In this document: positions 1 to 64,000 of the stretch, piece by piece
How the letters are laid out: each line of letters starts with the position of its first letter
How positions within the stretch are numbered: the stretch's first letter is position 1
Assembly: GCF_000970025.1 (NCBI RefSeq)
Contig: NZ_CP009528.1
Location: 806,001 to 870,000, forward strand
Source of the DNA: Methanosarcina barkeri MS
Lineage (GTDB): Archaea > Halobacteriota > Methanosarcinia > Methanosarcinales > Methanosarcinaceae
Reading direction: 5' to 3'
DNA: 64,000 nucleotides
Position numbers and translations under genes: made by a program
Notes under the pieces: generated by a model
Database searches by the model: none
What the model was told of the DNA's origin: nothing
The model's input: only the letters and a program-made list of their open reading frames with translations

Positions 1-620
1 CACATAAGCGACGTGTTATAAATAACTTCCATTTTTGTTTGGTATAAATATAAAAATAAAAATTAAGCAGTTAAAAGGTAAATTTGTAGAGAGTTAATAG
101 TTTACCTTTTTTGTTTTAGATATCAAGCGGAAGCTATAAAACTGGGCAATTAGTGCTTATTATCCGGAATCTGTTCATTTGTGATCTGCCGATTATAAAA
201 GTTATAGTAGGTCACAGAGCTTTTCAGACAAACTCTTACATTACACATAAGCGCGTAGTATATATAGCTTCTATTTTTGTTCGGCTAATATATATAATAG
301 AAAAGTAAGCAGTTAAATTTTTGATTATTAAAGAGTTGGGGGAACACTGCTTTATTTAGACTTCAGGGTGAGTGTACTATAAGTAAATCTTGTGATTTCA
401 GATAAAAGAGGTCTTAGAGGCTATCCAAAAAGTTTTACGCATGTTGTATAATTACAACTGGACAATTAGTGTTTATTATCCGGAATCCGTTCATTTGTGA
501 TCACTGATTGTAGAAGTTACAGCAGGTCACAGCACTTTTCGGATAGTCTCTAAATTACACATAAGCGACGTAGTATAAATAGTTTTCATTTCTATTAGGT
601 TTTACTATACTAATAAAAGA
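1..620. repeat. Diverged direct repeats, about 240-310 bp period
   Basis: Three copies of the same sequence lie in tandem. The block starting ACTGGGCAATTAGTG at 141 recurs at 457 as ACTGGACAATTAGTG, and the following 150 bases, including TTATCCGGAATC and AGGTCACAG, align closely. The block ACACATAAGCG occurs at 243 and 557, and its end is present at position 1, where the window cuts it. The copies have diverged by substitutions and small indels, so the array is old. No open reading frame runs through it. The function is unknown; remnants of a mobile element are possible. Confidence 0.75.
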
Positions 621-1112
621 ATTCCTTTGTATAAATCCTGTGAACTCTTACGAATCGTTGGCCCGTGATGACGCATGGAAAACGGCAGCGTATACTCATT
701 TTTGATATGAAAAGAACATAAAATTATTCGACTAAGAAGTAATACGAAAGTACAGTGATTAGCAGAACTTTTACGTTAAATCAAATATATAAGGCAGAAG
801 ATATCCGCAGGGTTGACTAATGTATAATGTATAAATTATAAAGTAAACGCCATACTTATAATCGCATTTTATATAATTACAAGTTTATTGCTTATGGTTT
901 TGTAATTAAAATGCAGAATCCTAATTATTAATTCTGAACTTTTTAATTTATCAATATTTAAATTAATGTAGCGTTAGTTATTTATATAACATCTCATTTG
1001 CGTATTTTGACGGTAGATTGAGTTAAGTGGGTTTTCAATAATCTAAAAAGCTACTTCTTAAAAACTCAGATAAAGCCCGCTAAGTATTCTCGTAATTATT
1101 AACTTGTTCTTG
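621..1112. other. AT-rich noncoding stretch
   Basis: I see no open reading frame, RNA gene or convincing repeat here. The sequence is AT-rich and has stops in all frames. It sits between the direct repeats and a DUF134 gene fragment. Confidence 0.5.
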
Positions 1113-1235
1113 GAAGAGCTTGAAGAATTCGTCTTTGCGACCGTCCTCATGTAGGGCAGAATGAGACTGCTGACAGAATAAAGTATCAGAAAACCTTCTG
1201 GAATGAGCTTCAATAGGCACGACAGAAGATTGTTG
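1113..1235 (+). pseudogene. Fragment of a DUF134 (UPF0251) regulator gene
   Basis: This stretch aligns base by base with an internal part of the intact DUF134 gene in this window (about 3319-3440). Shared runs include CGTCTTTGCGACC and GCAGAATGAG followed by CTGCTGACAG, then an AAAACCTTCTGGA-type stretch and a GAAGATTG-type end. The fragment corresponds to the helix-turn-helix part of the protein. It has in-frame stops (for example TAG after the CTCATG run) and neither end of the gene, so it cannot make the protein. It is most simply a decayed duplicate of the gene 2 kb downstream or of a relative. Confidence 0.75.
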
Positions 1236-1242
1236 TTTTATT

Positions 1243-1433
1243 CCAATTATTTCGCTTTTAATTTCTTTTATTACAATGATCTATCGTACGGGTGACCACC
1301 ATTTCACTTCAACTTCGAAATTGTTTCATTTTACAGAATCATTCTACATTATCACAATGAAGCTTAAATTTACTCAACATTTTCTCTTTTGCGTTGTCTG
1401 TTACTGTATCGCTTATTGAACATTCAAATGGTT
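1243..1433. repeat. Dispersed noncoding repeat, copy 1
   Basis: About 190 bases align with 15140-15335. Shared blocks include AATTATTTCG, ATCGTA, ACTTCAACTT, ATTGTTTC/TTTGTTTC, ATCATTC, AAATTTACTCA, TATTGAAC and AAATGGTTTT. No coding frame is conserved between the copies. The element type is unknown. Confidence 0.65.
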
Positions 1434-1509
1434 TTCATGCGCCATCGGTTAAGCATTAAATCACATCTCCTGTATCTGCTTTTATACTCATATTCAAATT
1501 TTTGAATCT

Positions 1510-2050
1510 ATGTCTACTCGTTTCCCACCTACTCTTGAATACTCTCTTCGGGAAATGTTTCCAGAAGAGTGGTTAAGGCAAACTGCCAAAGAATAATGAC
1601 AAAAATGGGAAGCATCATATTTATATTACAAATATTCAGAAAGACATTTTGAATGTAAAAGACATTGAAAACTTATATAGAGCCAGATGAAATATAGAAC
1701 TGCTTTTCAAAGAATTGAAAAGCAAATACTCGCTAGACGTTCTTGAAACAAAGAATGTGCAGGTAATTGAAGCTCTAATCTGGACAGTAATATTTACACT
1801 AATCGTTAGTAGAAGAATTTATTCTTTTGTAAAAAACTCAATAACTCATACTGAAAAAATGGCTAGATATACGCAGTTATGTTGGAGTACAATATTTGCA
1901 GAGAATGCATCAGATCTGTTGACAGTAATTCTATATGTATGTGGAATTCAAAGAACTTTTTAAACGATAATGAGTGTATCTGAAAGTCAAGCATTAGATC
2001 CGCATGTAACAGAGAAAGGTTTAGAGATGAATGGTTTTAATAAAAAATGA
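1510..2050 (+). pseudogene. Internally deleted IS4-like transposase remnant
   Basis: The left part (1510-1593) reads MSTRFPPTLEYSL followed by REMFPEEWLRQTAKE, a typical IS4-type transposase N-terminus, and then hits stops. The right part resumes near 1672 with LYRAR-stop-NIELLFKELKSKY, then a DVLETKNVQVIEALIW-like stretch and a SRRIYSFVKNS-like stretch. This matches the C-terminal region containing the YR...E part of the DDE catalytic domain. After a stop at 1961 the same frame continues with SESQALDPHV. The central catalytic region is missing. The family assignment comes from memory of the motif pattern; the deletion and stops are seen directly. The element cannot be active by itself. Confidence 0.8.
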
Positions 2051-2341
2051 AGGAATTGGGTTCAAAAAGATTAACATATGACGGAAATGAATCCTTGGCC
2101 GATGACTAATGGATAGACTTTAGTTTTTCATTTTGCTTTGTTTTCAGTTTACAGTGCTTTAGTTTCAATTTGTGCTATTCTTCAACTTACTATTTCAAAC
2201 TTTACTTATTTATTCAGTTTATTATATTTTTAAAATTATTTTAACCTCTGTCTTAATTTATATATCAACATCTTCTTTTCTCTCCCTGCAGATTTATAAC
2301 TTTTATCTGCTTGCAAGCCAGATTCCATATAGGTGTTAAAC

Positions 2342-2734
2342 TTGAGCCAGTATGACCTTGAAGAAATTATAAAAAAAATAAAAGATAAAAGTCCTTTTGA
2401 GGTAAAAGACAAAAAAAGAAGTCGACCCAGGAGTTTAAAAGTTATCATCAGCAAGCTGTACTACTCTCTAAACTATGAGAACGAACCTCAAGCTACCAGA
2501 GAAAAAATAACTCAACTTCTTCTTGATCATGGGCAGTTCAGCAAAGAAGAAATTGATGAGACCTTTCAATTATCAGCAAAGGAAACTACTGAATACTCAA
2601 TAGAATTTCTGAAACAGCATCCCGGAGTTGCACAGACAGAAACTCTGAAAAGCAAAGAGTTCCTTGAAGAAACAGAAGGAGAGAAAGAAGAGACCGTTAA
2701 GGAAGTAAAATATATATTTCCTCGCTACTGCTGA
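2342..2734 (+). CDS. Small charged protein of unknown function
   Basis: I do not recognise this 130-residue protein. It is rich in Lys and Glu, has no signal peptide or membrane segment, and looks mostly helical. The sequence has a basic patch near residues 22-35 (KDKKRSRPRS) and a Glu-rich stretch near residues 105-120, and ends in KYIFPRYC. I chose the TTG at 2342 because AGGTG at 2331-2335 sits six bases upstream; the GTG at 2333 lies inside that ribosome-binding site. It stands alone between the transposase remnant and the DUF134 gene. Codon use is compatible with a real gene, but no family supports it. Confidence 0.6.
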   Translation: MSQYDLEEIIKKIKDKSPFEVKDKKRSRPRSLKVIISKLYYSLNYENEPQATREKITQLLLDHGQFSKEEIDETFQLSAKETTEYSIEFLKQHPGVAQTETLKSKEFLEETEGEKEETVKEVKYIFPRYC

Positions 2735-3207
2735 GTACTTATGGAGGTATTTTCCACATAGTGAGAAAGAGATAAAAGGTATGTGAAAGTAGAGATAGTC
2801 AGATCAACAAGTTGGTGATAGAGGAATTAAGAGAAGAATTCATGCGTCTTCGGTTATGTGAAAAATCGTGAAAAATTACGTTAATTTCCTCAATATTTGT
2901 CAAATATAATAAATTACGAGCTGGAATAGGGATATTGATTTCATGTAAATAGGACCCACATTTAAGGCCGGCTTCTAAATGAAAAATCGATAGCTTTCAG
3001 GCAAGAAAATTCCTTAACCGATGACCAATGAAATGGGTTTGAATCTGCGAAATTATTTCAGGATAAAACAAAAAATATGTTGCCATCGAATATGGCAGTT
3101 TGCGTTTACTCTAATCCTTGATGGCGATGTAGAAGTAAAACTCTAAATGCTTTAATATAATATATTGATCGATAAATACTTATTATGCGTCACGTAAGTG
3201 TAATTTG
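2735..3207. other. Intergenic region before the DUF134 gene
   Basis: No open reading frame of note is present. A short stretch at 3010-3035 (CCGATGACCAATG) resembles 2095-2115 (CCGATGACTAATGG), suggesting another old repeat. The AT-rich run TTTAATATAATATATTG near 3151-3167 is a plausible TATA region for the gene at 3208. Confidence 0.4.
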
Positions 3208-3684
3208 ATGGTCAATAAAGTTAAGCGTAGAGTATCTTGTTTTCCAAAGGCCACCTATTATAAGCCCAGAGAAATCCCTCTTTGCTGTTTGGAAATAATT
3301 AACCTATCTATAGAAGAGATTGAAGCTGTTCGTCTTTGCGACCTTCTCAAGATAGAGCAGAATGAGGCTGCTGACAGGATGGGAGTATCCCGAAAAACTT
3401 TCTGGAGCGACCTCCAAAGGGCGCGGGAGAAGATTGCTGATGCCCTTGTCAACGGAAAAGCGATCGAGATCTCTGGAGGAGAATATGTTAATACTGGTGA
3501 ATGCAAGGTCAATTTTCTCTGCAAAGAATGCGATTATATGTGGGAAGCAAAGGACAACCAGCCTCGCCCCACAAGCTGTCCAAACTGTGGCTCCAATCTA
3601 ATATTCCGAATTGGTGGCGATGGGAGGGGAATGAGGTTTATTGAAAATAATTTCTGTTGTCCTAAAAAAAAAGGAAAGCAGTAA
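3208..3684 (+). CDS. DUF134 (UPF0251) helix-turn-helix protein with zinc ribbon
   Basis: The first 95 residues match the DUF134/UPF0251 family of predicted DNA-binding proteins. They contain CFPKATYYKPREIPL, then EEIEAVRLCDLLKIEQNEAA and the helix-turn-helix MGVSRKTFWSDLQRAREKIA, ending in DALVNGKAIEISGG. The C-terminal part adds a zinc ribbon with CKEC and CPNCG pairs near residues 110-130. I prefer the ATG at 3208 over the TTG three bases upstream. The target is not known from sequence; family members are predicted regulators. The gene is monocistronic. A decayed fragment of the same family lies at 1113-1235. Confidence 0.9.
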   Translation: MVNKVKRRVSCFPKATYYKPREIPLCCLEIINLSIEEIEAVRLCDLLKIEQNEAADRMGVSRKTFWSDLQRAREKIADALVNGKAIEISGGEYVNTGECKVNFLCKECDYMWEAKDNQPRPTSCPNCGSNLIFRIGGDGRGMRFIENNFCCPKKKGKQ

Positions 3685-5381
3685 GGATACTGGTGATGTA
3701 AGCAAAAATAAGTGACAATCATATTGCACTGGCGCACTCCGTGCAAGCAACGGGGGTATGTTCGTGCCCACGTTCCAAATTCTATTAAAGGAAATAATAA
3801 CCCAAAACAATTTAGTTTGAGCAGAGGTTACTAACCGAAAAATGGAACTGATACTAATTAAAATTCTTCATTGTCTTATGTGGATATCCTCATAATTCTC
3901 ATTATTCTCATAAATCATAAAATTCAGGCGGTCTTTAATTGAAAATAGTATTCTCTATAGAGAGTGATGAAGAGCCTAAAATAACTTGAAAAAGCCAGAA
4001 GTGTCGTTTAAAAAACTAACTGGGGAGGGCTTCTTCTGTGGATAAGATATGTTAAAGATATGTTAAAAACTGTGGAGAAATTGATTCCAGATTTCTCTTC
4101 TGTTGTGTTAAAATGATGGATTTGATAGCCTATTAGAAAACGTGAATTCGGTAAAGAAGTAGATCTTCAAAAGATGAGGAATTTACGACTTATTACAGGA
4201 TTGATGAAATAATAAAGACCAATGAATTGTTTGTTTTGAAAAAAATTAAGAACTAAGACTGCTCATTCTTGCAAGTTATGACATTAGTATTTCTCTCAAA
4301 GAGATGCTGATATATTACAAAGGGCAGGATAACGTAAAAAAAGATTTGTATTTTTGAAAAGTGGTGCTTTTAGTGTATCTAAAGTGTATTTCTAGAATAA
4401 GTCTATTAATCACTGATTAAATATTTTTTTTGCTTGAAAGCTATCTATTTTGCATTAGAAGCTAGTCTTAAATTTTGGTCTGTTTATATGAAAGCAACTC
4501 CCTGTTCTAGCTCAATATATATTATATTTAAAAATGTTGTGGGGATTGAGACAGTTTGGCATGATTGCTCACTTATAGTCATGAGGCTAAATAATGCAAC
4601 TGCTCAAATGAGATATAATGAGATTTTTGTTGCACTAATTACAGGCGTGACTATAATTGAAGACGCATGAGAAAATAAGTCAAGAATTGAAGTTCTGACA
4701 ATGATAATGGTTCTCTACTTGATGATTCATTTAATTGCAGAATGATAGTTGAGGGCAAATTTGTGGAAGAAAGTGAAACGATTCCAGATCCTAAAGTGAA
4801 ACTTAGAAACAGACTGATATGAAATAGACTGATATGAAATGGGTATTTTTCAAGTTTCAGGGGATTAAATGACTTATAACTCAGAAAAAAGGGAAAGTAA
4901 AATCAGAGAATTTGGTACAGGTTTGGTTGAAATAATATCTTTAAGAATAGGTCTTCCTTGACGAACTGATATCTTCATCTTTAGAATCATATATATGTTA
5001 TATTTCTCAAAGTATATTATAGGTACATGAAACCTGTTTAATTGGAACCTGCTTTATATACTGAAATTTTCCAGGCATAAAATATTTTAAATAGACATAA
5101 TATACTTTAAAAGTAGCACAGGGTAAGCTTACCTAGTGGATTTTTAAAGTTAGTGTAATCTGAAATTGTTTGGCATGAGTTTCTTTAATCGTAAGTCTCT
5201 CTAATCGTGTTATTCCTTTTCCATAGTCTTTATAAGTATTTCGAATTTATCTTTTAATTTAACTCCTGACGAATATGCCACCTGAGCTCTTTCGACATTT
5301 ACCGTCATTTGTATCGTTGTTTTGCGCTTTTCCTCTTTAATTTCCCTGAAATAGACCACAAAAGATTTAATAGGGCAATTA
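3685..5381. other. Long gene-poor intergenic region
   Basis: About 1.7 kb without a gene I can support. An open frame at 4434-4670 has no recognisable domain and no ribosome-binding site. A 15-base tandem duplication (AGACTGATATGAAAT, 4811-4840) is present. A 31-codon frame beginning at ATG 4869 is too short and featureless to call. The composition suggests decayed DNA. Confidence 0.5.
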
Positions 5382-5556
5382 TTTTATAGAACACTTGTAA
5401 TCCAATTTAGAGGGATAAGGAGGGAATGAAATCCTCTTCGGCAATAGACGAAATCTAAAAGTCTGATTTGGTGAAGAATGGTGAAACCCTTAAAGTGTTG
5501 ATCCCGACACTTCTTCTTACATACGACATATCTTAACAAACATGGAGGAACAATAA
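5382..5556 (+). promoter_or_regulatory. S-layer gene promoter and long 5' leader
   Basis: TTTTATAG at 5382-5389 is a plausible TATA box; transcription would then begin near 5410-5415, giving a leader of roughly 140 bases. The leader contains an inverted repeat, AAGTGT...ACACTT, around 5493-5512, and ends with a strong ribosome-binding site GGAGGA (5544-5549) seven bases before the ATG. Long structured leaders are common on highly expressed surface-layer genes. The start site is inferred. Confidence 0.45.
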
Positions 5557-7557
5557 ATGAAGAGATTCGCAGCAGTGACACTGTCTGCTCTCATGCTTCT
5601 GACTGTATTTGCATCCGCCGCAAGTGCAGCAGACTCAGTTGAGATCCGCGGTCCAGTGTTTAACGGCTCTAATATCGACGACATTGTCGGCGATGGTATT
5701 ACAATCGATGCTACTCAATTCGCAGCATTCTACTACGATATTGACGATAACGTTACAACTGAAACTCTTTCCATTAAACCTGTCAGTGGAAACAGTGGCA
5801 ATGTAATTGGAGAGGGTGGAATTGTATACTCTACTAAGATCCAGCAGGTTGACTACGAATATGAAAAGCCAAGCATTGGCTGGGACAACTACAGCTTGCT
5901 CGGTTTCTTCGCAGACAAGTATATCCCACTGAAATCCAACAGCGCTGACAAACTCGCCAAGCTTGTTCTTGACAGCGATGACAAGTACACTGTCAGAACC
6001 GGCGAAACCCTTGACCTCGGACAGGGCTACTCTCTCCAGGCCAAGCAGGTCGATGTTGACGGTAATAAGGTCTGGCTCGAATTCGACAAGGACGGAGAAT
6101 ATGTAGATGACGAAATCATCGATGTTGGAGAAGGTGACAGCACCTGGGACGTCGAACTTGATGACATCCAGGATGAAGATGATGTTGTTGTCCTGAAGGT
6201 CCATGTCAACCAGGTCTTCCAGGGTGCAGTCGACAGCATTGCCCAGATTGAAGGTCTCTGGCTCATTGACTACGCAAACGCCATAAAGATCGAATCTGAT
6301 GATGAATTCGGTGACCTCGATGATGTTTCCATTAACGGTGACACCCTTAACATCACCAATGAAGACACCTTTACTCTGACCAGGGATTCCACAAATGAAC
6401 TTGCTGAAGGTCTGTCTTTCAAGGTCGCTGACACCTCAAGCAATATGCTCAGGTTCTATCTCGCAAAGGAAATCACTGATCCCGGAACCTATGAAGTAAG
6501 AGGTAGTGTTGCCTCTGGAGCATATGACTGGGATGCAAGCAACTTTGCAGGTTTCTACTACGACCTTAATGACAATGTTGAAACAGAAAATCTCAGTGTT
6601 TCAAATCTTAAAGGAAATGTAATTCAAAAGGGTGGTCTCGTCTACACAACCTCCATTAAAGATGTTGACTACGAATATTATAAGCCAAGCCTTGACTGGG
6701 ACCAGTATCCAGTTATTGGCTTCTTTGCAGAGGAATACATCCCACTTAAATCCAACAGCGCTGACAAACTTGCCAAGCTTGTTCTTGACAGCGATGACAA
6801 GTATACCGTTAAAACCGGCGAAACCCTTGACCTCGGTGAAGGTTACTCTCTCCAAGCCAAGCAGGTCGATGTTGACGGTAATAAGGTCTGGCTTGAATTT
6901 GACAAGGATGGAGAATATGTAGATGACGAAATCATTGATGTTGGAGACGGTGACAGCACCTGGGACGTCGAACTTGATGACATCCAGGATGAAGATGATG
7001 TTGTTGTCCTGAAGGTCCATGTCAACCAGGTCTTCCAGGGTGCAGTCGACAGCATTGCCCAGATTGAAGGTCTCTGGCTCATTGACTACGCAAACGCTAT
7101 AAAGATCGAATCTGACGATGAATTCGGCGAACTCAATGATGTTTCCATACAGGGAGATACCCTAAAGATCAGCAATGACGACACCTTTACTCTGACCAGA
7201 GACTCTGATCAGGACATTGCAGAGGGTATGTCCTTCAAGATCGCTGACACTTCAACTTCCGACCTCAGGTACTACCCATTCGTCGAGAGGACTGTCGGTA
7301 ATAACACCACTGTATCTGACATCACAAAACCGAGTGGCAACGAAACCGTTGGCAACGAAACCGTAACTCCTGCTAATATCACCACCGAAACTCCGGAAGA
7401 TGTGAACGCAACACCAGAAACTCCGGAAGCGACTACTCCAGAAGAACCAACCGATAACGCAACTAAGCCCGAAGAAAATAGCACCCCAGGATTTGGAGTT
7501 GTTCTTGGACTTGTCGGACTCCTTGGAGTTGTCTACCTCGTCAGGAGGAACAACTAA
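5557..7557 (+). CDS. Major S-layer protein with two tandem S-layer domains
   Basis: This 666-residue protein has the layout of Methanosarcina S-layer proteins. A signal peptide ends at about residue 24 (VFASAASA). Two homologous S-layer domains (PF07752 type) follow at about residues 27-300 and 310-585. A Thr/Pro/Glu-rich stalk of about 50 residues with several N-x-T sites comes next. The end is PGFGVVLGLVGLLG plus VYLVRRNN: a PGF motif, a hydrophobic helix and a basic tail. This is the PGF-CTERM signal of archaeosortase substrates, so lipid anchoring after cleavage is likely. Both domains are very acidic. The two copies share almost identical DNA at 5932-6290 and 6748-7106. The strong ribosome-binding site supports high expression. 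Confidence 0.95.
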   Translation: MKRFAAVTLSALMLLTVFASAASAADSVEIRGPVFNGSNIDDIVGDGITIDATQFAAFYYDIDDNVTTETLSIKPVSGNSGNVIGEGGIVYSTKIQQVDYEYEKPSIGWDNYSLLGFFADKYIPLKSNSADKLAKLVLDSDDKYTVRTGETLDLGQGYSLQAKQVDVDGNKVWLEFDKDGEYVDDEIIDVGEGDSTWDVELDDIQDEDDVVVLKVHVNQVFQGAVDSIAQIEGLWLIDYANAIKIESDDEFGDLDDVSINGDTLNITNEDTFTLTRDSTNELAEGLSFKVADTSSNMLRFYLAKEITDPGTYEVRGSVASGAYDWDASNFAGFYYDLNDNVETENLSVSNLKGNVIQKGGLVYTTSIKDVDYEYYKPSLDWDQYPVIGFFAEEYIPLKSNSADKLAKLVLDSDDKYTVKTGETLDLGEGYSLQAKQVDVDGNKVWLEFDKDGEYVDDEIIDVGDGDSTWDVELDDIQDEDDVVVLKVHVNQVFQGAVDSIAQIEGLWLIDYANAIKIESDDEFGELNDVSIQGDTLKISNDDTFTLTRDSDQDIAEGMSFKIADTSTSDLRYYPFVERTVGNNTTVSDITKPSGNETVGNETVTPANITTETPEDVNATPETPEATTPEEPTDNATKPEENSTPGFGVVLGLVGLLGVVYLVRRNN

Positions 7558-7572
7558 AATTTCTGATTGAAG

Positions 7573-7617
7573 GGTTTTCTAACTCTTCTCTCTTTTAATT
7601 CTTTTTTAAATTCCTTT
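7573..7617 (+). terminator. T-rich terminator after the S-layer gene
   Basis: Immediately after the stop codon the plus strand has several T runs (CTCTCTTTTAATTCTTTTTT and TTCCTTTT). Oligo-T runs without a hairpin are the usual termination signal in archaea. The call rests on composition and position only. Confidence 0.45.
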
Positions 7618-7729
7618 TGCAGATAACTTTTTATCTACGTATTTCTTAATTCAAGCGATCTTTCAACTTTGAAATCCCGGTTAAACTTGATAGTTATTTC
7701 CAGGATTATACAGATTTTAGGTGAAGCTT

Positions 7730-8506
7730 ATGAAAAAAATGGTGGCTTTAATATCTGCACTTGTGGTTTTGATGGTCGCATTTTCAGGCTGTGTTGGCGA
7801 CAATAAATCCACAGTCAATGGAACAGAGCCCAATAGCTCGGGAGAAAATGTAAATCCTGCCGGAAGCACGGCTAACGTTAGCGAGCTTAATGAGTCCGCA
7901 GTTAATGTAACAGAGTCGAGTAGCCTGGAAGCGAATGTAAATCCTGCTGAAAGTGCAGCTAACAATAGCGAGCTTAACAATCCCTCGGTTAGTGTAACAG
8001 ATTCGAGTAACTCGGGATCAAGTACAAATACAGGATCAAGTACAAATACAAATTCCGCTGAAAATGCGGCTAACATTAGCAAACTTGAAAACCTTCCTTC
8101 AGGTTTCGAATATGTTGGGTCTTTCTCTCTTAATACAGCTGATATCAAAATCGATTACAATGCAGAGAATGTTTCCGAAGTCGTCGGAGGGACCGAAAGC
8201 ATGTACAAATACAACGATTCTGACTTCTATATGGATGTAATCGAGCTTGAGAATTCTGAGGCTACAACTAATCTAATAGATGCATACAAGTCTTCCTTCA
8301 AGCCATTAACAGAAGGCTCCCGTTTTGTCGAAGAGTCATTTAATGGGCATTCAGCTGTGAGAATTGCAGACTACGTCACAGATGAAGGAACCGAGGTCCC
8401 CAGGTATACCTATATCTGGAGCAATGGAAACAATGTATTTGTGGTTACCGGAAATACTGCTGATGACTCTCTGGTCAAACAGCTGGCAGAAGCCACAGGG
8501 TACTGA
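7730..8506 (+). CDS. Lipoprotein with Ser/Asn-rich repeats, unknown C-terminal domain
   Basis: The 258-residue product starts with a lipoprotein signal MKKMVALISALVVLMVAFSG and a lipobox Cys, so it is probably anchored outside the cell. Residues 22-120 form a low-complexity stalk with imperfect repeats of about 35 residues (NVNPAESAAN and SELN...VTESS), rich in potential N-glycosylation sites. The last 140 residues form a globular domain that I do not recognise. I chose ATG 7730 rather than GTG 7721 because AGGTGA (7719-7724) is the ribosome-binding site for it. The gene follows the S-layer gene and is probably a cell-envelope component. Confidence 0.8.
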   Translation: MKKMVALISALVVLMVAFSGCVGDNKSTVNGTEPNSSGENVNPAGSTANVSELNESAVNVTESSSLEANVNPAESAANNSELNNPSVSVTDSSNSGSSTNTGSSTNTNSAENAANISKLENLPSGFEYVGSFSLNTADIKIDYNAENVSEVVGGTESMYKYNDSDFYMDVIELENSEATTNLIDAYKSSFKPLTEGSRFVEESFNGHSAVRIADYVTDEGTEVPRYTYIWSNGNNVFVVTGNTADDSLVKQLAEATGY

Positions 8507-9124
8507 CATTTTCAAAAAGGTATAATTTTTTTATTCTTTCTTCCCTTTTAATTCTTTTTTCAGTTTTTTAGTTTGATTTTTATTATTTTATCTCATTTTT
8601 TCTTTCGTCTGCCACTCACCACAGTAAAATTTCACGTTTCATTTATCTCTGATATCAATTTTTAAAATCCAGTCTGGACTTATTGGGGTTTTATGCAGAA
8701 GATAAAAACAACTAGGTGGTGTATTTAGAGACCAAAAATGGTATCATTCAATTTTCACCAAATGCCATTAAGAATCTAGATTTCAATGGCATCACTACTC
8801 AAAGAGAAATTTTTGTTTTACAAGCAATCCTTTTCCGCCGACATTAATATTGCAATTGATTTTTGCGGATAACTCTTTCAACCTCTTCTGTTCCTTCTTC
8901 TTTATCTGGTGGCAGGAGACAGGATGCCTCACTTTAATGATAACCATACTATTCTTATATGTCCTTGAACGGGTGCTTCTGGTCCGTCGCGGCAATTTCG
9001 TAGAAGTCTAGTTGTCTGTTGATTCCTGGCAGCGCTATTCTATCAAGATCTCTCCCTCTCAGACAACTTCTTCATGTAAATATTACGAAAAAAATCCGGT
9101 TTTTCGGTATTTTGATCGTTAGAC
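8507..9124. other. Intergenic region, no supported gene
   Basis: T-rich runs directly after 8506 probably end transcription of the lipoprotein gene. An inverted repeat TGCCATT...AATGGCA lies at 8763-8791, with the palindrome AATCTAGATT inside its loop. A 66-codon frame on the minus strand (8795-8995) begins with Arg-rich sequence and has no recognisable domain or ribosome-binding site, so I do not call it. Confidence 0.4.
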
Positions 9125-9133
9125 TTTAATATA
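9125..9133 (+). promoter_or_regulatory. TATA box of tRNA-Met
   Basis: TTTAATATA ends 24 bases before the first base of the tRNA. This is the normal archaeal TATA-box spacing for a tRNA transcribed without a long leader. Confidence 0.7.
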
Positions 9134-9157
9134 ACTTTGTACATTTGTGTGTTGCAA

Positions 9158-9268
9158 GCCCGGATAGCCTAGATGGTTGGGGCGCCAGACTCATAGGGAC
9201 AATTATATGAGGCGTCTTTAATCTCCTGAGATATCTGGAGGTCGCGTGTTCGAGTCACGCTCCGGGCA
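9158..9268 (+). tRNA. tRNA-Met(CAT), elongator type, with 37-nt intron
   Basis: The acceptor stem is GCCCGGA/TCCGGGC, and the TPsiC arm is GCGTG-TTCGAGT-CACGC. The anticodon CAT is at 9192-9194 and the anticodon stem is CCAGA/TCTGG. An intron fills 9196-9232, directly after position 37 of the tRNA. A perfect archaeal splicing motif can be drawn: helix CCAGA/TCTGG, central 4-bp helix CTCA/TGAG, three-base bulges TAG and ATA, and outer helix GGA/TCC. Joining gives the seven-base loop CTCATAA. The anticodon stem lacks the three G-C pairs of initiator tRNA, so elongator Met is likely. A tRNA-Ile read through a modified C34 cannot be excluded by sequence alone. No CCA is encoded. Confidence 0.93.
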
Positions 9269-9667
9269 CTTTATTTTTATTTAATGTATTTTTAACTATT
9301 TTGTCTTAATTTCTCATTACAGGTATATTTCCTAGATAATTAATTTTAAACAATCTTCTATTTTTCAGGCTTTTATGGAATTTTTAATATTTTCTACTTT
9401 CTGTATCTATATTCAAGATTTTCAGCAATCAAACGCAATAGATTCAGAGTTTAACATAGACTGTATTTAACTAAAGAGTAAACAAGCCAATATACGAGAG
9501 TTGCCTGGTCAGGTCAAGGAATTCAGTAAGGAGTAGTTCACATACATACTTTGATTAACTCATAGGTTAATGCATATCCAAAAGAGGAAAAAGGACAAAT
9601 TTTTTCTTTTATTGAGAAAAATAACGAGAAATCAGGTAATTATAAGAGAAATTATACTTGACTGAAA
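9269..9667. other. Intergenic region
   Basis: AT-rich DNA with no open frame, hairpin or repeat that stands out. A T-rich stretch right after the tRNA (TTTATTTTTATTTAATG) may end its transcript. Confidence 0.4.
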
Positions 9668-10495
9668 ATGACTCCTACAGATCCCCTTTACCTTTGTATC
9701 CTTATTTTCACAGGATTTTTTACGGGTATTGTCTCAGGTATGCTTGGTATTGGTGGAGGCTTTGTCATGTCTCCTGTTCAGTACTGGCTTTTGCAGGAGA
9801 CTGGGCTTCAGCATGACATTGCAATAAGGATAGCTTTTGGGACAACTCTTTTTGTGGTTCTGCTAAATGCCATAAATGTTACTCATATTTACCATCAAAA
9901 GAATGCAGTACTTTGGAAACAGGCAACAATCATAGGGATCTTCGGATCAATCTTCAGTTTCGTGGGAGCAGCGGTAGCTTCTTACTTATCGGCTTCTATC
10001 CTTAGCACAATTTTTGGAATCGTAGTTATAATTGGTGCAGTTAGAACTTACTTTACTCCTGCAGTTACAGAAACGAAATATATCAGCTCTAATCCATTAC
10101 CTTATATTTTTTCAGGTATCTTCATAGGCTTTTTTTCTGGTCTTTTAGGGCTTGGGGGAGGAGTGATTGGAATTCCAATCATGTTGATTTTTCTTCATTT
10201 AGATATGCGAAAAGCCATAGGGACCTCAGCTGCAGTAATAATCTTTACCTCTTTTAGTGGATCTATTGGGTACATAATCAATGGCTGGGGAAAGGCTGGA
10301 CTCCCTTCTTATTCTGTTGGATACGTAAATCTTTTAAATTGGATTTTACTTGCATTTCCGGCGTTTCTTGCAGCAAAAAACGGAGCTAAAATTGCTCATC
10401 TTATGAATCCCGAGCATTTGAAGCATCTATTCATAGTTATAATGCTCTATTTCGGGCTGAAAATGATAGGAGTTGTTGATCGTATTTTATATTGA
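9668..10495 (+). CDS. TauE/SafE family membrane permease
   Basis: The 275-residue protein is a polytopic membrane protein of the TauE/SafE (DUF81) family, which moves sulfur-containing or related organic anions. It shows the family's two repeated halves. Each begins with a Gly-rich motif: GMLGIGGGFVMSPV near residue 25 and GLLGLGGGVIGIPIML near residue 156. About eight hydrophobic segments are visible and the length is usual. The ATG at 9668 lacks a clear ribosome-binding site, so translation may be leaderless. The gene is alone, so the substrate cannot be guessed from neighbours. Confidence 0.88.
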   Translation: MTPTDPLYLCILIFTGFFTGIVSGMLGIGGGFVMSPVQYWLLQETGLQHDIAIRIAFGTTLFVVLLNAINVTHIYHQKNAVLWKQATIIGIFGSIFSFVGAAVASYLSASILSTIFGIVVIIGAVRTYFTPAVTETKYISSNPLPYIFSGIFIGFFSGLLGLGGGVIGIPIMLIFLHLDMRKAIGTSAAVIIFTSFSGSIGYIINGWGKAGLPSYSVGYVNLLNWILLAFPAFLAAKNGAKIAHLMNPEHLKHLFIVIMLYFGLKMIGVVDRILY

Positions 10496-10659
10496 ACTCA
10501 TTTGTCCTTTTTATAACCGCAAAATCTAATCTCTGTACTGTATGGGATTTCTGTTCAATTTATGCTACTATTTTACATAAATTATTTATAATATTAAGAG
10601 GAAGCATACTCCCATAATAAGGTGAAAAGAAGAACTAGAAGAAGGAAGGGGTTTTGTTC

Positions 10660-10770
10660 ATGAAACATCTAAAAATATGTCCAAAATGCCATTCTAAACT
10701 AAAATTGCACTCCGATGGTGAGACCCAGTATTGTAGTACTTGCAGTTACTGGACAAAGATAGGACTGTAA
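10660..10770 (+). CDS. 36-residue zinc-ribbon micro-protein
   Basis: A short frame begins at ATG 10660, nine bases after the purine-rich ribosome-binding site GAAGGAAGGGG, and encodes 36 residues ending in WTKIGL. It contains two Cys pairs, CPKC near residues 7-10 and CSTC near residues 25-28, spaced like a rubredoxin-type zinc ribbon. The regular knuckles and the good ribosome-binding site argue for a real gene. It may bind zinc and interact with protein or nucleic acid. The exact role is unknown. Confidence 0.6.
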   Translation: MKHLKICPKCHSKLKLHSDGETQYCSTCSYWTKIGL

Positions 10771-11040
10771 GACTTGATTCAATAATGATTTACGGATAAG
10801 CAATCTGCATGAAGAATGCTGAGATTTTTATATGGGAGCGTAAAAATTGATGATTTCTTTCAAAATTCAGTGACTGAAATCAATAAAGACCCAGAAAACA
10901 AACTGATCCCTAAAACCGTTTTTAACTTTGATCAACGGGATTGTTGGAACTGTTTCATTAGAAGAATTTGAGTAGCTACTAAAATACTAAATCCAAAGAA
11001 GCAAGTTTTGAGCATAGGGGGTTATTTCATATCCAAATTC
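10771..11040. other. Intergenic region with a possible decayed frame
   Basis: A 51-codon frame (10816-10971) starts MLRFLYGSVKIDDFF and continues in the same frame for about 20 codons past its TGA. That pattern suggests decay of a longer gene. I cannot assign a family and there is no clear ribosome-binding site. Confidence 0.3.
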
Positions 11041-11160
11041 TGTTATTTATTGATTTAAAATTATGGAATACCACTCACTTTATCCATTTCTAATTTTACC
11101 AAATTTTGATCCTTTTTCTTGTAAATTTCATAAAATAAGGAAGCTGCAGGTACTTTCTCA
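11041..11160 (-). pseudogene. Fragment of a second ModC C-terminus (TOBE end)
   Basis: On the minus strand this stretch reads KVPAASLFYEIYKKKD followed by QNLVKLEMDKVSGIP. This matches the C-terminal end of the intact ModC in this window (EVPAQCVDALRLHTGDLC then LAKLEMTKVVAF). At the DNA level, 11041-11105 aligns with 11941-12005 through the 3' end of modC and the bases beyond it. Only the last 35 codons remain. The acetyltransferase gene at 11340 lies between this fragment and the intact copy. Confidence 0.65.
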
Positions 11161-11339
11161 TGTTTGTCTCAAATTTTAGATTCCACGAATAGGGTTGGTA
11201 TAATAGTTGATATTCAGTATTATGTTGGATTGGCCTATATACTTGGAATAATAACGGCCATCAGGAAACCTTTTAAATAATTCAATCTGATTGAATGACT
11301 TTTTAATATAAAAAATTAAGTTTTTAAAGGCAGATCAAA

Positions 11340-11837
11340 ATGTGCAAAGTTATTTTTGATGAAATAAAGGAAGAACATCTGAATGATGTTTTGGAAATTT
11401 ATACCCACTATGTTCTCAACACAAATGTAACCTTTCACGCGCATGCTTTCTCAAAAGATGAAATGCGAGAATTGGTATTCTTTGAAAATCCTAAATATAA
11501 AACTTTTGTCATAAAATCTGCTGATAAAATTAATGGATATGTAATATTGACTCAGTACAAAAAGCGTGAAGCATACGATGGAACTGCTGAAGTAACTGTA
11601 TACTTAAAGCCGGATTACATAGGTAAAGGCATAGGCAGCCAGGCTGTTAAGTTCATTGAAGATATTGCAAAAAAGCAAAATATTCACGTACTTATTGCGA
11701 CAATATGCGGAGAAAATTCTAAGAGTATTAATTTATTTGTGAGAAACGGCTTTAGCAAATGTGCGCATTATAAGGAAGTAGGAGAGAAATTTGGGCAACT
11801 GCTAGATGTAATGGCATACCAAAAAATAATATCATAA
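11340..11837 (+). CDS. GNAT-family N-acetyltransferase
   Basis: The 165-residue protein has the length and motifs of the phosphinothricin-acetyltransferase-like group of GNAT enzymes. Residues 18-35 contain IYTHYVLNTNVTFHAHAF, where members usually read IYN..v..t..tfe. The acetyl-CoA site follows as VYLKPDYIGKGIGSQAVKFI near residue 86. The NGF motif near residue 139 precedes the final strand. It would transfer an acetyl group from acetyl-CoA to an amine, perhaps a small toxic compound or an amino-acid analogue. The substrate is not visible. The gene lies between a modC remnant and the convergent intact modC gene. Confidence 0.88.
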   Translation: MCKVIFDEIKEEHLNDVLEIYTHYVLNTNVTFHAHAFSKDEMRELVFFENPKYKTFVIKSADKINGYVILTQYKKREAYDGTAEVTVYLKPDYIGKGIGSQAVKFIEDIAKKQNIHVLIATICGENSKSINLFVRNGFSKCAHYKEVGEKFGQLLDVMAYQKIIS

Positions 11838-11954
11838 TGCTTATATCATAATGCTTATACCACAATGTTTTACGCTATTGATAGTATGTTCCTTATAAAT
11901 AACCAGCCAAAAGTTGAATTTTTTCTATATCTCTAAATATTGTTATTCATTGAG

Positions 11955-13085
11955 TTATGATTTATGGAATGCCACTACTTTAGTCATTTCCAATTTTGCC
12001 AGGCATAGATCGCCTGTATGCAGTCTCAGAGCATCAACACACTGCGCAGGCACCTCTGCAGTCAGGGTTTTGTTATATCTGGCAAGTTTAAGTGTGATGC
12101 GCTTTTTTGGTCCCTTATTGGTTATACTATTGATACGGGCGGAGTAAGTGTTGTCATTTTGATTTTCAGAACGTGAGTCAGGCAAAAGAAGAGTGATGTT
12201 CTCAGGATGAATTCCCCAGAAAACTTTATCTCCAGGTTCGAATCTCTGAGTTTTTATCCTTAAAATCAGGTCTCCACTTTTTAACACTGTACATTTTGAC
12301 TCTTCGTCACATTCTTTAACATAAGCGTCATTGAAAATATTTGATATCCCAACTAGTTCTGCCACATGCAAGTTATTAGGATGATAAAATATTTCTTCCG
12401 GGGTCCCGAACTGTTGAGCTTTTCCCTCATATAAGACAAGAATCTTGTCGGCAAGCTGGAAAGCTTCTTCCAAACTGTGGGTGATAAACAACACAGGTAT
12501 CCCAATTTTGGTTTGCAAATCTCTTATTTTTTGTGCAAGTCTGGTTCTAATTTCCAGATCAAGTGCAGAGAATGGTTCGTCCAGAAGCAAAATTTCAGGT
12601 TTGGGAGCCAGTGCCCTTGCCAGAGCTACTCTCTGTTTTTGCCCACCTGACAGCTGGGATGGATATCGGGTTTCCAGCTCCTCAATATGAAGAAGGCTTA
12701 GCATTTCTCGAACCCTTTCTTCCTTGGATTCTTTCTCCCAGCCTTTGAGCCCACATTCTATATTTTTTCTTACATTCATATGGGGAAAAAGAGTATAGCT
12801 CTGGAAAACATAACCCAGGTTGCGTTTCTGAATAGGCAGGTTGATTTTATTCTCTTTGTCGAAATAAACTTTATTTCCTACGGTTATTTTTCCCTCATCA
12901 AGATCCGTAATTCCGGATATGCATTTAAACAGTGTGGTCTTTCCTGACCCTGAAGGTCCAAAAAGTACGACAAGTTCGTTTTCCATTTCAAAGCTGACAT
13001 CTAACGCAAAGGATTTCTTAATGCCTTTTTTCTCATTGGTATTAGCTTCGTTATACTGTTTTTTAAGTTTAATTTTAACGCCCAA
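11955..13085 (-). CDS. modC: Molybdate/tungstate ABC transporter ATP-binding protein
   Basis: The ATPase drives uptake of molybdate or tungstate through ModB. Motifs in order are Walker A LFGPSGSGKTTLFK near residue 40, Q-loop YVFQSYTLFP, signature LSGGQKQRVALARALAP, Walker B ILLLDEPFSALD and switch His in FITHSLEEAF. The C-terminal 130 residues form the TOBE/MOP regulatory domain of this family, which binds oxyanion. The start is a TTG at 13085, five bases after GAGGTAT. It begins two bases after the modB stop, so the two are translationally coupled. Without ModA in the window, Mo and W cannot be told apart. The nearby Mo- and W-type dehydrogenase operons support either. Confidence 0.92.
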   Translation of the reverse strand: MGVKIKLKKQYNEANTNEKKGIKKSFALDVSFEMENELVVLFGPSGSGKTTLFKCISGITDLDEGKITVGNKVYFDKENKINLPIQKRNLGYVFQSYTLFPHMNVRKNIECGLKGWEKESKEERVREMLSLLHIEELETRYPSQLSGGQKQRVALARALAPKPEILLLDEPFSALDLEIRTRLAQKIRDLQTKIGIPVLFITHSLEEAFQLADKILVLYEGKAQQFGTPEEIFYHPNNLHVAELVGISNIFNDAYVKECDEESKCTVLKSGDLILRIKTQRFEPGDKVFWGIHPENITLLLPDSRSENQNDNTYSARINSITNKGPKKRITLKLARYNKTLTAEVPAQCVDALRLHTGDLCLAKLEMTKVVAFHKS

Positions 13086-13087
13086 AA

Positions 13088-13765
13088 CTATACCTCTAAT
13101 TTTCCTATGAATCGTCCAGTTAGAGATATAGCCAGCAGGGATATAAGAATAAGGATTAAGACCAGAGTCTGAGCAAGTTCATCATTGCCTGCCTGAAAAG
13201 CACTGTATATCGAGAGAGACATTGTGTTCGTTTTTCCCGGAATGTTCCCTGCAAGCATAAGTGTTGCTCCGAATTCTCCGACAGCCCTTGCAAAACTGAG
13301 TACCAGCCCGGCCAGTATACCCCTTTTTGCAAGGGGGAGGGTTATTAGGAGAGCAGTTTCAGTTTCACTTCTTCCAAGGATATAGGCTGCATATTCAAGC
13401 TCTTTATCTACTGCTTCAATGGCTGCCTGAGCAGCTCTCACCATAAGAGGAAGGGAAACTGTATAAGCCGCAATGACTGCTGCCTGCCAGGTAAACATGA
13501 TCCCAGTGCCAAAAAAGTTGTAAATGAAATGGCCAAGAAGGCCTTTTCTACCTACAAAAATAACCAGAAGATATCCTATTACGGTGGGTGGGAGAACTAG
13601 AGGTAGTGTTACTAAAAGCTCTGCAAGTTCTTTTCCCCAGAAATCACGCCTCGCAAATACATAAGCTATGATTATGCCAGTGCAAAGGACCAGAACTGAT
13701 GATATGGTTGCTACCCAGAGCGTAAGAGATAAAGGAAACCATACCTTATCCAACATAATGACCAT
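13088..13765 (-). CDS. modB: Molybdate/tungstate ABC transporter permease
   Basis: This 225-residue protein has five or six hydrophobic segments and the conserved cytoplasmic coupling loop RAVGEFGATLMLAG near residue 165, a hallmark of ModB/WtpB permeases. The motif LPLVLPPTVIGYLL near residue 52 also fits. It forms the membrane channel for the ModC ATPase encoded just downstream. No substrate-binding protein gene (modA or wtpA) is beside it in this window, although the gene order modABC is usual; it may be elsewhere. The Mop-type protein gene lies upstream on the same strand. Confidence 0.93.
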   Translation of the reverse strand: MVIMLDKVWFPLSLTLWVATISSVLVLCTGIIIAYVFARRDFWGKELAELLVTLPLVLPPTVIGYLLVIFVGRKGLLGHFIYNFFGTGIMFTWQAAVIAAYTVSLPLMVRAAQAAIEAVDKELEYAAYILGRSETETALLITLPLAKRGILAGLVLSFARAVGEFGATLMLAGNIPGKTNTMSLSIYSAFQAGNDELAQTLVLILILISLLAISLTGRFIGKLEV

Positions 13766-14096
13766 GTCTTTTATTTTCGGGATAATCTTATGTAAGAGAT
13801 AGCAAAACGCTTATTAAAATGGATTATCATAAGGTAAAAATTTTTTAGTAAAACGCTATCAATTCTGAAAATTGAGTCTAGATTATGAAAATTAAATTTA
13901 AAAATAAATCCTAATTAATAATGTCCCGCTAAAGACACAAACTGATATTAAATTATTCACACTCTGCAAATGTACGTCATACTTTACTTTTTTAAGCCAC
14001 AGCCATCAAAAAATAAGCAGGGTTTAATGGACTCTTGCAGAGTGGAATAACATTACTTACTAATTTTCATGCTTTGTGCATGAAATGAATTGGGGA
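13766..14096. other. Intergenic region between mop and modB
   Basis: A promoter for modBC should lie here, since both neighbours are on the minus strand. GATAGC (13798-13803) and GCTATC (13855-13860) form an inverted pair, each joined to AAAACGC, which could be an operator. No gene is visible. Confidence 0.35.
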
Positions 14097-14306
14097 TTAA
14101 TCTGTACCGATTATCACATTTGAAGCCTTGACAATTGCGTATACCTCGCTTCCTTCTTTTAGCTTCAGATTTTCAGCTGAGGTTTTTGTAATGATAGATG
14201 TCATTTCTACTCCGCCAGGCAATTCTATTACGATTTCAGAATTGACCATCCCCGTAACAATACTTTTAACCTTTCCTTTTAAAACATTGCGTGCACTTAA
14301 TTTCAT
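14097..14306 (-). CDS. Mop-type molybdopterin/molybdate-binding TOBE protein
   Basis: The 69-residue protein is a single TOBE (MOP) domain. It starts KLSARNVLKGKVKSIVTG and contains VNSEIVIELPGG followed by a SIITKTSAENLKL-type stretch. Such proteins form hexamers that bind molybdate or tungstate in the cytoplasm, for storage or homeostasis. The length matches stand-alone Mop proteins, and the ribosome-binding site GGAGGAGC precedes the ATG. It sits upstream of modB-modC on the same strand and 1.2 kb from the fmd operon, fitting a metal-supply role. Confidence 0.92.
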   Translation of the reverse strand: MKLSARNVLKGKVKSIVTGMVNSEIVIELPGGVEMTSIITKTSAENLKLKEGSEVYAIVKASNVIIGTD

Positions 14307-15105
14307 TTCCTTGCTCCTCCTTCAAGTGTTTATTATGAACACTTGCTTTCTCACTTATGATCTAATTGATAATATAGTTTGCGTATATATAATATGGCTT
14401 TATTCTATATATTAATATGAATAGTACTTTCCTCTTGAGAAGCCTGCTTCTCCGAATATGGAAATTTCTTCATATTGAGAAAATGGATAATATCATTATG
14501 TATAGATGCAAAAAATAGATTCTTCCAATTTTATGAGAGTTTTGTCTGAGTACATTTCATTGTATCTTTGTATCTGAAGCTTGCTCTTATCCTTTCTTAC
14601 TGGAATTTGCCGTAGAATTACCTTAGAAGGTTTGCTTTTTTAAACTTAAATTTTTTAGCTATCAAATGAGGATCACAGAACTACAGGAACATACTTATTT
14701 CAAGAGCCCAACATTTACACCCAAATTGAACCTTTTAAATTTATATATTAAATCTTGCCAAAACAAGCCCATCCTTCTTTTTTTTGAAATTTAACTTCCC
14801 CTCTTGCCATTATCTCTTAAAAAACCCATTATTATATTCTATTTGGAGCAAGGATGTGAAATAATGGATTTTATTTTCTCTGAGAATAGGCAAGTTTCTG
14901 GAATAGAGAATTATTTTTCTCTGTTCATATTCTATTATGAATTAAGTTGAGGGCTCATGGGTGGAGGTCCAAAGGTTGATTTTTCAGCATTTTACCTTTG
15001 CCTGAACATGAACCTGAATCTTTTCGGGGATTTGAAACTTTTTTTGAACAAGATTTTATCTTCTGTGATCCTCAATAACCATGAAAGCATGCAAACTATA
15101 TATAA
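14307..15105. other. Intergenic region upstream of mop and fmd
   Basis: AT-rich DNA between divergent transcription units; the mop promoter should lie near 14340-14400, where TATATATAATATGG-like sequence occurs. I see no open frame or clear repeat. Short frames with no domain signal are not called. Confidence 0.4.
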
Positions 15106-15129
15106 CGTTATGTCTGTCAAAACATAACG
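15106..15129. promoter_or_regulatory. CGTTATGT/ACATAACG palindrome, possible ModE-like operator
   Basis: A perfect 8-base inverted repeat, CGTTATGT then ACATAACG, is separated by eight bases (CTGTCAAA). The shape resembles bacterial Mo-box operators bound by ModE, which carry CG-TATAT type half sites. It lies about 420 bases upstream of the fmd operon and 800 bases from mop. A regulatory link is inference; the distance to the fmd TATA region is large. Confidence 0.4.
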
Positions 15130-15139
15130 AAGTTTTACC

Positions 15140-15335
15140 CCAAAATTATTTCGTTTTTTTATTTATTTTATTGCATTAAAATATCGTATACAGATGGCTC
15201 GTTATTTAACTTCAACTTTAAATTTGTTTCTTCTACATGATCATTCCTAAGTACCAAAGTATAATCGAAATTTACTCAGTGTTTAACTTTTTGCATCGCC
15301 TGATGCTTCATCGTGTATTGAACTTTTAAATGGTT
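15140..15335. repeat. Dispersed noncoding repeat, copy 2
   Basis: This stretch aligns with 1243-1433 over about 190 bases, with shared blocks such as AATTATTTCG, TATCGTA, ACTTCAACTT and AAATTTACTCA. It carries no coding frame. An AT-only region at 15420-15460 just downstream holds candidate TATA boxes for the fmd operon. Confidence 0.65.
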
Positions 15336-15526
15336 TTGAATTTGCTAAATAATAATTGTAGAGATTTTTATGATATTGTTTTCTGCAACTCACGAACAAC
15401 ATTTATTGAGAATAAATATTGTTTAATAACTATTATATATTATATTTATTATATAAATATGCACAGTATCTTATCTGATATTCAGATTCAAAAATAATAG
15501 CAGTTGAACCTTTGGGGGTGTATACA

Positions 15527-16160
15527 TTGCATAAAAACTCGCACTTAGAGAAAGAAGCTATGGAAGTAATCATGAAGCAGATAAAAGATCCTGAACTGCT
15601 TTCACAGATTGAATAGGTCGTTCTCTTTCATGGCTTCCTGACTTCAGTGGCATTAATCGGTATCCAGATGCTCAATATTGCAAATAGAGAGCTCGACGTC
15701 CAGGGTGGGAAGCGCAGGTGGGGAGCGCATATACGTGACCTGCGAAACGAAAAGCTGCATGCCTGGTCCATCCCATATCCTTGCCGGAGCGACCATCGGA
15801 AACAATGGATTAAAGATCGTTAATTTGGGGGAAATGGCGGTCACGGTAAACAAACAGGCGTCTGAGGAAGCTAGTAGTATAAAAGGGACCGACTTATTCT
15901 CGGCTCTGAAAAAACGAAGGATTATCCTAAACTCTGCGCCTGGTTTCTGAACACTGAAAAACTTCCTCATACAGAGGGTATCCAATCCTTCTGGATGCAG
16001 GGGAGAAGGTCTATTCCTAGAACTCTGTAGATGTAGAAGTTCCGATACGCAAAAAAAGCGAATTCAGTGCTGTGAAATATGCGGTTAAATGGTCATTCAA
16101 CACGATAACGAACTGCTGTGCGGCAGTAGTTGCACAGAACAATGTTGGGAGGTTAGCAAA
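15527..16160 (+). pseudogene. fmdE: Decayed fmdE gene at the head of the fmd operon
   Basis: The frame starts at TTG 15527 after GGGGGTG and reads HLEKEAMEVIMKQIKDPELL. It stops at TAG 15614 and continues in frame with VVLFHGFLTSVALIG, the start of an FmdE domain. A 13-base tandem duplication (GGTGGGAAGCGCA/GGTGGGGAGCGCA, 15704-15729) then shifts the frame. The next part reads ERIYVTCETKSCMPGPSHIL, then LAGATIGNNGLKIVNLG. Further shifts give DYPKLCAWFLNTEKLPHT, VDVEVPIRKKSEF and a final zinc ribbon CEICG-stop-MVIQ...CGSSC. M. barkeri carries fmdE first in fmdEFACDB, so position agrees. At least one stop, one duplication and two more shifts make the gene dead. Confidence 0.85.
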
Positions 16161-17201
16161 ATGCAAGAAGATATGATATTGTCTGTCTTTGCTGAAATAA
16201 AAGGCAAGCAATTAATCTATTACCCTGAAAGATGCATTGGCTGCGGGACCTGCGTACAGGCATGCCCCAAAGGCAACCTGGCAGTTGGAGCTGTTGGAGC
16301 TATAACAAGAGGTTTGTTAGATGCGGATTTTCTGGAAATGAAAGACAGTGAAGCCTGCCTTGTCTGTGAAATTTGTGCGAAAGTTTGTCCCACAGGTGCT
16401 CTTGAAATGAAGCAGGAAGGAAAAATCCTCACTGACGCGTCTTATCTTTTCAGGGCTATGAAGCCGACGTCAGTAAACGAAAGCTGTGTCCACTGTGGGC
16501 TTTGTGAGGATATATGCCCTCAAGGCTGTATTGAGGTAACCCGCGAAATTTCAGCAGATGGAAAACTGCAACTTGTCGGCAAGACCAATATTGATACCGA
16601 ATGCTGTATCCACTGCGGCTGGTGTGCAGCAGTCTGTCCGGTGAATGCTATTTCTGTAGAAAAGCCTTTTGAAGGGCACTGGACCAGGGATGAAGATGTC
16701 TGCCAGACCTGCCACACCTGTGTGGAAGTCTGTCCTGCAAATGCCATTTTCAATAAAAAGGCTAAACCTGGCGAAAGAGTCGAAAAGCTCACTCACCGTC
16801 CGGATGCCTGCATTTACTGTGGAGCCTGTGCAGTTTCCTGTCCTGTTAACGCCATTGATGTCAGAAAAACTGCAGTTCTTCCGGAGATGGAGAAAAAAGG
16901 CGTTCTTGAAAAAAAACTGCTTGAAGTCCCTGTTCCGGAAGCTTTGCTCCGCACCTGCCTGGAAACGGATGAAAATGCATGCCTGGGCTGCGGAAACTGT
17001 GTAATAGTCTGTCCAGTGAATGCCCTTTCTGACTGTGAACTTGCAGCCGGGCACCTGAACAACATGGACGAAAAAGCTCTTCTAGGGGTTAAAAACGGAA
17101 GAATTTCAGTCATAGACCAGGAACGCTGTGGAGCAGATGGAGCCTGCGCCATGATCTGTCCTGTTGATGCAATCAGGCTTGTAAAGAAAGAGGTGGAATA
17201 A
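16161..17201 (+). CDS. fmdF: Polyferredoxin subunit of formylmethanofuran dehydrogenase
   Basis: The 346-residue protein carries eight ferredoxin-type cluster motifs of the form CxxCxxCxxxCP, beginning with CIGCGTCVQACPKG and CLVCEICAKVCPTG and ending with CGADGACAMICPVD. In the last one Asp replaces the second Cys. It should pass electrons to the Mo-pterin subunit FmdB. An open frame extends upstream to 16089, but those codons are the zinc-ribbon end of the fmdE pseudogene. I chose ATG 16161 because GGGAGG at 16147-16152 lies eight bases before it. The stop codon abuts the fmdA ATG, so the operon is tightly coupled. Confidence 0.93.
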   Translation: MQEDMILSVFAEIKGKQLIYYPERCIGCGTCVQACPKGNLAVGAVGAITRGLLDADFLEMKDSEACLVCEICAKVCPTGALEMKQEGKILTDASYLFRAMKPTSVNESCVHCGLCEDICPQGCIEVTREISADGKLQLVGKTNIDTECCIHCGWCAAVCPVNAISVEKPFEGHWTRDEDVCQTCHTCVEVCPANAIFNKKAKPGERVEKLTHRPDACIYCGACAVSCPVNAIDVRKTAVLPEMEKKGVLEKKLLEVPVPEALLRTCLETDENACLGCGNCVIVCPVNALSDCELAAGHLNNMDEKALLGVKNGRISVIDQERCGADGACAMICPVDAIRLVKKEVE

Positions 17202-18956
17202 ATGGCAGGAACAATTGCAATTAAGAACGGATACGTCTTTGATTCCCTCAATGAAATAAATGGGGAAATTATGGATATCTTTATCAAGGACGGAAAAGTT
17301 GTAAGAGAGCTTTCTGCGGCTGAATTGAAAAATGCAAAGTTTATTGATGCCTCTGGTATGACGGTCATGCCTGGTGGAGTTGACTCCCATTCTCACGTTG
17401 CAGGTTCAAAGGTTAACGCTGGCAGGTCGATGCGTCCCGAAGATCATTATAAAACAACTCTCCAGAAGACTTCACTTACCCATTCAGGCTCAGGTTACAC
17501 TGTTCCCTCTGTCTACAAACAGGGATACGATTACGCAGCAATGGGCTATACAACTGTTTTTGAAGCTGCAATTCCCCCTCTTGAAGCTCGCCATACCCAT
17601 GAAGAGATGCGTTCTACTCCACTCCTTGATATGGGAGGATACCTGGTACTTGGAAACAACTTCTTTTTGATGCGCTATCTCCATGATGGGGACATAGAAA
17701 AGGCTGCGGCTTATGTGGCCTGGATGATGAAGACTCACAAGTCCTATGGGATAAAATGTGTCAACCCTGCAGGAGTCGAAAACTGGGGCTGGGGTAAAGA
17801 CGTACATTCTCTTGATGAAGCCAACATCCATTTCGAAATTACCCCAAGAGAAACTATAAAAGGGCTTAGCGAGGTCAATGAACTCCTCGGCATGCCTGTA
17901 CCTCTTCACCTGCATGCAAATAACCTGGGACATCCTGGTTGCTACGGAATTACCAAGGATTCCCTCAAAATCCTCGACGGTGTAAAGCCCAGGCAGGACA
18001 TGGATGTGGAATGGGCTGAAACCAAAATAGACCCTTCACGGAACCGTTCCGTATACCTCGCCCACATGATGTTTAACAGTTTTGCAGGCACTTCCTGGAG
18101 AGACTGTGAATCCGGAGTAAAAGATATTGCAGAATACATCAACAATAAAGATCATGTAGTAATCGATAGTGGATGCACTCCCTTCGGAGAAGCTACGGTT
18201 ATGACAGGAGATGGGCCTGCCATCCAGGATATGTACAAGCTTACAGGAAACAAATGGTCTAATACTGACGTTGAGATGGAGGGTGGGTCAGGTGTTATTC
18301 CCTTCACTTACTTCAAAGCCAATCCGGTACACAGCCTCCAGTGGGCAATGGGCCTTGAATGTCTCCTGCTCATCAATGATCCCTGGAAGACAATTATGAC
18401 CACGGACAGCCCCAATGGTGGTCCGTTTACGAAATATCCTGAGGTTATGACCTGGATCATGTCTGAGGCTTTCAGGAAACAGACCTTCAGCGAATGTCAC
18501 AAATGGGCAAACGACAGGAGTGAACTTGGAGGCATAAACCGGGAACTTTCCCTCTATGACCTTGCGATTCTGACCAGAGCAAATCCCGCTAAAACAATTG
18601 GCATGGCTCACAGAAAAGGTTCTCTTGGATTGGGCGCTGATGGAGATGTTACAGTCTATAACATAAATCCACAGCAGCTTGACACAAACAACTATGAAGC
18701 TCTACTTCAGGCTTTCAGGAAGGCCGAATACACCGTAAAGGGTGGCGAAATTGTATCTGTGAAGGGCGATATTGTTTCCGTACCTGAAAAGCGGACTTAT
18801 TATTCTGAAGTACATGTAGAAGACGAGCAGGAAAAGGAAATGCTGGCTGATGTTAAGGAGTGGTTCAGGTACTACACTCTGGGCTTTGCTAACTATCCAA
18901 CTCCAGAAAAGTATCTACAAAATCCGACTCCCATAAAGATTAACGTTGTGAGGTGA
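17202..18956 (+). CDS. fmdA: Formylmethanofuran dehydrogenase subunit A
   Basis: FmdA is the amidohydrolase subunit that joins formate to methanofuran (or hydrolyses formylmethanofuran) in the first step of CO2 reduction to methane. The 584 residues hold the binuclear metal site pattern: GGVDSHSHVAGSKVNAGRS near residue 57, a Lys in YGIKCVNPAG, His in LHLHANNLGHPG, His in YLAHMMFNSFAGTSW and Asp in TTDSPNGGPF. The length is usual for the family. It starts one base after the fmdF stop, with GAGGTGG as ribosome-binding site. A second copy (fwdA) lies at 27052. Confidence 0.97.
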   Translation: MAGTIAIKNGYVFDSLNEINGEIMDIFIKDGKVVRELSAAELKNAKFIDASGMTVMPGGVDSHSHVAGSKVNAGRSMRPEDHYKTTLQKTSLTHSGSGYTVPSVYKQGYDYAAMGYTTVFEAAIPPLEARHTHEEMRSTPLLDMGGYLVLGNNFFLMRYLHDGDIEKAAAYVAWMMKTHKSYGIKCVNPAGVENWGWGKDVHSLDEANIHFEITPRETIKGLSEVNELLGMPVPLHLHANNLGHPGCYGITKDSLKILDGVKPRQDMDVEWAETKIDPSRNRSVYLAHMMFNSFAGTSWRDCESGVKDIAEYINNKDHVVIDSGCTPFGEATVMTGDGPAIQDMYKLTGNKWSNTDVEMEGGSGVIPFTYFKANPVHSLQWAMGLECLLLINDPWKTIMTTDSPNGGPFTKYPEVMTWIMSEAFRKQTFSECHKWANDRSELGGINRELSLYDLAILTRANPAKTIGMAHRKGSLGLGADGDVTVYNINPQQLDTNNYEALLQAFRKAEYTVKGGEIVSVKGDIVSVPEKRTYYSEVHVEDEQEKEMLADVKEWFRYYTLGFANYPTPEKYLQNPTPIKINVVR

Positions 18957-18960
18957 GGTA

Positions 18961-19866
18961 ATGACAGAGGGAGTTCTTATTAATAAAAATGAAATTGAGA
19001 GTAATCTTGAGGCAGTTATAAAGCCTGGCTCATTTACTGGTGAAAGTGCTGGAGAAATAGCAGAAGTAATACTTATTCCTAAAAAAGCGATTGACATTAA
19101 ACTGGAAGCCGATGTTATAACTCCTGATTCTTTTGCAGGCAAAAGTGCTGAAGAAATAGGAGACCTGTCCGTCTGGCAGGGGCCAAAGACCTATCCTCTC
19201 TCCGATTTTTTTGAAGTAACAGGCAGTGCAGGCATTTCTGCAGCTGATACACTCATCCGCATAAAAGGTGACGTAATGAGGGTCAAAAGGATCGGGGAAG
19301 GCATGAGCGCAGGAAAAATCGAAATTGAAGGTTCTGCTGGCATGCATGTAGGTACCGAGATGAAAGGAGGAGAGATCGTTGTTTATGGAGACGCCGATTC
19401 CTGGGCAGGTATGGAAATGACAGGCGGCCTCCTGACCATAAAAGGCAATGCCGGAGACCATGTGGGCTGCGCTTACAGAGGAAAATGGCACGGCATGAAA
19501 GGTGGTCGCATCGTTATTGAAGGTTCTGTACGTCACCAGCTCGGAGGCGGCATGGACGGTGGTGAAATTATAGTCGAAGGCGATGTTAAAAGCTTCTGCG
19601 GAATTCGCCAGAACGGTGGTCTCATCTTCGTAAAAGGCAGCGCTCTTCGTGGAGTAGGTGCTGAAATGGCAGGAGGCACCATAGTTATAGGAGGCAAAAT
19701 CGAGCGCTTCTCCCCAGGTTTCGAATTTGTATCCATGGAAAATAGCGTTACATCCGGAGAGGTTGAGTTAATAGGGGAATTCAAGAAATTCACAGGGGAC
19801 TATGCAATTAACAAGCGGGCAAAAGGAACGCTTTACGTGGTTGCAGACACAAACCCGGAGCTATGA
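18961..19866 (+). CDS. fmdC: Formylmethanofuran dehydrogenase subunit C
   Basis: FmdC is the beta-helical structural subunit, related to the C-terminal domain of glutamate synthase. Repeated Gly-rich turns such as MKGGEIVVYGDADSWAG, MTGGLLTIKGNAGDHVG and MDGGEIIVEGDVKSF run through residues 110-260. At 301 residues it is longer than the second copy in this window (257). The extra part is N-terminal: EAVIKPGSFTGESAGEIAEV is followed by ADVITPDSFAGKSAEEIGDL, an apparent in-frame duplication of the first conserved segment. The gene starts four bases after fmdA. Confidence 0.94.
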   Translation: MTEGVLINKNEIESNLEAVIKPGSFTGESAGEIAEVILIPKKAIDIKLEADVITPDSFAGKSAEEIGDLSVWQGPKTYPLSDFFEVTGSAGISAADTLIRIKGDVMRVKRIGEGMSAGKIEIEGSAGMHVGTEMKGGEIVVYGDADSWAGMEMTGGLLTIKGNAGDHVGCAYRGKWHGMKGGRIVIEGSVRHQLGGGMDGGEIIVEGDVKSFCGIRQNGGLIFVKGSALRGVGAEMAGGTIVIGGKIERFSPGFEFVSMENSVTSGEVELIGEFKKFTGDYAINKRAKGTLYVVADTNPEL

Positions 19867-19876
19867 GGTGAGAATC

Positions 19877-20266
19877 ATGGAAGTATTACTCATTAGCGGA
19901 AGTACGATTAATGAAGGCAGGCTTGCCAAAGGTGGGGACAAATTCACAGACGAGTACACTATGGAATGTGCCTCGTGCTGGATATCTCCTGTAGATTTTT
20001 CATCACTATGCGCCCCTGAGAAAGTGAAAGTAACAAGCCATAATGGGAAACATTCGATTGTAGTTTATACCAAATGTACGGATGCAGTCCAGCCAGGGCA
20101 GGTTTTTATGCCAAGGGCTATCTGGTCGAATGTTATCATAGATCCTGATACTCTTTCCACTGGTTCTCCTCTCTATAAGGGTGCCCCAGTAATAATTGAG
20201 CCCACTGATGAAGAGGTTCTTAGCGCCGAAGATGTAGTATTGAAAGTTTATATCGGAGGTCAATGA
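19877..20266 (+). CDS. fmdD: Formylmethanofuran dehydrogenase subunit D
   Basis: FmdD is the small subunit equivalent to the C-terminal, molybdopterin-dinucleotide-binding domain of formate dehydrogenase. Here it has 129 residues, with MEVLLISGSTINEGRLAKGG at the start and PGQVFMPRAIWSNVIIDPDT in the middle, which match the family. The longer open frame upstream overlaps fmdC and is not used: GAGGTGA at 19865-19871 points to the ATG at 19877. Its end overlaps the first possible fmdB start, so D and B are translated together. They form the pterin-binding pair. Confidence 0.95.
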   Translation: MEVLLISGSTINEGRLAKGGDKFTDEYTMECASCWISPVDFSSLCAPEKVKVTSHNGKHSIVVYTKCTDAVQPGQVFMPRAIWSNVIIDPDTLSTGSPLYKGAPVIIEPTDEEVLSAEDVVLKVYIGGQ

Positions 20267-20268
20267 GT

Positions 20269-21633
20269 ATGATTTACAAAAACATAGTCTGTCCGGTCTG
20301 TGGGGCAGCCTGTGACGATATCCAGGTTGAATTCGGAGACGGGAAGATTGAAGCTAAAAACGCATGTAAGATGGGAAATGCCAAATTTCAGGAAGTTGTA
20401 AGTTCCCACCGTCTCAGGCAGCCCCTTATAAAGAAGGACGGAAAACTGACACCTTCTGCCTGGGACGAAGCTCTTGAAAGAGCAGCCGATATTCTTGTTT
20501 CAGCAAAGCGTCCCCTGCTTTTCATGGGTAGTGAAACCTCTTCTGAGGCACATGAAATAGGGCTCAAGCTAGGGGAATACCTTGGTGCAATTGTTGATTC
20601 CAATGCCACTATCTGTCACGGGCCAACAGCTATGGGAATTCAGGAATCCGGAAAAGTCGGTGCAACTGAAGGTCAGAAGAAAAACAGGGCTGATCTCCTA
20701 GTTTACTGGGGAACTAATCCTCTTGAATCCATGCCGAGACAGATGTCAAGGTACGCAGTTTTCCCGAGGGGTTACTGGACAAAACGCGGACGTTTTGACA
20801 GGACAGTTATCACTGTAGACCCGAGAAAAACCCCAACTACTGAAGCTTCCGATCTGCATGTTCAGCTTAAACCCGATTCGGATTTTGAACTGATCAGTGC
20901 ACTTCTCACTCTACTTCACGGAAAAACTCCCCATCCCTCAGTAGAAGAGATTACTGGAGTTCCCATCCCTGTTATGGAAGAGATGCTCGATATGATGAAG
21001 AATTGCACCTTTGGGGCTATTTCAGTGGGGCTCGGGCTTGCTTCTTCAATGGGGAAGTACAGAAACTCCGAGATTGCCATGAATTTCGTAAAGGAACTGA
21101 ACAACTATGCCAAGTTCACCCTTGGAGCTCTCCGCGGCCATTGCAATGTTGCAGGCTTTAATCAGGTGGCTGCCTACATGTACGGCTACCCCTTTGGGCT
21201 TGACTTCATGCGCGGGCATCCGCGTTATAACCCCGGAGAATTCACAACAGTGGATGTGCTTCGAGAAAAAGATGTTGACACAGTTTTCGTTATGTGTGCT
21301 GACCTTGTATCTCATATCCCTGCAGATTGTGCAGCTTACCTTGCAAAAATTCCAATGATCTGCGTGGATATCGCTCCCTGCCCGACAGTATCCGCTTCGG
21401 ATATTGTACTTCCGGGAGTCATTGATGCTATGGAGTGTGATGGGACCTTCTACAGGCTCGACGATGTGCCAGTTCACTTCGAACCCTTTACAAGCTCGCC
21501 TTTCAAGTTCACGAAGAGCAACGAGGACACCTTAAAACAGCTCTTTGAGAAAATTAGAAAAAAAGGTCAGGTTATTTCTCTTCCTTCTATAAATAAAGAA
21601 GGAGAAGGACTGATACCTGAAAATTTGCCTTAA
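20269..21633 (+). CDS. fmdB: Formylmethanofuran dehydrogenase subunit B (Mo/W pterin)
   Basis: FmdB is the catalytic redox subunit that reduces CO2 to formate at a Mo or W bis-pterin site. The N-terminus has a 4Fe-4S motif, CPVCGAACDD with a later Cys in KNACKMG. A Cys in NATICHGPTAMG at about residue 116 is the expected metal ligand, so this is the cysteine form and not selenocysteine. The body shows YWGTNPLESMPRQMSRYAVF and MRGHPRYNPGE, typical of the family. I chose the ATG at 20269 because GGAGGT at 20255-20260 is eight bases upstream; ATG 20263 is too close. The Mo assignment rests on the fmdEFACDB gene order known from M. barkeri. Confidence 0.95.
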   Translation: MIYKNIVCPVCGAACDDIQVEFGDGKIEAKNACKMGNAKFQEVVSSHRLRQPLIKKDGKLTPSAWDEALERAADILVSAKRPLLFMGSETSSEAHEIGLKLGEYLGAIVDSNATICHGPTAMGIQESGKVGATEGQKKNRADLLVYWGTNPLESMPRQMSRYAVFPRGYWTKRGRFDRTVITVDPRKTPTTEASDLHVQLKPDSDFELISALLTLLHGKTPHPSVEEITGVPIPVMEEMLDMMKNCTFGAISVGLGLASSMGKYRNSEIAMNFVKELNNYAKFTLGALRGHCNVAGFNQVAAYMYGYPFGLDFMRGHPRYNPGEFTTVDVLREKDVDTVFVMCADLVSHIPADCAAYLAKIPMICVDIAPCPTVSASDIVLPGVIDAMECDGTFYRLDDVPVHFEPFTSSPFKFTKSNEDTLKQLFEKIRKKGQVISLPSINKEGEGLIPENLP

Positions 21634-21666
21634 TTTTTTGAGCTCTACCAATAATCAATTTGAAGT

Positions 21667-21732
21667 AACGTACTCGAGGCACAAAATTGAGTACAATCTA
21701 CGTTATTCTCAAAGGAGTCTTGATTGTGCCTC
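21667..21732 (+). terminator. Possible hairpin structure after the fmd operon
   Basis: Two alternative pairings are visible 30-100 bases after the fmdB stop: AACGTA (21667) with TACGTT (21699), plus GTACTC with GAGTAC, and GAGGCACAA (21676) with TTGTGCCTC (21724). The second ends in a TTGTTTTC run. It may terminate or stabilise the fmd transcript. Confidence 0.4.
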
Positions 21733-22449
21733 TTGTTTTCATGGATTAATACAGAAATGCTGAAGTATTAACAGAAATAGGCTTTCGAATCATTGCTTAC
21801 GTGCATTATTTATTGAAAAAATATAGTTTAAGGTTTGCGAACAGACTTTAAGTATTTTCAGATTTGCAGGAAGTTTCAGCTCTTACTTCCTGCAATTCAA
21901 AATCTGTTTTTTTCCAATTGATGTTTCCCAATAAACATAATCTGTAAGGTACAAAAGAAAAAACAAACGCAGTATTTTTTCCTCCAAAATATTGTGTTTT
22001 GCAGGGAATCCTAACAGACGTTTCCCAATTCTAGTCATATTATAGCAAGAATGGATTTCATCCCAAAACCAGCTTATACTCAAAATTGATAGAAATTTCA
22101 GAACATTCTCTGTGATCAAATCGTGATCAGAAATTCATTGATTATTCTTAATCCCATATTTGAATAAGCAGTTTTGAGTTATGGGATAGGCTCAAGGAAA
22201 ATGTAGAAAGAGTCTGATGCAGATGTTTTTCAATGCATCTTTTTCAACAACTCATGCCCATTACATATAATTGCAATAAAAGAAATTTTAAGAGCAAAAT
22301 AATTTTGGGATAAAATATACGTTCTTTTTAAATACATCCTTCTATATATTAAACTAGTGTTGCGTCAGCATTAAAGTGTCGTATATAATTGGTTAAAATG
22401 ATTCAAAATTATTTATCCATGAGAATTGACGTGACACCAGGGGGAAATT
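21733..22449. other. Intergenic region
   Basis: AT-rich DNA. A 78-codon minus-strand frame (21883-22119) has no domain signal or ribosome-binding site, so I do not call it. A TATA-like TATATATTAAAC near 22343 could serve the hemerythrin gene. Confidence 0.4.
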
Positions 22450-22902
22450 ATGGAAACTATTTATGATATCCTTAAAGAAGAGCATGAGCAGATGTCTGCC
22501 CTTCTCCTGCAAGCATTGCAGGACGGCTCAAGGGTAAGTTTTTTTAAAGTAAAACTTAAAGCTGATCCTCATATGATGGGAGAAGAGAGAATCTTCTATC
22601 CGGTGCTTGAAAAGGTAGAAGAACTGCGTGAGCTTATAAGTCAGGCTCATAAGGAACACAATGAGGCAAAAACTCTGATCTTTAAAATAGAAGGTATGGA
22701 AGAGAGAGATGAAGAATGGACTCCTAAACTCCGTGAACTGAAACAAAGCGTAGATCATCACATTGAAGAAGAGGAAAGTAAGGTGTTTGAAAAAGCCCGA
22801 AATATCCTGAGCCAGAAAGAGGCAGAAGACATGGCTCAACAATACATTGAGTTCAAAAGGAGTTACATGAACAGAATAGAAACTGGTGGGCCTATTGTAT
22901 AA
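22450..22902 (+). CDS. Hemerythrin-like HHE domain protein
   Basis: The 150-residue helical protein has the spacing of a hemerythrin-type di-iron four-helix bundle. A His is followed by a Glu in ILKEEHEQM near residue 12, HMMGEERIFYP near residue 41, HKEHNEAK near residue 66 and HHIEEEESKVF near residue 101. Such proteins bind oxygen or nitric oxide or serve as iron-linked sensors. GGGGG at 22440-22444 precedes the ATG. The gene lies alone between the two formylmethanofuran dehydrogenase operons; a protective role for these oxygen-sensitive enzymes is only a guess. Confidence 0.88.
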   Translation: METIYDILKEEHEQMSALLLQALQDGSRVSFFKVKLKADPHMMGEERIFYPVLEKVEELRELISQAHKEHNEAKTLIFKIEGMEERDEEWTPKLRELKQSVDHHIEEEESKVFEKARNILSQKEAEDMAQQYIEFKRSYMNRIETGGPIV

Positions 22903-23495
22903 AAAATGATGGTATATTGTACTTGAGACCGATTTCTTGTTAATTGGTTCTCTCTATTTTTTATCATATTTGCTTGCTTGATCTCTCTTTAACCGTTTTT
23001 TAATTCTCGTTTCTTGCCTGACCTCTCGTTAATCAGTTGTTTTCGTTCGTTGTGACTACTTATCACATAATTATTCTAACTATATAAATAATCTTATAAA
23101 TCAAATAACCTTTTATCAATAATTGTTAAGTAAGTAATGAATCGGTTCTTTCATTGTTTTTTCACACTGTCTTCTCCTCCATTTTGTTCCCTTGTTAATT
23201 TTGGATTTTATCGATACTTGAAGGTAATTAGTATAGTATTTACAGAATTATCTTGTACCTGTTGCAAAAAAGATTTTTACGGGAAAAATACCTTTCATAA
23301 AACTAGTTTTATATATCTTTATATCGGATTTTCAGCATAACTCTATGTTTCTCTATAATTCGGTATCCGATCCTATATACTATAATTAGACATAGCTACC
23401 ATATTTTATTTCTCATTTTAGTGTTCTATTTCTAAGATACCTTTATATATCACCTTCCTCTATATAGTTCCTTTAAGAATTATTAGAATACCCTA
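22903..23495. other. Intergenic region with terminator and T-rich repeats
   Basis: GAGACCGAT...AATTGGTTCTC (22924-22952) can fold with one bulge and is followed by TCTATTTTTT, a probable terminator for the hemerythrin gene. Two imperfect copies of a CTTGCCTGACCTCTCGTTAA-like sequence follow at about 22977-23040. The rest is AT-rich, and a 67-codon frame at 23137 has no support. Confidence 0.4.
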
Positions 23496-23507
23496 GGGGG
23501 CTTATTT

Positions 23508-24512
23508 ATCACAAAGGATAAAAGAAAAGTTCAGTTTACCGGAAATTCTACCTATATTGTGTCCCTCCCCATAAAATGGGTCCGGGATATAGGGCTTGAG
23601 GCCGGAGACACCCTTACGCTTACACCCATGCCTAATAAAACTCTGCTTGTTTCTTCCAGTGCAGTTTCAAAGGAACACTCCACCCTCAATGCAACGATCG
23701 ATTATATTCATTCCGACAGTGCAGAAAATAATCTCAGGATTCTTATTTCTCATTATCTCGTGGGCTATGATGTTATCAGGCTGACTACTAAAAAAGGTTT
23801 TAGTGCCCATGATCGCAAGTTCATCAAGGATTCCGTGCGTCAAAAGCTCATAGGGCTTGAACTTATAGAAGAATCCCGTAATGAGCTGGTCTTCCAGTGC
23901 CTTCTGAACTACAATGATCTCCCACTTACCAGAGTAATTAAAAACATGTATGGACTTGTGCTTTCCATGCTTGAAGACTCAATGACTGCTCTTAGGGACC
24001 ATAATGTGGAGATTGCTGAAGATGTCATTCAGAGAGATGACGATGTGGACCGCTTTTATCTTCTTGCCGTCCGCCAGCTCAAGGCTTCAATTGAAGATAT
24101 CGAGCTCTCTGAAAAGATCGGAATTCGGCATCCAAGAGAGTGTCTGGGATACAGACTTATTACGAAAAGCATCGAGCGTGTAGGAGATCACGCTGTAAAA
24201 ATAGCAAAAAGTGTCATGAAAATGGACTCCGGAGTTAGTGCTGATGACTCTATCTTCAAGATGGCTGATCTTTCCTGTAAAGTTTTTGAAAGCTCAATAG
24301 ACTCAATGACCGAAGAAGACCCGCATGCTGTTAACAAAATCGTTGTAGAGGCAAAGAAAGTGTCTCAGTTCGGGGTTTCTCTGGAGCCACAGGATTGTGA
24401 AGGTTCAGGTAATATTGAACTCAGCATGATCCTGGAGAGCCTGAGGCGTGTATCGGAATACAGCGCTGACATTGCAGAAGTTGCGATTAACATGAACATT
24501 AAGCGGGTCTGA
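23508..24512 (+). CDS. AbrB/SpoVT-type DNA-binding domain fused to PhoU domain
   Basis: The protein joins an N-terminal AbrB/SpoVT-like beta-hairpin domain (VQFTGNSTYIVSLPIKWV, then GLEAGDTLTLTPMPNKTLLV) to a PhoU-like helical bundle from about residue 140 to the end, with YRLITKSIERVGDHAVKIAK. Proteins of this layout are annotated as phosphate-uptake regulators in archaea. The frame is open from 23487, and the conserved start of the AbrB domain (KRKVQFTG) is encoded upstream of the first usual codon, GTG 23559. No ATG, GTG or TTG lies between. ATC at 23508, seven bases after AGGGGG, is my best guess; starting at GTG 23559 would remove 17 residues of the hairpin. Confidence 0.8.
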   Translation: MTKDKRKVQFTGNSTYIVSLPIKWVRDIGLEAGDTLTLTPMPNKTLLVSSSAVSKEHSTLNATIDYIHSDSAENNLRILISHYLVGYDVIRLTTKKGFSAHDRKFIKDSVRQKLIGLELIEESRNELVFQCLLNYNDLPLTRVIKNMYGLVLSMLEDSMTALRDHNVEIAEDVIQRDDDVDRFYLLAVRQLKASIEDIELSEKIGIRHPRECLGYRLITKSIERVGDHAVKIAKSVMKMDSGVSADDSIFKMADLSCKVFESSIDSMTEEDPHAVNKIVVEAKKVSQFGVSLEPQDCEGSGNIELSMILESLRRVSEYSADIAEVAINMNIKRV

Positions 24513-25291
24513 ACCTAAAAGGTTTGGACTTCTATTTCTTTTTCATATAACTTTATACTCTACTTTTGTATTCAGCGACATTTAATGGTGTAATTTTAAA
24601 GGCACTAAATGTGATTTTTTGATTAAATACGCAATTTTTAGCTCTTTTTTTGCATTTAACGCATTTTCGTCAATTTTGGTGAAACCTCAGTTCTGATCAT
24701 TATGTCCTTGTTAGCTATTTTTCTAACTGGAAGATTGTAGGAAAATCAGAGTTATGAGCTTGGGAATCAAAGTTAATGTAAAAAATTCATTATGTCCAGT
24801 TGGACATATCGGTATTATATAATAAGCCGTTTGTTAAAATACAGTAGGACATTAACTAATATAATAAATCAGAAATAAAAATGTACCTTTATTCTATCAT
24901 TGAAAAATCGACAACATGAAAGCGATTCCACGCTTTCATCTCAAGATAATCAAAGAATTCATGTAACTATTCGGCCTATCAAAACATGTCTGTTGATAGT
25001 GATTCTACTATAACTGAATAATCCGAAAAATAACTTATGAACAACGAAAAACGCAGTCATTCGCCAACAATCAAAGAAAATCAATTGACAGAAATCTATC
25101 TATTAAATTTTAGTGAAGATGGCTACTTATGTTGTTTTATTTGGGTTGAATAGTTACGAAGTTAGATTAATTATAAACTTAACTAAGTCTGAATTTGGAA
25201 CTCAAATAACTGCTAGATAGAAAACGATTTTGACGTTTCACAAAAATGGCCCCACTTACTGAACTTGATTAATCCCAGATGAGGAATTTCC
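24513..25291. other. Intergenic region upstream of fwdDBAC
   Basis: AACCT-AAA-AGGTT at 24511-24523, followed by a T-rich run, probably ends the AbrB-PhoU transcript. ATGAAAGCG...CGCTTTCAT forms a 9-bp hairpin with a six-base loop at 24916-24939. ATGTCC-type half sites occur at 24699 and 24792 and, inverted, near 24848. No gene is visible. Confidence 0.45.
24792..24807. promoter_or_regulatory. ATGTCCA-GT-TGGACAT palindrome upstream of fwdDBAC
   Basis: A perfect 7-base inverted repeat with a two-base spacer sits about 485 bases before fwdD. A second palindrome, TATTATATAATA, follows at about 24813-24824 and could include a TATA box. Role as an operator is inferred from symmetry only. Confidence 0.35.
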
Positions 25292-25675
25292 ATGAAAATA
25301 AAAGCCAATCTCATATCCGGAAGAACTACCAAACAGGGTGCAAATCTGGAAGCAAAGACATATAAATCTTATTTTGAAGCCTGCAGTTACTGCGAGCTTA
25401 ACTCAGTAGACCTTGATAAATTGGGGGCATACGAAGGAAACAGCCTAAAAGTCACATCTGAGTTTGGAGAAGTTGTGGTATTTGCAAAAGCAAACGATGG
25501 AAACCCAAAAGGGCTTGCTTTTATTCCGATGGGTCCCTGGGCAAACACAGTGCTAAATCCTGATACTCACGGTTGCGGAATGCCCGGCTTAAAAGGTGTG
25601 CCTGCAGAAATTGAAATTACGGATGAAAAGCCCCTGGACATGAAATCCCTGATGAAGAAGTATCTGGAAAACTAA
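25292..25675 (+). CDS. fwdD: Formylmethanofuran dehydrogenase subunit D, second copy
   Basis: This 127-residue copy of the pterin-binding D subunit opens the second operon. It shares with the first copy the start of the fold (LISGRTTKQGANLEAK), a conserved SYCELNSVDLDKLG segment and the motif LAFIPMGPWANTVLNPDT. The ATG is seven bases after ATGAGGAATT. The gene order D-B-A-C, without F or E, matches tungsten-type operons of Methanosarcina, which is why I use fwd. The metal cannot be read from this subunit. Confidence 0.93.
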   Translation: MKIKANLISGRTTKQGANLEAKTYKSYFEACSYCELNSVDLDKLGAYEGNSLKVTSEFGEVVVFAKANDGNPKGLAFIPMGPWANTVLNPDTHGCGMPGLKGVPAEIEITDEKPLDMKSLMKKYLEN

Positions 25676-25744
25676 AGTCCAGTGAACAAGTAGTTCACGT
25701 TTTCAATCAAATCCGGAGAAACTTGAAAAATTTGGAGGAAAAAT

Positions 25745-27067
25745 ATGCCCGTAATCAAAGACGTAGTATGTTCCCTTTGCGGATGTCTCTGCGATGATAT
25801 AACAGTCACAGTTGAGGATAACAAAATAATGGGTGTAAAAAATGCCTGCATTCTCGGTCACAGTAAGACCGTTGGAGTACAGACTCATGATCGAATCAAA
25901 ACACCCATGATTAGAAAAGACGGGGAACTTGTCGAAGTAACATACGAGGAGGCAATCGATGCTGCTGCAAGGATCCTAGCAAACTCAAGAAGGACTCTTT
26001 CTTACGGTTGGTGCTCCACATCCTGCGAAGCGATAAGCAAAGCGATCCAGTTAGCTGAGGAGACCGGTTCCGTAATTGACTCTACTGCTAACGTTTGTCA
26101 CGGTCCTTCAGCTCTTGCTACCCAGGAAAAAGGAAACCCTGGAGCAACTCTTGGAGAGATCAAAAACAGATCAGATCTGATCATCTTTTGGGGCTGCAAC
26201 CCCATACATGCCCACCCTCGCCATATGACCCGTTATTCAAGTTTTTCCAGGGGCTTTTTTACTCCAAATGGGCGAAAAGACCGGAAGATGGTGGTAATCG
26301 ACGTGCGAAAAACTGATACTGCAAAACGTGCCGATAAATATATCGAAATCGAACAGGGTTCGGATCTCCTGCTGGTAACAGCACTTCGCTCAGCAATCAA
26401 TGGGCATGAAGCGGCTATTCCGAAAAACGTGGCCGGGGTTTCAAAGGCCGAAATTCTAGGACTTGCCGAACTCATGAAAAACTCCAGGTTTGTCTCCATT
26501 TTATTCGGCATGGGCATAACACAGTCTCGTTCCAAGTACAAGAACGGTGATGCAGTATCTTCCCTTATCTCAGACCTGACCCAGCACACAAAAGCTATCA
26601 TGATGGGAATGAGAGGCCACTATAACGTATCAGGTTTCGGGGAAGTCGCAACCTGGGAGACCGGTTATCCGATGGCAATTGACTTTTCAAAAGGTTATCC
26701 CTACTACAATCCTGGAGAAACGGGAGCAAACGACGTTCTTGTCAGGGAAGAGGTTGATGCGGCAATTGTTGGAGCTGCGGACCCAGGAGCACACTTCCCA
26801 CAAAAGGCAGTCCGGCACCTTGCAAGAATTCCCCTGATTCAAATTGACCCTTATCCAAACCCAACAACTGAACTTGCCGATGTAGTGATCCCTGCAGCAG
26901 TTGTGGGTATTGAAGTCGAAGGCACAGCCTACCGTATGGATGCAATCCCAATCAGGATGAAGAAACTTATCGCTACCGAGTTCAAAACCGATGAAGAGAT
27001 CTTAAAGGACCTGATTGTAAAAGTAAGAGAACTGAAGCGAGGTGAAGTAACATGTCAGAGTTATTGA
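25745..27067 (+). CDS. fwdB: Formylmethanofuran dehydrogenase subunit B, second copy
   Basis: The 440-residue catalytic subunit has the N-terminal 4Fe-4S motif CSLCGCLCDD plus Cys in KNACILG. The expected metal-ligand Cys is in STANVCHGPSALATQ at about residue 118. Conserved pieces such as FWGCNPIHAHPRHMTRYSSF and GYPYYNPGETGAND align with the first copy. GGAGGAAAAAT places the ribosome-binding site correctly. Its last 16 bases overlap fwdA, so the two are coupled. This enzyme reduces CO2 at a W or Mo pterin centre; with FmdF in the other operon, a polyferredoxin partner may be shared. Confidence 0.95.
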   Translation: MPVIKDVVCSLCGCLCDDITVTVEDNKIMGVKNACILGHSKTVGVQTHDRIKTPMIRKDGELVEVTYEEAIDAAARILANSRRTLSYGWCSTSCEAISKAIQLAEETGSVIDSTANVCHGPSALATQEKGNPGATLGEIKNRSDLIIFWGCNPIHAHPRHMTRYSSFSRGFFTPNGRKDRKMVVIDVRKTDTAKRADKYIEIEQGSDLLLVTALRSAINGHEAAIPKNVAGVSKAEILGLAELMKNSRFVSILFGMGITQSRSKYKNGDAVSSLISDLTQHTKAIMMGMRGHYNVSGFGEVATWETGYPMAIDFSKGYPYYNPGETGANDVLVREEVDAAIVGAADPGAHFPQKAVRHLARIPLIQIDPYPNPTTELADVVIPAAVVGIEVEGTAYRMDAIPIRMKKLIATEFKTDEEILKDLIVKVRELKRGEVTCQSY

Positions 27068-28767
27068 TTAAAAACGCAGTTGTCTGCGACCCGATTCAGG
27101 GAATAGACTGTGAAAAAATGGACCTGTGCATAAGAGATGGCAAGATCGTAGAAAGCGTGTCCTCAAATGCAAAGGTTATCGATGCTGAAGGCAGACTCAC
27201 GATGGCAGGAGGTTTTGACGGTCATACTCACAGCGCTGGTAAAATCAATGTGGGACGATCAATGAACCCTAACGACGCCAGACGAAACCTGGTCCCGGGC
27301 CTCTCAGGTCTTGAACCCCACACTGAAAAGACCAGGGCTCAGGTAGGGTACAACACCCCAAACACTTATGCAATCGGGTACAGGTATGCAAAACTGGGTT
27401 ACACAACCATTTGTGAAGCTGCAATGCCCCCTCTTACAGCAAGGCATACCCACGAGGAATTCAAAGAAATCCCAATTCTGGACAAAATGGGGCTCACCCT
27501 CTTTGGGAGCAACTGGCAGGTTATGGAATATATCCGGGATAAAGAGCCCGAAAAACTCGCAGCTTACATTGCTTGGGGTCTAAAAGCCTCAAGAGGTTAT
27601 GGCATAAAGATTGTAAATGCAGGTGGCGGAGAAGCATGGGGCTGGGGCAAGAATGTTAGCGGGCTCTATGACCCCGTGCCTAACTTTGACGTAACCCCTG
27701 CAGAAATTCTGCTGGGCCTAGGAGAAGCAAACGAAAAACTGTGTCTTCCTCATTCAGTTCATGTCCACTGTAACAATCTGGGGCACCCTGGAAACTATAA
27801 GACTACCATCGAGACAATGAAGCTTTTTGAGAAAGTTCAATCCAGGCGCAACAGGCAGAGTTTGCACGTAACTCATGTTCAGTTCAATGCCTATGCTGGC
27901 ACTTCCTGGCGTGACTTTGAGACCGGAGCTCCAATGATTGCAGACTACGTGAACGGAGTTAATCACCTGACCTTTGATCTCGGTCAGCTCATTTTCGGGC
28001 CTGCCGTTACTATGACTGCCGATGGCCCGGTTGAATACGCAAACTCAAGGATGTTAAAGGAGAAATGGAGTAACCAGGATGTGGAGCTGGAAGACGCATC
28101 CGGAGTGGTGCCACTGGTGTATTCCCCAAAGAGCTTTGTAAATGCAGTCCAGTGGGCAATAGGGATTGAACTGGCTCTGCTGGTAAAAGATCCGTGGAAG
28201 GTCATGTTCACAACGGATAGCCCTAATGGAGGATCCTTTGTTAATTATCCTGAAGCATACACCTACCTTATGAGTGAAAAGAAGAGGCAGGAGATCATTT
28301 TGGGCTTTCCGGAGACGGCCCTTAACAGAATGGTTCTTCCTGGCCTCGATAGGGAACTAAGTTTTTATGAACTTGCAATCATGACCAGAAGCATTCAGTC
28401 CAGGATTTACAGCAGGCCTGAGAAAGGAAACCTTGCAGTAGGAGCTGATGCAGACATTGCCATATATGATATTTTCCCGGATGCAATTGATCCCTCCGTA
28501 GAGCATGAAAAAGTAAAGAAAGCCTTCAGTGCTACAGCTTATACCATTAAGGGAGGAACAATCGTTGTCAAGGATGGAAATATTGAAAACACACCCATGG
28601 GGAGGACTTACTGGGTAAACGCAACGGTCCCATCAGATATTGAATGTGCGATGCAGAAAGACCTTGACGTTAAGTTCCAGAAATACTATACTGTGAGCAA
28701 GTCTAACTACATGGTAGAGGATGCATACGTCCCAAAACCTGTTGAAATCGCAACGGAGGGATTCTAA
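27052..28767 (+). CDS. fwdA: Formylmethanofuran dehydrogenase subunit A, second copy
   Basis: The 571-residue amidohydrolase subunit carries the metal site: GGFDGHTHSAGKINVGRS near residue 53, Lys in YGIKIVNAGGGEAWGWGK, His in SVHVHCNNLGHPG, His in LHVTHVQFNAYAGTSW and Asp in FTTDSPNGGSF. It is clearly homologous to fmdA at 17202 but the DNA differs widely, so the duplication is old. GAGGTGA at 27038-27044 is the ribosome-binding site. It forms the formyl-transfer chamber with fwdB. Confidence 0.96.
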   Translation: MSELLIKNAVVCDPIQGIDCEKMDLCIRDGKIVESVSSNAKVIDAEGRLTMAGGFDGHTHSAGKINVGRSMNPNDARRNLVPGLSGLEPHTEKTRAQVGYNTPNTYAIGYRYAKLGYTTICEAAMPPLTARHTHEEFKEIPILDKMGLTLFGSNWQVMEYIRDKEPEKLAAYIAWGLKASRGYGIKIVNAGGGEAWGWGKNVSGLYDPVPNFDVTPAEILLGLGEANEKLCLPHSVHVHCNNLGHPGNYKTTIETMKLFEKVQSRRNRQSLHVTHVQFNAYAGTSWRDFETGAPMIADYVNGVNHLTFDLGQLIFGPAVTMTADGPVEYANSRMLKEKWSNQDVELEDASGVVPLVYSPKSFVNAVQWAIGIELALLVKDPWKVMFTTDSPNGGSFVNYPEAYTYLMSEKKRQEIILGFPETALNRMVLPGLDRELSFYELAIMTRSIQSRIYSRPEKGNLAVGADADIAIYDIFPDAIDPSVEHEKVKKAFSATAYTIKGGTIVVKDGNIENTPMGRTYWVNATVPSDIECAMQKDLDVKFQKYYTVSKSNYMVEDAYVPKPVEIATEGF

Positions 28768-28768
28768 A

Positions 28769-29542
28769 ATGCAGGTAGTAACTCTCTCCTTAAAAGCACA
28801 GAATAAAATCCCTATCGTAGCTGATACCGTAAGCCCGGACAACTTTGCTGGAAAGGCAGAAGACGAAATCAAAGCTGTCCAGGTCTGGTATGGAAATATG
28901 CAGTGCCCTCTTAGCGAGCTATTCAATGTAAAAGTTGAAGGTAAAGACAGCGTAGAAAACACAAAAATTGTGATCAACGGTGATGCCTCTAGAGTAAAGC
29001 GCATTGGGCAGGGTATGAGCACCGGGGAAATCGAAATTAATGGAAATGTGGATATGCACTGTGGCTCGAACATGAAAGGCGGAAAGATCACGGTCAACGG
29101 CGATGCCGATAGCTGGCTCGGCTGTGAAATGAAAGGGGGAGAAATTGTTCTTAATGGAAACGGCGGCTATTATGTAGGTGGTGGCTACCGGGGAGAAGCC
29201 TGTGGCATGAAGGGAGGTAAAATTACCGTCAACGGAAATGTCAGGGACTTTCTGGGAGAACACATGTGCGGAGGAGAAATCCATGTAATGGGTAATGCTG
29301 GGCTCCTTCCAGCAATCCTGAACAACGGTGGGACGATCATCATCGAAGGTAGCACCGAAATGCCTGCAAGCGAAATGAAAAAAGGCACTGTCATCATAAG
29401 AGGCAAAGTTAAGGATTTGCTGCCTTCCTATGTAGAGGAAGGAACCGAAGAGGTGGATGGCGTTCTCTACCAACGGTTCGCAGGAGATGTCAATGTCAGC
29501 GGCAAAGGCGTGCTCCTTATGAAACAATATGAAAGTTATTAA
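28769..29542 (+). CDS. fwdC: Formylmethanofuran dehydrogenase subunit C, second copy
   Basis: The 257-residue beta-helical subunit contains the Gly-rich repeats MKGGKITVNGDADSWLG, MKGGEIVLNGNGGYYVG and MKGGKITVNGNVRDFLG. It has a single copy of the N-terminal segment (VADTVSPDNFAGKAEDEI) that is doubled in fmdC. I use ATG 28769, preceded by GGAGGG at 28755-28760; the open frame continues upstream into fwdA but that start has no ribosome-binding site. It is the last gene of the operon, followed by a hairpin terminator. Confidence 0.95.
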   Translation: MQVVTLSLKAQNKIPIVADTVSPDNFAGKAEDEIKAVQVWYGNMQCPLSELFNVKVEGKDSVENTKIVINGDASRVKRIGQGMSTGEIEINGNVDMHCGSNMKGGKITVNGDADSWLGCEMKGGEIVLNGNGGYYVGGGYRGEACGMKGGKITVNGNVRDFLGEHMCGGEIHVMGNAGLLPAILNNGGTIIIEGSTEMPASEMKKGTVIIRGKVKDLLPSYVEEGTEEVDGVLYQRFAGDVNVSGKGVLLMKQYESY

Positions 29543-29566
29543 ATAGAATGAAATTTAAAGAAAGAA

Positions 29567-29600
29567 AGGCGCGTGAAGAACGCGCTTATTTTTATTTTTC
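29567..29600 (+). terminator. Hairpin terminator of fwdDBAC
   Basis: AGGCGCGT-GAAGA-ACGCGCTT forms an 8-bp stem (one G-U pair) with a five-base loop, 25 bases after the fwdC stop. It is followed by ATTTTTATTTTTC. This looks like a factor-independent terminator, rare in this form in archaea. Confidence 0.8.
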
Positions 29601-29689
29601 AGTTAGTTATGAAGATCAGCTGGTTTAAATTTACCTAGCTTTTGATACAACGTTCACTCAGTTTTTATTTGGCATAAAAAGTGCTTTCA

Positions 29690-29805
29690 AGTACTTTCAT
29701 TTATTTGTGCTTGTTGTTCTAAGAATTTCGTGTTCTTTAGTATGAAAGTTATGTTAATCTACAAGTACTTTCATCTGTTTGTACCTTTTATTCAAAGAGT
29801 ATCAT
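29690..29805. repeat. Dispersed palindromic repeat, two copies
   Basis: AAGTACTTTCATTTATTTGTGC (29689) and AAGTACTTTCATCTGTTTGTACC (29763) are copies of one element that also occurs at 54011 upstream of pstS. The second copy is preceded by ATGAAAGT (29742), making an inverted repeat with ACTTTCAT. The element lies in the convergent region between the fwd operon and the ABC-2 permease gene. Confidence 0.65.
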
Positions 29806-29807
29806 AT

Positions 29808-29892
29808 CCATTTTTCATACAAATCCATTTTTCATACAAATCCATTTTTCATACAAATCCATTTTTCATACAAATCCATTTTTCACACAAAT
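29808..29892. repeat. 17-bp tandem repeat, five units
   Basis: The unit CCATTTTTCATACAAAT is repeated five times without gaps, the last with one change (CACAC). The array runs into the stop codon of the ABC-2 permease gene on the minus strand. Such perfect repeats usually vary in copy number between strains. Confidence 0.92.
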
Positions 29893-30608
29893 GCCTTCCT
29901 AAACTGATAAGTCCCGATAAGTACCATAACTCCGGCTCCTATGGCCAGGCTTATGAGTCCATGAACAGGTATTCCACCTTCAAACAGAGTTCTTGTGCTG
30001 TCTATTGCATAACTTACAGGATTGAGCCTGGCCAGAAACCTCAGCCATGCAGGCATGACGTCATATGGCATGAGTGCACTGCTGGTGAAGAACAAAGGCA
30101 TGCTGATCATGCTGTTAACAGCCGCATAGCTGTCATGGTCACTTAAGTACATTCCTATCATAGTTGAGAGAGCAGAAAAAAATACTGAAAACAAAAACAG
30201 TGTGAAATATATTAAAATTAATTGCACAGGGTTCAATATCCTTACCCCAAGAAGAGTAGCTATTATGAGTATCACAGTTGCCTGCATCAAGCCTCTTACA
30301 CTGATAAATAAGATTTTTCCATAAAGCATGCTTTCTCGTGGCGAGGGCATGGCAAGAAACTTATTCAAAAAACCCAATATCTTGTCGAAAATCATAAGAG
30401 ATCCTCCCTGCAGGGAAGAAAAAAGCATAGTCATGACAAGAATACCAGGGGTTATATATTCAAGGTAATTATCCGTAAACTTTGTTGGCAGGGCCAGTCC
30501 TACAAATATCAGCCAGGCTGCAGGCATTACGAGTGAGGAAATAACGGTAACTCTTCCTCTTAACCATTTTACAAGATCCCTCTCAAAATAGTAGTATACT
30601 GCTTTCAT
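29883..30608 (-). CDS. ABC-2 type exporter permease
   Basis: The 241-residue membrane protein has about six hydrophobic segments and the ABC-2 signature region around PSPRESMLYGKILFISVRGL near residue 88. It pairs with the ATPase encoded just upstream, whose stop overlaps its start by one base. Together they resemble drug or polysaccharide exporters of the DrrAB type. The C-terminus (QFRKAFV) ends inside a 17-bp tandem repeat. The substrate is unknown. It lies at the end of a gene string containing CobN and an ECF-like transporter, but may have its own function. Confidence 0.9.
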   Translation of the reverse strand: MKAVYYYFERDLVKWLRGRVTVISSLVMPAAWLIFVGLALPTKFTDNYLEYITPGILVMTMLFSSLQGGSLMIFDKILGFLNKFLAMPSPRESMLYGKILFISVRGLMQATVILIIATLLGVRILNPVQLILIYFTLFLFSVFFSALSTMIGMYLSDHDSYAAVNSMISMPLFFTSSALMPYDVMPAWLRFLARLNPVSYAIDSTRTLFEGGIPVHGLISLAIGAGVMVLIGTYQFRKAFV

Positions 30609-31375
30609 TATCTTCGCCTCAGAAGGTTTCTGAACTGGGCTGAATTAAACCCTTCCTGCTCTTCAGGGGTTTTAACGTTTTCAAGGAAAACATCATTAAG
30701 GGAGGCATGTTCTCCTATGGAGCGTGTAAGGTTTTCAGGAGAGCCAATAACTGCAATTCGTCCTTTATCGATAATGGCAACCCTGTTGCAGTATTTTTCT
30801 GCCTCTTCAAGGTAATGTGTAGTCATGAAGATAGTCATCCCTTCGGCCTTGAGCATCCTGATATGCTCCCATATCTTCTTTCTGCCACTCACATCCAGTC
30901 CAAGGGTCGGCTCATCCAGAAACAGAACCTCAGGTTCGTGCACAAGCGCCTGAGCAAGTTCAAGACGCCTTCTCATTCCTCCGGAGTATGTTGCTACAAG
31001 GTCGCCGGCACGATCTGAAAGCCCCATCATTTCAATCACTTCATCTACCTTTGAATCCCTATTAGGGATGCCATAGAGTTTCGCATAAAGCAGTACATTT
31101 TCCCTGCCTGTGAGTTTTCGGTCAACTGCCATATCCTGAGGTACATAGCTTATCTTTGACCTTACTTTTTTGGACTCTTTTACTATATCATATCCACAGA
31201 CTTTTGCAGTGCCACTGCTGGGTTTTAGTAGAGTTGTAAGCATCATAACTGTCGTACTTTTGCCTGCTCCATTAGGGCCAAGAAGGCCAAAGATCTCATT
31301 TCCGACATCAAGGTCAAGATTGTCAACAGCAAGCAGGTTTCCAAAGTATCTGGATAATTTTCTTATTTCTATCAA
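30608..31375 (-). CDS. DrrA-like ABC exporter ATPase
   Basis: A 255-residue ABC ATPase of the DrrA/CcmA group. Motifs are Walker A LLGPNGAGKSTTVMML near residue 32, Q-loop SYVPQDMAVD, signature YSGGMRRRLELAQAL, Walker B VLFLDEPTLGLD and switch His in FMTTHYLEEAE. It is shorter than most relatives (about 300 residues), lacking much of the C-terminal domain. The gene overlaps the CbiQ-like gene upstream by four bases and the permease gene downstream by one, so all three are coupled. Confidence 0.93.
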   Translation of the reverse strand: MIEIRKLSRYFGNLLAVDNLDLDVGNEIFGLLGPNGAGKSTTVMMLTTLLKPSSGTAKVCGYDIVKESKKVRSKISYVPQDMAVDRKLTGRENVLLYAKLYGIPNRDSKVDEVIEMMGLSDRAGDLVATYSGGMRRRLELAQALVHEPEVLFLDEPTLGLDVSGRKKIWEHIRMLKAEGMTIFMTTHYLEEAEKYCNRVAIIDKGRIAVIGSPENLTRSIGEHASLNDVFLENVKTPEEQEGFNSAQFRNLLRRR

Positions 31376-32265
31376 AGGTATCCCCCTGCAATTGCATAAA
31401 CAGGTCTTAAACTTGAAGTATAATAAATTCCACTTGTATACATATTGTAAAGAATTTTTATGACAACAATACTTATGGCTGCAAAAACAAATACTGTAAT
31501 CATTACTTTGTCAATGTTTGAAAACTCCAGTTTTTTGAGAGATGTCCGATCGGGATTTGCCCGAAAAGCCCGACTCTGAATTGAAACTGCAAGGGTTCCG
31601 GTTCTCCTTACACAGTTTGCAAGAGTCGGGGTTAATATATTGAGTAATGTTTTTATGATTCCTGACCCAAACTTTTTCGGATTAAATCCTCTGAGCCGCT
31701 GGACTGTTATCACGGTAGCTACTTCAGTAATTATTATTGGCAAAAATCTTACTGCTGTGATCACCATAAAAGCTACGCTGTAAGGCACCTTGAGTCCTAC
31801 CAGGCCGTTTAACATATCCCTTGAGTCAGTGGTCCAGCACATTAACAGTCCAAGAGAAAGGATTGAAGCCGATCTAAGGCCCTGAACTGCGCCGTGATGA
31901 AGCCCTTCCTCATATACGAACAGACCGCCTCCTGTCAACCATCCTAAAACCGGAAAATCGGGACGGATTATGGTAAAAATCACAGTTCTCGGGAGTTGGG
32001 AATAAAAGAGAGCTTGAGAGTAGATAGTACCCCATATCAAAAGTACGAGTAATATCACCAGGGTCTTGATCTTTATTGCCGGCATTTTTGCAATTACGAA
32101 TCCTGAGAGTATTATCAGAAATAACAAAAGCATCGTTTTCTGGTTATCCAGGGACACAGCGACAAAAACAGTAGAAATCATGATAAGGATCTTAGCCCGT
32201 GGATCCATCCTGTGAATAACCGTATCTTTAATTGTTGGTTCTGCAATTGATCTTGCACCTATCAT
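31372..32265 (-). CDS. ECF transporter T component (CbiQ/EcfT family)
   Basis: The 297-residue protein has the CbiQ family layout: DPRAKILIMISTVFVAVS near residue 22, several membrane segments, and the two coupling helices with Ala-Arg-x type motifs, ITVQRLRGFNPKKFG and SIQSRAFRANPDRTSL. The T component links the ATPases to the substrate-binding membrane protein of energy-coupling-factor importers, which take up cobalt, nickel or vitamins. It follows the double ATPase gene by 13 bases. Whether the cargo is cobalt or a corrinoid is suggested only by nearby cobN. Confidence 0.9.
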   Translation of the reverse strand: MIGARSIAEPTIKDTVIHRMDPRAKILIMISTVFVAVSLDNQKTMLLLFLIILSGFVIAKMPAIKIKTLVILLVLLIWGTIYSQALFYSQLPRTVIFTIIRPDFPVLGWLTGGGLFVYEEGLHHGAVQGLRSASILSLGLLMCWTTDSRDMLNGLVGLKVPYSVAFMVITAVRFLPIIITEVATVITVQRLRGFNPKKFGSGIIKTLLNILTPTLANCVRRTGTLAVSIQSRAFRANPDRTSLKKLEFSNIDKVMITVFVFAAISIVVIKILYNMYTSGIYYTSSLRPVYAIAGGYL

Positions 32266-32278
32266 CCGGAATATCCCC

Positions 32279-34276
32279 TTAACACTTTATCCCTTCAACA
32301 CTCCTGGAATTTATCTCTTCAACACTTCCTGAGTTTATCTTTTCAACACTTCTAGAGTTTATTCCTTCAACACTTCCTGAGTTTATCTCTTCAACACTTC
32401 CTGAGTTTATCTCTTCAACACTTCCTGAGTTTATCTCTTCAACATTTCTGGAAGTCAGCGTTTCCACAAGTTCTTTAACTGAAAAGGCATTGATTCCCAG
32501 ATGATTTGCAATCTCAACAACAGGGGGCTGGGTAAGCGAGGCCTTCTTGAGGGTTTCAGTGTCTTTTATAACTTCTTTTCCCTTTCCGTCTGCTATGATC
32601 TGCCCTTCATTCATTACTAGGATTCTTGTGGCATAGGACATAGCTACCTCAATATCGTGCGTGCAGAAAATCAGTGTCGAATTGTTGTTTTTGAAAAAAT
32701 CCATCATCTGTTCTATATTCACTTTATCTTGCCCTGTTGTGGGTTCATCGAGAAGAATAAGTTCTGGATTTATGGAAAGTACCGAAGCGACGGCTGTTCT
32801 GAGTCTTTGCCCTCTGCTCAGAGCTTGTGGGAGGTCATGCCTGAGAGGCAGAATTGACATGGCTTCAAGAGAGTTTCTTACTCTTTCCTCAACATTGCTG
32901 TACTTTAATTGAACAGGTCCAAACCTTACTTCTTCCTCAGCTGAATCACAGAAGAGCATAAGGTCAGGGTTCTGGAACACAAATCCGACCTTACCTGCAA
33001 AGGAGTATGGATTCTTGGGTCTAGTGTCCTCCCCAAAAACCCTCACACTTCCTTTATCTGGTTTGAGAATTGCTGCAAGGTGTAAAAGCAGGGTTGACTT
33101 ACCTGAGCCGTTCGTGCCCATAATCGCAACTCTTTCACCTTTACGGATTTCCAGATTTATTCCTTTCAATACCATCTTGTTTTTCTCATATCCTGACCAT
33201 AGGGCCTGAATGGAAATAATCGAATCATTGTTTTCAGAACCATTATCTCTATGAGCATTATTCCCATGAGCATTATTCCCATGAGCATTATTCCCATGAG
33301 CATTATTCCCATGAGCATTGTTTTCAGAATCATTATTTCCATGAGCATTATTTTCAACGGAAGCTTTCTTTGAACTGGTTTTCTTTGAACTAGTCTTGGT
33401 TACAGGATTTTTATCTGGATTCTGAATAAGTTGTTGAGGTATTCTATTATTTTCTTTAATTTCTCTGTCTAGTACAGCAAGAGCTCCGCTGACACTCAAA
33501 GGGCTGGCTTTAATTCCAAGGCTATGGCAGAGCTTGACTGGTTCAGGAATTCGAAGCCCTAGCCTGTAAAAGATCTCAAGATTATCAAAAGCTTTTGAGG
33601 CGGGCTGATCAAAGACTATTTTTCCATTGTCCATTATAACAACTCTGTCTACAAATGGTGCAAGCTCATGTAGTCTGTGTTCAACCAGCAGAATAGTTGT
33701 TTTCAGTTTTCTATTGAGTTCCCTTACCGTATTCAGGACTTCGTGCGTGCCCATGGGGTCCATCTGGCTTACAGGTTCATCCATGGCAAGGATTTCAGGC
33801 TCCATTGCAAGCATACTTGCAATGCAGATCCTTTGTTTCTGTCCACCGGAAAGTGAATTTGTCGAGTCCAGCCTGTGATCGGACATCCCTACGATTTGCA
33901 AGGCTTCTGTTACCTTTTTATCGATTTCTTTTTGCTCAAAGCAGAGGTTTTCAGGCCCAAAAGCTACTTCGTCCTCAACTATTGTAGAAAATATCTGGTC
34001 ATCTGGATTCTGAAACACAAGGCCTACTTCTTTCGAGATTTCCATCTGGTTTGAATCAGTGGTTTCCATCCCTTTGACTTTCACACTTCCAGATAATATT
34101 CCTCCAGATTCATGAGGAATGATTCCGTTTAATGTTTTTAGTAAAGTACTTTTTCCACATCCAGTAGGTCCTGTAAGGAGAACAAATTCTCCTTTTTCTA
34201 CTCTAAGGTTGATTCCCTTTAAAGTCGGTTCCGATCTTCCTGGATATGTATACCATAAGTCTTTGATTTCTATCAT
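32279..34276 (-). CDS. Fused double ATPase of an ECF transporter, repeat-rich
   Basis: Two ABC ATPase domains are joined in one 665-residue chain. Domain 1 (1-240) has Walker A GPTGCGKSTLLKTLNG, signature LSGGQKQRICIASML and Walker B ILAMDEPVSQMD. Domain 2 (about 350-590) has GTNGSGKSTLLLHL, a weaker signature ALSRGQRLRTAVASVL and LILLDEPTTGQD. The linker has a repeat of Asn-Asn-Ala-His-Gly units, and the C-terminus has seven copies of an eight-residue EEINSGSV-like unit. These tails are low-complexity additions not needed for the fold. It powers the ECF importer with the T and S-like proteins encoded beside it. Confidence 0.93.
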   Translation of the reverse strand: MIEIKDLWYTYPGRSEPTLKGINLRVEKGEFVLLTGPTGCGKSTLLKTLNGIIPHESGGILSGSVKVKGMETTDSNQMEISKEVGLVFQNPDDQIFSTIVEDEVAFGPENLCFEQKEIDKKVTEALQIVGMSDHRLDSTNSLSGGQKQRICIASMLAMEPEILAMDEPVSQMDPMGTHEVLNTVRELNRKLKTTILLVEHRLHELAPFVDRVVIMDNGKIVFDQPASKAFDNLEIFYRLGLRIPEPVKLCHSLGIKASPLSVSGALAVLDREIKENNRIPQQLIQNPDKNPVTKTSSKKTSSKKASVENNAHGNNDSENNAHGNNAHGNNAHGNNAHGNNAHRDNGSENNDSIISIQALWSGYEKNKMVLKGINLEIRKGERVAIMGTNGSGKSTLLLHLAAILKPDKGSVRVFGEDTRPKNPYSFAGKVGFVFQNPDLMLFCDSAEEEVRFGPVQLKYSNVEERVRNSLEAMSILPLRHDLPQALSRGQRLRTAVASVLSINPELILLDEPTTGQDKVNIEQMMDFFKNNNSTLIFCTHDIEVAMSYATRILVMNEGQIIADGKGKEVIKDTETLKKASLTQPPVVEIANHLGINAFSVKELVETLTSRNVEEINSGSVEEINSGSVEEINSGSVEGINSRSVEKINSGSVEEINSRSVEGIKC
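32287..32450. repeat. 24-bp tandem repeat coding the EcfA C-terminal tail
   Basis: About seven units of CTTCAACACTTCCTGAGTTT-type sequence (24 bp each) lie inside the 3' end of the double ATPase gene. The period is a multiple of three, so copy changes keep the reading frame. Confidence 0.9.
33241..33350. repeat. 15-bp tandem repeat coding the EcfA linker
   Basis: Units of CATTATTCCCATGAG, five codons each, code for the Asn-Asn-Ala-His-Gly linker between the two ATPase domains. Four units are near-perfect and others are diverged. Confidence 0.9.
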
Positions 34277-34284
34277 TGTACCAC

Positions 34285-34584
34285 AACCTTTCCAAGGGAA
34301 AGCTTGCCCGCAAACCTTTTGAGAAAAGGTTTGATCGAAAACCCCTTACGGCGACGTGATCAACCGGCGCAACGGTTGGGCTTGATCGAAAACCCCCGAG
34401 TAATGTCGCAATCCTTTCCAAATGAAAACCTGACCACAAGCCTTTTGAGAAAAGGCTTGATCGAAAATCCCCAAGTAATGGCAATCCTTTCCAAATGAAA
34501 GCCTGACCACAAGCCTTTTGATAAAAAGCTTGATCGAAAACCCTGAGTAATGGCAATCCTTTCCAAGGGAAAGCTTGACCACGG
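34285..34584. repeat. 73-bp tandem repeat array with conserved hairpins
   Basis: Units start at 34285, 34410, 34483 and 34555 with AA(T/C)CCTTTCCAA; the second and third are 73 and 72 bp, the first carries an insertion and the last is cut short. Each has a hairpin: AAACCTTTT-GAG-AAAAGGTTT, AAGCCTTTT-GAG-AAAAGGCTT, and a third with changes. The A-T to G-C change on both sides of the stem preserves pairing. CTTTCC...GGAAAG adds a smaller hairpin in the outer units. The array lies between the S-like gene and the double ATPase gene, so it is transcribed within the operon. Confidence 0.88.
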
Positions 34585-34590
34585 TTAGTG

Positions 34591-36168
34591 TCACTCTACC
34601 ACCTTCTTTAGTCTATTTCCAAGGCTTATTCCGAACCAGGTTCCTATGAAGGTGTAGAGGAATCCGTCGATCAGTAGATTTACAGCTATGTACCAGTTGC
34701 TGTAGAATAGTCTGTAGAGTACCATCCAGACACTGAAGGACACATATCCGCTGATCACGTCCGCAAATCCGCAAATAATTCCCATTCTCAACCTGTTATC
34801 TGGAGCTGGATTTTTGCCGGTTACACCTGCAACATACAACAAAAATTCCAGGATTATCGCGTTGATTGACAGTGTTATAAAAGTTATAGGTGTGAAACTA
34901 CCTGTTATGAAACCTCCAAGTAGAAACCTGACCATCATAAAAAGGCTTATAACTCCTGGTTTTGGAATCAGGACTACAAGAGAAGCAATGAGCATGTAAA
35001 GAAGAATCTCATTGAAGAGTCCTGTGAACAGGAAACTGAATGGTCCGAAGATTGCATGGGATAAATCCCACAGGATGGTCATAGGCAGGCTTATCGCTGC
35101 AAAAGAAACCGTGCCGAAAAGGGCAATTAGCACAAGATTGCGGGTTTTAAACCTGTCCATAATCTTCCTGGGTCTTGAGAAAAAAAATCCCAGGGCAGTA
35201 ATTCCGAGTAAAGAGGCGGCAAACGTAGTTATTATAGGTCCCCACCGCCTTGAGATTGCAGTAATTTTTTGATCTTTTGTTACTGCAATCCAGTCGGTGC
35301 CTGTGAGTTTTACTTTAACTCTGAGAAGGTAGTCTCCGCCCATCGCATCCGGAGATATATATATAGGAAGGCTTATCAGTGAACTTGATCCTGGAGAAAG
35401 GGTTACGGTGGCATAGCACAAGGTGTCCGCTTTCATTCCCATAATATCGGGCTTAAACGCTTTTACAGGTTCACCGGTTTTTATGTCAAGAATGTCATAT
35501 GTGACTATTACAGGAATTGTACTATTTCCGGCATTGGTAAGCTCTATTCCCATGTCAGTTGAAGTGAGTTCCTCTTTCTCTATCTTCAGGTCTGTAAACT
35601 CTAGCAGCTTTTTGAGTGCAGGGGATGTTTCCTGGACAACAAGGGTATTGGAAGGATGGCTGGGATCTCCATATCCGTCTTCGTCTGACGGTACTATGAG
35701 CTGGGATACTGAGACGTCATTTGCGACTTCTTCTTTTGAAGCAACTTTAAGCTGGGTTGTACGAACAATAGTATGTTTTGTTCCTTTAACATCAACAACT
35801 GCTTTTGCAGTTATGTTGTAAACCCCACAGGGGGTATCCGCAGGTATATAAAAGTCAACAAGCCTGTACCAGTCATCATACTCGGTCTGAAGTGAAAATG
35901 AATTCACCGAGGGCTCGTGAAGCACAAAACCTTTCGGTAAGTCAAGTTCCACTGTCACATTCATATTGCCGTCATAATAGCTTTCAAAGAAAAGATATGC
36001 AGAGAGCGTACTGTTCCCAACTGCAAGACCATTTCCTTCTACCCCGTGAGGAACCTGAATTGTGAATGTGGTCATATCTTCAGGTTTGAAATCCTCCTGC
36101 TGAACCTGTGCAGCTACGGGTTGTATGATTAACACAAGTACAAGGAGGAGAAAACCTATTTTTTTCAT
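34591..36168 (-). CDS. Membrane protein with secreted domain and S-component-like core
   Basis: This 525-residue protein has three parts. A signal peptide (MKKIGFLLLVLVLIIQPVAA) leads to about 270 residues of Ser/Thr-rich, beta-type sequence outside the cell, resembling NEW3/CARDB-type adhesive domains. After a membrane helix near residue 315 follow about six hydrophobic segments (from TRNLVLIALFGTVSF on) with the look of an ECF S-component. It sits between cobN and the ECF ATPase gene, so a role as substrate-binding subunit is likely. I do not know an S-component with such a large external domain. The cargo is unknown. Confidence 0.7.
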   Translation of the reverse strand: MKKIGFLLLVLVLIIQPVAAQVQQEDFKPEDMTTFTIQVPHGVEGNGLAVGNSTLSAYLFFESYYDGNMNVTVELDLPKGFVLHEPSVNSFSLQTEYDDWYRLVDFYIPADTPCGVYNITAKAVVDVKGTKHTIVRTTQLKVASKEEVANDVSVSQLIVPSDEDGYGDPSHPSNTLVVQETSPALKKLLEFTDLKIEKEELTSTDMGIELTNAGNSTIPVIVTYDILDIKTGEPVKAFKPDIMGMKADTLCYATVTLSPGSSSLISLPIYISPDAMGGDYLLRVKVKLTGTDWIAVTKDQKITAISRRWGPIITTFAASLLGITALGFFFSRPRKIMDRFKTRNLVLIALFGTVSFAAISLPMTILWDLSHAIFGPFSFLFTGLFNEILLYMLIASLVVLIPKPGVISLFMMVRFLLGGFITGSFTPITFITLSINAIILEFLLYVAGVTGKNPAPDNRLRMGIICGFADVISGYVSFSVWMVLYRLFYSNWYIAVNLLIDGFLYTFIGTWFGISLGNRLKKVVE

Positions 36169-36184
36169 TCCACTACCTTTTTTC

Positions 36185-39100
36185 TTATTTGAGGATTTTT
36201 CGGATTTCCTTCATTTTCGCATCCCAATCAGGGACATCTTCAGAACTAATTATATCAACAGCTCCACCCTGAAATTCTCCTTCTCCTGCCAGTTCTTCCA
36301 TCAAGCTCTCGATCTCAAGATAGGATTTTTTCAGCTTTTCAAGAAGCTCGGGGTCAGGCTCCCAGAGTCCTCTTGACTGCGCTTCAAGGAGCCGCCTGGA
36401 CATTTCCTCGAGGGCATAGGGATTGTTCTCTTCAAAAAAGCGGCGCATTTCTTCATCAAGCACGAAGGTCTTTGTGATATCATCAAAAATCCAGTCGTCC
36501 ACTTTTTGGGTGGAGGCCTCCCAGCCATAGACTCTTCCGACTCTTTTAGAAATGTCCTGCGCGCCTTTATATCCGTGCTGTTTCATGCCTTCAATCCATT
36601 TTGGATTTAAAAGCTTGGCTCTTACGACCCTTCGCATTTCATCAGCCATGTCTCGGATTTCAACGTGCTGAGGTTCTCGAGTATCGCCAAAGTAAACTTT
36701 TACATCTCTTCCGGAAGCCTGCTTGGCTGCAGCTGTAAAGCCTCCGTGGACCCCAAAGTAACAGCAGCATCCTAATAGGTCATACTCGTCGCTTACAACT
36801 TTATTAAAGGTAGCATCTACAGTCTTAAGGCTTGACGCAAGCTGAGTGTGAGCTTCCTTGCCTTTTACATCCTTTCCATAAGCATACCCATTCCAGTAAA
36901 GGAAGATGTCTGCCAGGTCTTTTTCGTCTTTCCAGGCACTTGCATAGACTGCAAGCTGAACTCCTGCCGAATAAGTCCCGGGTTTGCTCGAAAAGATCCT
37001 TAAAGTGGCATCCCTTGAATCCGCTCCTTCTTCAACCATCTGAAGGCTGTGTTTTCTTAGATAATTCATTTCCTCAGGTTCATCAAGAGAAGCCACAGCC
37101 TGGATTGCTTCGTCTATAACCTCAAGACAGTTTGGAAAATTGTCCCGTAGAATACCGGAAACTCGGACCGTAACGTCAATTCTGGGCCTGCTCAATTCTT
37201 TAAGGGGGATCACGGAGAACCCTTTCAGTTGTCCATTGTTTAGCCAGACTGGTTCAACCCCTATAAGGCTCATTATCTGGGCCATTCCTTCTCCATCAGC
37301 CCACATTACATCGTTTGCCATCCAGTAAAATCCCACATTCTCAGGGTACCGGCCTTCGTCTTCAATGTGCTTATTAATCAGAACCCCTGAGAGTTGCTGT
37401 CCTACCCTCCAGGCAGCTTTTGTCGGAATCCTTTTTGGGTCAAGTGAATAAAAATTCCTGCCTGTTGGCAGTACATCATCTCTTCCACGCATGATGAGGC
37501 CTGAAGGACCGGCAGGGATGTATCCTCCATCGAAACCGTGCAAAAGGGCTTCAATTTCAAGAGAGTCATCTATTCTGGATTCAAGGTCAAGGATTCTATC
37601 GCAGATCGAAGCGGCAGCCTGAAGAAGTGCGGGATTTATGCTCAGATTTTTAATTTCCTGCTTTTCAAAACCTTTTCCTTCAAAAATCTCTTCTATTATC
37701 CTGGTTGGCTCTATTTCAGAGTTATTTATCTCTTTGTTGACACCCTGTTCTTCAAATTTTTTTCCTTTGATATTCTGTTTTTCAAAGCTTTTTCCTTCAA
37801 AAATCTCTTTGATTATCCGGTCTGGCTCTTTTTCCGGGTTATTTATAAATGTTCTTATAAATTCTTTAGAGAGTGAATCTATCTCTTCAAGCAACTGTCC
37901 ATTTGATTTTCCGTTTTTGGAAATCCGGCTCTGGTCAGAGATCAATTCATCAAGGTCAAGTTCCAGAAGTTCTGCAATCAACCTTCTAATCGAGACTTTG
38001 TTTCCCACACTTCCCTGGTCATCATACCTTAAAATCGAGTTTATGAATTCAACTTTTTTCTCGCCTTCAGGCATCTGTCCGAAGATATGCATCCCGCTCT
38101 GGATCTGGGTATTCCTTATCTTCCCAAGAGCTTCATGCGCTTTTCTTACTACCTCTTCAAAAGGAGTCTGGTCATCGGCTTTTATCTCGGAATTCAGATT
38201 CGATTTTTTGATCTCATCAAGGATCAGGTGCTTCAGGGCATGCTCACGTCCCTTATCGTGTTTTGCCTGTTCGTATTCCCCAAGCAGCCTGTCAAGTTCT
38301 GCAAGGTTTTCATAAAGCCCTCCTGAGGTCATGACAGTCTGCATATGGTCTATCAAACAAGCAAGGCTCCGGCGTTTGGCAATTGTACCTTCCGGAGGGT
38401 TGTCAGAGTTGTAGATATAGAGATGGGGAATTGTCCCTATGCTTATATCAGGATAGCAATCTCCTGAAAGCCCAACCCCTTTTCCTGGCAGGAACTCAAG
38501 GTTCCCATGGGTCCCAACATGTACGAGCACATCGGCTCCAAAGGTGTTTTCAAGATATCTGTAGGTCGCAAGGTACTGATGAGTTGGCGGAACTTCCGGG
38601 TCGTGCAGGATCCTGCATACTTTCCCATCACATCTGGCACCTGCACATCCTCGCTTTGGCTGCACACAGACCACGGAGTTTCCATACTGTACTCCTGTCA
38701 CAACGAGTTTATTATCATATACCATGGCTGCAGGAATGCCGTCTACTTCTTCTCCAGGAGGGTTTCCCCAGCTCTCAATCACTCTTTGCTTTACTTTCGG
38801 GCTCAGGGTATTGAAAAATTTCTCATATTCTTCTTTTTCTACAAAATCAAGGGCTCCCCCGTTTTTTACGATCTCATTAATGGGAGTCCATCTGAACTCG
38901 GAAATTGCTTTTCTCTTGATAATGGTCTCAATAAGGTCTTTTCCGTTTTCAGGAGGATTAACGGTATAGCCTGCTTCCTGCATCCGGTTCAGTATCCTTG
39001 CCACGCTTTCGAGAGAATCAAGATTTGCAGCGTCTCCTACCGAACCTTCAACACCTGTGCAGGGTCTGTTGTGCAGGATAAAGGCGACTTTTCTCTGGTT

Positions 39101-40159
39101 GACCGGTTTTTTCCTGAGTTCGGTCCATTTTAAAATTCTGGATGCAAATTTTGAGCAGCGTTCTTCGATAGGAAAACGCCCCATGTAATTTCCTTCTTTT
39201 TTACCTGCTCCTATCATGATGGGTTCAATTCCGCCTTCAAACTCCGGGAGAGCCACACTCCATCCGATCTCAGTACTTAATCCCATTGACTCCTGCCACT
39301 CTTCAACAGTCATATAGTGTGAAGTTACAGGCTGGAAAACAGGGACGTCAAGCTTTCTCAGGACTTCTATGCCTTTTGCTGCGCACGATGCATTTCTCTC
39401 TTCGGTTTTACTGCTTGCAATAAAAAAAGGAGAAAGCTTTACAAGGCAATCTATAATGGGCCTGCCGTTTTCTATGAAATAATCCTCTATGACCTCATTC
39501 ATTCCCCTGCTTCCAAGTTCCTCATCTTTCAAGGAATATGCAAAAACAGGGACAATCGATAGGTTAAGATTTTCTAACTCTTTTATCAGTTTTTTCTCTA
39601 TCTCAAGTTCATTATTTACCCAGGAAGTTCGAGAGATAAGCAGTCCCACGGTTTTATCTTTCAAAGGCCCGTACCAGTTGAGATACTCTTCAACGTTTGA
39701 GAATATTTTCTCTGCATCCGGATGATATAGCCCATCCCATGGTATCTTTTCAGGAGGTTTTGTTTCAATCTCACATCCAAAAACTTCCTTTAAGAGATAG
39801 CGCAGCATATTGGCAAAGTTTTCCTGTCCTCCATAGATGATATAAGAAAAGCATGTAGCTGCAATCTCAAGTTTCACCGAAGAGAGGGTAAGTGAGGAAG
39901 GATCACTCCCTACACAGATTACAGGTACCCTCTTTTTTAACGGTTCAAGTTTTTCATAGAAATCTTCCCAGAAAGGGGTTGATGTATAGTATAGAAAGAC
40001 CGCATCCGCATGTTCGCATGCAAGAAGAACCTTCTCAGCTTCTTCCGGATTATCTTCCAGAATTTTTGAATAGTGGGCTTCAAGCTCTATACTAAGATCG
40101 TTGGCAGCTTTGCGGAGAGTGGGAATATAGGAATTCCATGTTATTGAAATAATTTTCAT
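36185..40159 (-). CDS. cobN: CobN-like metal chelatase large subunit
   Basis: The 1324-residue protein belongs to the CobN/BchH family, the large subunit of cobalt or magnesium chelatases that insert metal into a tetrapyrrole using ATP hydrolysed by ChlI/ChlD-type partners. Matching parts include RPCTGVEGSVGDAANLDSLE near residue 365, HVGTHGNLEFLPGKGVGLSG near residue 550 and PTGRNFYSLDPKRIPTKAAW near residue 910. A segment near residues 770-840 carries a 39-residue duplication. The fused ChlI-ChlD gene lies 4.6 kb away on the other strand. Methanosarcina makes corrinoids, not chlorophyll, so cobalt is the expected metal, but this is inference. GAGGAG precedes the ATG. Confidence 0.93.
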   Translation of the reverse strand: MKIISITWNSYIPTLRKAANDLSIELEAHYSKILEDNPEEAEKVLLACEHADAVFLYYTSTPFWEDFYEKLEPLKKRVPVICVGSDPSSLTLSSVKLEIAATCFSYIIYGGQENFANMLRYLLKEVFGCEIETKPPEKIPWDGLYHPDAEKIFSNVEEYLNWYGPLKDKTVGLLISRTSWVNNELEIEKKLIKELENLNLSIVPVFAYSLKDEELGSRGMNEVIEDYFIENGRPIIDCLVKLSPFFIASSKTEERNASCAAKGIEVLRKLDVPVFQPVTSHYMTVEEWQESMGLSTEIGWSVALPEFEGGIEPIMIGAGKKEGNYMGRFPIEERCSKFASRILKWTELRKKPVNQRKVAFILHNRPCTGVEGSVGDAANLDSLESVARILNRMQEAGYTVNPPENGKDLIETIIKRKAISEFRWTPINEIVKNGGALDFVEKEEYEKFFNTLSPKVKQRVIESWGNPPGEEVDGIPAAMVYDNKLVVTGVQYGNSVVCVQPKRGCAGARCDGKVCRILHDPEVPPTHQYLATYRYLENTFGADVLVHVGTHGNLEFLPGKGVGLSGDCYPDISIGTIPHLYIYNSDNPPEGTIAKRRSLACLIDHMQTVMTSGGLYENLAELDRLLGEYEQAKHDKGREHALKHLILDEIKKSNLNSEIKADDQTPFEEVVRKAHEALGKIRNTQIQSGMHIFGQMPEGEKKVEFINSILRYDDQGSVGNKVSIRRLIAELLELDLDELISDQSRISKNGKSNGQLLEEIDSLSKEFIRTFINNPEKEPDRIIKEIFEGKSFEKQNIKGKKFEEQGVNKEINNSEIEPTRIIEEIFEGKGFEKQEIKNLSINPALLQAAASICDRILDLESRIDDSLEIEALLHGFDGGYIPAGPSGLIMRGRDDVLPTGRNFYSLDPKRIPTKAAWRVGQQLSGVLINKHIEDEGRYPENVGFYWMANDVMWADGEGMAQIMSLIGVEPVWLNNGQLKGFSVIPLKELSRPRIDVTVRVSGILRDNFPNCLEVIDEAIQAVASLDEPEEMNYLRKHSLQMVEEGADSRDATLRIFSSKPGTYSAGVQLAVYASAWKDEKDLADIFLYWNGYAYGKDVKGKEAHTQLASSLKTVDATFNKVVSDEYDLLGCCCYFGVHGGFTAAAKQASGRDVKVYFGDTREPQHVEIRDMADEMRRVVRAKLLNPKWIEGMKQHGYKGAQDISKRVGRVYGWEASTQKVDDWIFDDITKTFVLDEEMRRFFEENNPYALEEMSRRLLEAQSRGLWEPDPELLEKLKKSYLEIESLMEELAGEGEFQGGAVDIISSEDVPDWDAKMKEIRKILK

Positions 40160-40171
40160 ATTTTTCTCCTC

Positions 40172-41242
40172 TTACGTAAGAACATGCACTTTGTACTCTC
40201 CCAGCACTGTGCCGTCATCAAGCCTTGCAGGAGCTTCCATGGCTGCAATATATTTTCCATTAGGGGAGATATCAGCCGCTATTGTAATTCCCTTGGTATT
40301 ATAAACCTGGACAAGTTTAGAATTTGAACCTCCACTTTTTGATACGTCAAAGACATACACTCCATGGGCACTTCTATCCTTGGTCACCAGGTTCTGGGCT
40401 ATAGGGACAACGAGATACCTGTCATTCATTGCACATTCCCCTGCATAGCCGTCCACTCTCCATTTCCACAGCAGGTTGCCGTCGGTATCATAGGCAAAGA
40501 GGCTGTTTCCGTTGGGATGTTCTATAGGAGCATCGTTGTTTTTGTCTTTGGAGAAAGTGCTGCCTATTGAGAAAATAAGGGTATTGTTGATAATATATGC
40601 ATAATTCGCACTGCCGTAAATAGGGACTCCGCTTACTACAACCGGGGTTGAAATGTTTTCCTGCCATTTTACTTCTGGTACACTGGTTTCCATGATCCTG
40701 GAATTGTCAAATAAAAAGGCTCGTCCATCACTGGTCATTGTTATTATATTATTACCATCAGGAGTAATCTGGGTACTGTACCATATTGCTGAATAATCAA
40801 AAAATGGCTCAAGGGGCGGGATTGAATAGTTCCAGTACTCTTTTCCGGTATTTCCGTCCAGAACATGTACAGTTCCCTCTTTCCATTTGTCGGCGTTTGT
40901 AAAGCAGGTCGTCCCGAAAACAGCGTATTTTCCGTCAGGAGTGTTATCTATCCATGTAACTCCGGAGTCCATCAGTTCGGATTCAGGGAATTTCCAGCGC
41001 AAATTGCCTTCGGAGTCAAAAGAATAAACTATTCCCAAATACTTGTATTTCTCTCCTATGTAGCCACAAGCTCTACTGGCAGCAACATAGATGTTCCCTT
41101 TTGAATCCAGTTTTATTTTTTTCATGGCTGGCATGTGGTCAAGGTCTGAACCCAGATCCTGACCTGCTCCATATTTCCAGATTTCAGTTCCGTTTAAATC
41201 AAAGCAGTGAATAAAAGCATCCGGGCTATCTTCTAACCACAT
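40172..41242 (-). CDS. Beta-propeller protein, 3' part of a split gene
   Basis: This 356-residue frame encodes repeats of a PQQ/WD-like beta-propeller: GNIYVAASRACGYIG, GNLRWKFPES, GKYAVFGTTCF, GNNIITMTSDGRAFLFD and GKYIAAMEAPAR. It has no signal peptide and its start overlaps the end of the upstream lipoprotein frame by 17 bases in a different frame. Removing one A from the run of six at about 41243-41248 would join the two into one lipoprotein of about 600 residues. So this is probably the second half of one gene. Confidence 0.75.
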   Translation of the reverse strand: MWLEDSPDAFIHCFDLNGTEIWKYGAGQDLGSDLDHMPAMKKIKLDSKGNIYVAASRACGYIGEKYKYLGIVYSFDSEGNLRWKFPESELMDSGVTWIDNTPDGKYAVFGTTCFTNADKWKEGTVHVLDGNTGKEYWNYSIPPLEPFFDYSAIWYSTQITPDGNNIITMTSDGRAFLFDNSRIMETSVPEVKWQENISTPVVVSGVPIYGSANYAYIINNTLIFSIGSTFSKDKNNDAPIEHPNGNSLFAYDTDGNLLWKWRVDGYAGECAMNDRYLVVPIAQNLVTKDRSAHGVYVFDVSKSGGSNSKLVQVYNTKGITIAADISPNGKYIAAMEAPARLDDGTVLGEYKVHVLT

Positions 41243-41984
41243 TTTTTCCGTCCTGGCTTGAATCGATCCAGTTTACACTCTGAGCATAGTTTTCATTTGC
41301 TGGAAGTTTCCAGGAAAGAGTGCCATCCGGGTTGAATTTGTACACCCTTGAAGCTAGCCCATACCCGGATTCTTTCCAATATCGACCTGCTGCAATGTAT
41401 ACAGCGTCATCAGCAGCCGTTATTTTGTATATGCAGGGCTGATATTTTGAGTTCGTACTGGTTCCCAGGTCATCGGCGCTTCTATAGCTGTGGATTTCAT
41501 TTCCTGTACCGGCATCCAGAGAATAAATGTATCCGTCAGTACTCTTTTCCCCTGCAATCAGATACTTCCCGTCCTTCGAGAACGAAATGTCTGAAACATT
41601 TCCTCCTAAGGTTTTTTCCCATAGCAATTTTTTGTCTGGCACATCAATAACTGTCAGTTTTTTTCCTGTCCCAACAGCTACATACTTTCCGTCCTGGGTG
41701 TATGTTACACAGTCCTGGGCATTCGATTTTCCTTCACTGAGATTTTCTGGAGTTATATCTCCAAGTTCATACTCCCAGTAAATGTAAGGAGAAGATTTTT
41801 CAGAAGAGGTTAGATTTTCCTGACTCAGCTGGCCGCTTTCCTGAGCGCTATCATTTTTTAATATCTCTTCACTACTGTTATTTCCATTTTCACCGGAGGC
41901 TACAGTATTTGAAGATTCGCATCCCGAAGAAACCAAAAATAACAATAATAATATAGTTATCAGCCCAACAATACTCTTTTTCAT
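41226..41984 (-). CDS. Beta-propeller lipoprotein, 5' part of a split gene
   Basis: The product begins with a lipoprotein signal (MKKSIVGLITILLLLFLVSS then GC), a Ser/Asn-rich stalk, and the first propeller blades (GKYVAVGTGKKLTVID, GKYLIAGEKSTDGYIYSLD and RVYKFNPDGTLSWKLP). The frame ends at NWIDSSQDGKNVVRR, just after a run of six A, where the next frame continues with the remaining blades. I chose the ATG at 41984 because AAAGGAG is seven bases upstream. It lies between a membrane protein gene and cobN. The external propeller may bind a ligand or another envelope protein; the exact role is unknown. Confidence 0.78.
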   Translation of the reverse strand: MKKSIVGLITILLLLFLVSSGCESSNTVASGENGNNSSEEILKNDSAQESGQLSQENLTSSEKSSPYIYWEYELGDITPENLSEGKSNAQDCVTYTQDGKYVAVGTGKKLTVIDVPDKKLLWEKTLGGNVSDISFSKDGKYLIAGEKSTDGYIYSLDAGTGNEIHSYRSADDLGTSTNSKYQPCIYKITAADDAVYIAAGRYWKESGYGLASRVYKFNPDGTLSWKLPANENYAQSVNWIDSSQDGKNVVRR

Positions 41985-42013
41985 TTTTAGACTCCTTTGA
42001 TTACCCTTTGTCA

Positions 42014-42595
42014 TTATCCGTATATCTTCAGGTCTGAGATGCTCAGAATATTCTGATGTTGCGTACTGTTGTCTCCAAAACCTGCACTCAATTTTTCAAT
42101 CTTTATATTTTCAGCAGATCCGCAGTATTTTTTATAATCTTCGACGAGATTCCTTTCAACTGTACTCCTTGGAATTCCTGAGATTATAATCGATGGTGAA
42201 AATCGCCTTCGGTTTTCCTGATCCCTATAATATTCACCTTCGGATTGCGGATTCATGCTTCCCGCTGCAACATAGTAAATGGATTTGTGATCGCTGAATG
42301 TCACTTTTAACCAGAGACTGAATTTATCCAGATCCTGTCCGTTCCAGTTCCAGGAAATTTTTCCTGGAGACAGGCTCACATTTTTATTCCAAAATCCTTT
42401 CCCTGTCTGTGCCGAATTTGTTGTTTCAAGGTACAGTGCTCCATCTTTGCATCTTAGAAACTCTCCTTCAGAATTACAATTTTTGAAGTCTTCCTTATAC
42501 ACGGTTTTTTTCTCTGGCACGATTTGAGAATAAATTATCAAGCCTGCGAGGCTCAGGACTATAAACCCGAATATTATAGTCTTTCTGGAAATCAT
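42014..42595 (-). CDS. Membrane-anchored protein of unknown function
   Basis: The 193-residue protein has one N-terminal membrane helix (TIIFGFIVLSLAGLIIYSQI) and then an extracellular domain with four Cys, rich in Trp, Ser and Asn. I do not recognise the domain. The gene is first in the minus-strand string leading through the propeller lipoprotein to cobN, and its stop lies next to the long start of the lipoprotein frame. An accessory role at the cell surface is possible. Confidence 0.7.
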   Translation of the reverse strand: MISRKTIIFGFIVLSLAGLIIYSQIVPEKKTVYKEDFKNCNSEGEFLRCKDGALYLETTNSAQTGKGFWNKNVSLSPGKISWNWNGQDLDKFSLWLKVTFSDHKSIYYVAAGSMNPQSEGEYYRDQENRRRFSPSIIISGIPRSTVERNLVEDYKKYCGSAENIKIEKLSAGFGDNSTQHQNILSISDLKIYG

Positions 42596-42967
42596 AATTG
42601 ACCCTTATAGAAAGTGATTAATAAATATTTCGAAAATATTCTTAAATCATCTCATATAGTAATAATAAAATAAAAATTATGACTATTTTTTCTAATCAAA
42701 TTTTCCTGTGATTCTAAGTTACTATGTCAATTCTCTATTCGATAATTCGTTTATTTTTAATGTTCTTTTTTATTTTTAATGTATTTTCCTATATTTCACT
42801 ATCAATCAAGCCAAATATTAATTGTTGTTTTGATGCCTACTCTTCAAAATAAATCTTATTTGCATCATGTCCTCTTCCAACACCAATGATTATTTTATAA
42901 CGTATAAATTACATTTCATAATTAAAAAACGAAATTGATATATATTGCTACCATATTTTTCACATTT
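42596..42967. other. Divergent promoter region
   Basis: This AT-rich region separates the minus-strand string ending at 42595 from the plus-strand S-layer-like gene. TTTTATAACGTATAAATT at 42891-42908 is a likely TATA region for the plus side. No gene is visible. Confidence 0.5.
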
Positions 42968-44728
42968 ATGACTTATGGTAACAAAAAAACCAGAATTTTT
43001 ATCAATTTTTATATTATTTTTCTTATCTTATTGATTTTAATTGTTATTACTCCTGTGGAAGGTGCTATTGAACAACGAGGTCCGATTGTAAATATTTCAG
43101 CCGGAGAACATACAATTCTTAATGGGGAAAATTGTCCTGGATTTTATTATTCAACTTCTACTGGTACATACTATGAGTCGTTGGAGCTTAATTTCTCTGG
43201 AGACGGGCTTATTGATACGGGAAATGCAACTTATACCTCAAAAATCAGTTATGGTTCAACGGCTTTCTTTGGGAAGAAATACAAAGTCTTTGAAAATGGG
43301 TTGATCACTGAGAACCTGGTTAGCTATGGAAGTCGTGATCTTCAACGGGGTAATGATTATGATCTAGGAAATGGCTACAAACTGGTGCTTCGGGGGGTAA
43401 ACAATGATTCTGCTCTCCTTGAACTTCAGCAAAACTCCGTCCCAGTTACCACGGAATCTCTTGAAGAAGGTTCAAAGTTCAAATTCAATGCTACAATAAA
43501 CGGTACTAAATATACAATTCTGGAAGGAACTCTTAGCCGGGTTCTTGACAGTAAGGATCCAATTGTGAGTCTCTCAAGTGTAAGCCAGTATTCGACTGCA
43601 CCGATTGAGATTAACGTTGGGGACCAGTATGGTAGTTTCGAGGTCACTGAAGCTACAGATAAAAAGATCGAATTGAAAAACAGAGTGCCTATAAGGATGC
43701 AGCCTGGAGATTATGTCACAATCCTTAAAGATTTGATTGATTTCAGAGTGGCTGATAATGTATACAGGGCATGCTCTTACAATATGACTAAAGACGTTAT
43801 CAAGTCATATCAGATAAAAGGCACCTCTTTAACTGTAAATCGCTCGGATTCTTCTTCTGACTCCTGTGTCTGGACAGCTGATTCTTTTGGTATGCTCTAT
43901 TATGATCTTGAAAACAATTTCAGTACAGAAAGGCTTGAACTTAATCTTAATGCTGAAGACGACTGGATTCCGGAAGGAGGTCTGGTTTATGAATCCTCGC
44001 CTGTCAAGGTTCCATACAAAAACCCGGAGATGAGGAATTATGGGGAAAATGCTTTTGATGGCGGATATTCTGTGCTTGGATGGGATGGTGAAAAATATGC
44101 ATATCTTGGAGACGATCAGGGAATTGTAAATGTCCTTATGGATGATAACAATAGCAGATGTCTCTATTCCGGTGACGAATGGGACCTTGGTGAAGGATAT
44201 ACCCTGAGAGTAGATGATATAGAGTGGGATAAGGTCCATCTGACAGTTTTGAGAAATAATGCTACTGTTTACTCAAGCATAATATCTCCAGGGAAGTCAG
44301 CTGATCTGGGTACACATACTTTCCTGTACAATAAGACAATAAATGGTATTGACGTCCCCCTCTTTTCCATATATGTGAATAATGTCCTGGAGGGAAACGG
44401 ACGCTCTGGTGTAAGCCTAAAATACCCACTACATTTTTCCGAAAGCCCTCTTGAAATAAAAGTAGGGGATACTTTTGGGGCACTTACTGTTGTTGAAACT
44501 TCCCCTAAAATCCGGCTTGAAAATGAAAATGCTCTCAATTTTGGTTCGGACCTTGAGGTTACGGAAGCAATCCACCTTGGGTCTTTTGAAAAGGAAACAG
44601 GAGGAAATCTCAATGTTACCTTTTTCCCCTTCATGAATAAGGTGGAAAAGGTAGATTCTGTTCTTCCTACAGTCACTCAGTGGACGATTCCGACAATGAG
44701 TGTTGAAGAATATCTTCTTGGAAACTAA
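42968..44728 (+). CDS. Second S-layer-domain protein, without membrane anchor
   Basis: The 586-residue protein has a signal peptide (FLILLILIVITPVEGA) and two S-layer-type domains, the first starting EQRGPIVNISAG near residue 34 and the second near residue 285 with SLTVNRSD. The parts GNDYDLGNGYKLVLRGV and DEWDLGEGYTLRVDDIEW match the S-layer family. It differs from the main S-layer protein at 5557: it lacks the Thr-rich stalk, PGF motif and C-terminal helix, ending in VEEYLLGN. It may be bound to another envelope component or released. I prefer ATG 42968 to the TTG at 42935, since it gives a normal-length signal. The chelatase gene follows by 21 bases. Confidence 0.85.
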   Translation: MTYGNKKTRIFINFYIIFLILLILIVITPVEGAIEQRGPIVNISAGEHTILNGENCPGFYYSTSTGTYYESLELNFSGDGLIDTGNATYTSKISYGSTAFFGKKYKVFENGLITENLVSYGSRDLQRGNDYDLGNGYKLVLRGVNNDSALLELQQNSVPVTTESLEEGSKFKFNATINGTKYTILEGTLSRVLDSKDPIVSLSSVSQYSTAPIEINVGDQYGSFEVTEATDKKIELKNRVPIRMQPGDYVTILKDLIDFRVADNVYRACSYNMTKDVIKSYQIKGTSLTVNRSDSSSDSCVWTADSFGMLYYDLENNFSTERLELNLNAEDDWIPEGGLVYESSPVKVPYKNPEMRNYGENAFDGGYSVLGWDGEKYAYLGDDQGIVNVLMDDNNSRCLYSGDEWDLGEGYTLRVDDIEWDKVHLTVLRNNATVYSSIISPGKSADLGTHTFLYNKTINGIDVPLFSIYVNNVLEGNGRSGVSLKYPLHFSESPLEIKVGDTFGALTVVETSPKIRLENENALNFGSDLEVTEAIHLGSFEKETGGNLNVTFFPFMNKVEKVDSVLPTVTQWTIPTMSVEEYLLGN

Positions 44729-44749
44729 AAGATATACTGAGGTTAAACC

Positions 44750-46816
44750 ATGAAAAACCATAACGTTATTGTTTACCCTTTTACTGCAATAGTAGGGCAA
44801 GAGAAAATGAAGAAAGCTCTGATCCTGAACGCTATAAATCCAAAAGTTGGAGGAGTTCTGATCAGGGGTGAAAAAGGTACTGCCAAATCAACAGCTGTCC
44901 GGGCCCTTGCCAATCTCCTACCTGAAATACAGGTAGTTGAAGGCTGTAAATACCGCTGCGATCCTAATGATGTAAATGCAATGTGTGAAGAATGCTTGGA
45001 AAAGGTAAAAGCTGGGACTCTTAAGAGTTCTTCTATAAAAATGAAGGTTGTGGACCTGCCTGTAAGTGCCACCGAAGACCGCGTTGTAGGAACTCTTGAT
45101 ATCGAACATGCTATCAAGAAAGGAGAAAAACGCTTTGAGCCTGGTGTACTTGCTTATGCTCACAGGGGTATCCTGTACGTGGATGAGATTAATCTTCTGG
45201 ATGACCATCTTGTAGATGTACTCCTCGATTCAGCAGCAATGGGAGTAAACACTGTTGAAAGAGAAGGAATTTCTTTCTCTCACCCTGCGAATTTTGTGCT
45301 TGTAGGCACCATGAACCCTGAAGAAGGAGAACTTCGACCTCAATTACTTGACCGTTTCGGTTTATGTGTAGATATAAAGGGAATCATGGATGTAGCCAGA
45401 CGAGTGGAACTTATCAAATACAGGCTCAGCTATGAAACCGATCCTAAAGCTTTTGCAGCAGGCTGGCAGGCTGCAGAGTCCGAGCTTTGTGAACAGATTA
45501 TTCTGGCGCAGAAATTACTTCCTGAAGTGAAGATCTCAGACAGCATGCTTGAATTGATCAGCCAGATCTGTGTTGATATGGGGGTTGATGGGCACAGGGC
45601 AGACATCACAATGATGAAAACCTCAATCACACTTGCAGCTTTTTACGGCAGGACTGAGGTTCTTGAAGAGGATGTAAAAGAAGCTGCAGAATTAGTCCTT
45701 CCTCACCGTATGCGCAGAAAACCGTTTGATAATTATTCTGATAAGCAGGATAAACTCGACGAGAGTATAGAGAAACAAAGGGAAAAGAAAAAGGAAAAAG
45801 AAAAGGAAAAAGAAAAAAATAAAAACGAACAGCAAAAAAAAGAGCATAACGAGCAGTCAGGAAAAGAACAGGCCCTTTCCGAAGAGCAGAAATCAGATAA
45901 CCCAGAGGACAGCACCGGGGAACAACCGGATGCTTCCTCAGAAACTATTTTTGCAACAGGAGAGAGTTACCAGATAAAGCAATTTTCTCCTGATTTTCGC
46001 AGAGAGAACCGAAATGGATCAGGTCGGCGCAGCAAAACCCTGACGAAATCCACACAGGGCAGGTATATTAAGAGTAAAATCCCAGAGGAGAAAACAACGG
46101 ATCTTGCTTTTGATGCTACCCTGAGGGCAGCTGCACCTTATCAGCTTGTAAGGGAAAAAAACGGAAACTCCATAGTCATTCATGAATCGGATTTCAGGCA
46201 AAAAGTCCGTGAGAAAAAGATAGGAAACCTTGTACTCTTTGTTGTGGATGCTAGCGGTTCAATGGGGGCTCAGCAGCGGATGGTAGCTTCTAAAGGTGCA
46301 GTTCTTTCAATGTTGATGGACGCCTACCAGAAACGTGATAAAGTGGGACTTATTGCTTTTAAGGGGACAGGAGCAGAGTTGTTGCTGCCACCAACTTCCA
46401 GTGTGGAAATGGCACAAAAATATCTGGAGGAACTGCCAACCGGGGGAAAGACCCCCCTTTCCCATGGGCTGATGAAAGGCTATGAAACCATACATGCAGA
46501 ACTCCGACGTGACCCTGATACCTGTCCTTTTATGGTTCTGATCTCTGACGGAAGGGCAAATGTCAGTATGAATGGTGAAGCTCCTCTCCAGGAATCAAAA
46601 ACAATAGCTTCCATGTTTAGAAAGGAATGCATACAATCTGCAGTTATTGATACGGAAAGCAGCATTATTAAATTCGGGCTTGCTCAGGAAATTTCCAATG
46701 CGCTTGGAGCCAAATATCTTGCACTTGAGGACTTGAAGGCAGATTCAATAGTTGAAGCTGTTCGATCTTCAGCTCCTTTTGAATTTTCAGTTCCTTCAGC
46801 CAACTTTTCAAGTTGA
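44750..46816 (+). CDS. Fused ChlI-ChlD type chelatase subunit
   Basis: The 688-residue protein fuses the ATPase and scaffold subunits of Mg/Co chelatases. The ChlI-like part (1-325) has Walker [20 protein letters not shown], Walker [21 protein letters not shown] and sensor [21 protein letters not shown] Lys/Glu-rich hinge at about 340-400 follows. The C-terminal von Willebrand A domain has the metal site [18 protein letters not shown] near residue 500. It should load metal with CobN, whose gene lies on the opposite strand. Four Cys in CKYRC and CEEC near residues 68-86 form an insertion that may bind zinc. Confidence 0.93.
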
Positions 46817-47045
46817 AGGGACTTGTCAATAGAAGTTCTCAATATCTTGAATTATAGGGTTATGGCCTGTTAGTCTTTACTTTTTTGTTTTATCTTTCTT
46901 ATCTTACTATGTCTTTCTGCAGTTGATTCCTCTTCCTTTGTGGTTCTGAAAGCGGGCATATACTTATAATATTACTCTTAATAATGATTAGTTACAGAAC
47001 CTAGTTACAGAACCCAAATTAAGCATTTTACAGGGAGTCTTGGTA

Positions 47046-48311
47046 ATGACTGATGATCTGAAATCTGTTTATCACTTGTTTAACCCCGAAAAAGCACTTT
47101 TTGACGAGGAACTGAAGAAATACTATGTTGAAATTGGGGAAAACGAGACACGAATTTCAAAGCTTAAGACACGCCTGGAGCTGGGACTGGAGACCGGAGA
47201 ACACATTAAAATTCTGTTCACTGGTCATAGGGGTTCAGGAAAATCAACTGCTTTAAACAGACTTGTTTCACATTTAAGTGATCAGTTTTTCGTTGTAAAT
47301 TATAACGTTATGAAATTACTAGATCTTAACGATATCAATTATACTGATGTACTTCTTTCTATTCTCGCACAACTGATTGAAAACTCTAAGGTAAATAAAA
47401 TATTTCTCAAAAGCGATTTAGTTGAGCGAGCGAACAAATGGGGTCAGACAATAACTGAACATCTGATTTCTAATACAAAGGAAGGTCTTGGTATTGGAGT
47501 TGGCTTGCCTGCTCTTATCAATATTTTCACATGGATGAAAAACGAAACGGAGACCAGAAAAGAAATTCGAAAAGAAATCGGTCCTCGAGTTTCAGAATTA
47601 ATCAGCATCATCAATGATATTGTTGCTGAAATCGAATGTACCGGAAAGCAAGTGCTTGTAATTATTGATAATCTGGAAAAATCAGATCCTGACAAAGCCC
47701 TGGATTTATTTGGGAATCATGGTACGCAGCTATCTCAGCCAATATGCAATATCATATACACTTTTCCTATTTCATTAAAAAGTTCGGACAGATTTACACA
47801 GATCCGTCTGAATTTCAGCGACGATATCATGTATCCCAATATCAAAGTCCATGAACCAGATGGTAGTGTGAACCGGGAATCAAAAGAGCGTGCGCTCATG
47901 AAAGAGATCGTCGCAAAAAGGGTGAATTCTAACCTTTTTGAATCTGAAGCCCTTGAATATATTATTGATATGAGCGGGGGAGTTCTGAGAGACTACATCA
48001 GAATTATTCGAGATTCGGCTGTCACTGCCCTTACGAGAGGAAAAACGGTTATTGATAAGGCTGTTGCAGAAGAAGTGGTCAATGATCTCAAGAATACTTT
48101 TCAGGCTCAGCTAAGCGATGAAGACTATGACGTTCTTCTTGAAGTTTCCCGTTCCAAAAGTATAAAACGGGATCAGGGTCTTGTAGGCCTGCTTCACAAT
48201 CTGAGCGTCCTGGAATATACAAACGGGAGAAATTGGTGTGACCTGCATCCCATTGTCCGTACCATTCTTGAAGAGAAACATTTGCTACAGCAGAATGCAA
48301 GTAGCGATTAA
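47046..48311 (+). CDS. P-loop AAA-type ATPase paired with TPR protein
   Basis: The 421-residue protein contains Walker A FTGHRGSGKSTALNRL near residue 55 and Walker B QVLVIIDNLEKSDP near residue 208, followed by a sensor-like IIYTFPISL. The C-terminal 120 residues look like a winged-helix domain. The architecture resembles Orc/Cdc6-like or STAND-type ATPases (AAA_16 class). ATG 47046 is chosen because GGGAG lies eight bases before it; TTG 47040 is too close. The TPR protein gene follows by 118 bases in the same direction. A role in signalling or conflict is possible. Confidence 0.8.
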   Translation: MTDDLKSVYHLFNPEKALFDEELKKYYVEIGENETRISKLKTRLELGLETGEHIKILFTGHRGSGKSTALNRLVSHLSDQFFVVNYNVMKLLDLNDINYTDVLLSILAQLIENSKVNKIFLKSDLVERANKWGQTITEHLISNTKEGLGIGVGLPALINIFTWMKNETETRKEIRKEIGPRVSELISIINDIVAEIECTGKQVLVIIDNLEKSDPDKALDLFGNHGTQLSQPICNIIYTFPISLKSSDRFTQIRLNFSDDIMYPNIKVHEPDGSVNRESKERALMKEIVAKRVNSNLFESEALEYIIDMSGGVLRDYIRIIRDSAVTALTRGKTVIDKAVAEEVVNDLKNTFQAQLSDEDYDVLLEVSRSKSIKRDQGLVGLLHNLSVLEYTNGRNWCDLHPIVRTILEEKHLLQQNASSD

Positions 48312-48429
48312 TTCTACTTTTGTTAATTTATATTCTGGTGGGGAAAGTAAACGGATTTTGTATTTATCAAATTTGCATTACAAAAAATAAATGAAACCAA
48401 TGTTATAGGCCTTCAAAAGAGGTGTGAAT

Positions 48430-50913
48430 ATGGAGCTTGAACCTGAACATCTTTACAAACTGGATAAACTGGTCACTCTCCTAAGTATCTCAGAAGACCT
48501 TTCAATTGTGTTTGTGCGCTGCAATGAACCAGTTCTCTGCAATGCGCTCTATACGGAGACTGTTAAAAGGCTGGAAGGCGAACTTTTTATTTATGATATC
48601 AACATGAGTGAGTCTTCTCCTGATCTTTTGAAGTTGCTAAACGAGGCGAAAGCATCGGAATTATATACTCAAAACATAAAAGGAAATAAAAAGGTAGCAT
48701 TCTTCGTTTTTGGATTAGATAAAGCAATAGAGAAAAAGACCAGTGAGGGAAAATCTGAAGCGCTTCTTCTTTTGAATATGATGCGAGAGCGCTTTCTGAC
48801 CATTGAAAATCCTGTAATAATCTGGATTAACAGTATTTCTCTTTCAAAAATCCTCAAAGAAGCGCCGGATTTTTTTTCCTGGCGTACCACTGTCCTTGAA
48901 TTTGACATGAAAAAAGAAGAAGTTGTAAGAGCAGCTATTGATTTTGGTGACACGGAGCTTGAATCCTTAAGCAAAAAGGAACTTGAAGACAGGTGGGAGT
49001 ATTACTCTCGCCTATTGAAGGAATATCACGAAAAAGGAACAATTGATTCTCAAAAGTTTGCTTACTGGAATTACAAGCTTGGAATGATTAAATTGCTCAG
49101 AGGCTATTCTAAAGAAGCGATAACCTATTTTCAAGAATCTCTTAAAATTTCCCGGCAGATAGGGGATCGTCGTGGAGAATGCGCAGTCCTTGGAAAACTT
49201 GGGAATGCCTGTAGTGACGTTGGCGAAGTGAAAAAAGCTATTGAATATTATGAGCGTGCTCTTTTTATTTCACATGAAGTCGGTGATCAACACAGTGATG
49301 GAGTACTTCTTGGCAACCTTGGTAGTTCCTACCTCCATCTCGGTGAAGTTACTAAAGCTATCGAATATTATGAGCAGGCTCTTCTAATTTCTCGAAAAAT
49401 TGGAGATCGGCGTGGAGAAGGAATAAATCTTGGCAACCTTGGTAGTTCCTACCTCCATCTTGGTGAAGTTACTAAAGCTATTAAATATTATGAGCAGGCT
49501 CTTGTAGTTTCTCGAGAAATTGGTGATCGACGCAATGAGGGTGGGCTCCTTAGCAACCTTGGTAGTTCCTACTTCCATCTAGGTGAAGTTACTAAAGCTA
49601 TCGAATATTATGAGCAGGCTCTTTTAATTTCTCGAGAAATTGGTGATCGACGCGCAGAAGGAAATAATCTTGGCAACCTAGGTAGTTCTTATCATTCTCT
49701 TGGCGAAGTTACTAAAGCCATCGAATATTATGAGCAGGCTCTTGTAGTTTCGCGAGAAACTGGCGATCTGAATGGGGAGGAAAATCATCTTGGTAACCTT
49801 GCTAGTTTCTATTATTATCTTGGTGAGATGAAGAAGGCTCTTGGATATTATGAACAGGCTCTTTTAATTTCGCGTAAAATTGGTGATCGACGTGGTGAAG
49901 AAACTCACCTTGGTAACCTTGGTAACGCTTTGCGAAATCTTGGTGAAGTCACCAAGGCTATTGAATATTATGAACAGGCTCTTTTAATTTCACGTGAAAT
50001 TGGTGATAAGCGTGGAGAAGAAAATCATCTTGGTAGGCTTGGGGTTGCCTATAGTGATCTTGGTGAGATGAAGAAGGCTCTCGGATATTACGAACAGGCT
50101 CTTTTAATTTCACGTGAAATTGGCGATCGGCGTGGTGAAGAAACTCACCTTGGCGACCTCGGTAATATCTATAATGATCTTGGTGAAATTGCTAAAGCTA
50201 TTGAATGTTATGAGCAGGCTCTTTTAATTTCACGTGAAATTGGTGACCGACACGGAGAAGGAAGTCATCTGAATAACCTTGGTAACTCTTACTATCGTCT
50301 TGGTGAAATCAAGAAAGCTATTGAATATTATGAACAGGCTCTTTTAATTTCACGTGAAGTAGGTGATCGACATGGGGAAGGAAACCGGCTTGGAAATCTA
50401 GGCAACGCATACGAAGATCTTGGTGAATTTACTAAAGCGATTAAATATTATCAGCAGGCACTTGCAATTTCAAAAAAAACTGGATATCGGCGTGGGGAAG
50501 GACACCACCTTTGCAACATTGGTACTTCATACAGCAATCTTGGTGAATTCACTAAATCTATCGAATATTACGAGCAAGCTCTTATTATCTCTCAGGAAAT
50601 TGGTGATAGGCGCAACGAAGAATCAATTCTTGGTAATCTTGGTAGTTCCTATGGTTCTCTTGGTGAAATAAATAAAGCATTTGGATATTTTGAGCGAGCT
50701 CTTTCAATTTCGCGAGAAGTTGGTGATCGACACGGGGAAGCCAGATGGCTTTGCAATCTTGGCGTTATTTATCTGCAATTTGGTGACCTAAATAAAGCAA
50801 TTGAATTTCTCGAAATGTCTCTTCTAATAGGCAAAGAACTCAAAGATCCTATAATAATTGATTTGTGTGAACACCAATTAAACTCTCTTAAAAAACAAGT
50901 AAATAAAATTTAA
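48430..50913 (+). CDS. TPR protein with degenerate P-loop-like head
   Basis: The 827-residue protein has a globular N-terminal region (1-200) and then TPR repeats. The head has strand-helix patterning of a P-loop NTPase (SIVFVRCNEPVLCNALYTET, KVAFFVFGLDKAI, PVIIWINSISLSKIL) but no Walker A or B acidic residues, so it is probably a binding module. Fourteen 40-residue repeats of the GDRRGEGNNLGNLGSSY type fill residues 245-804. I chose ATG 48430, with AGAGGTG upstream. With the ATPase gene just before it, a two-component STAND-like machine is plausible. No effector domain is visible. Confidence 0.85.
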   Translation: MELEPEHLYKLDKLVTLLSISEDLSIVFVRCNEPVLCNALYTETVKRLEGELFIYDINMSESSPDLLKLLNEAKASELYTQNIKGNKKVAFFVFGLDKAIEKKTSEGKSEALLLLNMMRERFLTIENPVIIWINSISLSKILKEAPDFFSWRTTVLEFDMKKEEVVRAAIDFGDTELESLSKKELEDRWEYYSRLLKEYHEKGTIDSQKFAYWNYKLGMIKLLRGYSKEAITYFQESLKISRQIGDRRGECAVLGKLGNACSDVGEVKKAIEYYERALFISHEVGDQHSDGVLLGNLGSSYLHLGEVTKAIEYYEQALLISRKIGDRRGEGINLGNLGSSYLHLGEVTKAIKYYEQALVVSREIGDRRNEGGLLSNLGSSYFHLGEVTKAIEYYEQALLISREIGDRRAEGNNLGNLGSSYHSLGEVTKAIEYYEQALVVSRETGDLNGEENHLGNLASFYYYLGEMKKALGYYEQALLISRKIGDRRGEETHLGNLGNALRNLGEVTKAIEYYEQALLISREIGDKRGEENHLGRLGVAYSDLGEMKKALGYYEQALLISREIGDRRGEETHLGDLGNIYNDLGEIAKAIECYEQALLISREIGDRHGEGSHLNNLGNSYYRLGEIKKAIEYYEQALLISREVGDRHGEGNRLGNLGNAYEDLGEFTKAIKYYQQALAISKKTGYRRGEGHHLCNIGTSYSNLGEFTKSIEYYEQALIISQEIGDRRNEESILGNLGSSYGSLGEINKAFGYFERALSISREVGDRHGEARWLCNLGVIYLQFGDLNKAIEFLEMSLLIGKELKDPIIIDLCEHQLNSLKKQVNKI
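49162..50841 (+). repeat. 120-bp repeat array coding 14 TPR units
   Basis: Fourteen in-frame 120-bp units code the TPR array. Neighbouring units share long identical stretches such as CTTGGTGAAGTTACTAAAGC and TATTATGAGCAGGCTCTT, suggesting recent duplication or gene conversion within the array. Confidence 0.9.
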
Positions 50914-51033
50914 TTTCTTTTTCTGAAATTCTTCTCTCTCTATTAAGTTTTCAACCTCTTTTTTTCTTTATATATGTACTGTTTTTTTTCAAAAACACAA
51001 CAAAAGATATATGTCTATCTAAAAACGTAAACC

Positions 51034-53832
51034 ATGCCTATGGATTTCCAGATCTTGGATGCAGACTATGAAGTCATTAATGACAGCAGCCCTGTAATCC
51101 GCCTCTTTGGCAGGGGAGCGGACGGGAAGAGCGTTTGCTGTTTTGTTCCCGATTTTGAACCTTATTTTTATCTCAAGGCGTCTGGAGACCTTAATACCGT
51201 AGCCAGGCTTGTCGAAGAGACTTTCACGCAAGTTAAAAAAGTAGAAATTGTTGAAAAATTCGAGCCTATTGGGTATCAGAAAACAAAAACAAAGATGCTC
51301 AGGGTTACTACCCACTTGCCCAGAGAGGTGCCCGAGATCAGGGACGAGATTCTGAAGCTTCAGGAAGTACTGAAGGCTGAAGGCAAATGGGAAGTCTATG
51401 AGACTGATATTCTCTTCAGAAATCGTTTTTTAATTGATAAAGATCTTGGAGGTATGGTCTGGGTATCTGCAGAAGGGGGATCCGTTGACCCTGCAAAATA
51501 TATCCGTACAAATGGTTCAGGAAATTCTCGCTGTGAAAAGTTTACATGTGATACTTCAATCCTTGCATCCGGGTTCAATAAAGTTGAAAATCTGACTCTC
51601 GCCCCACTGAAGTATCTGGCTTTTGATATTGAATGCCTGCCTCTTGATGGAGGAATGCCTTCTCCTGAGGTTTCCCCCATAATCATGATCAGCTTTTCTT
51701 TTGAGCCTGAGTATAAAGGACATAAAACCCTTGTGCTTCTGGCAAAACCTGTGGAAGGTCTGAATTCCGATGTCTGGTCTTACACGGACGAGACTGAAAT
51801 GCTAAATCAGTTTTTCGAGATCTTCTGCGATTATGACCCTGACATTGTAATTGGATATAATCACCAGGATTTCGATATTCCTTACATAACGGATAGAGTA
51901 AAAACTCTGGTTTCAGAAGGGAAAGCAATAAACCCTGTTGTTGGCCGGGACGGCAGCAAAATAGGTTACAGAAAATTCGGGCTTATTACCCGCACCGAAA
52001 TGAAGGGCCGGGTGGTTGTGGATGCACTTCCTCTGGTAAGAAGAGCTTTCAGTCTGAAGCAGTACACCCTGCGAGCGGTTTCAAAGGAACTCCTGAGCCG
52101 TGAAAAACTGGATGTTCCCCCTCTTGAAATGGAAGAGTACTGGCTCGATAAAGGGGAAAAATTCAAAAAATTCGTTGACTATTCACGCAGGGACGCAGAG
52201 CTTGCCCTGGAACTTATTCTTAATTTAAGACTCCTTGACAAATATGTGGCCCTTGCCCAGGTAAGCGGAAGTCTGCTTCAGGAAGTTGTTGATGGAGGCC
52301 AGACTTCGATGGTTGAAACGCTTCTTCTCAAAGAGTTCGGGCTCCGCGATAGAGTTCTCCTTCCAAAGCCTGATGATGGAGTTTCAGCCGAGAGATATGC
52401 AATGAGTTCCGACCTCAAGGGTGGGGAAGTACTGGAACCTAAAAAAGGCCTTCTGGAAAATGTGCTTATTCTTGACTACAAGTCTCTTTACCCAACTATA
52501 ATGATGGCACATAACCTGTGCTATACTACAGTAGTTACGGGTGACAGGTCAGATGGTGTGACCATTAGACCTCCGTCGGGAGGAGAGTTTGTGCCTTCCG
52601 AGGTTTACAAGGGAATCGTGCCTTCTATTCTCGAAGATTTGCTTAACAAGAGGACAAAGACAAAGAAACGGATGAGGGGAGCCTCTAATGAAAATGAGTA
52701 TAGAGTACTTGATGCTACTCAACTCGCCTTGAAAATCCTGTTAAACAGTTTTTATGGTTATTCCGGATATGCCAGGGCAAGGCTCTACAGCCTGACTCTT
52801 GCAAATGCCGTAACCAGCTTTGGAAGAAGCAATATTCTCAATACGCGGGAAATTATTAACAGCACTATCGGAAAAATAATTCTCAGGAATAAAACAGCTC
52901 TACTCCTTGATGAAGCAGGAAAACTTTCTCCCCCGGATAGAGTAGTTGAACTGTCGGTTGCCTACGGAGATACTGACAGTGTTTTTGTCCACTGTAAATC
53001 CAGCGGAGATCTCTCTCTTGAAGAGGTTAGCCTTATAGGTAACAGGCTTGCAAATATCGTTTCTGTGTCTTTGCCTGACCCGATGGAACTTGAATTTGAG
53101 TCGATTGCTAAGCGTGCCCTTCTTATTGCAAAGAAACGCTATGCTCTCTGGTTTTTTGAGCCAAAAAATTCAGGTTGGGAAGATAAGATTAAGGTTAAAG
53201 GCATGGAAACCGTCCGAAGAGACTGGTGCGAATTAACCTCGATAACTCTCAATAGAGTTCTTGAGCTTGTGTTGATAGAAGGTGATGTTGACCAGGCTGT
53301 GGAATATGTCCGCCAGATAGTCAGCAAGGTCCGGAATCTCGATCCTGCAAAAGACTCCGAGATCGTCGAAAGCCTTGTTCTCACACGCACTCTTACAAGG
53401 AAAATTGAAAGTTATAAAAACAAGCAGCCTCACCTTACAGTTGCTGAAAATCTGAAAAAAAGGACTGGGGTTGTACCTTCTATAGGAACAAGAATACCTT
53501 TTGTCATTACCGCAGGAAAAGGACTCTTTGTTGACCGGGCTGAAGATCCAGACTATGTAAGGGAGAACAATATCTCTATAGATGTCGATTATTATATTAA
53601 GAAGCAGATACTCCCTCCAGTGGAACGCATTCTTGAGGTTTTCGGGGTTAAGATGTCTTCACTTGACTTTGATTCCAAACAAAAAGGACTATTTGATTTT
53701 GAAGCTAAGAAGCCTGAAGTAAAGAAACAGGAAAAACCCTCTTCAGAAAAGGAAAGTAAGGTAAAGGTTCAGGAACAGAATTTATGCGAGAAGAATGGGC
53801 ATGCATCTCAGAGTTCTCTCTTTGATTTTTGA
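51034..53832 (+). CDS. polB: Family B DNA polymerase I
   Basis: The 932-residue replicative polymerase shows the 3'-5' exonuclease motifs FDIECLP near residue 200, YNHQDFDIPY and YSRRDAELALEL, then the polymerase motifs DYKSLYPTIMMAHN near residue 485, KILLNSFYGYSGYARARLYS near residue 568, and YGDTDSVFV near residue 646. The order and spacing fit archaeal PolB. Two PCNA-binding-like motifs are near the C-terminus: KQKGLFDFEAKK and the terminal QSSLFDF. No ribosome-binding site is evident before the ATG; a TATA element near 50965-50973 would give a short leader. Confidence 0.97.
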   Translation: MPMDFQILDADYEVINDSSPVIRLFGRGADGKSVCCFVPDFEPYFYLKASGDLNTVARLVEETFTQVKKVEIVEKFEPIGYQKTKTKMLRVTTHLPREVPEIRDEILKLQEVLKAEGKWEVYETDILFRNRFLIDKDLGGMVWVSAEGGSVDPAKYIRTNGSGNSRCEKFTCDTSILASGFNKVENLTLAPLKYLAFDIECLPLDGGMPSPEVSPIIMISFSFEPEYKGHKTLVLLAKPVEGLNSDVWSYTDETEMLNQFFEIFCDYDPDIVIGYNHQDFDIPYITDRVKTLVSEGKAINPVVGRDGSKIGYRKFGLITRTEMKGRVVVDALPLVRRAFSLKQYTLRAVSKELLSREKLDVPPLEMEEYWLDKGEKFKKFVDYSRRDAELALELILNLRLLDKYVALAQVSGSLLQEVVDGGQTSMVETLLLKEFGLRDRVLLPKPDDGVSAERYAMSSDLKGGEVLEPKKGLLENVLILDYKSLYPTIMMAHNLCYTTVVTGDRSDGVTIRPPSGGEFVPSEVYKGIVPSILEDLLNKRTKTKKRMRGASNENEYRVLDATQLALKILLNSFYGYSGYARARLYSLTLANAVTSFGRSNILNTREIINSTIGKIILRNKTALLLDEAGKLSPPDRVVELSVAYGDTDSVFVHCKSSGDLSLEEVSLIGNRLANIVSVSLPDPMELEFESIAKRALLIAKKRYALWFFEPKNSGWEDKIKVKGMETVRRDWCELTSITLNRVLELVLIEGDVDQAVEYVRQIVSKVRNLDPAKDSEIVESLVLTRTLTRKIESYKNKQPHLTVAENLKKRTGVVPSIGTRIPFVITAGKGLFVDRAEDPDYVRENNISIDVDYYIKKQILPPVERILEVFGVKMSSLDFDSKQKGLFDFEAKKPEVKKQEKPSSEKESKVKVQEQNLCEKNGHASQSSLFDF

Positions 53833-54287
53833 ACCTGCACTTTTTTGTTCTGATTTTGTGTTTTTTTAAGTGCTCATATTACTTTTACATCTTTTACATA
53901 TTCCCAAGTTGGCTTTTAATCTCTGCTCTTTCTGTTTCTGGGCTTCAATCAATTTTTTGCCTGCTATTGATCTCTTATACCGATTTAACATGAAAGTACT
54001 GTGATTTGAAAAGTACTTTCATTTCTTTGTGCCTGTTATTTGAAGAGTTTCATATTTGTTTCCTTGATGCTATTTCTCTTTTTGTCTATTTTTTCTTTCC
54101 TCCCTTTATTTATACTTTATATAGAATCTATATATTATCTTATTTTATTTCTCCTATTTCATTCATACGTACTTCTCTATATTCTATGAAGCGAATCTTT
54201 ATATATTTTTCATTTATTGTGCATTATACTGGAAACGACTTAGATAAATGCAAATTTTATTTGTTACTTATAGGAGTGTCTGTACAC
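53833..54287. other. Intergenic region upstream of the pst operon
   Basis: T-rich runs end polB transcription. The palindromic repeat is at 53990-54058. TTTATATATTTT (54198-54209) is a good TATA box, giving a start near 54230, with AGGAGTG (54272-54278) before pstS. An open frame upstream of 54288 has no support as coding. Confidence 0.6.
53990..54058. repeat. Dispersed palindromic repeat, third copy
   Basis: ATGAAAGTACT (53990-54000) and AGTACTTTCAT (54012-54022) form a perfect 11-base inverted repeat with an 11-base spacer. The sequence continues with TTCTTTGTGCCTGTTATTTG, matching the two copies at 29690-29805. Confidence 0.7.
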
Positions 54288-55181
54288 ATGGTAAATACAT
54301 TAAAAAAATATACAGTTCTCATATTATTGATGATTGGGCTCGTGTTCCTGGGAATTGGGTGTACCGGAACTAAAAATAATGAAGGGCCTTCCTCTGCAGA
54401 AGAAACTCCTGCAGGTGAATCTCAAAGCATTTTATTGAAAGGTTCAGATACAGTTCTGCCTCTTGCTCAGGCTGAAGCTGAAGAATTTATGAATGAAAAC
54501 ACTGGAAAAAGCATAACAGTTACTGGTGGCGGGTCCGGAGTCGGGATTTCTGCGCTCATTGACGGTGAAGTAAATATTGCTTCAGCATCCAGAGAAATGA
54601 CCGAAGACGAAATTAAATCTGCTGAAGCAAAAGGAATCAATCCTGTTAAAACTACTATTGCTTCTGACGGCATTACTGTAATTGTAAACCCTTCTAACCC
54701 TGTTTCCAACTTTACATTTGACCAGCTGCGTGGTATCTATAATGGAAGTATCAGCAACTGGAAGGAAGTTGGTGGAACTGATGCACAAATTTCTGTGATT
54801 TCCAGAGATAGCAGTTCCGGAACTTATAAAGACTTCCAGAAAGACGTTTTGCAAGGTGACGAATATCGGCCTGATGCCCTTACTCAGCCTGCTACGGGAG
54901 GCATAGTTACTGAGGTATCTCAAAATACCAATGCGATAGGCTATATCGGTTTTGCATACCTTGACAGCAGTGTAAAGGCATTAAGCCTGGACAAAGGTAA
55001 TGGGTCTGTAACTCCAACTGCAGAATCTATACGTAATGGCTCATACCCGCTTTCAAGATCTCTCTACTTCTACACCAATGGGGAACCCTCAGGCTTAACA
55101 AAGGAATTCACCGATTTTGTGTTGAGCGAAAAAGGGCAGAGCATTGTGAGCACGGTCGGGTATATTCCACTAAAAAAGTAA
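54288..55181 (+). CDS. pstS: Phosphate-binding lipoprotein PstS
   Basis: The 297-residue protein binds phosphate outside the membrane for the PstCAB importer. A lipoprotein signal ends LVFLGIGC. The phosphate site features are GSDTVLPLAQAEAEEF near residue 46, TGGGSGVGISALIDGE near residue 78 and SRDSSSGTYKDFQ near residue 165. The open frame extends to 54006, but ATG 54288 has AGGAGTG upstream and gives the proper signal peptide. It heads the pstSCAB-phoU operon, expected to be induced by low phosphate. Confidence 0.96.
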   Translation: MVNTLKKYTVLILLMIGLVFLGIGCTGTKNNEGPSSAEETPAGESQSILLKGSDTVLPLAQAEAEEFMNENTGKSITVTGGGSGVGISALIDGEVNIASASREMTEDEIKSAEAKGINPVKTTIASDGITVIVNPSNPVSNFTFDQLRGIYNGSISNWKEVGGTDAQISVISRDSSSGTYKDFQKDVLQGDEYRPDALTQPATGGIVTEVSQNTNAIGYIGFAYLDSSVKALSLDKGNGSVTPTAESIRNGSYPLSRSLYFYTNGEPSGLTKEFTDFVLSEKGQSIVSTVGYIPLKK

Positions 55182-55224
55182 AGCAACCTCTAAACTAAAT
55201 TATATAATAATCTAAGGGACAAAA

Positions 55225-56115
55225 ATGCTAAGCAGAATTTATAAGGAAAAAACAATCGAATGGACACTGTTTTCAGTCAGTGTCCTTACGGTTGTTATTC
55301 TCTTCCTTATATGCCTTTTTTTGTTTAGAGACGGTTTACTTCTTTTTAAGGATACGTCTCTTATGGATTTTCTTACAGGAAAGTTCTGGTATCCAACATC
55401 CATAAACAGGCAGTTTGGGTTATTACCTCTATTTTTCGGATCTCTTATTGTTACTGTCGGAGCTATCCTTTTTGCTGTGCCTCTGGGAATTGCTTCTGCT
55501 ATATATATTTCTGAAATTGCTAATCCAAAGGTTGCAGATTTCCTTAAGCCATTTATTGAAATTCTCGCAGGAATTCCTTCTGTTGTATTTGGATTCTTTG
55601 GGCTTGTTGTACTGGTTCCAATTATACAGAAGAGCTTTAACCTGCCAACCGGCCAAACTGCTCTCACAGGCTCTATTATGCTGGGAATTATGGCACTTCC
55701 TACGATTATCACTATTTCAGAGGATGCTATAAGTTCTGTTCCCGGTACTCTCGAACAGGGTTCGCTTGCTCTTGGGGCTACAAAATGGCAGACAATCTAT
55801 AGAGTCATAGTTCCTGCAGCATTATCGGGAATTTCAGCGGCTGTAATGCTTGGTATAGGAAGAGCTATAGGGGAAACTATGACCCTTATGATGGTTACTG
55901 GAAATACTGCAGTAATTCCTTCTTTTCCAGGAGGCTTTCTGGCTTCTGTAAGGACAATGACTGCCACAATTGCGCTTGAAATGGGTGAGGTTCCTCAGGG
56001 AAGTACCCACTTCCATGCTCTCTTTGCGGTCGGATCTGTACTTTTCGTCATAACTTTCCTGATTAACCTGATTGCGGATTCAATTAAAAGAAGGTACAGA
56101 TTCAAGGTGGATTGA
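55225..56115 (+). CDS. pstC: Phosphate ABC transporter permease PstC
   Basis: The 296-residue membrane protein has six hydrophobic segments and the family motifs EILAGIPSVVFGFFGLVVLV near residue 112 and LALGATKWQTIYRVIVPAAL with GIGRAIGETM near residue 210, which contact the ATPase. It pairs with PstA. AAGGGAC is the ribosome-binding site. Its end overlaps the first possible start of pstA. Confidence 0.97.
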   Translation: MLSRIYKEKTIEWTLFSVSVLTVVILFLICLFLFRDGLLLFKDTSLMDFLTGKFWYPTSINRQFGLLPLFFGSLIVTVGAILFAVPLGIASAIYISEIANPKVADFLKPFIEILAGIPSVVFGFFGLVVLVPIIQKSFNLPTGQTALTGSIMLGIMALPTIITISEDAISSVPGTLEQGSLALGATKWQTIYRVIVPAALSGISAAVMLGIGRAIGETMTLMMVTGNTAVIPSFPGGFLASVRTMTATIALEMGEVPQGSTHFHALFAVGSVLFVITFLINLIADSIKRRYRFKVD

Positions 56116-56117
56116 GC

Positions 56118-57041
56118 ATGGAGCTAAACGCAGAAGTAAAAGAAAGTGATAGTAAAGTGGCCAGGATTCAGGGAGGACTAAGCATAAGATTAAACGCAAA
56201 GAAAAGTGAAAAAATTGCCTTTGCGCTTCTTGGTCTCTCAGCATTGACAGTAATGGGGTTTGTGCTAGTCATTCTTGGTTATATTATTTACAATGGGTAT
56301 AGTGTAATTAACATTGAGTTCCTTACTGAAATGCCCAGACTTATGATGACTCAAGGCGGAATCTACCCAGCAATTGTAGGTACCATATACCTCATCATAG
56401 GCTCCATGAGTGTGGCCCTTCCTGTGGGAGTTATGGCTGCTATATACCTTAATGAGTACGCAGGAGAAACTCGCACAACCTGGTTAATTGAAATGGCAAT
56501 CAACAACCTTGCAGGAACTCCTTCTGTGATCTTTGGACTTTTCGGGATGGCGCTATTTGTTAAATATTTCGGTTTTGGTCCTTCCATACTTTCGTCTTCC
56601 CTTACACTTTCCCTCTTGATCATTCCAGTGATTATCCGTTCCACTGAAGAGGCACTGATTGCAGTTCCTAGTGAATACCGGGAATCATCCCTTGCACTTG
56701 GGGTCAGTAAATGGCAGACAATCAGACATGCGGTACTGCCGGCTGCTATTCCTGGAATCATTACTGGTTCTATCCTGAGTATTGGAAGGGTTGCAGGAGA
56801 AACGGCTCCGATTCTTTTTACTGGAGTGGCTTACTTCTTGCCCAGGCTGCCAGACTCAATCTATTCTCAATTTATGGCGCTTCCTTACCATCTTTTTGTG
56901 CTTGCAACGGCCGGGACAAATATTGCAAAAACCAGGTCTATTCAGTATGGAACAGCTCTGGTTTTGTTGATTGTCGTCCTCAGTTTGAATCTTATAGCTG
57001 TCCTGATTCGCAGGCACTACCGAAACAAATTAAAAATTTAA
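56118..57041 (+). CDS. pstA: Phosphate ABC transporter permease PstA
   Basis: The second permease (307 residues) has an N-terminal cytoplasmic tail of about 35 residues and six membrane segments. It carries NLAGTPSVIFGLFGMALFV near residue 135 and the coupling loop LALGVSKWQTIRHAVLPAAI with SIGRVAGETAP near residue 220. I chose ATG 56118, with AAGGTGG upstream, instead of the TTG at 56112 that overlaps the pstC stop. It forms the membrane channel with PstC. Confidence 0.96.
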   Translation: MELNAEVKESDSKVARIQGGLSIRLNAKKSEKIAFALLGLSALTVMGFVLVILGYIIYNGYSVINIEFLTEMPRLMMTQGGIYPAIVGTIYLIIGSMSVALPVGVMAAIYLNEYAGETRTTWLIEMAINNLAGTPSVIFGLFGMALFVKYFGFGPSILSSSLTLSLLIIPVIIRSTEEALIAVPSEYRESSLALGVSKWQTIRHAVLPAAIPGIITGSILSIGRVAGETAPILFTGVAYFLPRLPDSIYSQFMALPYHLFVLATAGTNIAKTRSIQYGTALVLLIVVLSLNLIAVLIRRHYRNKLKI

Positions 57042-57108
57042 CTAGAGTTTTGTTTAGAGTTTTGTTACTAATGACCTATCTGGATTTATATGATAATGAG
57101 GTTCCTAA

Positions 57109-57885
57109 ATGACTGAAGGTATTCAAAACGTATCTCAACCTCAGATAAAAATAGATAACCTTAATCTGTGGTACGGGGAGAAGCAGGCGCTTAAGAACGT
57201 TTCCATGCAGATCCCTAGAAACAGCATAACTGCTCTTATAGGCCCTTCAGGCTGTGGCAAGTCCACCTTTATTCGCTGCTTAAACAGGATGAATGATCTT
57301 ATTAATAACTGCAGAATCGAAGGTAAAGTTACGATAGAAGGCAAGGATATATACGGGCCAGATGTGGATGCTGTTGAACTTAGAAAAAACGTGGGCATGG
57401 TTTTCCAGAAACCCAACCCTTTTCCTATGTCAATTTATGATAATGTCGCGTACGGGCCGCGTATACATGGCGCAGACAAGAAAGATCTTGACGGCATTGT
57501 TGAACAGGCCCTCCGTTCGGCTGCGATCTGGAATGAAGTTTCAGACAGGCTTAAGTCTCCTGCTCTTTATTTGAGTGGAGGACAACAACAAAGACTGTGC
57601 ATTGCCAGAACCCTGGCAGTAAAACCAAAAACTATTCTTTTTGATGAACCTACAAGCGCTCTTGATCCGATTTCCACTTTAAGGATTGAAGATCTGACTA
57701 TGGAACTTAAAAAAGATTACACTATAGTAATCGTAACTCATAATATGCAGCAGGCAGCGAGGATCTCAGACTATACCGGATTTTTCCTTATGGGGGAATT
57801 GATTGAGTTCGGCCAGACCAGGCAGATTTTTCAAAATCCAAGGGAAAAGAGTACTGAGGATTATATTACAGGTAGGTTTGGGTGA
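57109..57885 (+). CDS. pstB: Phosphate ABC transporter ATPase PstB
   Basis: The 258-residue ATPase has Walker [21 protein letters not shown] near residue 46, Q-loop [20 protein letters not shown], signature [17 protein letters not shown], Walker [16 protein letters not shown] and switch His in [18 protein letters not shown]. The pattern CLNRMNDL is characteristic of PstB. GAGGTTCC precedes the ATG. The stop overlaps the region used for the phoU start. Confidence 0.98.
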
Positions 57886-57890
57886 TTTAT

Positions 57891-58541
57891 ATGACTCGAG
57901 AACAATATGTGAAGCAGCTGGATCTACTTAAGGAGTCTGTACTTTCTTTTGGAGAAATGGTAGAGCTGATTTTCAGAGACTCAATGGCTTCAGTTATAGA
58001 TCTCGATGTCAAGCTTGCTGAAAAAACACTTGCCCTTGAGCCAGAAATTGATAAACTTGAGGAAGGTATTGAGGTCTCGGTTTTTGATCTGCTTGCACTT
58101 CAGCAGCCTATGGCCAGTGATCTCCGGTTTGTAGTATCTACTCTGAAGATCACGGCAGATCTGAGGAGAATTGTGGGATTATCAATAAATATCGCCAAAA
58201 TCCCAGGAAGAGTAGAGGGCGAACATGTAAAACCACTTATAGATACAAAAAAAATGGCAGATGCCGCTGCATTTATGCTTGAAAATTCCCTCAAGGCTTT
58301 TGAGACTCAGGATGTCAAACTTGCAAGAACAGTAGCACTAAGGGATGAAGAGGTAGATAAACTCTTTTACGCAGTATGGGTCGAGCTGATTGAAATGATG
58401 GCAAAAGATACAAGTATCATTTCGAGAGCTACAAATTTACTTTTCCTGATCCGTTATCTTGAAAGAATCGCAGACCACTGCTGCAATATCTGTGAAAGCG
58501 TAGTTTACCTCGCTACGGCTGAGAGAGTCAAACTGAACTGA
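57891..58541 (+). CDS. phoU: Phosphate regulatory protein PhoU
   Basis: PhoU (216 residues) is a two-bundle helical protein that restrains PstSCAB uptake and signalling when phosphate is plentiful. The repeated E(x)xxDxxE metal-binding pattern appears in ALEPEIDKLEEGIEV near residue 45 and ALRDEEVDKLFYAVW near residue 150. ATG 57891 has GGGTGA before it; the earlier GTG 57882 overlaps pstB. It is the last gene of the operon. A second PhoU-like protein, with an AbrB domain, is encoded at 23508. Confidence 0.95.
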   Translation: MTREQYVKQLDLLKESVLSFGEMVELIFRDSMASVIDLDVKLAEKTLALEPEIDKLEEGIEVSVFDLLALQQPMASDLRFVVSTLKITADLRRIVGLSINIAKIPGRVEGEHVKPLIDTKKMADAAAFMLENSLKAFETQDVKLARTVALRDEEVDKLFYAVWVELIEMMAKDTSIISRATNLLFLIRYLERIADHCCNICESVVYLATAERVKLN

Positions 58542-58545
58542 AAAG

Positions 58546-58760
58546 GCTTTTTATCTTTTCTTTTTCTCTCTCATCTCATCTCCATTTTTCCTATCTTTCC
58601 TTTTTCGTTCTCATCTCTGTCTCTTTCTCTGATCTCTATTTTTCCTATCTTTCTCCTATCTTTTTTCCATTTCTATTTTTTTCTTTAGTTCTCTGATGTC
58701 GTTTTCACGCTTTAGATGATTTTTTTTCTCTGAATATTTCTTTTTCTCTTCAGACCATTT
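58546..58760 (+). terminator. Polypyrimidine tract after the pst operon
   Basis: About 215 bases are almost purely C and T on the plus strand, with repeated CTCATCTC and TTTTTCCTATCTTTC pieces. The many T runs would end the pst transcript. The length is unusual for a terminator. Confidence 0.6.
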
Positions 58761-58813
58761 ACTGTTCTCCTTGATGTCAGGTTTTAAGTACATTTATAAG
58801 CATATAGACGCCC

Positions 58814-60220
58814 ATGCCTGATATTCTTATTAAAAATACAAGGATTTACTACAATAATTCGCTTCAGTCTGCTGAGATTATTATTGAGGACGGTAAAGTT
58901 ACTAAAATAGGAAAAGATCTCAGGGTTTCAAGCTCAGACATGATAATTGATGCGGGTGGGGCTCTTACCCTGCCTGCCGGGATTGACGTACATGTCCATT
59001 TCAGGGAGCCTGGAATGACCTCAAAGGAAAACTGGTATACAGGATCGTGTGCAGCGGCTGCTGGGGGAGTTACTACTGTCATTGACCAGCCTAATACAGT
59101 GCCTCCTACGACAAATAGGCTGGCATTTGAACAAAAACTTAGACTTGCAAGGGGAAAGTCTATTGTCGATTTTGGAATCAATGGCGGGGTAACAGGCAAT
59201 ATTGAAAAATTAGAAGAACTCTGGAAACTGGGAGTTACTGCTTTTGGGGAAATTTTCATGGCCGAGTCTACAGGCGGGCTAAATATTAATGAGGAAACCT
59301 TTGAAGAAGCGCTTGCCGAAATTAAACGTCTTGATGCACTTGCGACCATACATGCTGAGGACGAGAAAATGCGTCTTGAGTTTGAAAAACTGTTAAAAGG
59401 AGATACTTCTTATGAGTATCACTCAAGGGTACGCCCGAATGCATGTGAGGCTGCTGCTGTTCAAAAAGCCCTGGAGCTCGTTTCCAAGTTGCAAGTAAGG
59501 GCTCATCTTTGCCACATTAGCACGCTTGAAGCTACAGGTATTATTAGAAAGAAAAAATATCTTGCAAGAAGGGAGAATAAAGAACCCCTTTTCACATGTG
59601 AAGTTACTCCTCATCACCTTTTCCTTTCTACACGAGATTGGGAAAGGCTTCGATCTTTTGGAAAAATGAATCCTCCTCTTCGGGGAGGCAACAGTATTAA
59701 AGCTCTAGTAAATGGAATTAACGATGGGACTATTGATATGGTAGCTTCGGATCATGCCCCGCACCTTGAATCCGAAAAGGATGTTGATATAAGAGCCGCT
59801 CCTTCAGGAGTGCCCGGAGTCGAGACTCTCATGCCTCTTATGCTTGCTGCAGTAAGAAAAAACATCCTGCCGCTTTCACGTATGATCATGCTGACAAGCT
59901 GGAATCCGGCAAAAGCCTTTGGGCTGGATCGCAAATCCAAAGGAAGGCTTGAAGTAGGTTTTGATGCAGACCTGATTATTGTAAATCCCCGCGAGCTTCG
60001 CCCTATAAAGGCCGAGTTCCTACACAGTAAAGCGGGCTGGACTCCCTTTGAAGGTATGGAAGGAGTTTTTCCTGAATATACTCTCTCTAGGGGTGAAGTG
60101 ATCTGGATTGAGGAATCTATTAATGCAAAACCTGGGCGGGGTAACTTCCTCGAAGGCAGAGGAGAACGGTCTGAAGAGGATGAAGAGGATCTGGAAGAAA
60201 TTGGCGAAACTCAGGACTGA
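58814..60220 (+). CDS. pyrC: Dihydroorotase
   Basis: The enzyme closes carbamoyl-aspartate to dihydroorotate in pyrimidine synthesis. The 468-residue chain has the metal-binding DVHVHFREPGMTSKENW near residue 60, an Asn/Thr region DQPNTVPPTT, His in ATIHAEDEKMR and RAHLCHISTLEA, and Asp in VASDHAPHLESEKD near residue 315. The last 20 residues are an acidic tail (SEEDEEDLEEIGE) beyond the usual end. There is a short leader, with no strong ribosome-binding site. It stands alone. Confidence 0.95.
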   Translation: MPDILIKNTRIYYNNSLQSAEIIIEDGKVTKIGKDLRVSSSDMIIDAGGALTLPAGIDVHVHFREPGMTSKENWYTGSCAAAAGGVTTVIDQPNTVPPTTNRLAFEQKLRLARGKSIVDFGINGGVTGNIEKLEELWKLGVTAFGEIFMAESTGGLNINEETFEEALAEIKRLDALATIHAEDEKMRLEFEKLLKGDTSYEYHSRVRPNACEAAAVQKALELVSKLQVRAHLCHISTLEATGIIRKKKYLARRENKEPLFTCEVTPHHLFLSTRDWERLRSFGKMNPPLRGGNSIKALVNGINDGTIDMVASDHAPHLESEKDVDIRAAPSGVPGVETLMPLMLAAVRKNILPLSRMIMLTSWNPAKAFGLDRKSKGRLEVGFDADLIIVNPRELRPIKAEFLHSKAGWTPFEGMEGVFPEYTLSRGEVIWIEESINAKPGRGNFLEGRGERSEEDEEDLEEIGETQD

Positions 60221-60464
60221 GTCCCCGTCTCAGAATAAACTATGCAGATTTCTAATTGAATGTTTTGATTTTCACTATCAAGGTAGCCAATCAAAGTTAT
60301 AATAAATTATAAGTTTCATCGGTTATTTTGTTGCGGGTATTAAGAAAAAACTTTAGCAAAAGCGGAAAATTGCAAATCAGTTTTCCAGAAAAGTTGAAAT
60401 AACATTATAGGCCTTGAAATATTTTTATAATATTCTAAGGCCCTGTGAATCTTATATTCTTCTC

Positions 60465-61013
60465 TTAATAAAAGTCAACTGAGCCAAGCTGGGACTGTAG
60501 GAGTTCCTGATGCTTTTTTTCCAGGAACTTGTAGACTGCACCATGTGTAGCTCCATCGAGCAGCATTCTTATAGCTGTCCGAATTATAGTGTTCTGCTCA
60601 GGGTGCCCAAGTACGGATACGGTTTTTCCGTAGACTGAGATCTTAACGTTTATCAGGGTTTCTGCAAGTTCTCTGGTTCTTCCGTTTCTTCCTATTATCC
60701 GGCCCTTTATCCGCTGAAGTTCTTTTGGAGTATTAGCAACGTCGGAAAGGTCGATGACCTCAAGCATAAGCATCTCATCATCCAGAAGTTCAAGAGCTTT
60801 CTCAGGACTGAAACCTCTTCCTATCGCCTTTATAGTTTCGAGAACCCTAAACTCTTTTAGTGGATCTTCTTCACAGGTAATGTCTACCTTTCCGCTTTCG
60901 CTATCGATTTCAAGCTGACATGCAGTCTTGTCCTCGATAAGCTTTTTTGTTTCTCCTTTCGGGCCTATTATTACTCCGACTCTTTCTTTGGGGATTTTGA
61001 CATACTGAGTCAT
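60465..61013 (-). CDS. KH-domain RNA-binding protein, Pno1/Dim2-like
   Basis: The 182-residue protein has two KH domains. The first begins VKIPKERVGVIIGPKGETKK and the second carries RIKGRIIGRNGRTRELAETL near residue 101, with the GxxG loops GPKG and GRNG. Archaeal relatives are linked to small-subunit rRNA maturation, like eukaryotic Pno1 (Dim2). It follows the Rio1 gene by one base. The gene order aIF1A-Rio1-KH is widely conserved in archaea, so a ribosome role is supported. Confidence 0.93.
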   Translation of the reverse strand: MTQYVKIPKERVGVIIGPKGETKKLIEDKTACQLEIDSESGKVDITCEEDPLKEFRVLETIKAIGRGFSPEKALELLDDEMLMLEVIDLSDVANTPKELQRIKGRIIGRNGRTRELAETLINVKISVYGKTVSVLGHPEQNTIIRTAIRMLLDGATHGAVYKFLEKKHQELLQSQLGSVDFY

Positions 61014-61014
61014 A

Positions 61015-61797
61015 TTATTCCGCCTGTATTTTTTTAAATAGCTCTTCAGGTTTGTCCTTTATCCCATAGCGGCTGAAGAACCTGAGTATATTTTGCACGT
61101 CCCTGTAAAGGAACTCCCGGGCATTAGGATGCTCCAGGGTTACGGATTGTCCCATATCAATAAATATGGGAGTCAGGTTGTTCGGGTCGATCAGGATATT
61201 ATATTCGCTTAGATCGGCATGTACAAGGTTTGCTTTTTTATATAGGAGACGCATGTATTCTACGATGATATCAAAAATATTCTTTGCTTCCTCGTTTTCA
61301 AGATGCGTGTTTTTTAGGAGCGGGTAAGGTGCCTCGTTTTCTCCCATAAATTCCATGATAAGAATATTCTTTTCGGTAAGTATGGGCTCCGGAACCCGGA
61401 CTCCTGCGTTTTTCGCACGTTTCAGGTTCTGAAGTTCCTTGCGTGTCCATGCAAAAATGATATCTCTTTTATTTTTTCGAATGTTTGTGAAGCGAGGATC
61501 CTTCATAATGTAGGCATCCATGGCCTTGAAGGTGCTGCTTGCAATTCTGTATATTTTTACAGCTAGCTCTTTATCTGGACCTTCGGCATAGAATACGTTT
61601 GCTTCCTTTCCAGTACTGATAGCTCCCCCCATTGCTTTTATTACACCCTTGTTGGATAGAGTATAAAGAATTTTAAGGGTGGGTACATCGAATACGTTTT
61701 CTTCTACTTTCAGCCGCTCGGAGTCCTTCTCCCTGGCCCTGGATTTATCTTTAGCGCTATCGATGCGCCTTATCTTCTTTTCCTGATCCATTCCCAT
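61015..61797 (-). CDS. Rio1-type serine/threonine kinase
   Basis: The 260-residue protein is a RIO1 kinase. Its nucleotide-binding loop is AMGGAISTGKEANVFYAEG near residue 55, the ATP-binding Lys lies in ELAVKIYRIASSTFK, and the catalytic loop is LVHADLSEYNILID near residue 195 with a metal Asp in PIFIDMGQSVTLEHPNA. RIO1 acts in late maturation of the small ribosomal subunit. Neighbours aIF1A and the KH protein fit this. The ATG at 61797 begins just after the aIF1A stop. Confidence 0.96.
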   Translation of the reverse strand: MGMDQEKKIRRIDSAKDKSRAREKDSERLKVEENVFDVPTLKILYTLSNKGVIKAMGGAISTGKEANVFYAEGPDKELAVKIYRIASSTFKAMDAYIMKDPRFTNIRKNKRDIIFAWTRKELQNLKRAKNAGVRVPEPILTEKNILIMEFMGENEAPYPLLKNTHLENEEAKNIFDIIVEYMRLLYKKANLVHADLSEYNILIDPNNLTPIFIDMGQSVTLEHPNAREFLYRDVQNILRFFSRYGIKDKPEELFKKIQAE

Positions 61798-61798
61798 A

Positions 61799-62128
61799 TT
61801 ATCCTTTTAGGTATCCTTTCCTCTCAAGCCAGTCTACCTGCGGCCTTGTATACTTCCAGATCACATCTGCCTTTTCGTTCTGGAATTCCCATGGCACGAC
61901 AATAACGACGTCTCCTTCTCTTATCCAGGTTTTTTTCTTCATTGAACCTGGAATCCTTCCCATGCGAACGACCCCATCCATGCAACGGAGTCTCAGCCGG
62001 TTTGCACCCAGTAGACTCTCAACGGTTGCCAGGATCTCGTTATTCTCCCTGCGCGGTGTGCGTACTCTTGTAACGGTTTCTCCCGTTACGGGCTTGGCTT
62101 TGGATGTAGGTTTCTTTAAGTCTGCCAG
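61799..62128 (-). CDS. Translation initiation factor aIF1A, CTG start
   Basis: The 109-residue protein is archaeal IF1A: an OB fold binding the A site of the small subunit at initiation. Visible parts are [39 protein letters not shown] and [18 protein letters not shown]. No ATG, GTG or TTG starts the frame before residue 51; a stop lies nine bases upstream of CTG 62128. GAGGT six bases before that CTG supports it as the start (reading [12 protein letters not shown]). Starting at the internal ATG would remove half of the OB fold. Confidence 0.9.
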
Positions 62129-62371
62129 TTTGATACCTCATTATGTGTAGTTCATATTATAGTTATATTTTCTATTTTTTATTTTTATACACTTAAATCC
62201 CTTATATATCATTTTTTCGAGTTTTAAGGCTATTTGTCTTGCAGCTTTCAACTTTCTGCTAATATTTTAATGCTGCGCTTTTCTATTCTCTTATTTCTCT
62301 CCTCCTATTATTATTTTTTTCCAAGTAATTGGGCAGGCGACAGGTATATATATCGGATATTCCTTTGTATG

Positions 62372-62425
62372 TTCCACGCGCAAAACAAGCGTGGATTGCT
62401 CTTGAATTTGTAATTCAAGAGTGAA
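62372..62425 (+). ncRNA. Candidate small RNA with two hairpins
   Basis: TATATATAT at 62345-62353 could act as a TATA box. About 20 bases later two hairpins lie in a row: CCACGC (62374) with GCGTGG (62389), and CTCTTGAATT-TGT-AATTCAAGAG (62399-62421), a perfect 10-bp stem with a three-base loop. A short RNA or a structured rRNA leader is possible. No coding frame overlaps in a meaningful way. Confidence 0.4.
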
Positions 62426-62499
62426 AATCAGGAATTTTACAAAACAGATTTCCATTATTTATTTAATTTGTTTTTCTCAAATATTCCTGGACAAAAAGC

Positions 62500-62861
62500 T
62501 TTATATATTAAAACTGATGTATATGTGTTCCCTGATTCAGCATGAATTTATTGTGCTGGACGGTTTTTCTCATAGTCATCTAGTCAAGGTTTTTCCTGGT
62601 TTAAAAGGAAATAAATACCTTTAAATACTATGAACACATAACTATAATTTCCTGCATCATTAATGCAGCAATTACAATTCATTAATAATGGAGTCAGGAG
62701 TTTTTTCCTGTCTGACGAGGATTTTGTCGGTTCGGTTAATTCTGGGCGGTGAGAGTTTTTCATAACATATCATCGCGAAACGAAAATAACTGAATTGATA
62801 GTTGTTAGTGCAAGTTTCTGCGACCAAGACCTTTAATTTTAAAGTGTGCGATACATTAACA
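62500..62861 (+). promoter_or_regulatory. rRNA operon promoter and leader region
   Basis: TTTATATAT (62500-62508) and TTTAAATACT (62620-62629) are two candidate TATA boxes; the second follows GAAATAAATACC, which could include a BRE. Hairpin CTGCAT...ATGCAG (62652-62668) and CAGGA...TCCTG (62695-62710) lie in the leader before 16S. The upstream half of the pre-16S processing stem should be in 62720-62860. Confidence 0.55.

Positions 62862-64000
<1,139 letters not shown>

Follow-up and report, generated by a model that had tools for sequence, protein, structure and literature searches.

Why does an operon whose other genes are all open begin with a gene that can no longer be read? The window, by which we mean the whole 64,000-nucleotide stretch analysed here (G000:C2:806001-870000 of a Methanosarcina-type genome), contains a second formylmethanofuran dehydrogenase operon (fmd2) that is headed by such a gene, fmdE2. 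An earlier note, made from the sequence alone, had called fmdE dead, broken by a stop and a 13-bp tandem duplication, and had taken the intact genes behind it to mean that FmdE is dispensable here or is supplied by another copy.

The fmd2 operon and its neighbourhood

The locus contains the following features:
11955..13765, minus strand: ABC transporter ATPase and permease genes, kept upstream of fmd2 in relatives
14097..14306, minus strand: TOBE-domain protein gene, kept upstream of fmd2 in relatives
15449..15456, plus strand: TATA-box-like TTATATAA, the same in all five aligned fmd2 loci
15514..15520, plus strand: ribosome-binding-site-like GGGGGTG before the TTG start
15527..16145, plus strand: fmdE2 pseudogene, from the TTG start at 15527 to the end of the ancestral frame (Pfam PF02663 match to a fragment; aligned as DNA to 15 homologues)
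16161..17201, plus strand: fmdF (polyferredoxin), open, full length
17202..18956, plus strand: fmdA (TIGR03121)
18961..19866, plus strand: fmdC (TIGR03122)
19877..20266, plus strand: fmdD (PF01568; NF042908 below cut-off)
20263..21633, plus strand: fmdB (TIGR03129), the 3' part from about 20830 unconverted and under purifying selection

The earlier claim that the remaining genes are intact holds: fmdF, fmdA, fmdC, fmdD, and fmdB are open and full length, and they stand in the fmdF-A-C-D-B order of a Mo-type formylmethanofuran dehydrogenase operon. The TATA-like box and the TTG start at 15527 are kept in all five fmd2 loci aligned. The TOBE and ABC transporter genes adjoin fmd2 in L065, L067, and L069, and the TOBE gene alone does so in the short contig L071. 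We take the ABC transporter genes to be modC/modB-like, and the TOBE-domain protein is presumably molbindin-like. Molybdenum is the putative metal of Fmd2; the neighbouring transporter genes are of the molybdate type.

Translation from an ATG at 16089, in frame with fmdF, would add half of the zinc ribbon of the dead FmdE to FmdF, and the fmdF open frame from this codon is 370 aa long compared with approximately 350. Since the frameshifts set the second half of the zinc ribbon (16089-16160) in the fmdF frame, automatic annotation may add a false N-terminal extension to FmdF.

A further fmdA/fwdA homologue (44% to FmdA) lies approximately 5 kb downstream of fmdB at 27061-28749 (G000:C2:833061-834749), so the same window also contains a formylmethanofuran dehydrogenase gene of a second kind. 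Elsewhere in the window, a long array of a 120-bp repeat at 49220-50740, with periods also of 240 and 360, looks like a coding repeat protein, and short tandem arrays occur at 29806-29892 (unit 17 bp), 32286-32448 (24 bp), 33226-33356 (units 15/30/45 bp), and 34380-34582 (73 bp).

Lesions of fmdE2

Homology to FmdE extends over the whole length of 15527-16145, and no single reading frame spans it. The Pfam FmdE match is a fragment from the middle of the gene (15678-15947; 43.2 bits against a cut-off of 22.9). Using the intact paralogue as the tblastn query, we found fmdE2 in two frames at approximately 52% identity, the match being split because of the frame breaks. These pieces bear out the earlier observation that FmdE can be read over several frames. 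Alignment with homologues located the following lesions, all on the plus strand:
15614..15616: TAG for a Lys/Arg codon (codon 19, METILK numbering), also in fmdE2 of the relative G029
15704..15729: 13-bp tandem duplication, private to the window's fmdE2
between 15888 and 15889: 1-base deletion
between 15981 and 15982: 1-base deletion
16018..16020: TAG in the ancestral frame, from TGG
between 16050 and 16051: 1-base deletion in an A-run
16086..16088: TAA in the ancestral frame, within the zinc ribbon
16125..16133: in-frame 3-base insertion somewhere in this stretch

The eight lesions thus comprise four frame-breaking indels, one in-frame insertion, and three in-frame stops; lesion lists for two diverged copies in relatives (G028_o and G016) are rough. 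The stop and the duplication first noticed are both present, but five further lesions and the in-frame insertion had been missed. The duplication is real: its copies (15704-15716 and 15717-15729) are 12/13 identical according to Tandem Repeats Finder, none of 100 dinucleotide shuffles reproduces the pattern, and it forms a clean +13 insertion relative to 15 homologues in the window's copy only. Its description as young goes beyond the data, because one differing position in 13 is too little to settle the age of the copies, and the decay includes seven further lesions, one of them older.

The frame-breaking lesions are unavoidable under any choice of annotation, and purifying selection has been lost (ratio of 0.46 compared with 0.06-0.13 in intact pairs). 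Judged from these alignments, the window's fmdE2 is a real pseudogene, which confirms that the gene is dead, and it is evidently dispensable.

Other FmdE-family genes in the genome

An intact fmdE1 is located at G000:C2:474395-474961, in a separate operon (fmd1) 347 kb away. It is open, stands together with fmdF at C2:474395-476020, and belongs to an operon that is complete including A, C, D, and B. The genome has two more PF02663 matches, of which that at C2:648350 is full-length and that at C2:3804190 is partial. The check for other fmdE copies proposed in the earlier note therefore yielded an intact one. Of the argument from intact downstream genes, the conclusion stands in that another copy exists and fmdE2 is dispensable, but the reasoning is confounded by gene conversion of these same downstream genes.

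Gene conversion from fmd1

We found that the middle of fmd2 is nearly identical to fmd1:
16217..20757, plus strand: gene-conversion tract, fmdF to 5' fmdB, source fmd1 (G000:C2:474983 onward)

The tract, whose bounds are the outermost fmd1-like informative sites of long runs, is approximately 99.6% identical to fmd1, with 18 differences between the copies. Every 100-bp block across 16300-20800 has 98-100% identity to fmd1 except one (94%). This identity is sharply bounded: outside the tract it is 74-86% over fmdE and 79-89% at 20800-21400, and the flanks are unrelated. The transporter genes, TOBE gene, and upstream DNA match the fmd2 loci L065, L067, and L069, and not the fmd1 loci compared.

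Trees were made from four parts of one operon alignment of 10 sequences, in which G004, G002, and G028 are the only single-operon relatives and which excludes G027_2 and the two G025 copies on account of contig ends or broken genes. The window copy pairs with fmd2 of G029 in the fmdE tree (0.981) and in the tree of fmdB 20800-21400 (0.932), while for 16300-20790 its partner is the fmd1 of its own genome (1.000), within an fmd1 group that also includes G004 and G029_1; the first 130 bases of fmdF give no resolved placement. This switch gives the direction of copying. The longest fmd1-like run spans 187 of the 440 informative sites, a length that none of 10000 permutations reached (largest, 51). 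Our data indicate that a gene conversion of approximately 4.5 kb replaced the central part of fmd2 with fmd1 sequence. Since a small fmd2-like spot lies inside the tract (16841-16856) and a short fmd1-like block occurs at 21403-21531, the tract may represent more than one event. Among the 18 tract differences, six alter an amino acid, and the majority of these six arose on the fmd2 side. In G003 and G029, the likeness between the genome's own two operon copies is weaker and patchy.

The shared TAG and selection on fmdE2

The closest relative, G029, carries an fmdE2 (L065) with the same TAG at the same codon, no indels, and a TGA at codon 164, and the TAG is the only lesion common to the two genes. 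In G003, G027, and G025, fmdE2 is open. From this distribution, the TAG at 15614-15616 is older than the other lesions of the window's fmdE2. A wholly young death of fmdE2 was rejected given the TAG common to G029, and a decay shared across the whole group was rejected given the open copies.

The codon replaced by this TAG encodes K or R in 62 of 64 alignment rows (some loci were entered twice). A PylS match over the cut-off was found both in the window's genome and in G029, and UAG is described as both a sense and a stop codon in such archaea in the available text of one study (PMC2933860). Because UAG can also encode pyrrolysine in such archaea, the TAG need not be the killing change. The stop that had been regarded as breaking the gene is thus present, but it is older, common to G029, and of a codon that can be read as pyrrolysine in this genus, so it is not clearly lethal. 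That it was tolerated through read-through before fmdE2 died is plausible but unproven.

We compared the changes on the two branches. After the shared TAG, the G029 branch accumulated 15 synonymous and 11 amino-acid changes plus 1 stop (ratio 0.22); neutral simulation expects 19-20 amino-acid changes or stops where 12 are found (P 0.0002-0.003 for kappa 2-6; P 0.004 for codons 20-163 alone), and fmdE2 of G029 thus seems to have remained under constraint. On the window's branch, 17 changes are synonymous, 26 alter an amino acid, and 2 create stops (ratio 0.46), that is, 28 amino-acid changes or stops against 32-34 expected (P 0.036-0.126). The NG86 ratio alone hinted at residual constraint in the window's fmdE2, and simulation with transition bias weakened this hint. 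Its neutrality is borderline (P 0.036 at kappa 2; P 0.04 for codons 20-163), and part of the branch may therefore still have been constrained.

Continued use of fmd2

The intactness of fmdF to 5' fmdB is by itself weak evidence of use because these genes were recently copied from fmd1. The unconverted end of fmdB is more telling. On the window branch, fmdB 20800-21400 has 19 synonymous and 4 amino-acid changes, a ratio of 0.07 (0.10 when the end is extended to 21630). The counts of synonymous changes versus amino-acid changes or stops, 19:4 in fmdB2 and 17:28 in fmdE2, differ (Fisher p=0.0007; p=0.045 on the G029 branch). Since fmdB2 is constrained (0.07) and fmdE2 is not (0.46), the former was retained and the latter given up. 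For the 5' end of fmdF2, the ratio on the G029 branch is 0.71 (few sites), as high as that of a decaying gene.

Published RNA data for M. barkeri MS, which we take to be the strain of this genome, show in the part of the source available that two Mo-fmdE copies, not matched to loci, respond in opposite directions (one up, one down), while values are equal or nearly so for the two fmdC copies and for the two fmdD copies (PMC8196204). Such equality is as expected if reads are indistinguishable inside the near-identical tract. Taken together, the constraint on the fmdB2 end and the responses reported for the Mo-fmdE copies in that partial source (PMC8196204) offer fair evidence that fmd2 may continue to be used.

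Decayed and FmdE-less fmd operons in relatives

We questioned whether an fmd operon with a broken fmdE, or none, is unusual. Within the genus, 25 of 30 genomes searched contain a total of 31 fmdF loci, of which 27 have an open fmdE in front and two, the window's and fmd2 of G029, a broken one. The remaining two had no fmdE match in front in a Pfam search: the second operon of G001, which we take to be M. acetivorans, and G016. In G016, the fmdE before an intact FACDB lies in ruins (L119 8100-10270), and a second fmdE, heading a relic with ruined fmdF and fmdA (L078 5195-6710), is also broken; since this genome is only 92% complete, a third fmdE copy could be missing. No PylS match over the cut-off was found in G016.

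At the family level, fmdF was found in 85 of 111 genomes (E 1e-70) and an fmdE match in 54 of 111 (E 1e-15), in a search that would miss very diverged FmdE proteins. No fmdE match was found in 33 of the 85 fmdF-bearing genomes, all within genera g11 and g12. In the four of these 33 that we inspected, F-A-C-D-B is kept in every case and fmdE was not found within 10 kb. FmdE-less fmd operons are thus common. Most FmdE-less genomes carry another PF02663 protein elsewhere, which could stand in for FmdE.

Other parts of fmd2 have failed as well. In G027 (C60, L069 8481-9559), fmdF2 is broken by a tandem duplication of approximately 40 bases and a TGA while fmdE2 is open. Since different fmd2 genes fail in different relatives, fmd2 appears to be under loose selection in the group. 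Separately, an isolated fmdE remnant in G028:C1 (L074 5450-6063) carries a 1-base deletion and is not followed by any fmd genes.

Alternative explanations

Could the damage be an assembly or sequencing artefact, with fmdE2 truly intact or the near-identical FACDB a collapsed repeat? In favour of this, the A-run deletion at 16050 is a typical error site, the sole one among the lesions. Against this, there are eight lesions including one common to an independent assembly, fmdE2 differs from fmdE1 by approximately 19% with unrelated flanks, and the tract itself separates the operon copies by 18 differences. Because the TAG recurs in an independent genome, the lesions are many, and amino-acid changes are in excess, we consider an artefact extremely unlikely. 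That the remnant is retained not for a protein but as a regulatory leader for fmdF is very unlikely: the promoter side is conserved and the remnant DNA is still approximately 88% identical to G029, but such identity is a product of recent common descent, and indels and substitutions are spread all over it. More weight, though still that of an unlikely outcome, falls to the idea that the whole of fmd2 is dying and that conversion merely masks the decay of an unused enzyme for now. The broken fmdF2 beside an open fmdE2 in G027, the single fmdF of G004, and the six amino-acid-altering tract differences, mostly on the fmd2 side, fit this idea; the ratio of 0.07 at the unconverted fmdB2 end, the retained promoter and start site, and the two regulated Mo-fmd gene sets seen in the accessible portion of the published data (PMC8196204) speak against it.

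A further alternative refines the decay of fmdE2 rather than excluding it. If the TAG is or was read as pyrrolysine, fmdE2 would have lived past it and died later, here through the +13 and -1 changes, whereas G029 would perhaps have lost only the zinc ribbon at its TGA. The TAG in two species without any other common lesion, the lack of indels and the shortfall of changes relative to neutral drift in G029, pylS over the cut-off in both genomes, the dual reading of UAG (PMC2933860, as far as its available text goes), and the Lys or Arg that it replaced (62 of 64 rows) all favour this course of events. Yet the two TAGs could have separate origins, downstream reinitiation is possible, G029 also has the in-frame TGA at codon 164, and an introduced amber codon was only partly read through in M. 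acetivorans, according to the same partial source (PMC2933860). We therefore regard pyrrolysine reading as possible, with the odds against it. A more specific version, that fmdE2 was an accidental pyrrolysine gene in which a Lys codon became TAG in the common ancestor and leaky read-through sustained a working FmdE2 at a reduced level as the first step to loss, is tentative and rather doubtful. If it were true, the sister species would still carry and constrain a TAG-bearing fmdE2 frame.

Proposed history

The best explanation overall, to which we assign a probability of roughly 0.86, is that fmd2 is an old paralogue whose fmdE2 decayed, that conversion from fmd1 rewrote fmdF to 5' fmdB, and that a second Fmd can still be made. 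As a paralogue of the main operon fmd1, fmd2 would have lost the role of its fmdE in, or shortly after, the common ancestor of G029 and the window species, either because FmdE comes in trans from fmdE1 or because Fmd does not need it. The TAG at the Lys codon would be the first visible change, tolerated for some time, and fmdE2 would then have decayed in the window lineage through indels and stops. At some point, the conversion of approximately 4.5 kb would have rewritten fmdF to 5' fmdB, ending just inside fmdF, so that the dead fmdE2 was spared, as was the end of fmdB, which is still of the fmd2 type. With its promoter, the fmdF start, and FACDB, the operon should still suffice for the production of a second Fmd enzyme, and in the window lineage fmd2 may owe its survival to conversion.

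This history carries a caution: an intact rest of the operon is not the same as selection, since intactness here was partly restored or renewed by copying. It also provides natural experiments on FmdE, whose function in methanogenesis is unsettled: operons with and without fmdE in one cell, a genome (G016) in which only ruined fmdE was found, and two genera in which none was found.

Comparison with known systems

Our searches of the open literature for an fmdE pseudogene, for fmd gene conversion in Methanosarcina, or for two fmd copies in M. barkeri did not find this case. The locus is a duplicate operon of a known kind in which a clear and instructive gene conversion adjoins the fmdE2 pseudogene, and the tolerated TAG poses the boldest question. 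As the available text describes the FmdE family PF02663 (PMC2954224), its members have an N-terminal core and a C-terminal zinc finger and a gene ahead of the fmd genes; the window's member shares this layout but is broken. M. acetivorans fmdF2A2C2D2B2, by the partial account available (PMC2838876), is likewise a second fmd operon that accompanies a complete fmdE1F1A1C1D1B1 and itself has no functional fmdE. There fmdE is absent, whereas the window keeps a recognisable, decayed fmdE and its FACDB has been converted. The TAG recalls the amber codons of the methylamine methyltransferases, where, in the portion of the source at hand (PMC2933860), UAG likewise lies inside a conserved frame in Methanosarcina. 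In contrast, the UAG of fmdE2 replaces an ordinary Lys codon, there is no sign that it was needed, and the gene then died. Finally, gene conversion of paralogous methanogenesis genes is known, with copies made alike as revealed by a tree switch and permutation. The known case involves one domain of two genes in one operon, while here approximately 4.5 kb and five genes were converted between two distant operons, with a pseudogene at the border.

Follow-up and report, generated by a model that had tools for sequence, protein, structure and literature searches.

A tandem array in an ECF transporter operon of Methanosarcina barkeri is probably a locally expanded copy of a dispersed REP/BIME-like palindromic element

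The window analysed here is a stretch of 64,000 nucleotides from the chromosome of Methanosarcina barkeri MS (4,533,209 bp; the source genome, G000). Gene calls and family searches identified on its minus strand, in the order of transcription, genes for a CobN-like chelatase (36185..40159), an S-like membrane protein of 525 aa (34591..36168), a fused double ECF ATPase (TIGR04520; 32279..34276) and an ECF T component (CbiQ, PF02361; 31372..32265). The S-like protein matches no Pfam or NCBIfam family, and its gene is conserved in 23 of the 31 genus genomes, with 73-97% identity across 22 relatives. Since the neighboring junctions are tight (16 nt between the CobN-like and S-like genes and 13 nt between the ATPase and CbiQ genes), the 314-nt intercistronic spacer between the S-like and ATPase genes (34277..34590, assigned to neither strand) is conspicuous. 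It is filled by a repeat array, and its limits are given by the gene calls on both flanks and by relatives that lack the array or carry shorter versions of it. The gene calls and family searches agree with the first-pass annotation, made from the letters of the window, in placing the array between these two genes.

A published survey of satellites found tandem repeats to be unusually abundant in Methanosarcina genomes and ranked M. barkeri near the top (PMC6749651), and the window contains several besides this array. The double-ATPase gene includes coding tandem units of 15/30/45 bp (33226-33356), which encode an Asn-rich linker between the ATPase halves, and of 24 bp (32286-32448), which encode a C-terminal (SVEEINSG)n. 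Five near-perfect 17-bp repeats (29806-29892; 98% matches) lie at the 3' end of an ABC-2 permease gene (29883-30608) and just past it. At 49220-50731 a 120-bp unit is repeated about 12.6 times and may encode a protein repeat of the TPR type. The satellites in the available part of the above survey are short and coding repeats, unlike the dispersed palindromic family described below. The only Rfam match in the window is 16S rRNA.

Read on the plus strand, the first feature of the spacer is a small hairpin next to the ATPase start codon, detected by DNA folding (CAACCTTTCC-AAG-GGAAAGCTTG; 34284..34306) and of a type that most orthologous spacers within the barkeri branch share. The repeat search recovered next the first copy of a larger hairpin module, A (CAAACCTTTT-GAG-AAAAGGTTTG; 34311..34333), with an A-T at pair 4 and followed by ATCGAAAA, and pattern searches placed the exact genus-wide motif of a second module, B (GATCAACCGGCGCAACGGTTG), at 34358..34378. 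There follow, by both Tandem Repeats Finder and the repeat search, a 73-bp unit (34408..34480) with the second hairpin A in its G-C form (CAAGCCTTTT-GAG-AAAAGGCTTG; 34437-34459) and a 72-bp unit (34481..34552) with the third (CAAGCCTTTT-GAT-AAAAAGCTTG; 34510-34532). A partial last unit (34553..34582; repeat search and DNA fold) contains a small CCTTTCC/GGAAAG hairpin, which on the sense strand lies about 15 nt downstream of the stop codon of the S-like gene. Tandem Repeats Finder reports the array as 34380-34582, with a period of 73, 2.8 copies and 90% matches, while the repeat search recovered a 63-nt unit three times at spacings of 126 and 73, the first spacing being 126 rather than 73 because the extra module B lies inside it. 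Thus, the hairpin-bearing 73-bp units of the first-pass annotation are real, with lengths of 72-73 bp, but the stem is of 10 bp and not 9: all three hairpins A have arms of 10 nt and a 3-nt loop. The reported change of one pair on both strands is likewise present, pair 4 being A-T in hairpin 1 and G-C in hairpins 2 and 3. Hairpin 3 has an additional one-sided change, which would give a G-U pair if the minus strand is transcribed and an A-C mismatch on the plus strand.

The structure of the array exceeds what is expected by chance. Folded as single-stranded DNA the spacer has a z-score of -4.4, with none of 100 shuffles as good, while folded as RNA it has a moderate z-score of -2.1 on either strand; a profile search with the hairpin recovered 42 matches in the 800 kb of the source genome that were scanned, whereas an order-1 Markov control gave none. 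A CRISPR-like array was set aside, as the units are near-identical and have no unique spacers between them.

With the spacer as query, 63 matches were recovered from its own genome, at dozens of intergenic sites. These define a family whose members consist of one or more CAA...CTTTT/AAAA...TTG hairpins, one of them followed by GANCGAAAA, then a variable stretch, GTGATCAACCGGCGCAACGGTTG and short echoes of CAACGGTTG. The consensus of hairpin A is CAARCCTTTT-NNN-AAAAGGYTTG followed by ANCGAAAA, the conserved tail of the palindrome being A-N-C-R-AAA, and modules A, B and the small hairpins combine into clusters or mosaics of variable order. The source genome contains about 34 module-B sites (allowing up to 2 mismatches) and some 70 palindromic A sites, against 0-1 for reversed-pattern controls. 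Module B is present in 15 of the 31 genus genomes, mostly in 14-61 copies each, with 2 in G030, and has no copy in the remainder. The spacer found no match in 11 genomes of other genera of the order to which Methanosarcina belongs, and a pattern scan of GTDB recovered at least 120 stretches, which among the matches listed are all from Methanosarcina. As identical modules are found across the genome, an ECF-specific regulatory array is rejected. Instead, the array is probably one copy, expanded locally in tandem, of a modular palindromic element that is non-coding, dispersed through Methanosarcina genomes and similar to the bacterial REP/BIME repeats; on this account its hairpins need no dedicated regulatory role. 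A literature search, to which subscription journals were mostly out of reach, found no paper on this family.

Among 277 family copies, which are related and hence represent non-independent events, pair 4 is paired in 220 as against 123 +/- 7 by shuffling, and pair 6 in 244 as against 173 +/- 5; both pairs vary on both arms with double changes that retain pairing. This signal comes largely from three subfamilies (GCC/GGC, ACC/GGT and ACT/AGT). A form with a C-C mismatch at pair 4 (CAACCC...GGCTTG) is common, accounting for 37 copies, so that pairing of the stem is favored but not essential and a strict requirement for it is rejected. The same pattern could also arise, with no selection on function, if palindromes were subject to template-driven correction. 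Selection on a hairpin in the transcript should leave G-U in excess over A-C in the sense orientation; however, the family copies display no such excess (24 G-U versus 33 A-C). Likewise, they have no orientation bias relative to co-directional genes (43 opposite versus 35 same, p 0.43) and no excess of T-runs over A-runs in the sense strand (35 versus 32). Strand selection at the RNA level is thus without trace in these three tests, which favors a DNA-level, REP/BIME-like repeat over an RNA switch. The first-pass annotation had proposed that the array might control the ratio of the subunits, protect mRNA ends or be a REP-like element; the last is well supported, and the first two have no strand-specific signal in their favor.

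No cluster of the source genome overlaps an ORF (0/38), and across all genomes sampled only 2 of 166 overlap a called one. In loci picked for holding elements, delimited with a home-made gene caller and with orthologous sites of related genomes counted more than once, convergent gaps make up 40 of the 140 gaps with an element versus 50 of the 409 element-free gaps (odds ratio 2.9), and in co-directional gaps 58 of 79 copies lie closer to the stop of the preceding gene than to the start of the following one. The family thus prefers gaps between convergent genes and positions toward gene 3' ends. This preference, together with the stable stems about 15 nt from a stop codon, is what might be expected if the hairpins blocked 3' exonucleases and stabilized the upstream mRNA, by analogy with the REPs of Escherichia coli. 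Yet avoidance of promoters can by itself account for the position, and the sense strand does not prefer G-U over A-C, making such a protective function distinctly improbable.

The history of the array can be followed at the junction of the S-like and ATPase genes, which was compared in 23 genomes. Besides the source genome (317 nt in this comparison), module-bearing spacers are present in its nearest relative G031 (245 nt), in G014 (168), in G017, G041 and G002 (127 each), in G037 (133), in G036 (172), in G030 and, as a relic of 79 nt, in G001. The alignment of G031 with the source genome has a gap of approximately one unit. Loss of the stem in other strains had been named in advance as a finding that would speak against the hairpins, and across these spacers the stems persist while the length of the array varies. 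G038, the sister of G001 in the tree, has neither spacer nor modules, and at its junction (AAGGTGGCAGAATGATAGAAATC) the stop codon of the S-like gene and the start codon of the ATPase gene overlap as ATGA. The family is present elsewhere in the genomes of G016 and G032 and is missing from their S/ATPase junction. In the remaining half of the genus, which serves as the outgroup, the spacers are of 36-124 nt, consist largely of a ribosome-binding stretch (GGTGGYACAATGA-like) present several times over, and lack the element; eight such loci (L138-L145, from G033, G004, G015, G035, G009, G003, G008 and G034) have a junction that is largely a repeated ribosome-binding stretch (AGGTGGYACARTGA-like). 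There, the two genes have come to be separated in another way.

The tree requires one gain and one loss of the element in the barkeri branch, and the comparison shows a single acquisition at this junction, followed by change in array length and one clean loss, in G038. As all outgroups have some spacer, the empty junction of G038 is less likely to be ancestral than to result from a deletion between the direct repeats on either side. A stretch of about 12 bp similar to GTGGCAGAATGA lies on both sides of the element; duplicated copies of the motif are also present in the outgroups. When 800 kb of the source genome were compared with G031 and G014 (400 kb from each), the elements at comparable sites were nearly always common to both genomes and differed in length; therefore, no recent movement and no clean insertion boundary were seen among these near relatives.

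The likely local effect of the insertion is that the S-like and ATPase genes are parted by 314 nt. Given that the two genes overlap as ATGA in the element-free G038, the insertion probably ended or weakened a stop-start translational coupling between the S-like protein and the ATPase. The setting of the array, in an operon whose other junctions overlap or are below 20 nt, might alternatively suggest a co-opted internal attenuator, in which hairpins and U-runs end or process transcripts after the S-like gene and thereby lower expression of the ATPase and T genes relative to those upstream. Several ortholog spacers do contain U6-U7 runs on the sense strand, and in Methanococcus maripaludis internal terminators that set subunit ratios are documented (PMC10450193). 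Like the array, those terminators are non-coding, lie between genes of a single archaeal operon and could determine expression ratios, but they are established by term-seq mapping and mutational tests, whereas the array here is known from sequence and the longest sense-strand T-run of the source spacer is 5. Moreover, a scan for bacterial-type terminators found no terminator-like site in the spacer, and family copies are biased neither in orientation nor in T-runs with respect to transcription. The element has also vanished completely from G038, and the half of the genus that lacks it retains the operon. Hence, attenuation appears rather improbable. A tuned regulatory role for the array is possible, and nothing found favors one.

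Much is known of REP-like repeats in bacteria, in which they are linked to RAYT transposases. As a descriptive class REP/BIME fits the Methanosarcina family in its dispersed short palindromes, extragenic location and mosaic clusters. As in E. coli and Pseudomonas, these are many-copy intergenic palindromes that occur in mosaic or tandem clusters with other modules, lie near gene 3' ends and retain their stems by compensating changes. Unlike the bacterial repeats, the element is archaeal, has an AT-rich stem (CAARCCTTTT/AAAAGGYTTG) with no GTAG head and has units that are mostly head-to-tail, and no association with a RAYT was found. Mobilization of a REP/REPIN family by a genome-encoded RAYT or other Y1 transposase might be considered in light of the short intergenic palindromes, with hundreds of copies across genomes, and of the one full Y1 transposase gene in the source genome. 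It is rendered very improbable by the distribution of Y1_Tnp matches: the repeat-rich G014 and G041 have none, while G034 has 79 and no module B. None of the examined Y1 genes is flanked by modules, although in L119 a single module lies within 1.4 kb. In a published survey covering complete genomes, Archaea yielded only the IS200 subclass and no RAYTs (PMC6006769). The link to a RAYT is thus largely refuted. The palindrome is not accompanied by a head of the GTAG or CGTC type, and none of the examined Y1 loci holds a RAYT gene flanked by repeats, so that the element appears to behave like REP/BIME outside the REP-RAYT or REPIN systems. As a separate observation, many of the 79 Y1_Tnp matches of G034 have identical scores, suggesting a recent burst of IS200-type elements. 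MITEs are likewise dispersed inverted repeats that are non-coding and carry no gene; they would be recognized by target-site duplications and by terminal inverted repeats shared with a full IS, and the observation that bears on this here is the motif of about 12 bp on both sides of the array, which the outgroups also carry in duplicate.

We propose that copies of this REP/BIME-like element would spread as DNA, via a mobilizer or by recombination, and might persist where they do little harm, while the number of units would shift by slippage or unequal recombination. A more far-reaching proposal is that an archaeal family of this kind, without a RAYT, inserts time and again at gene junctions and alters expression there, in this case turning an overlapping, coupled pair into separately translated cistrons with the number of units tuning the ratio of the transporter subunits; this we regard as unlikely. 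That methanogenic archaea carry a palindromic family at high copy number, with no Y1/RAYT gene linked to it, prompts one to ask by what means such repeats spread, and close relatives differ enough in the length and presence of arrays for this to be tested. At the same time, the filled, shorter and empty versions of one operon junction offer a natural series on the effect of REP-like insertion on gene coupling.
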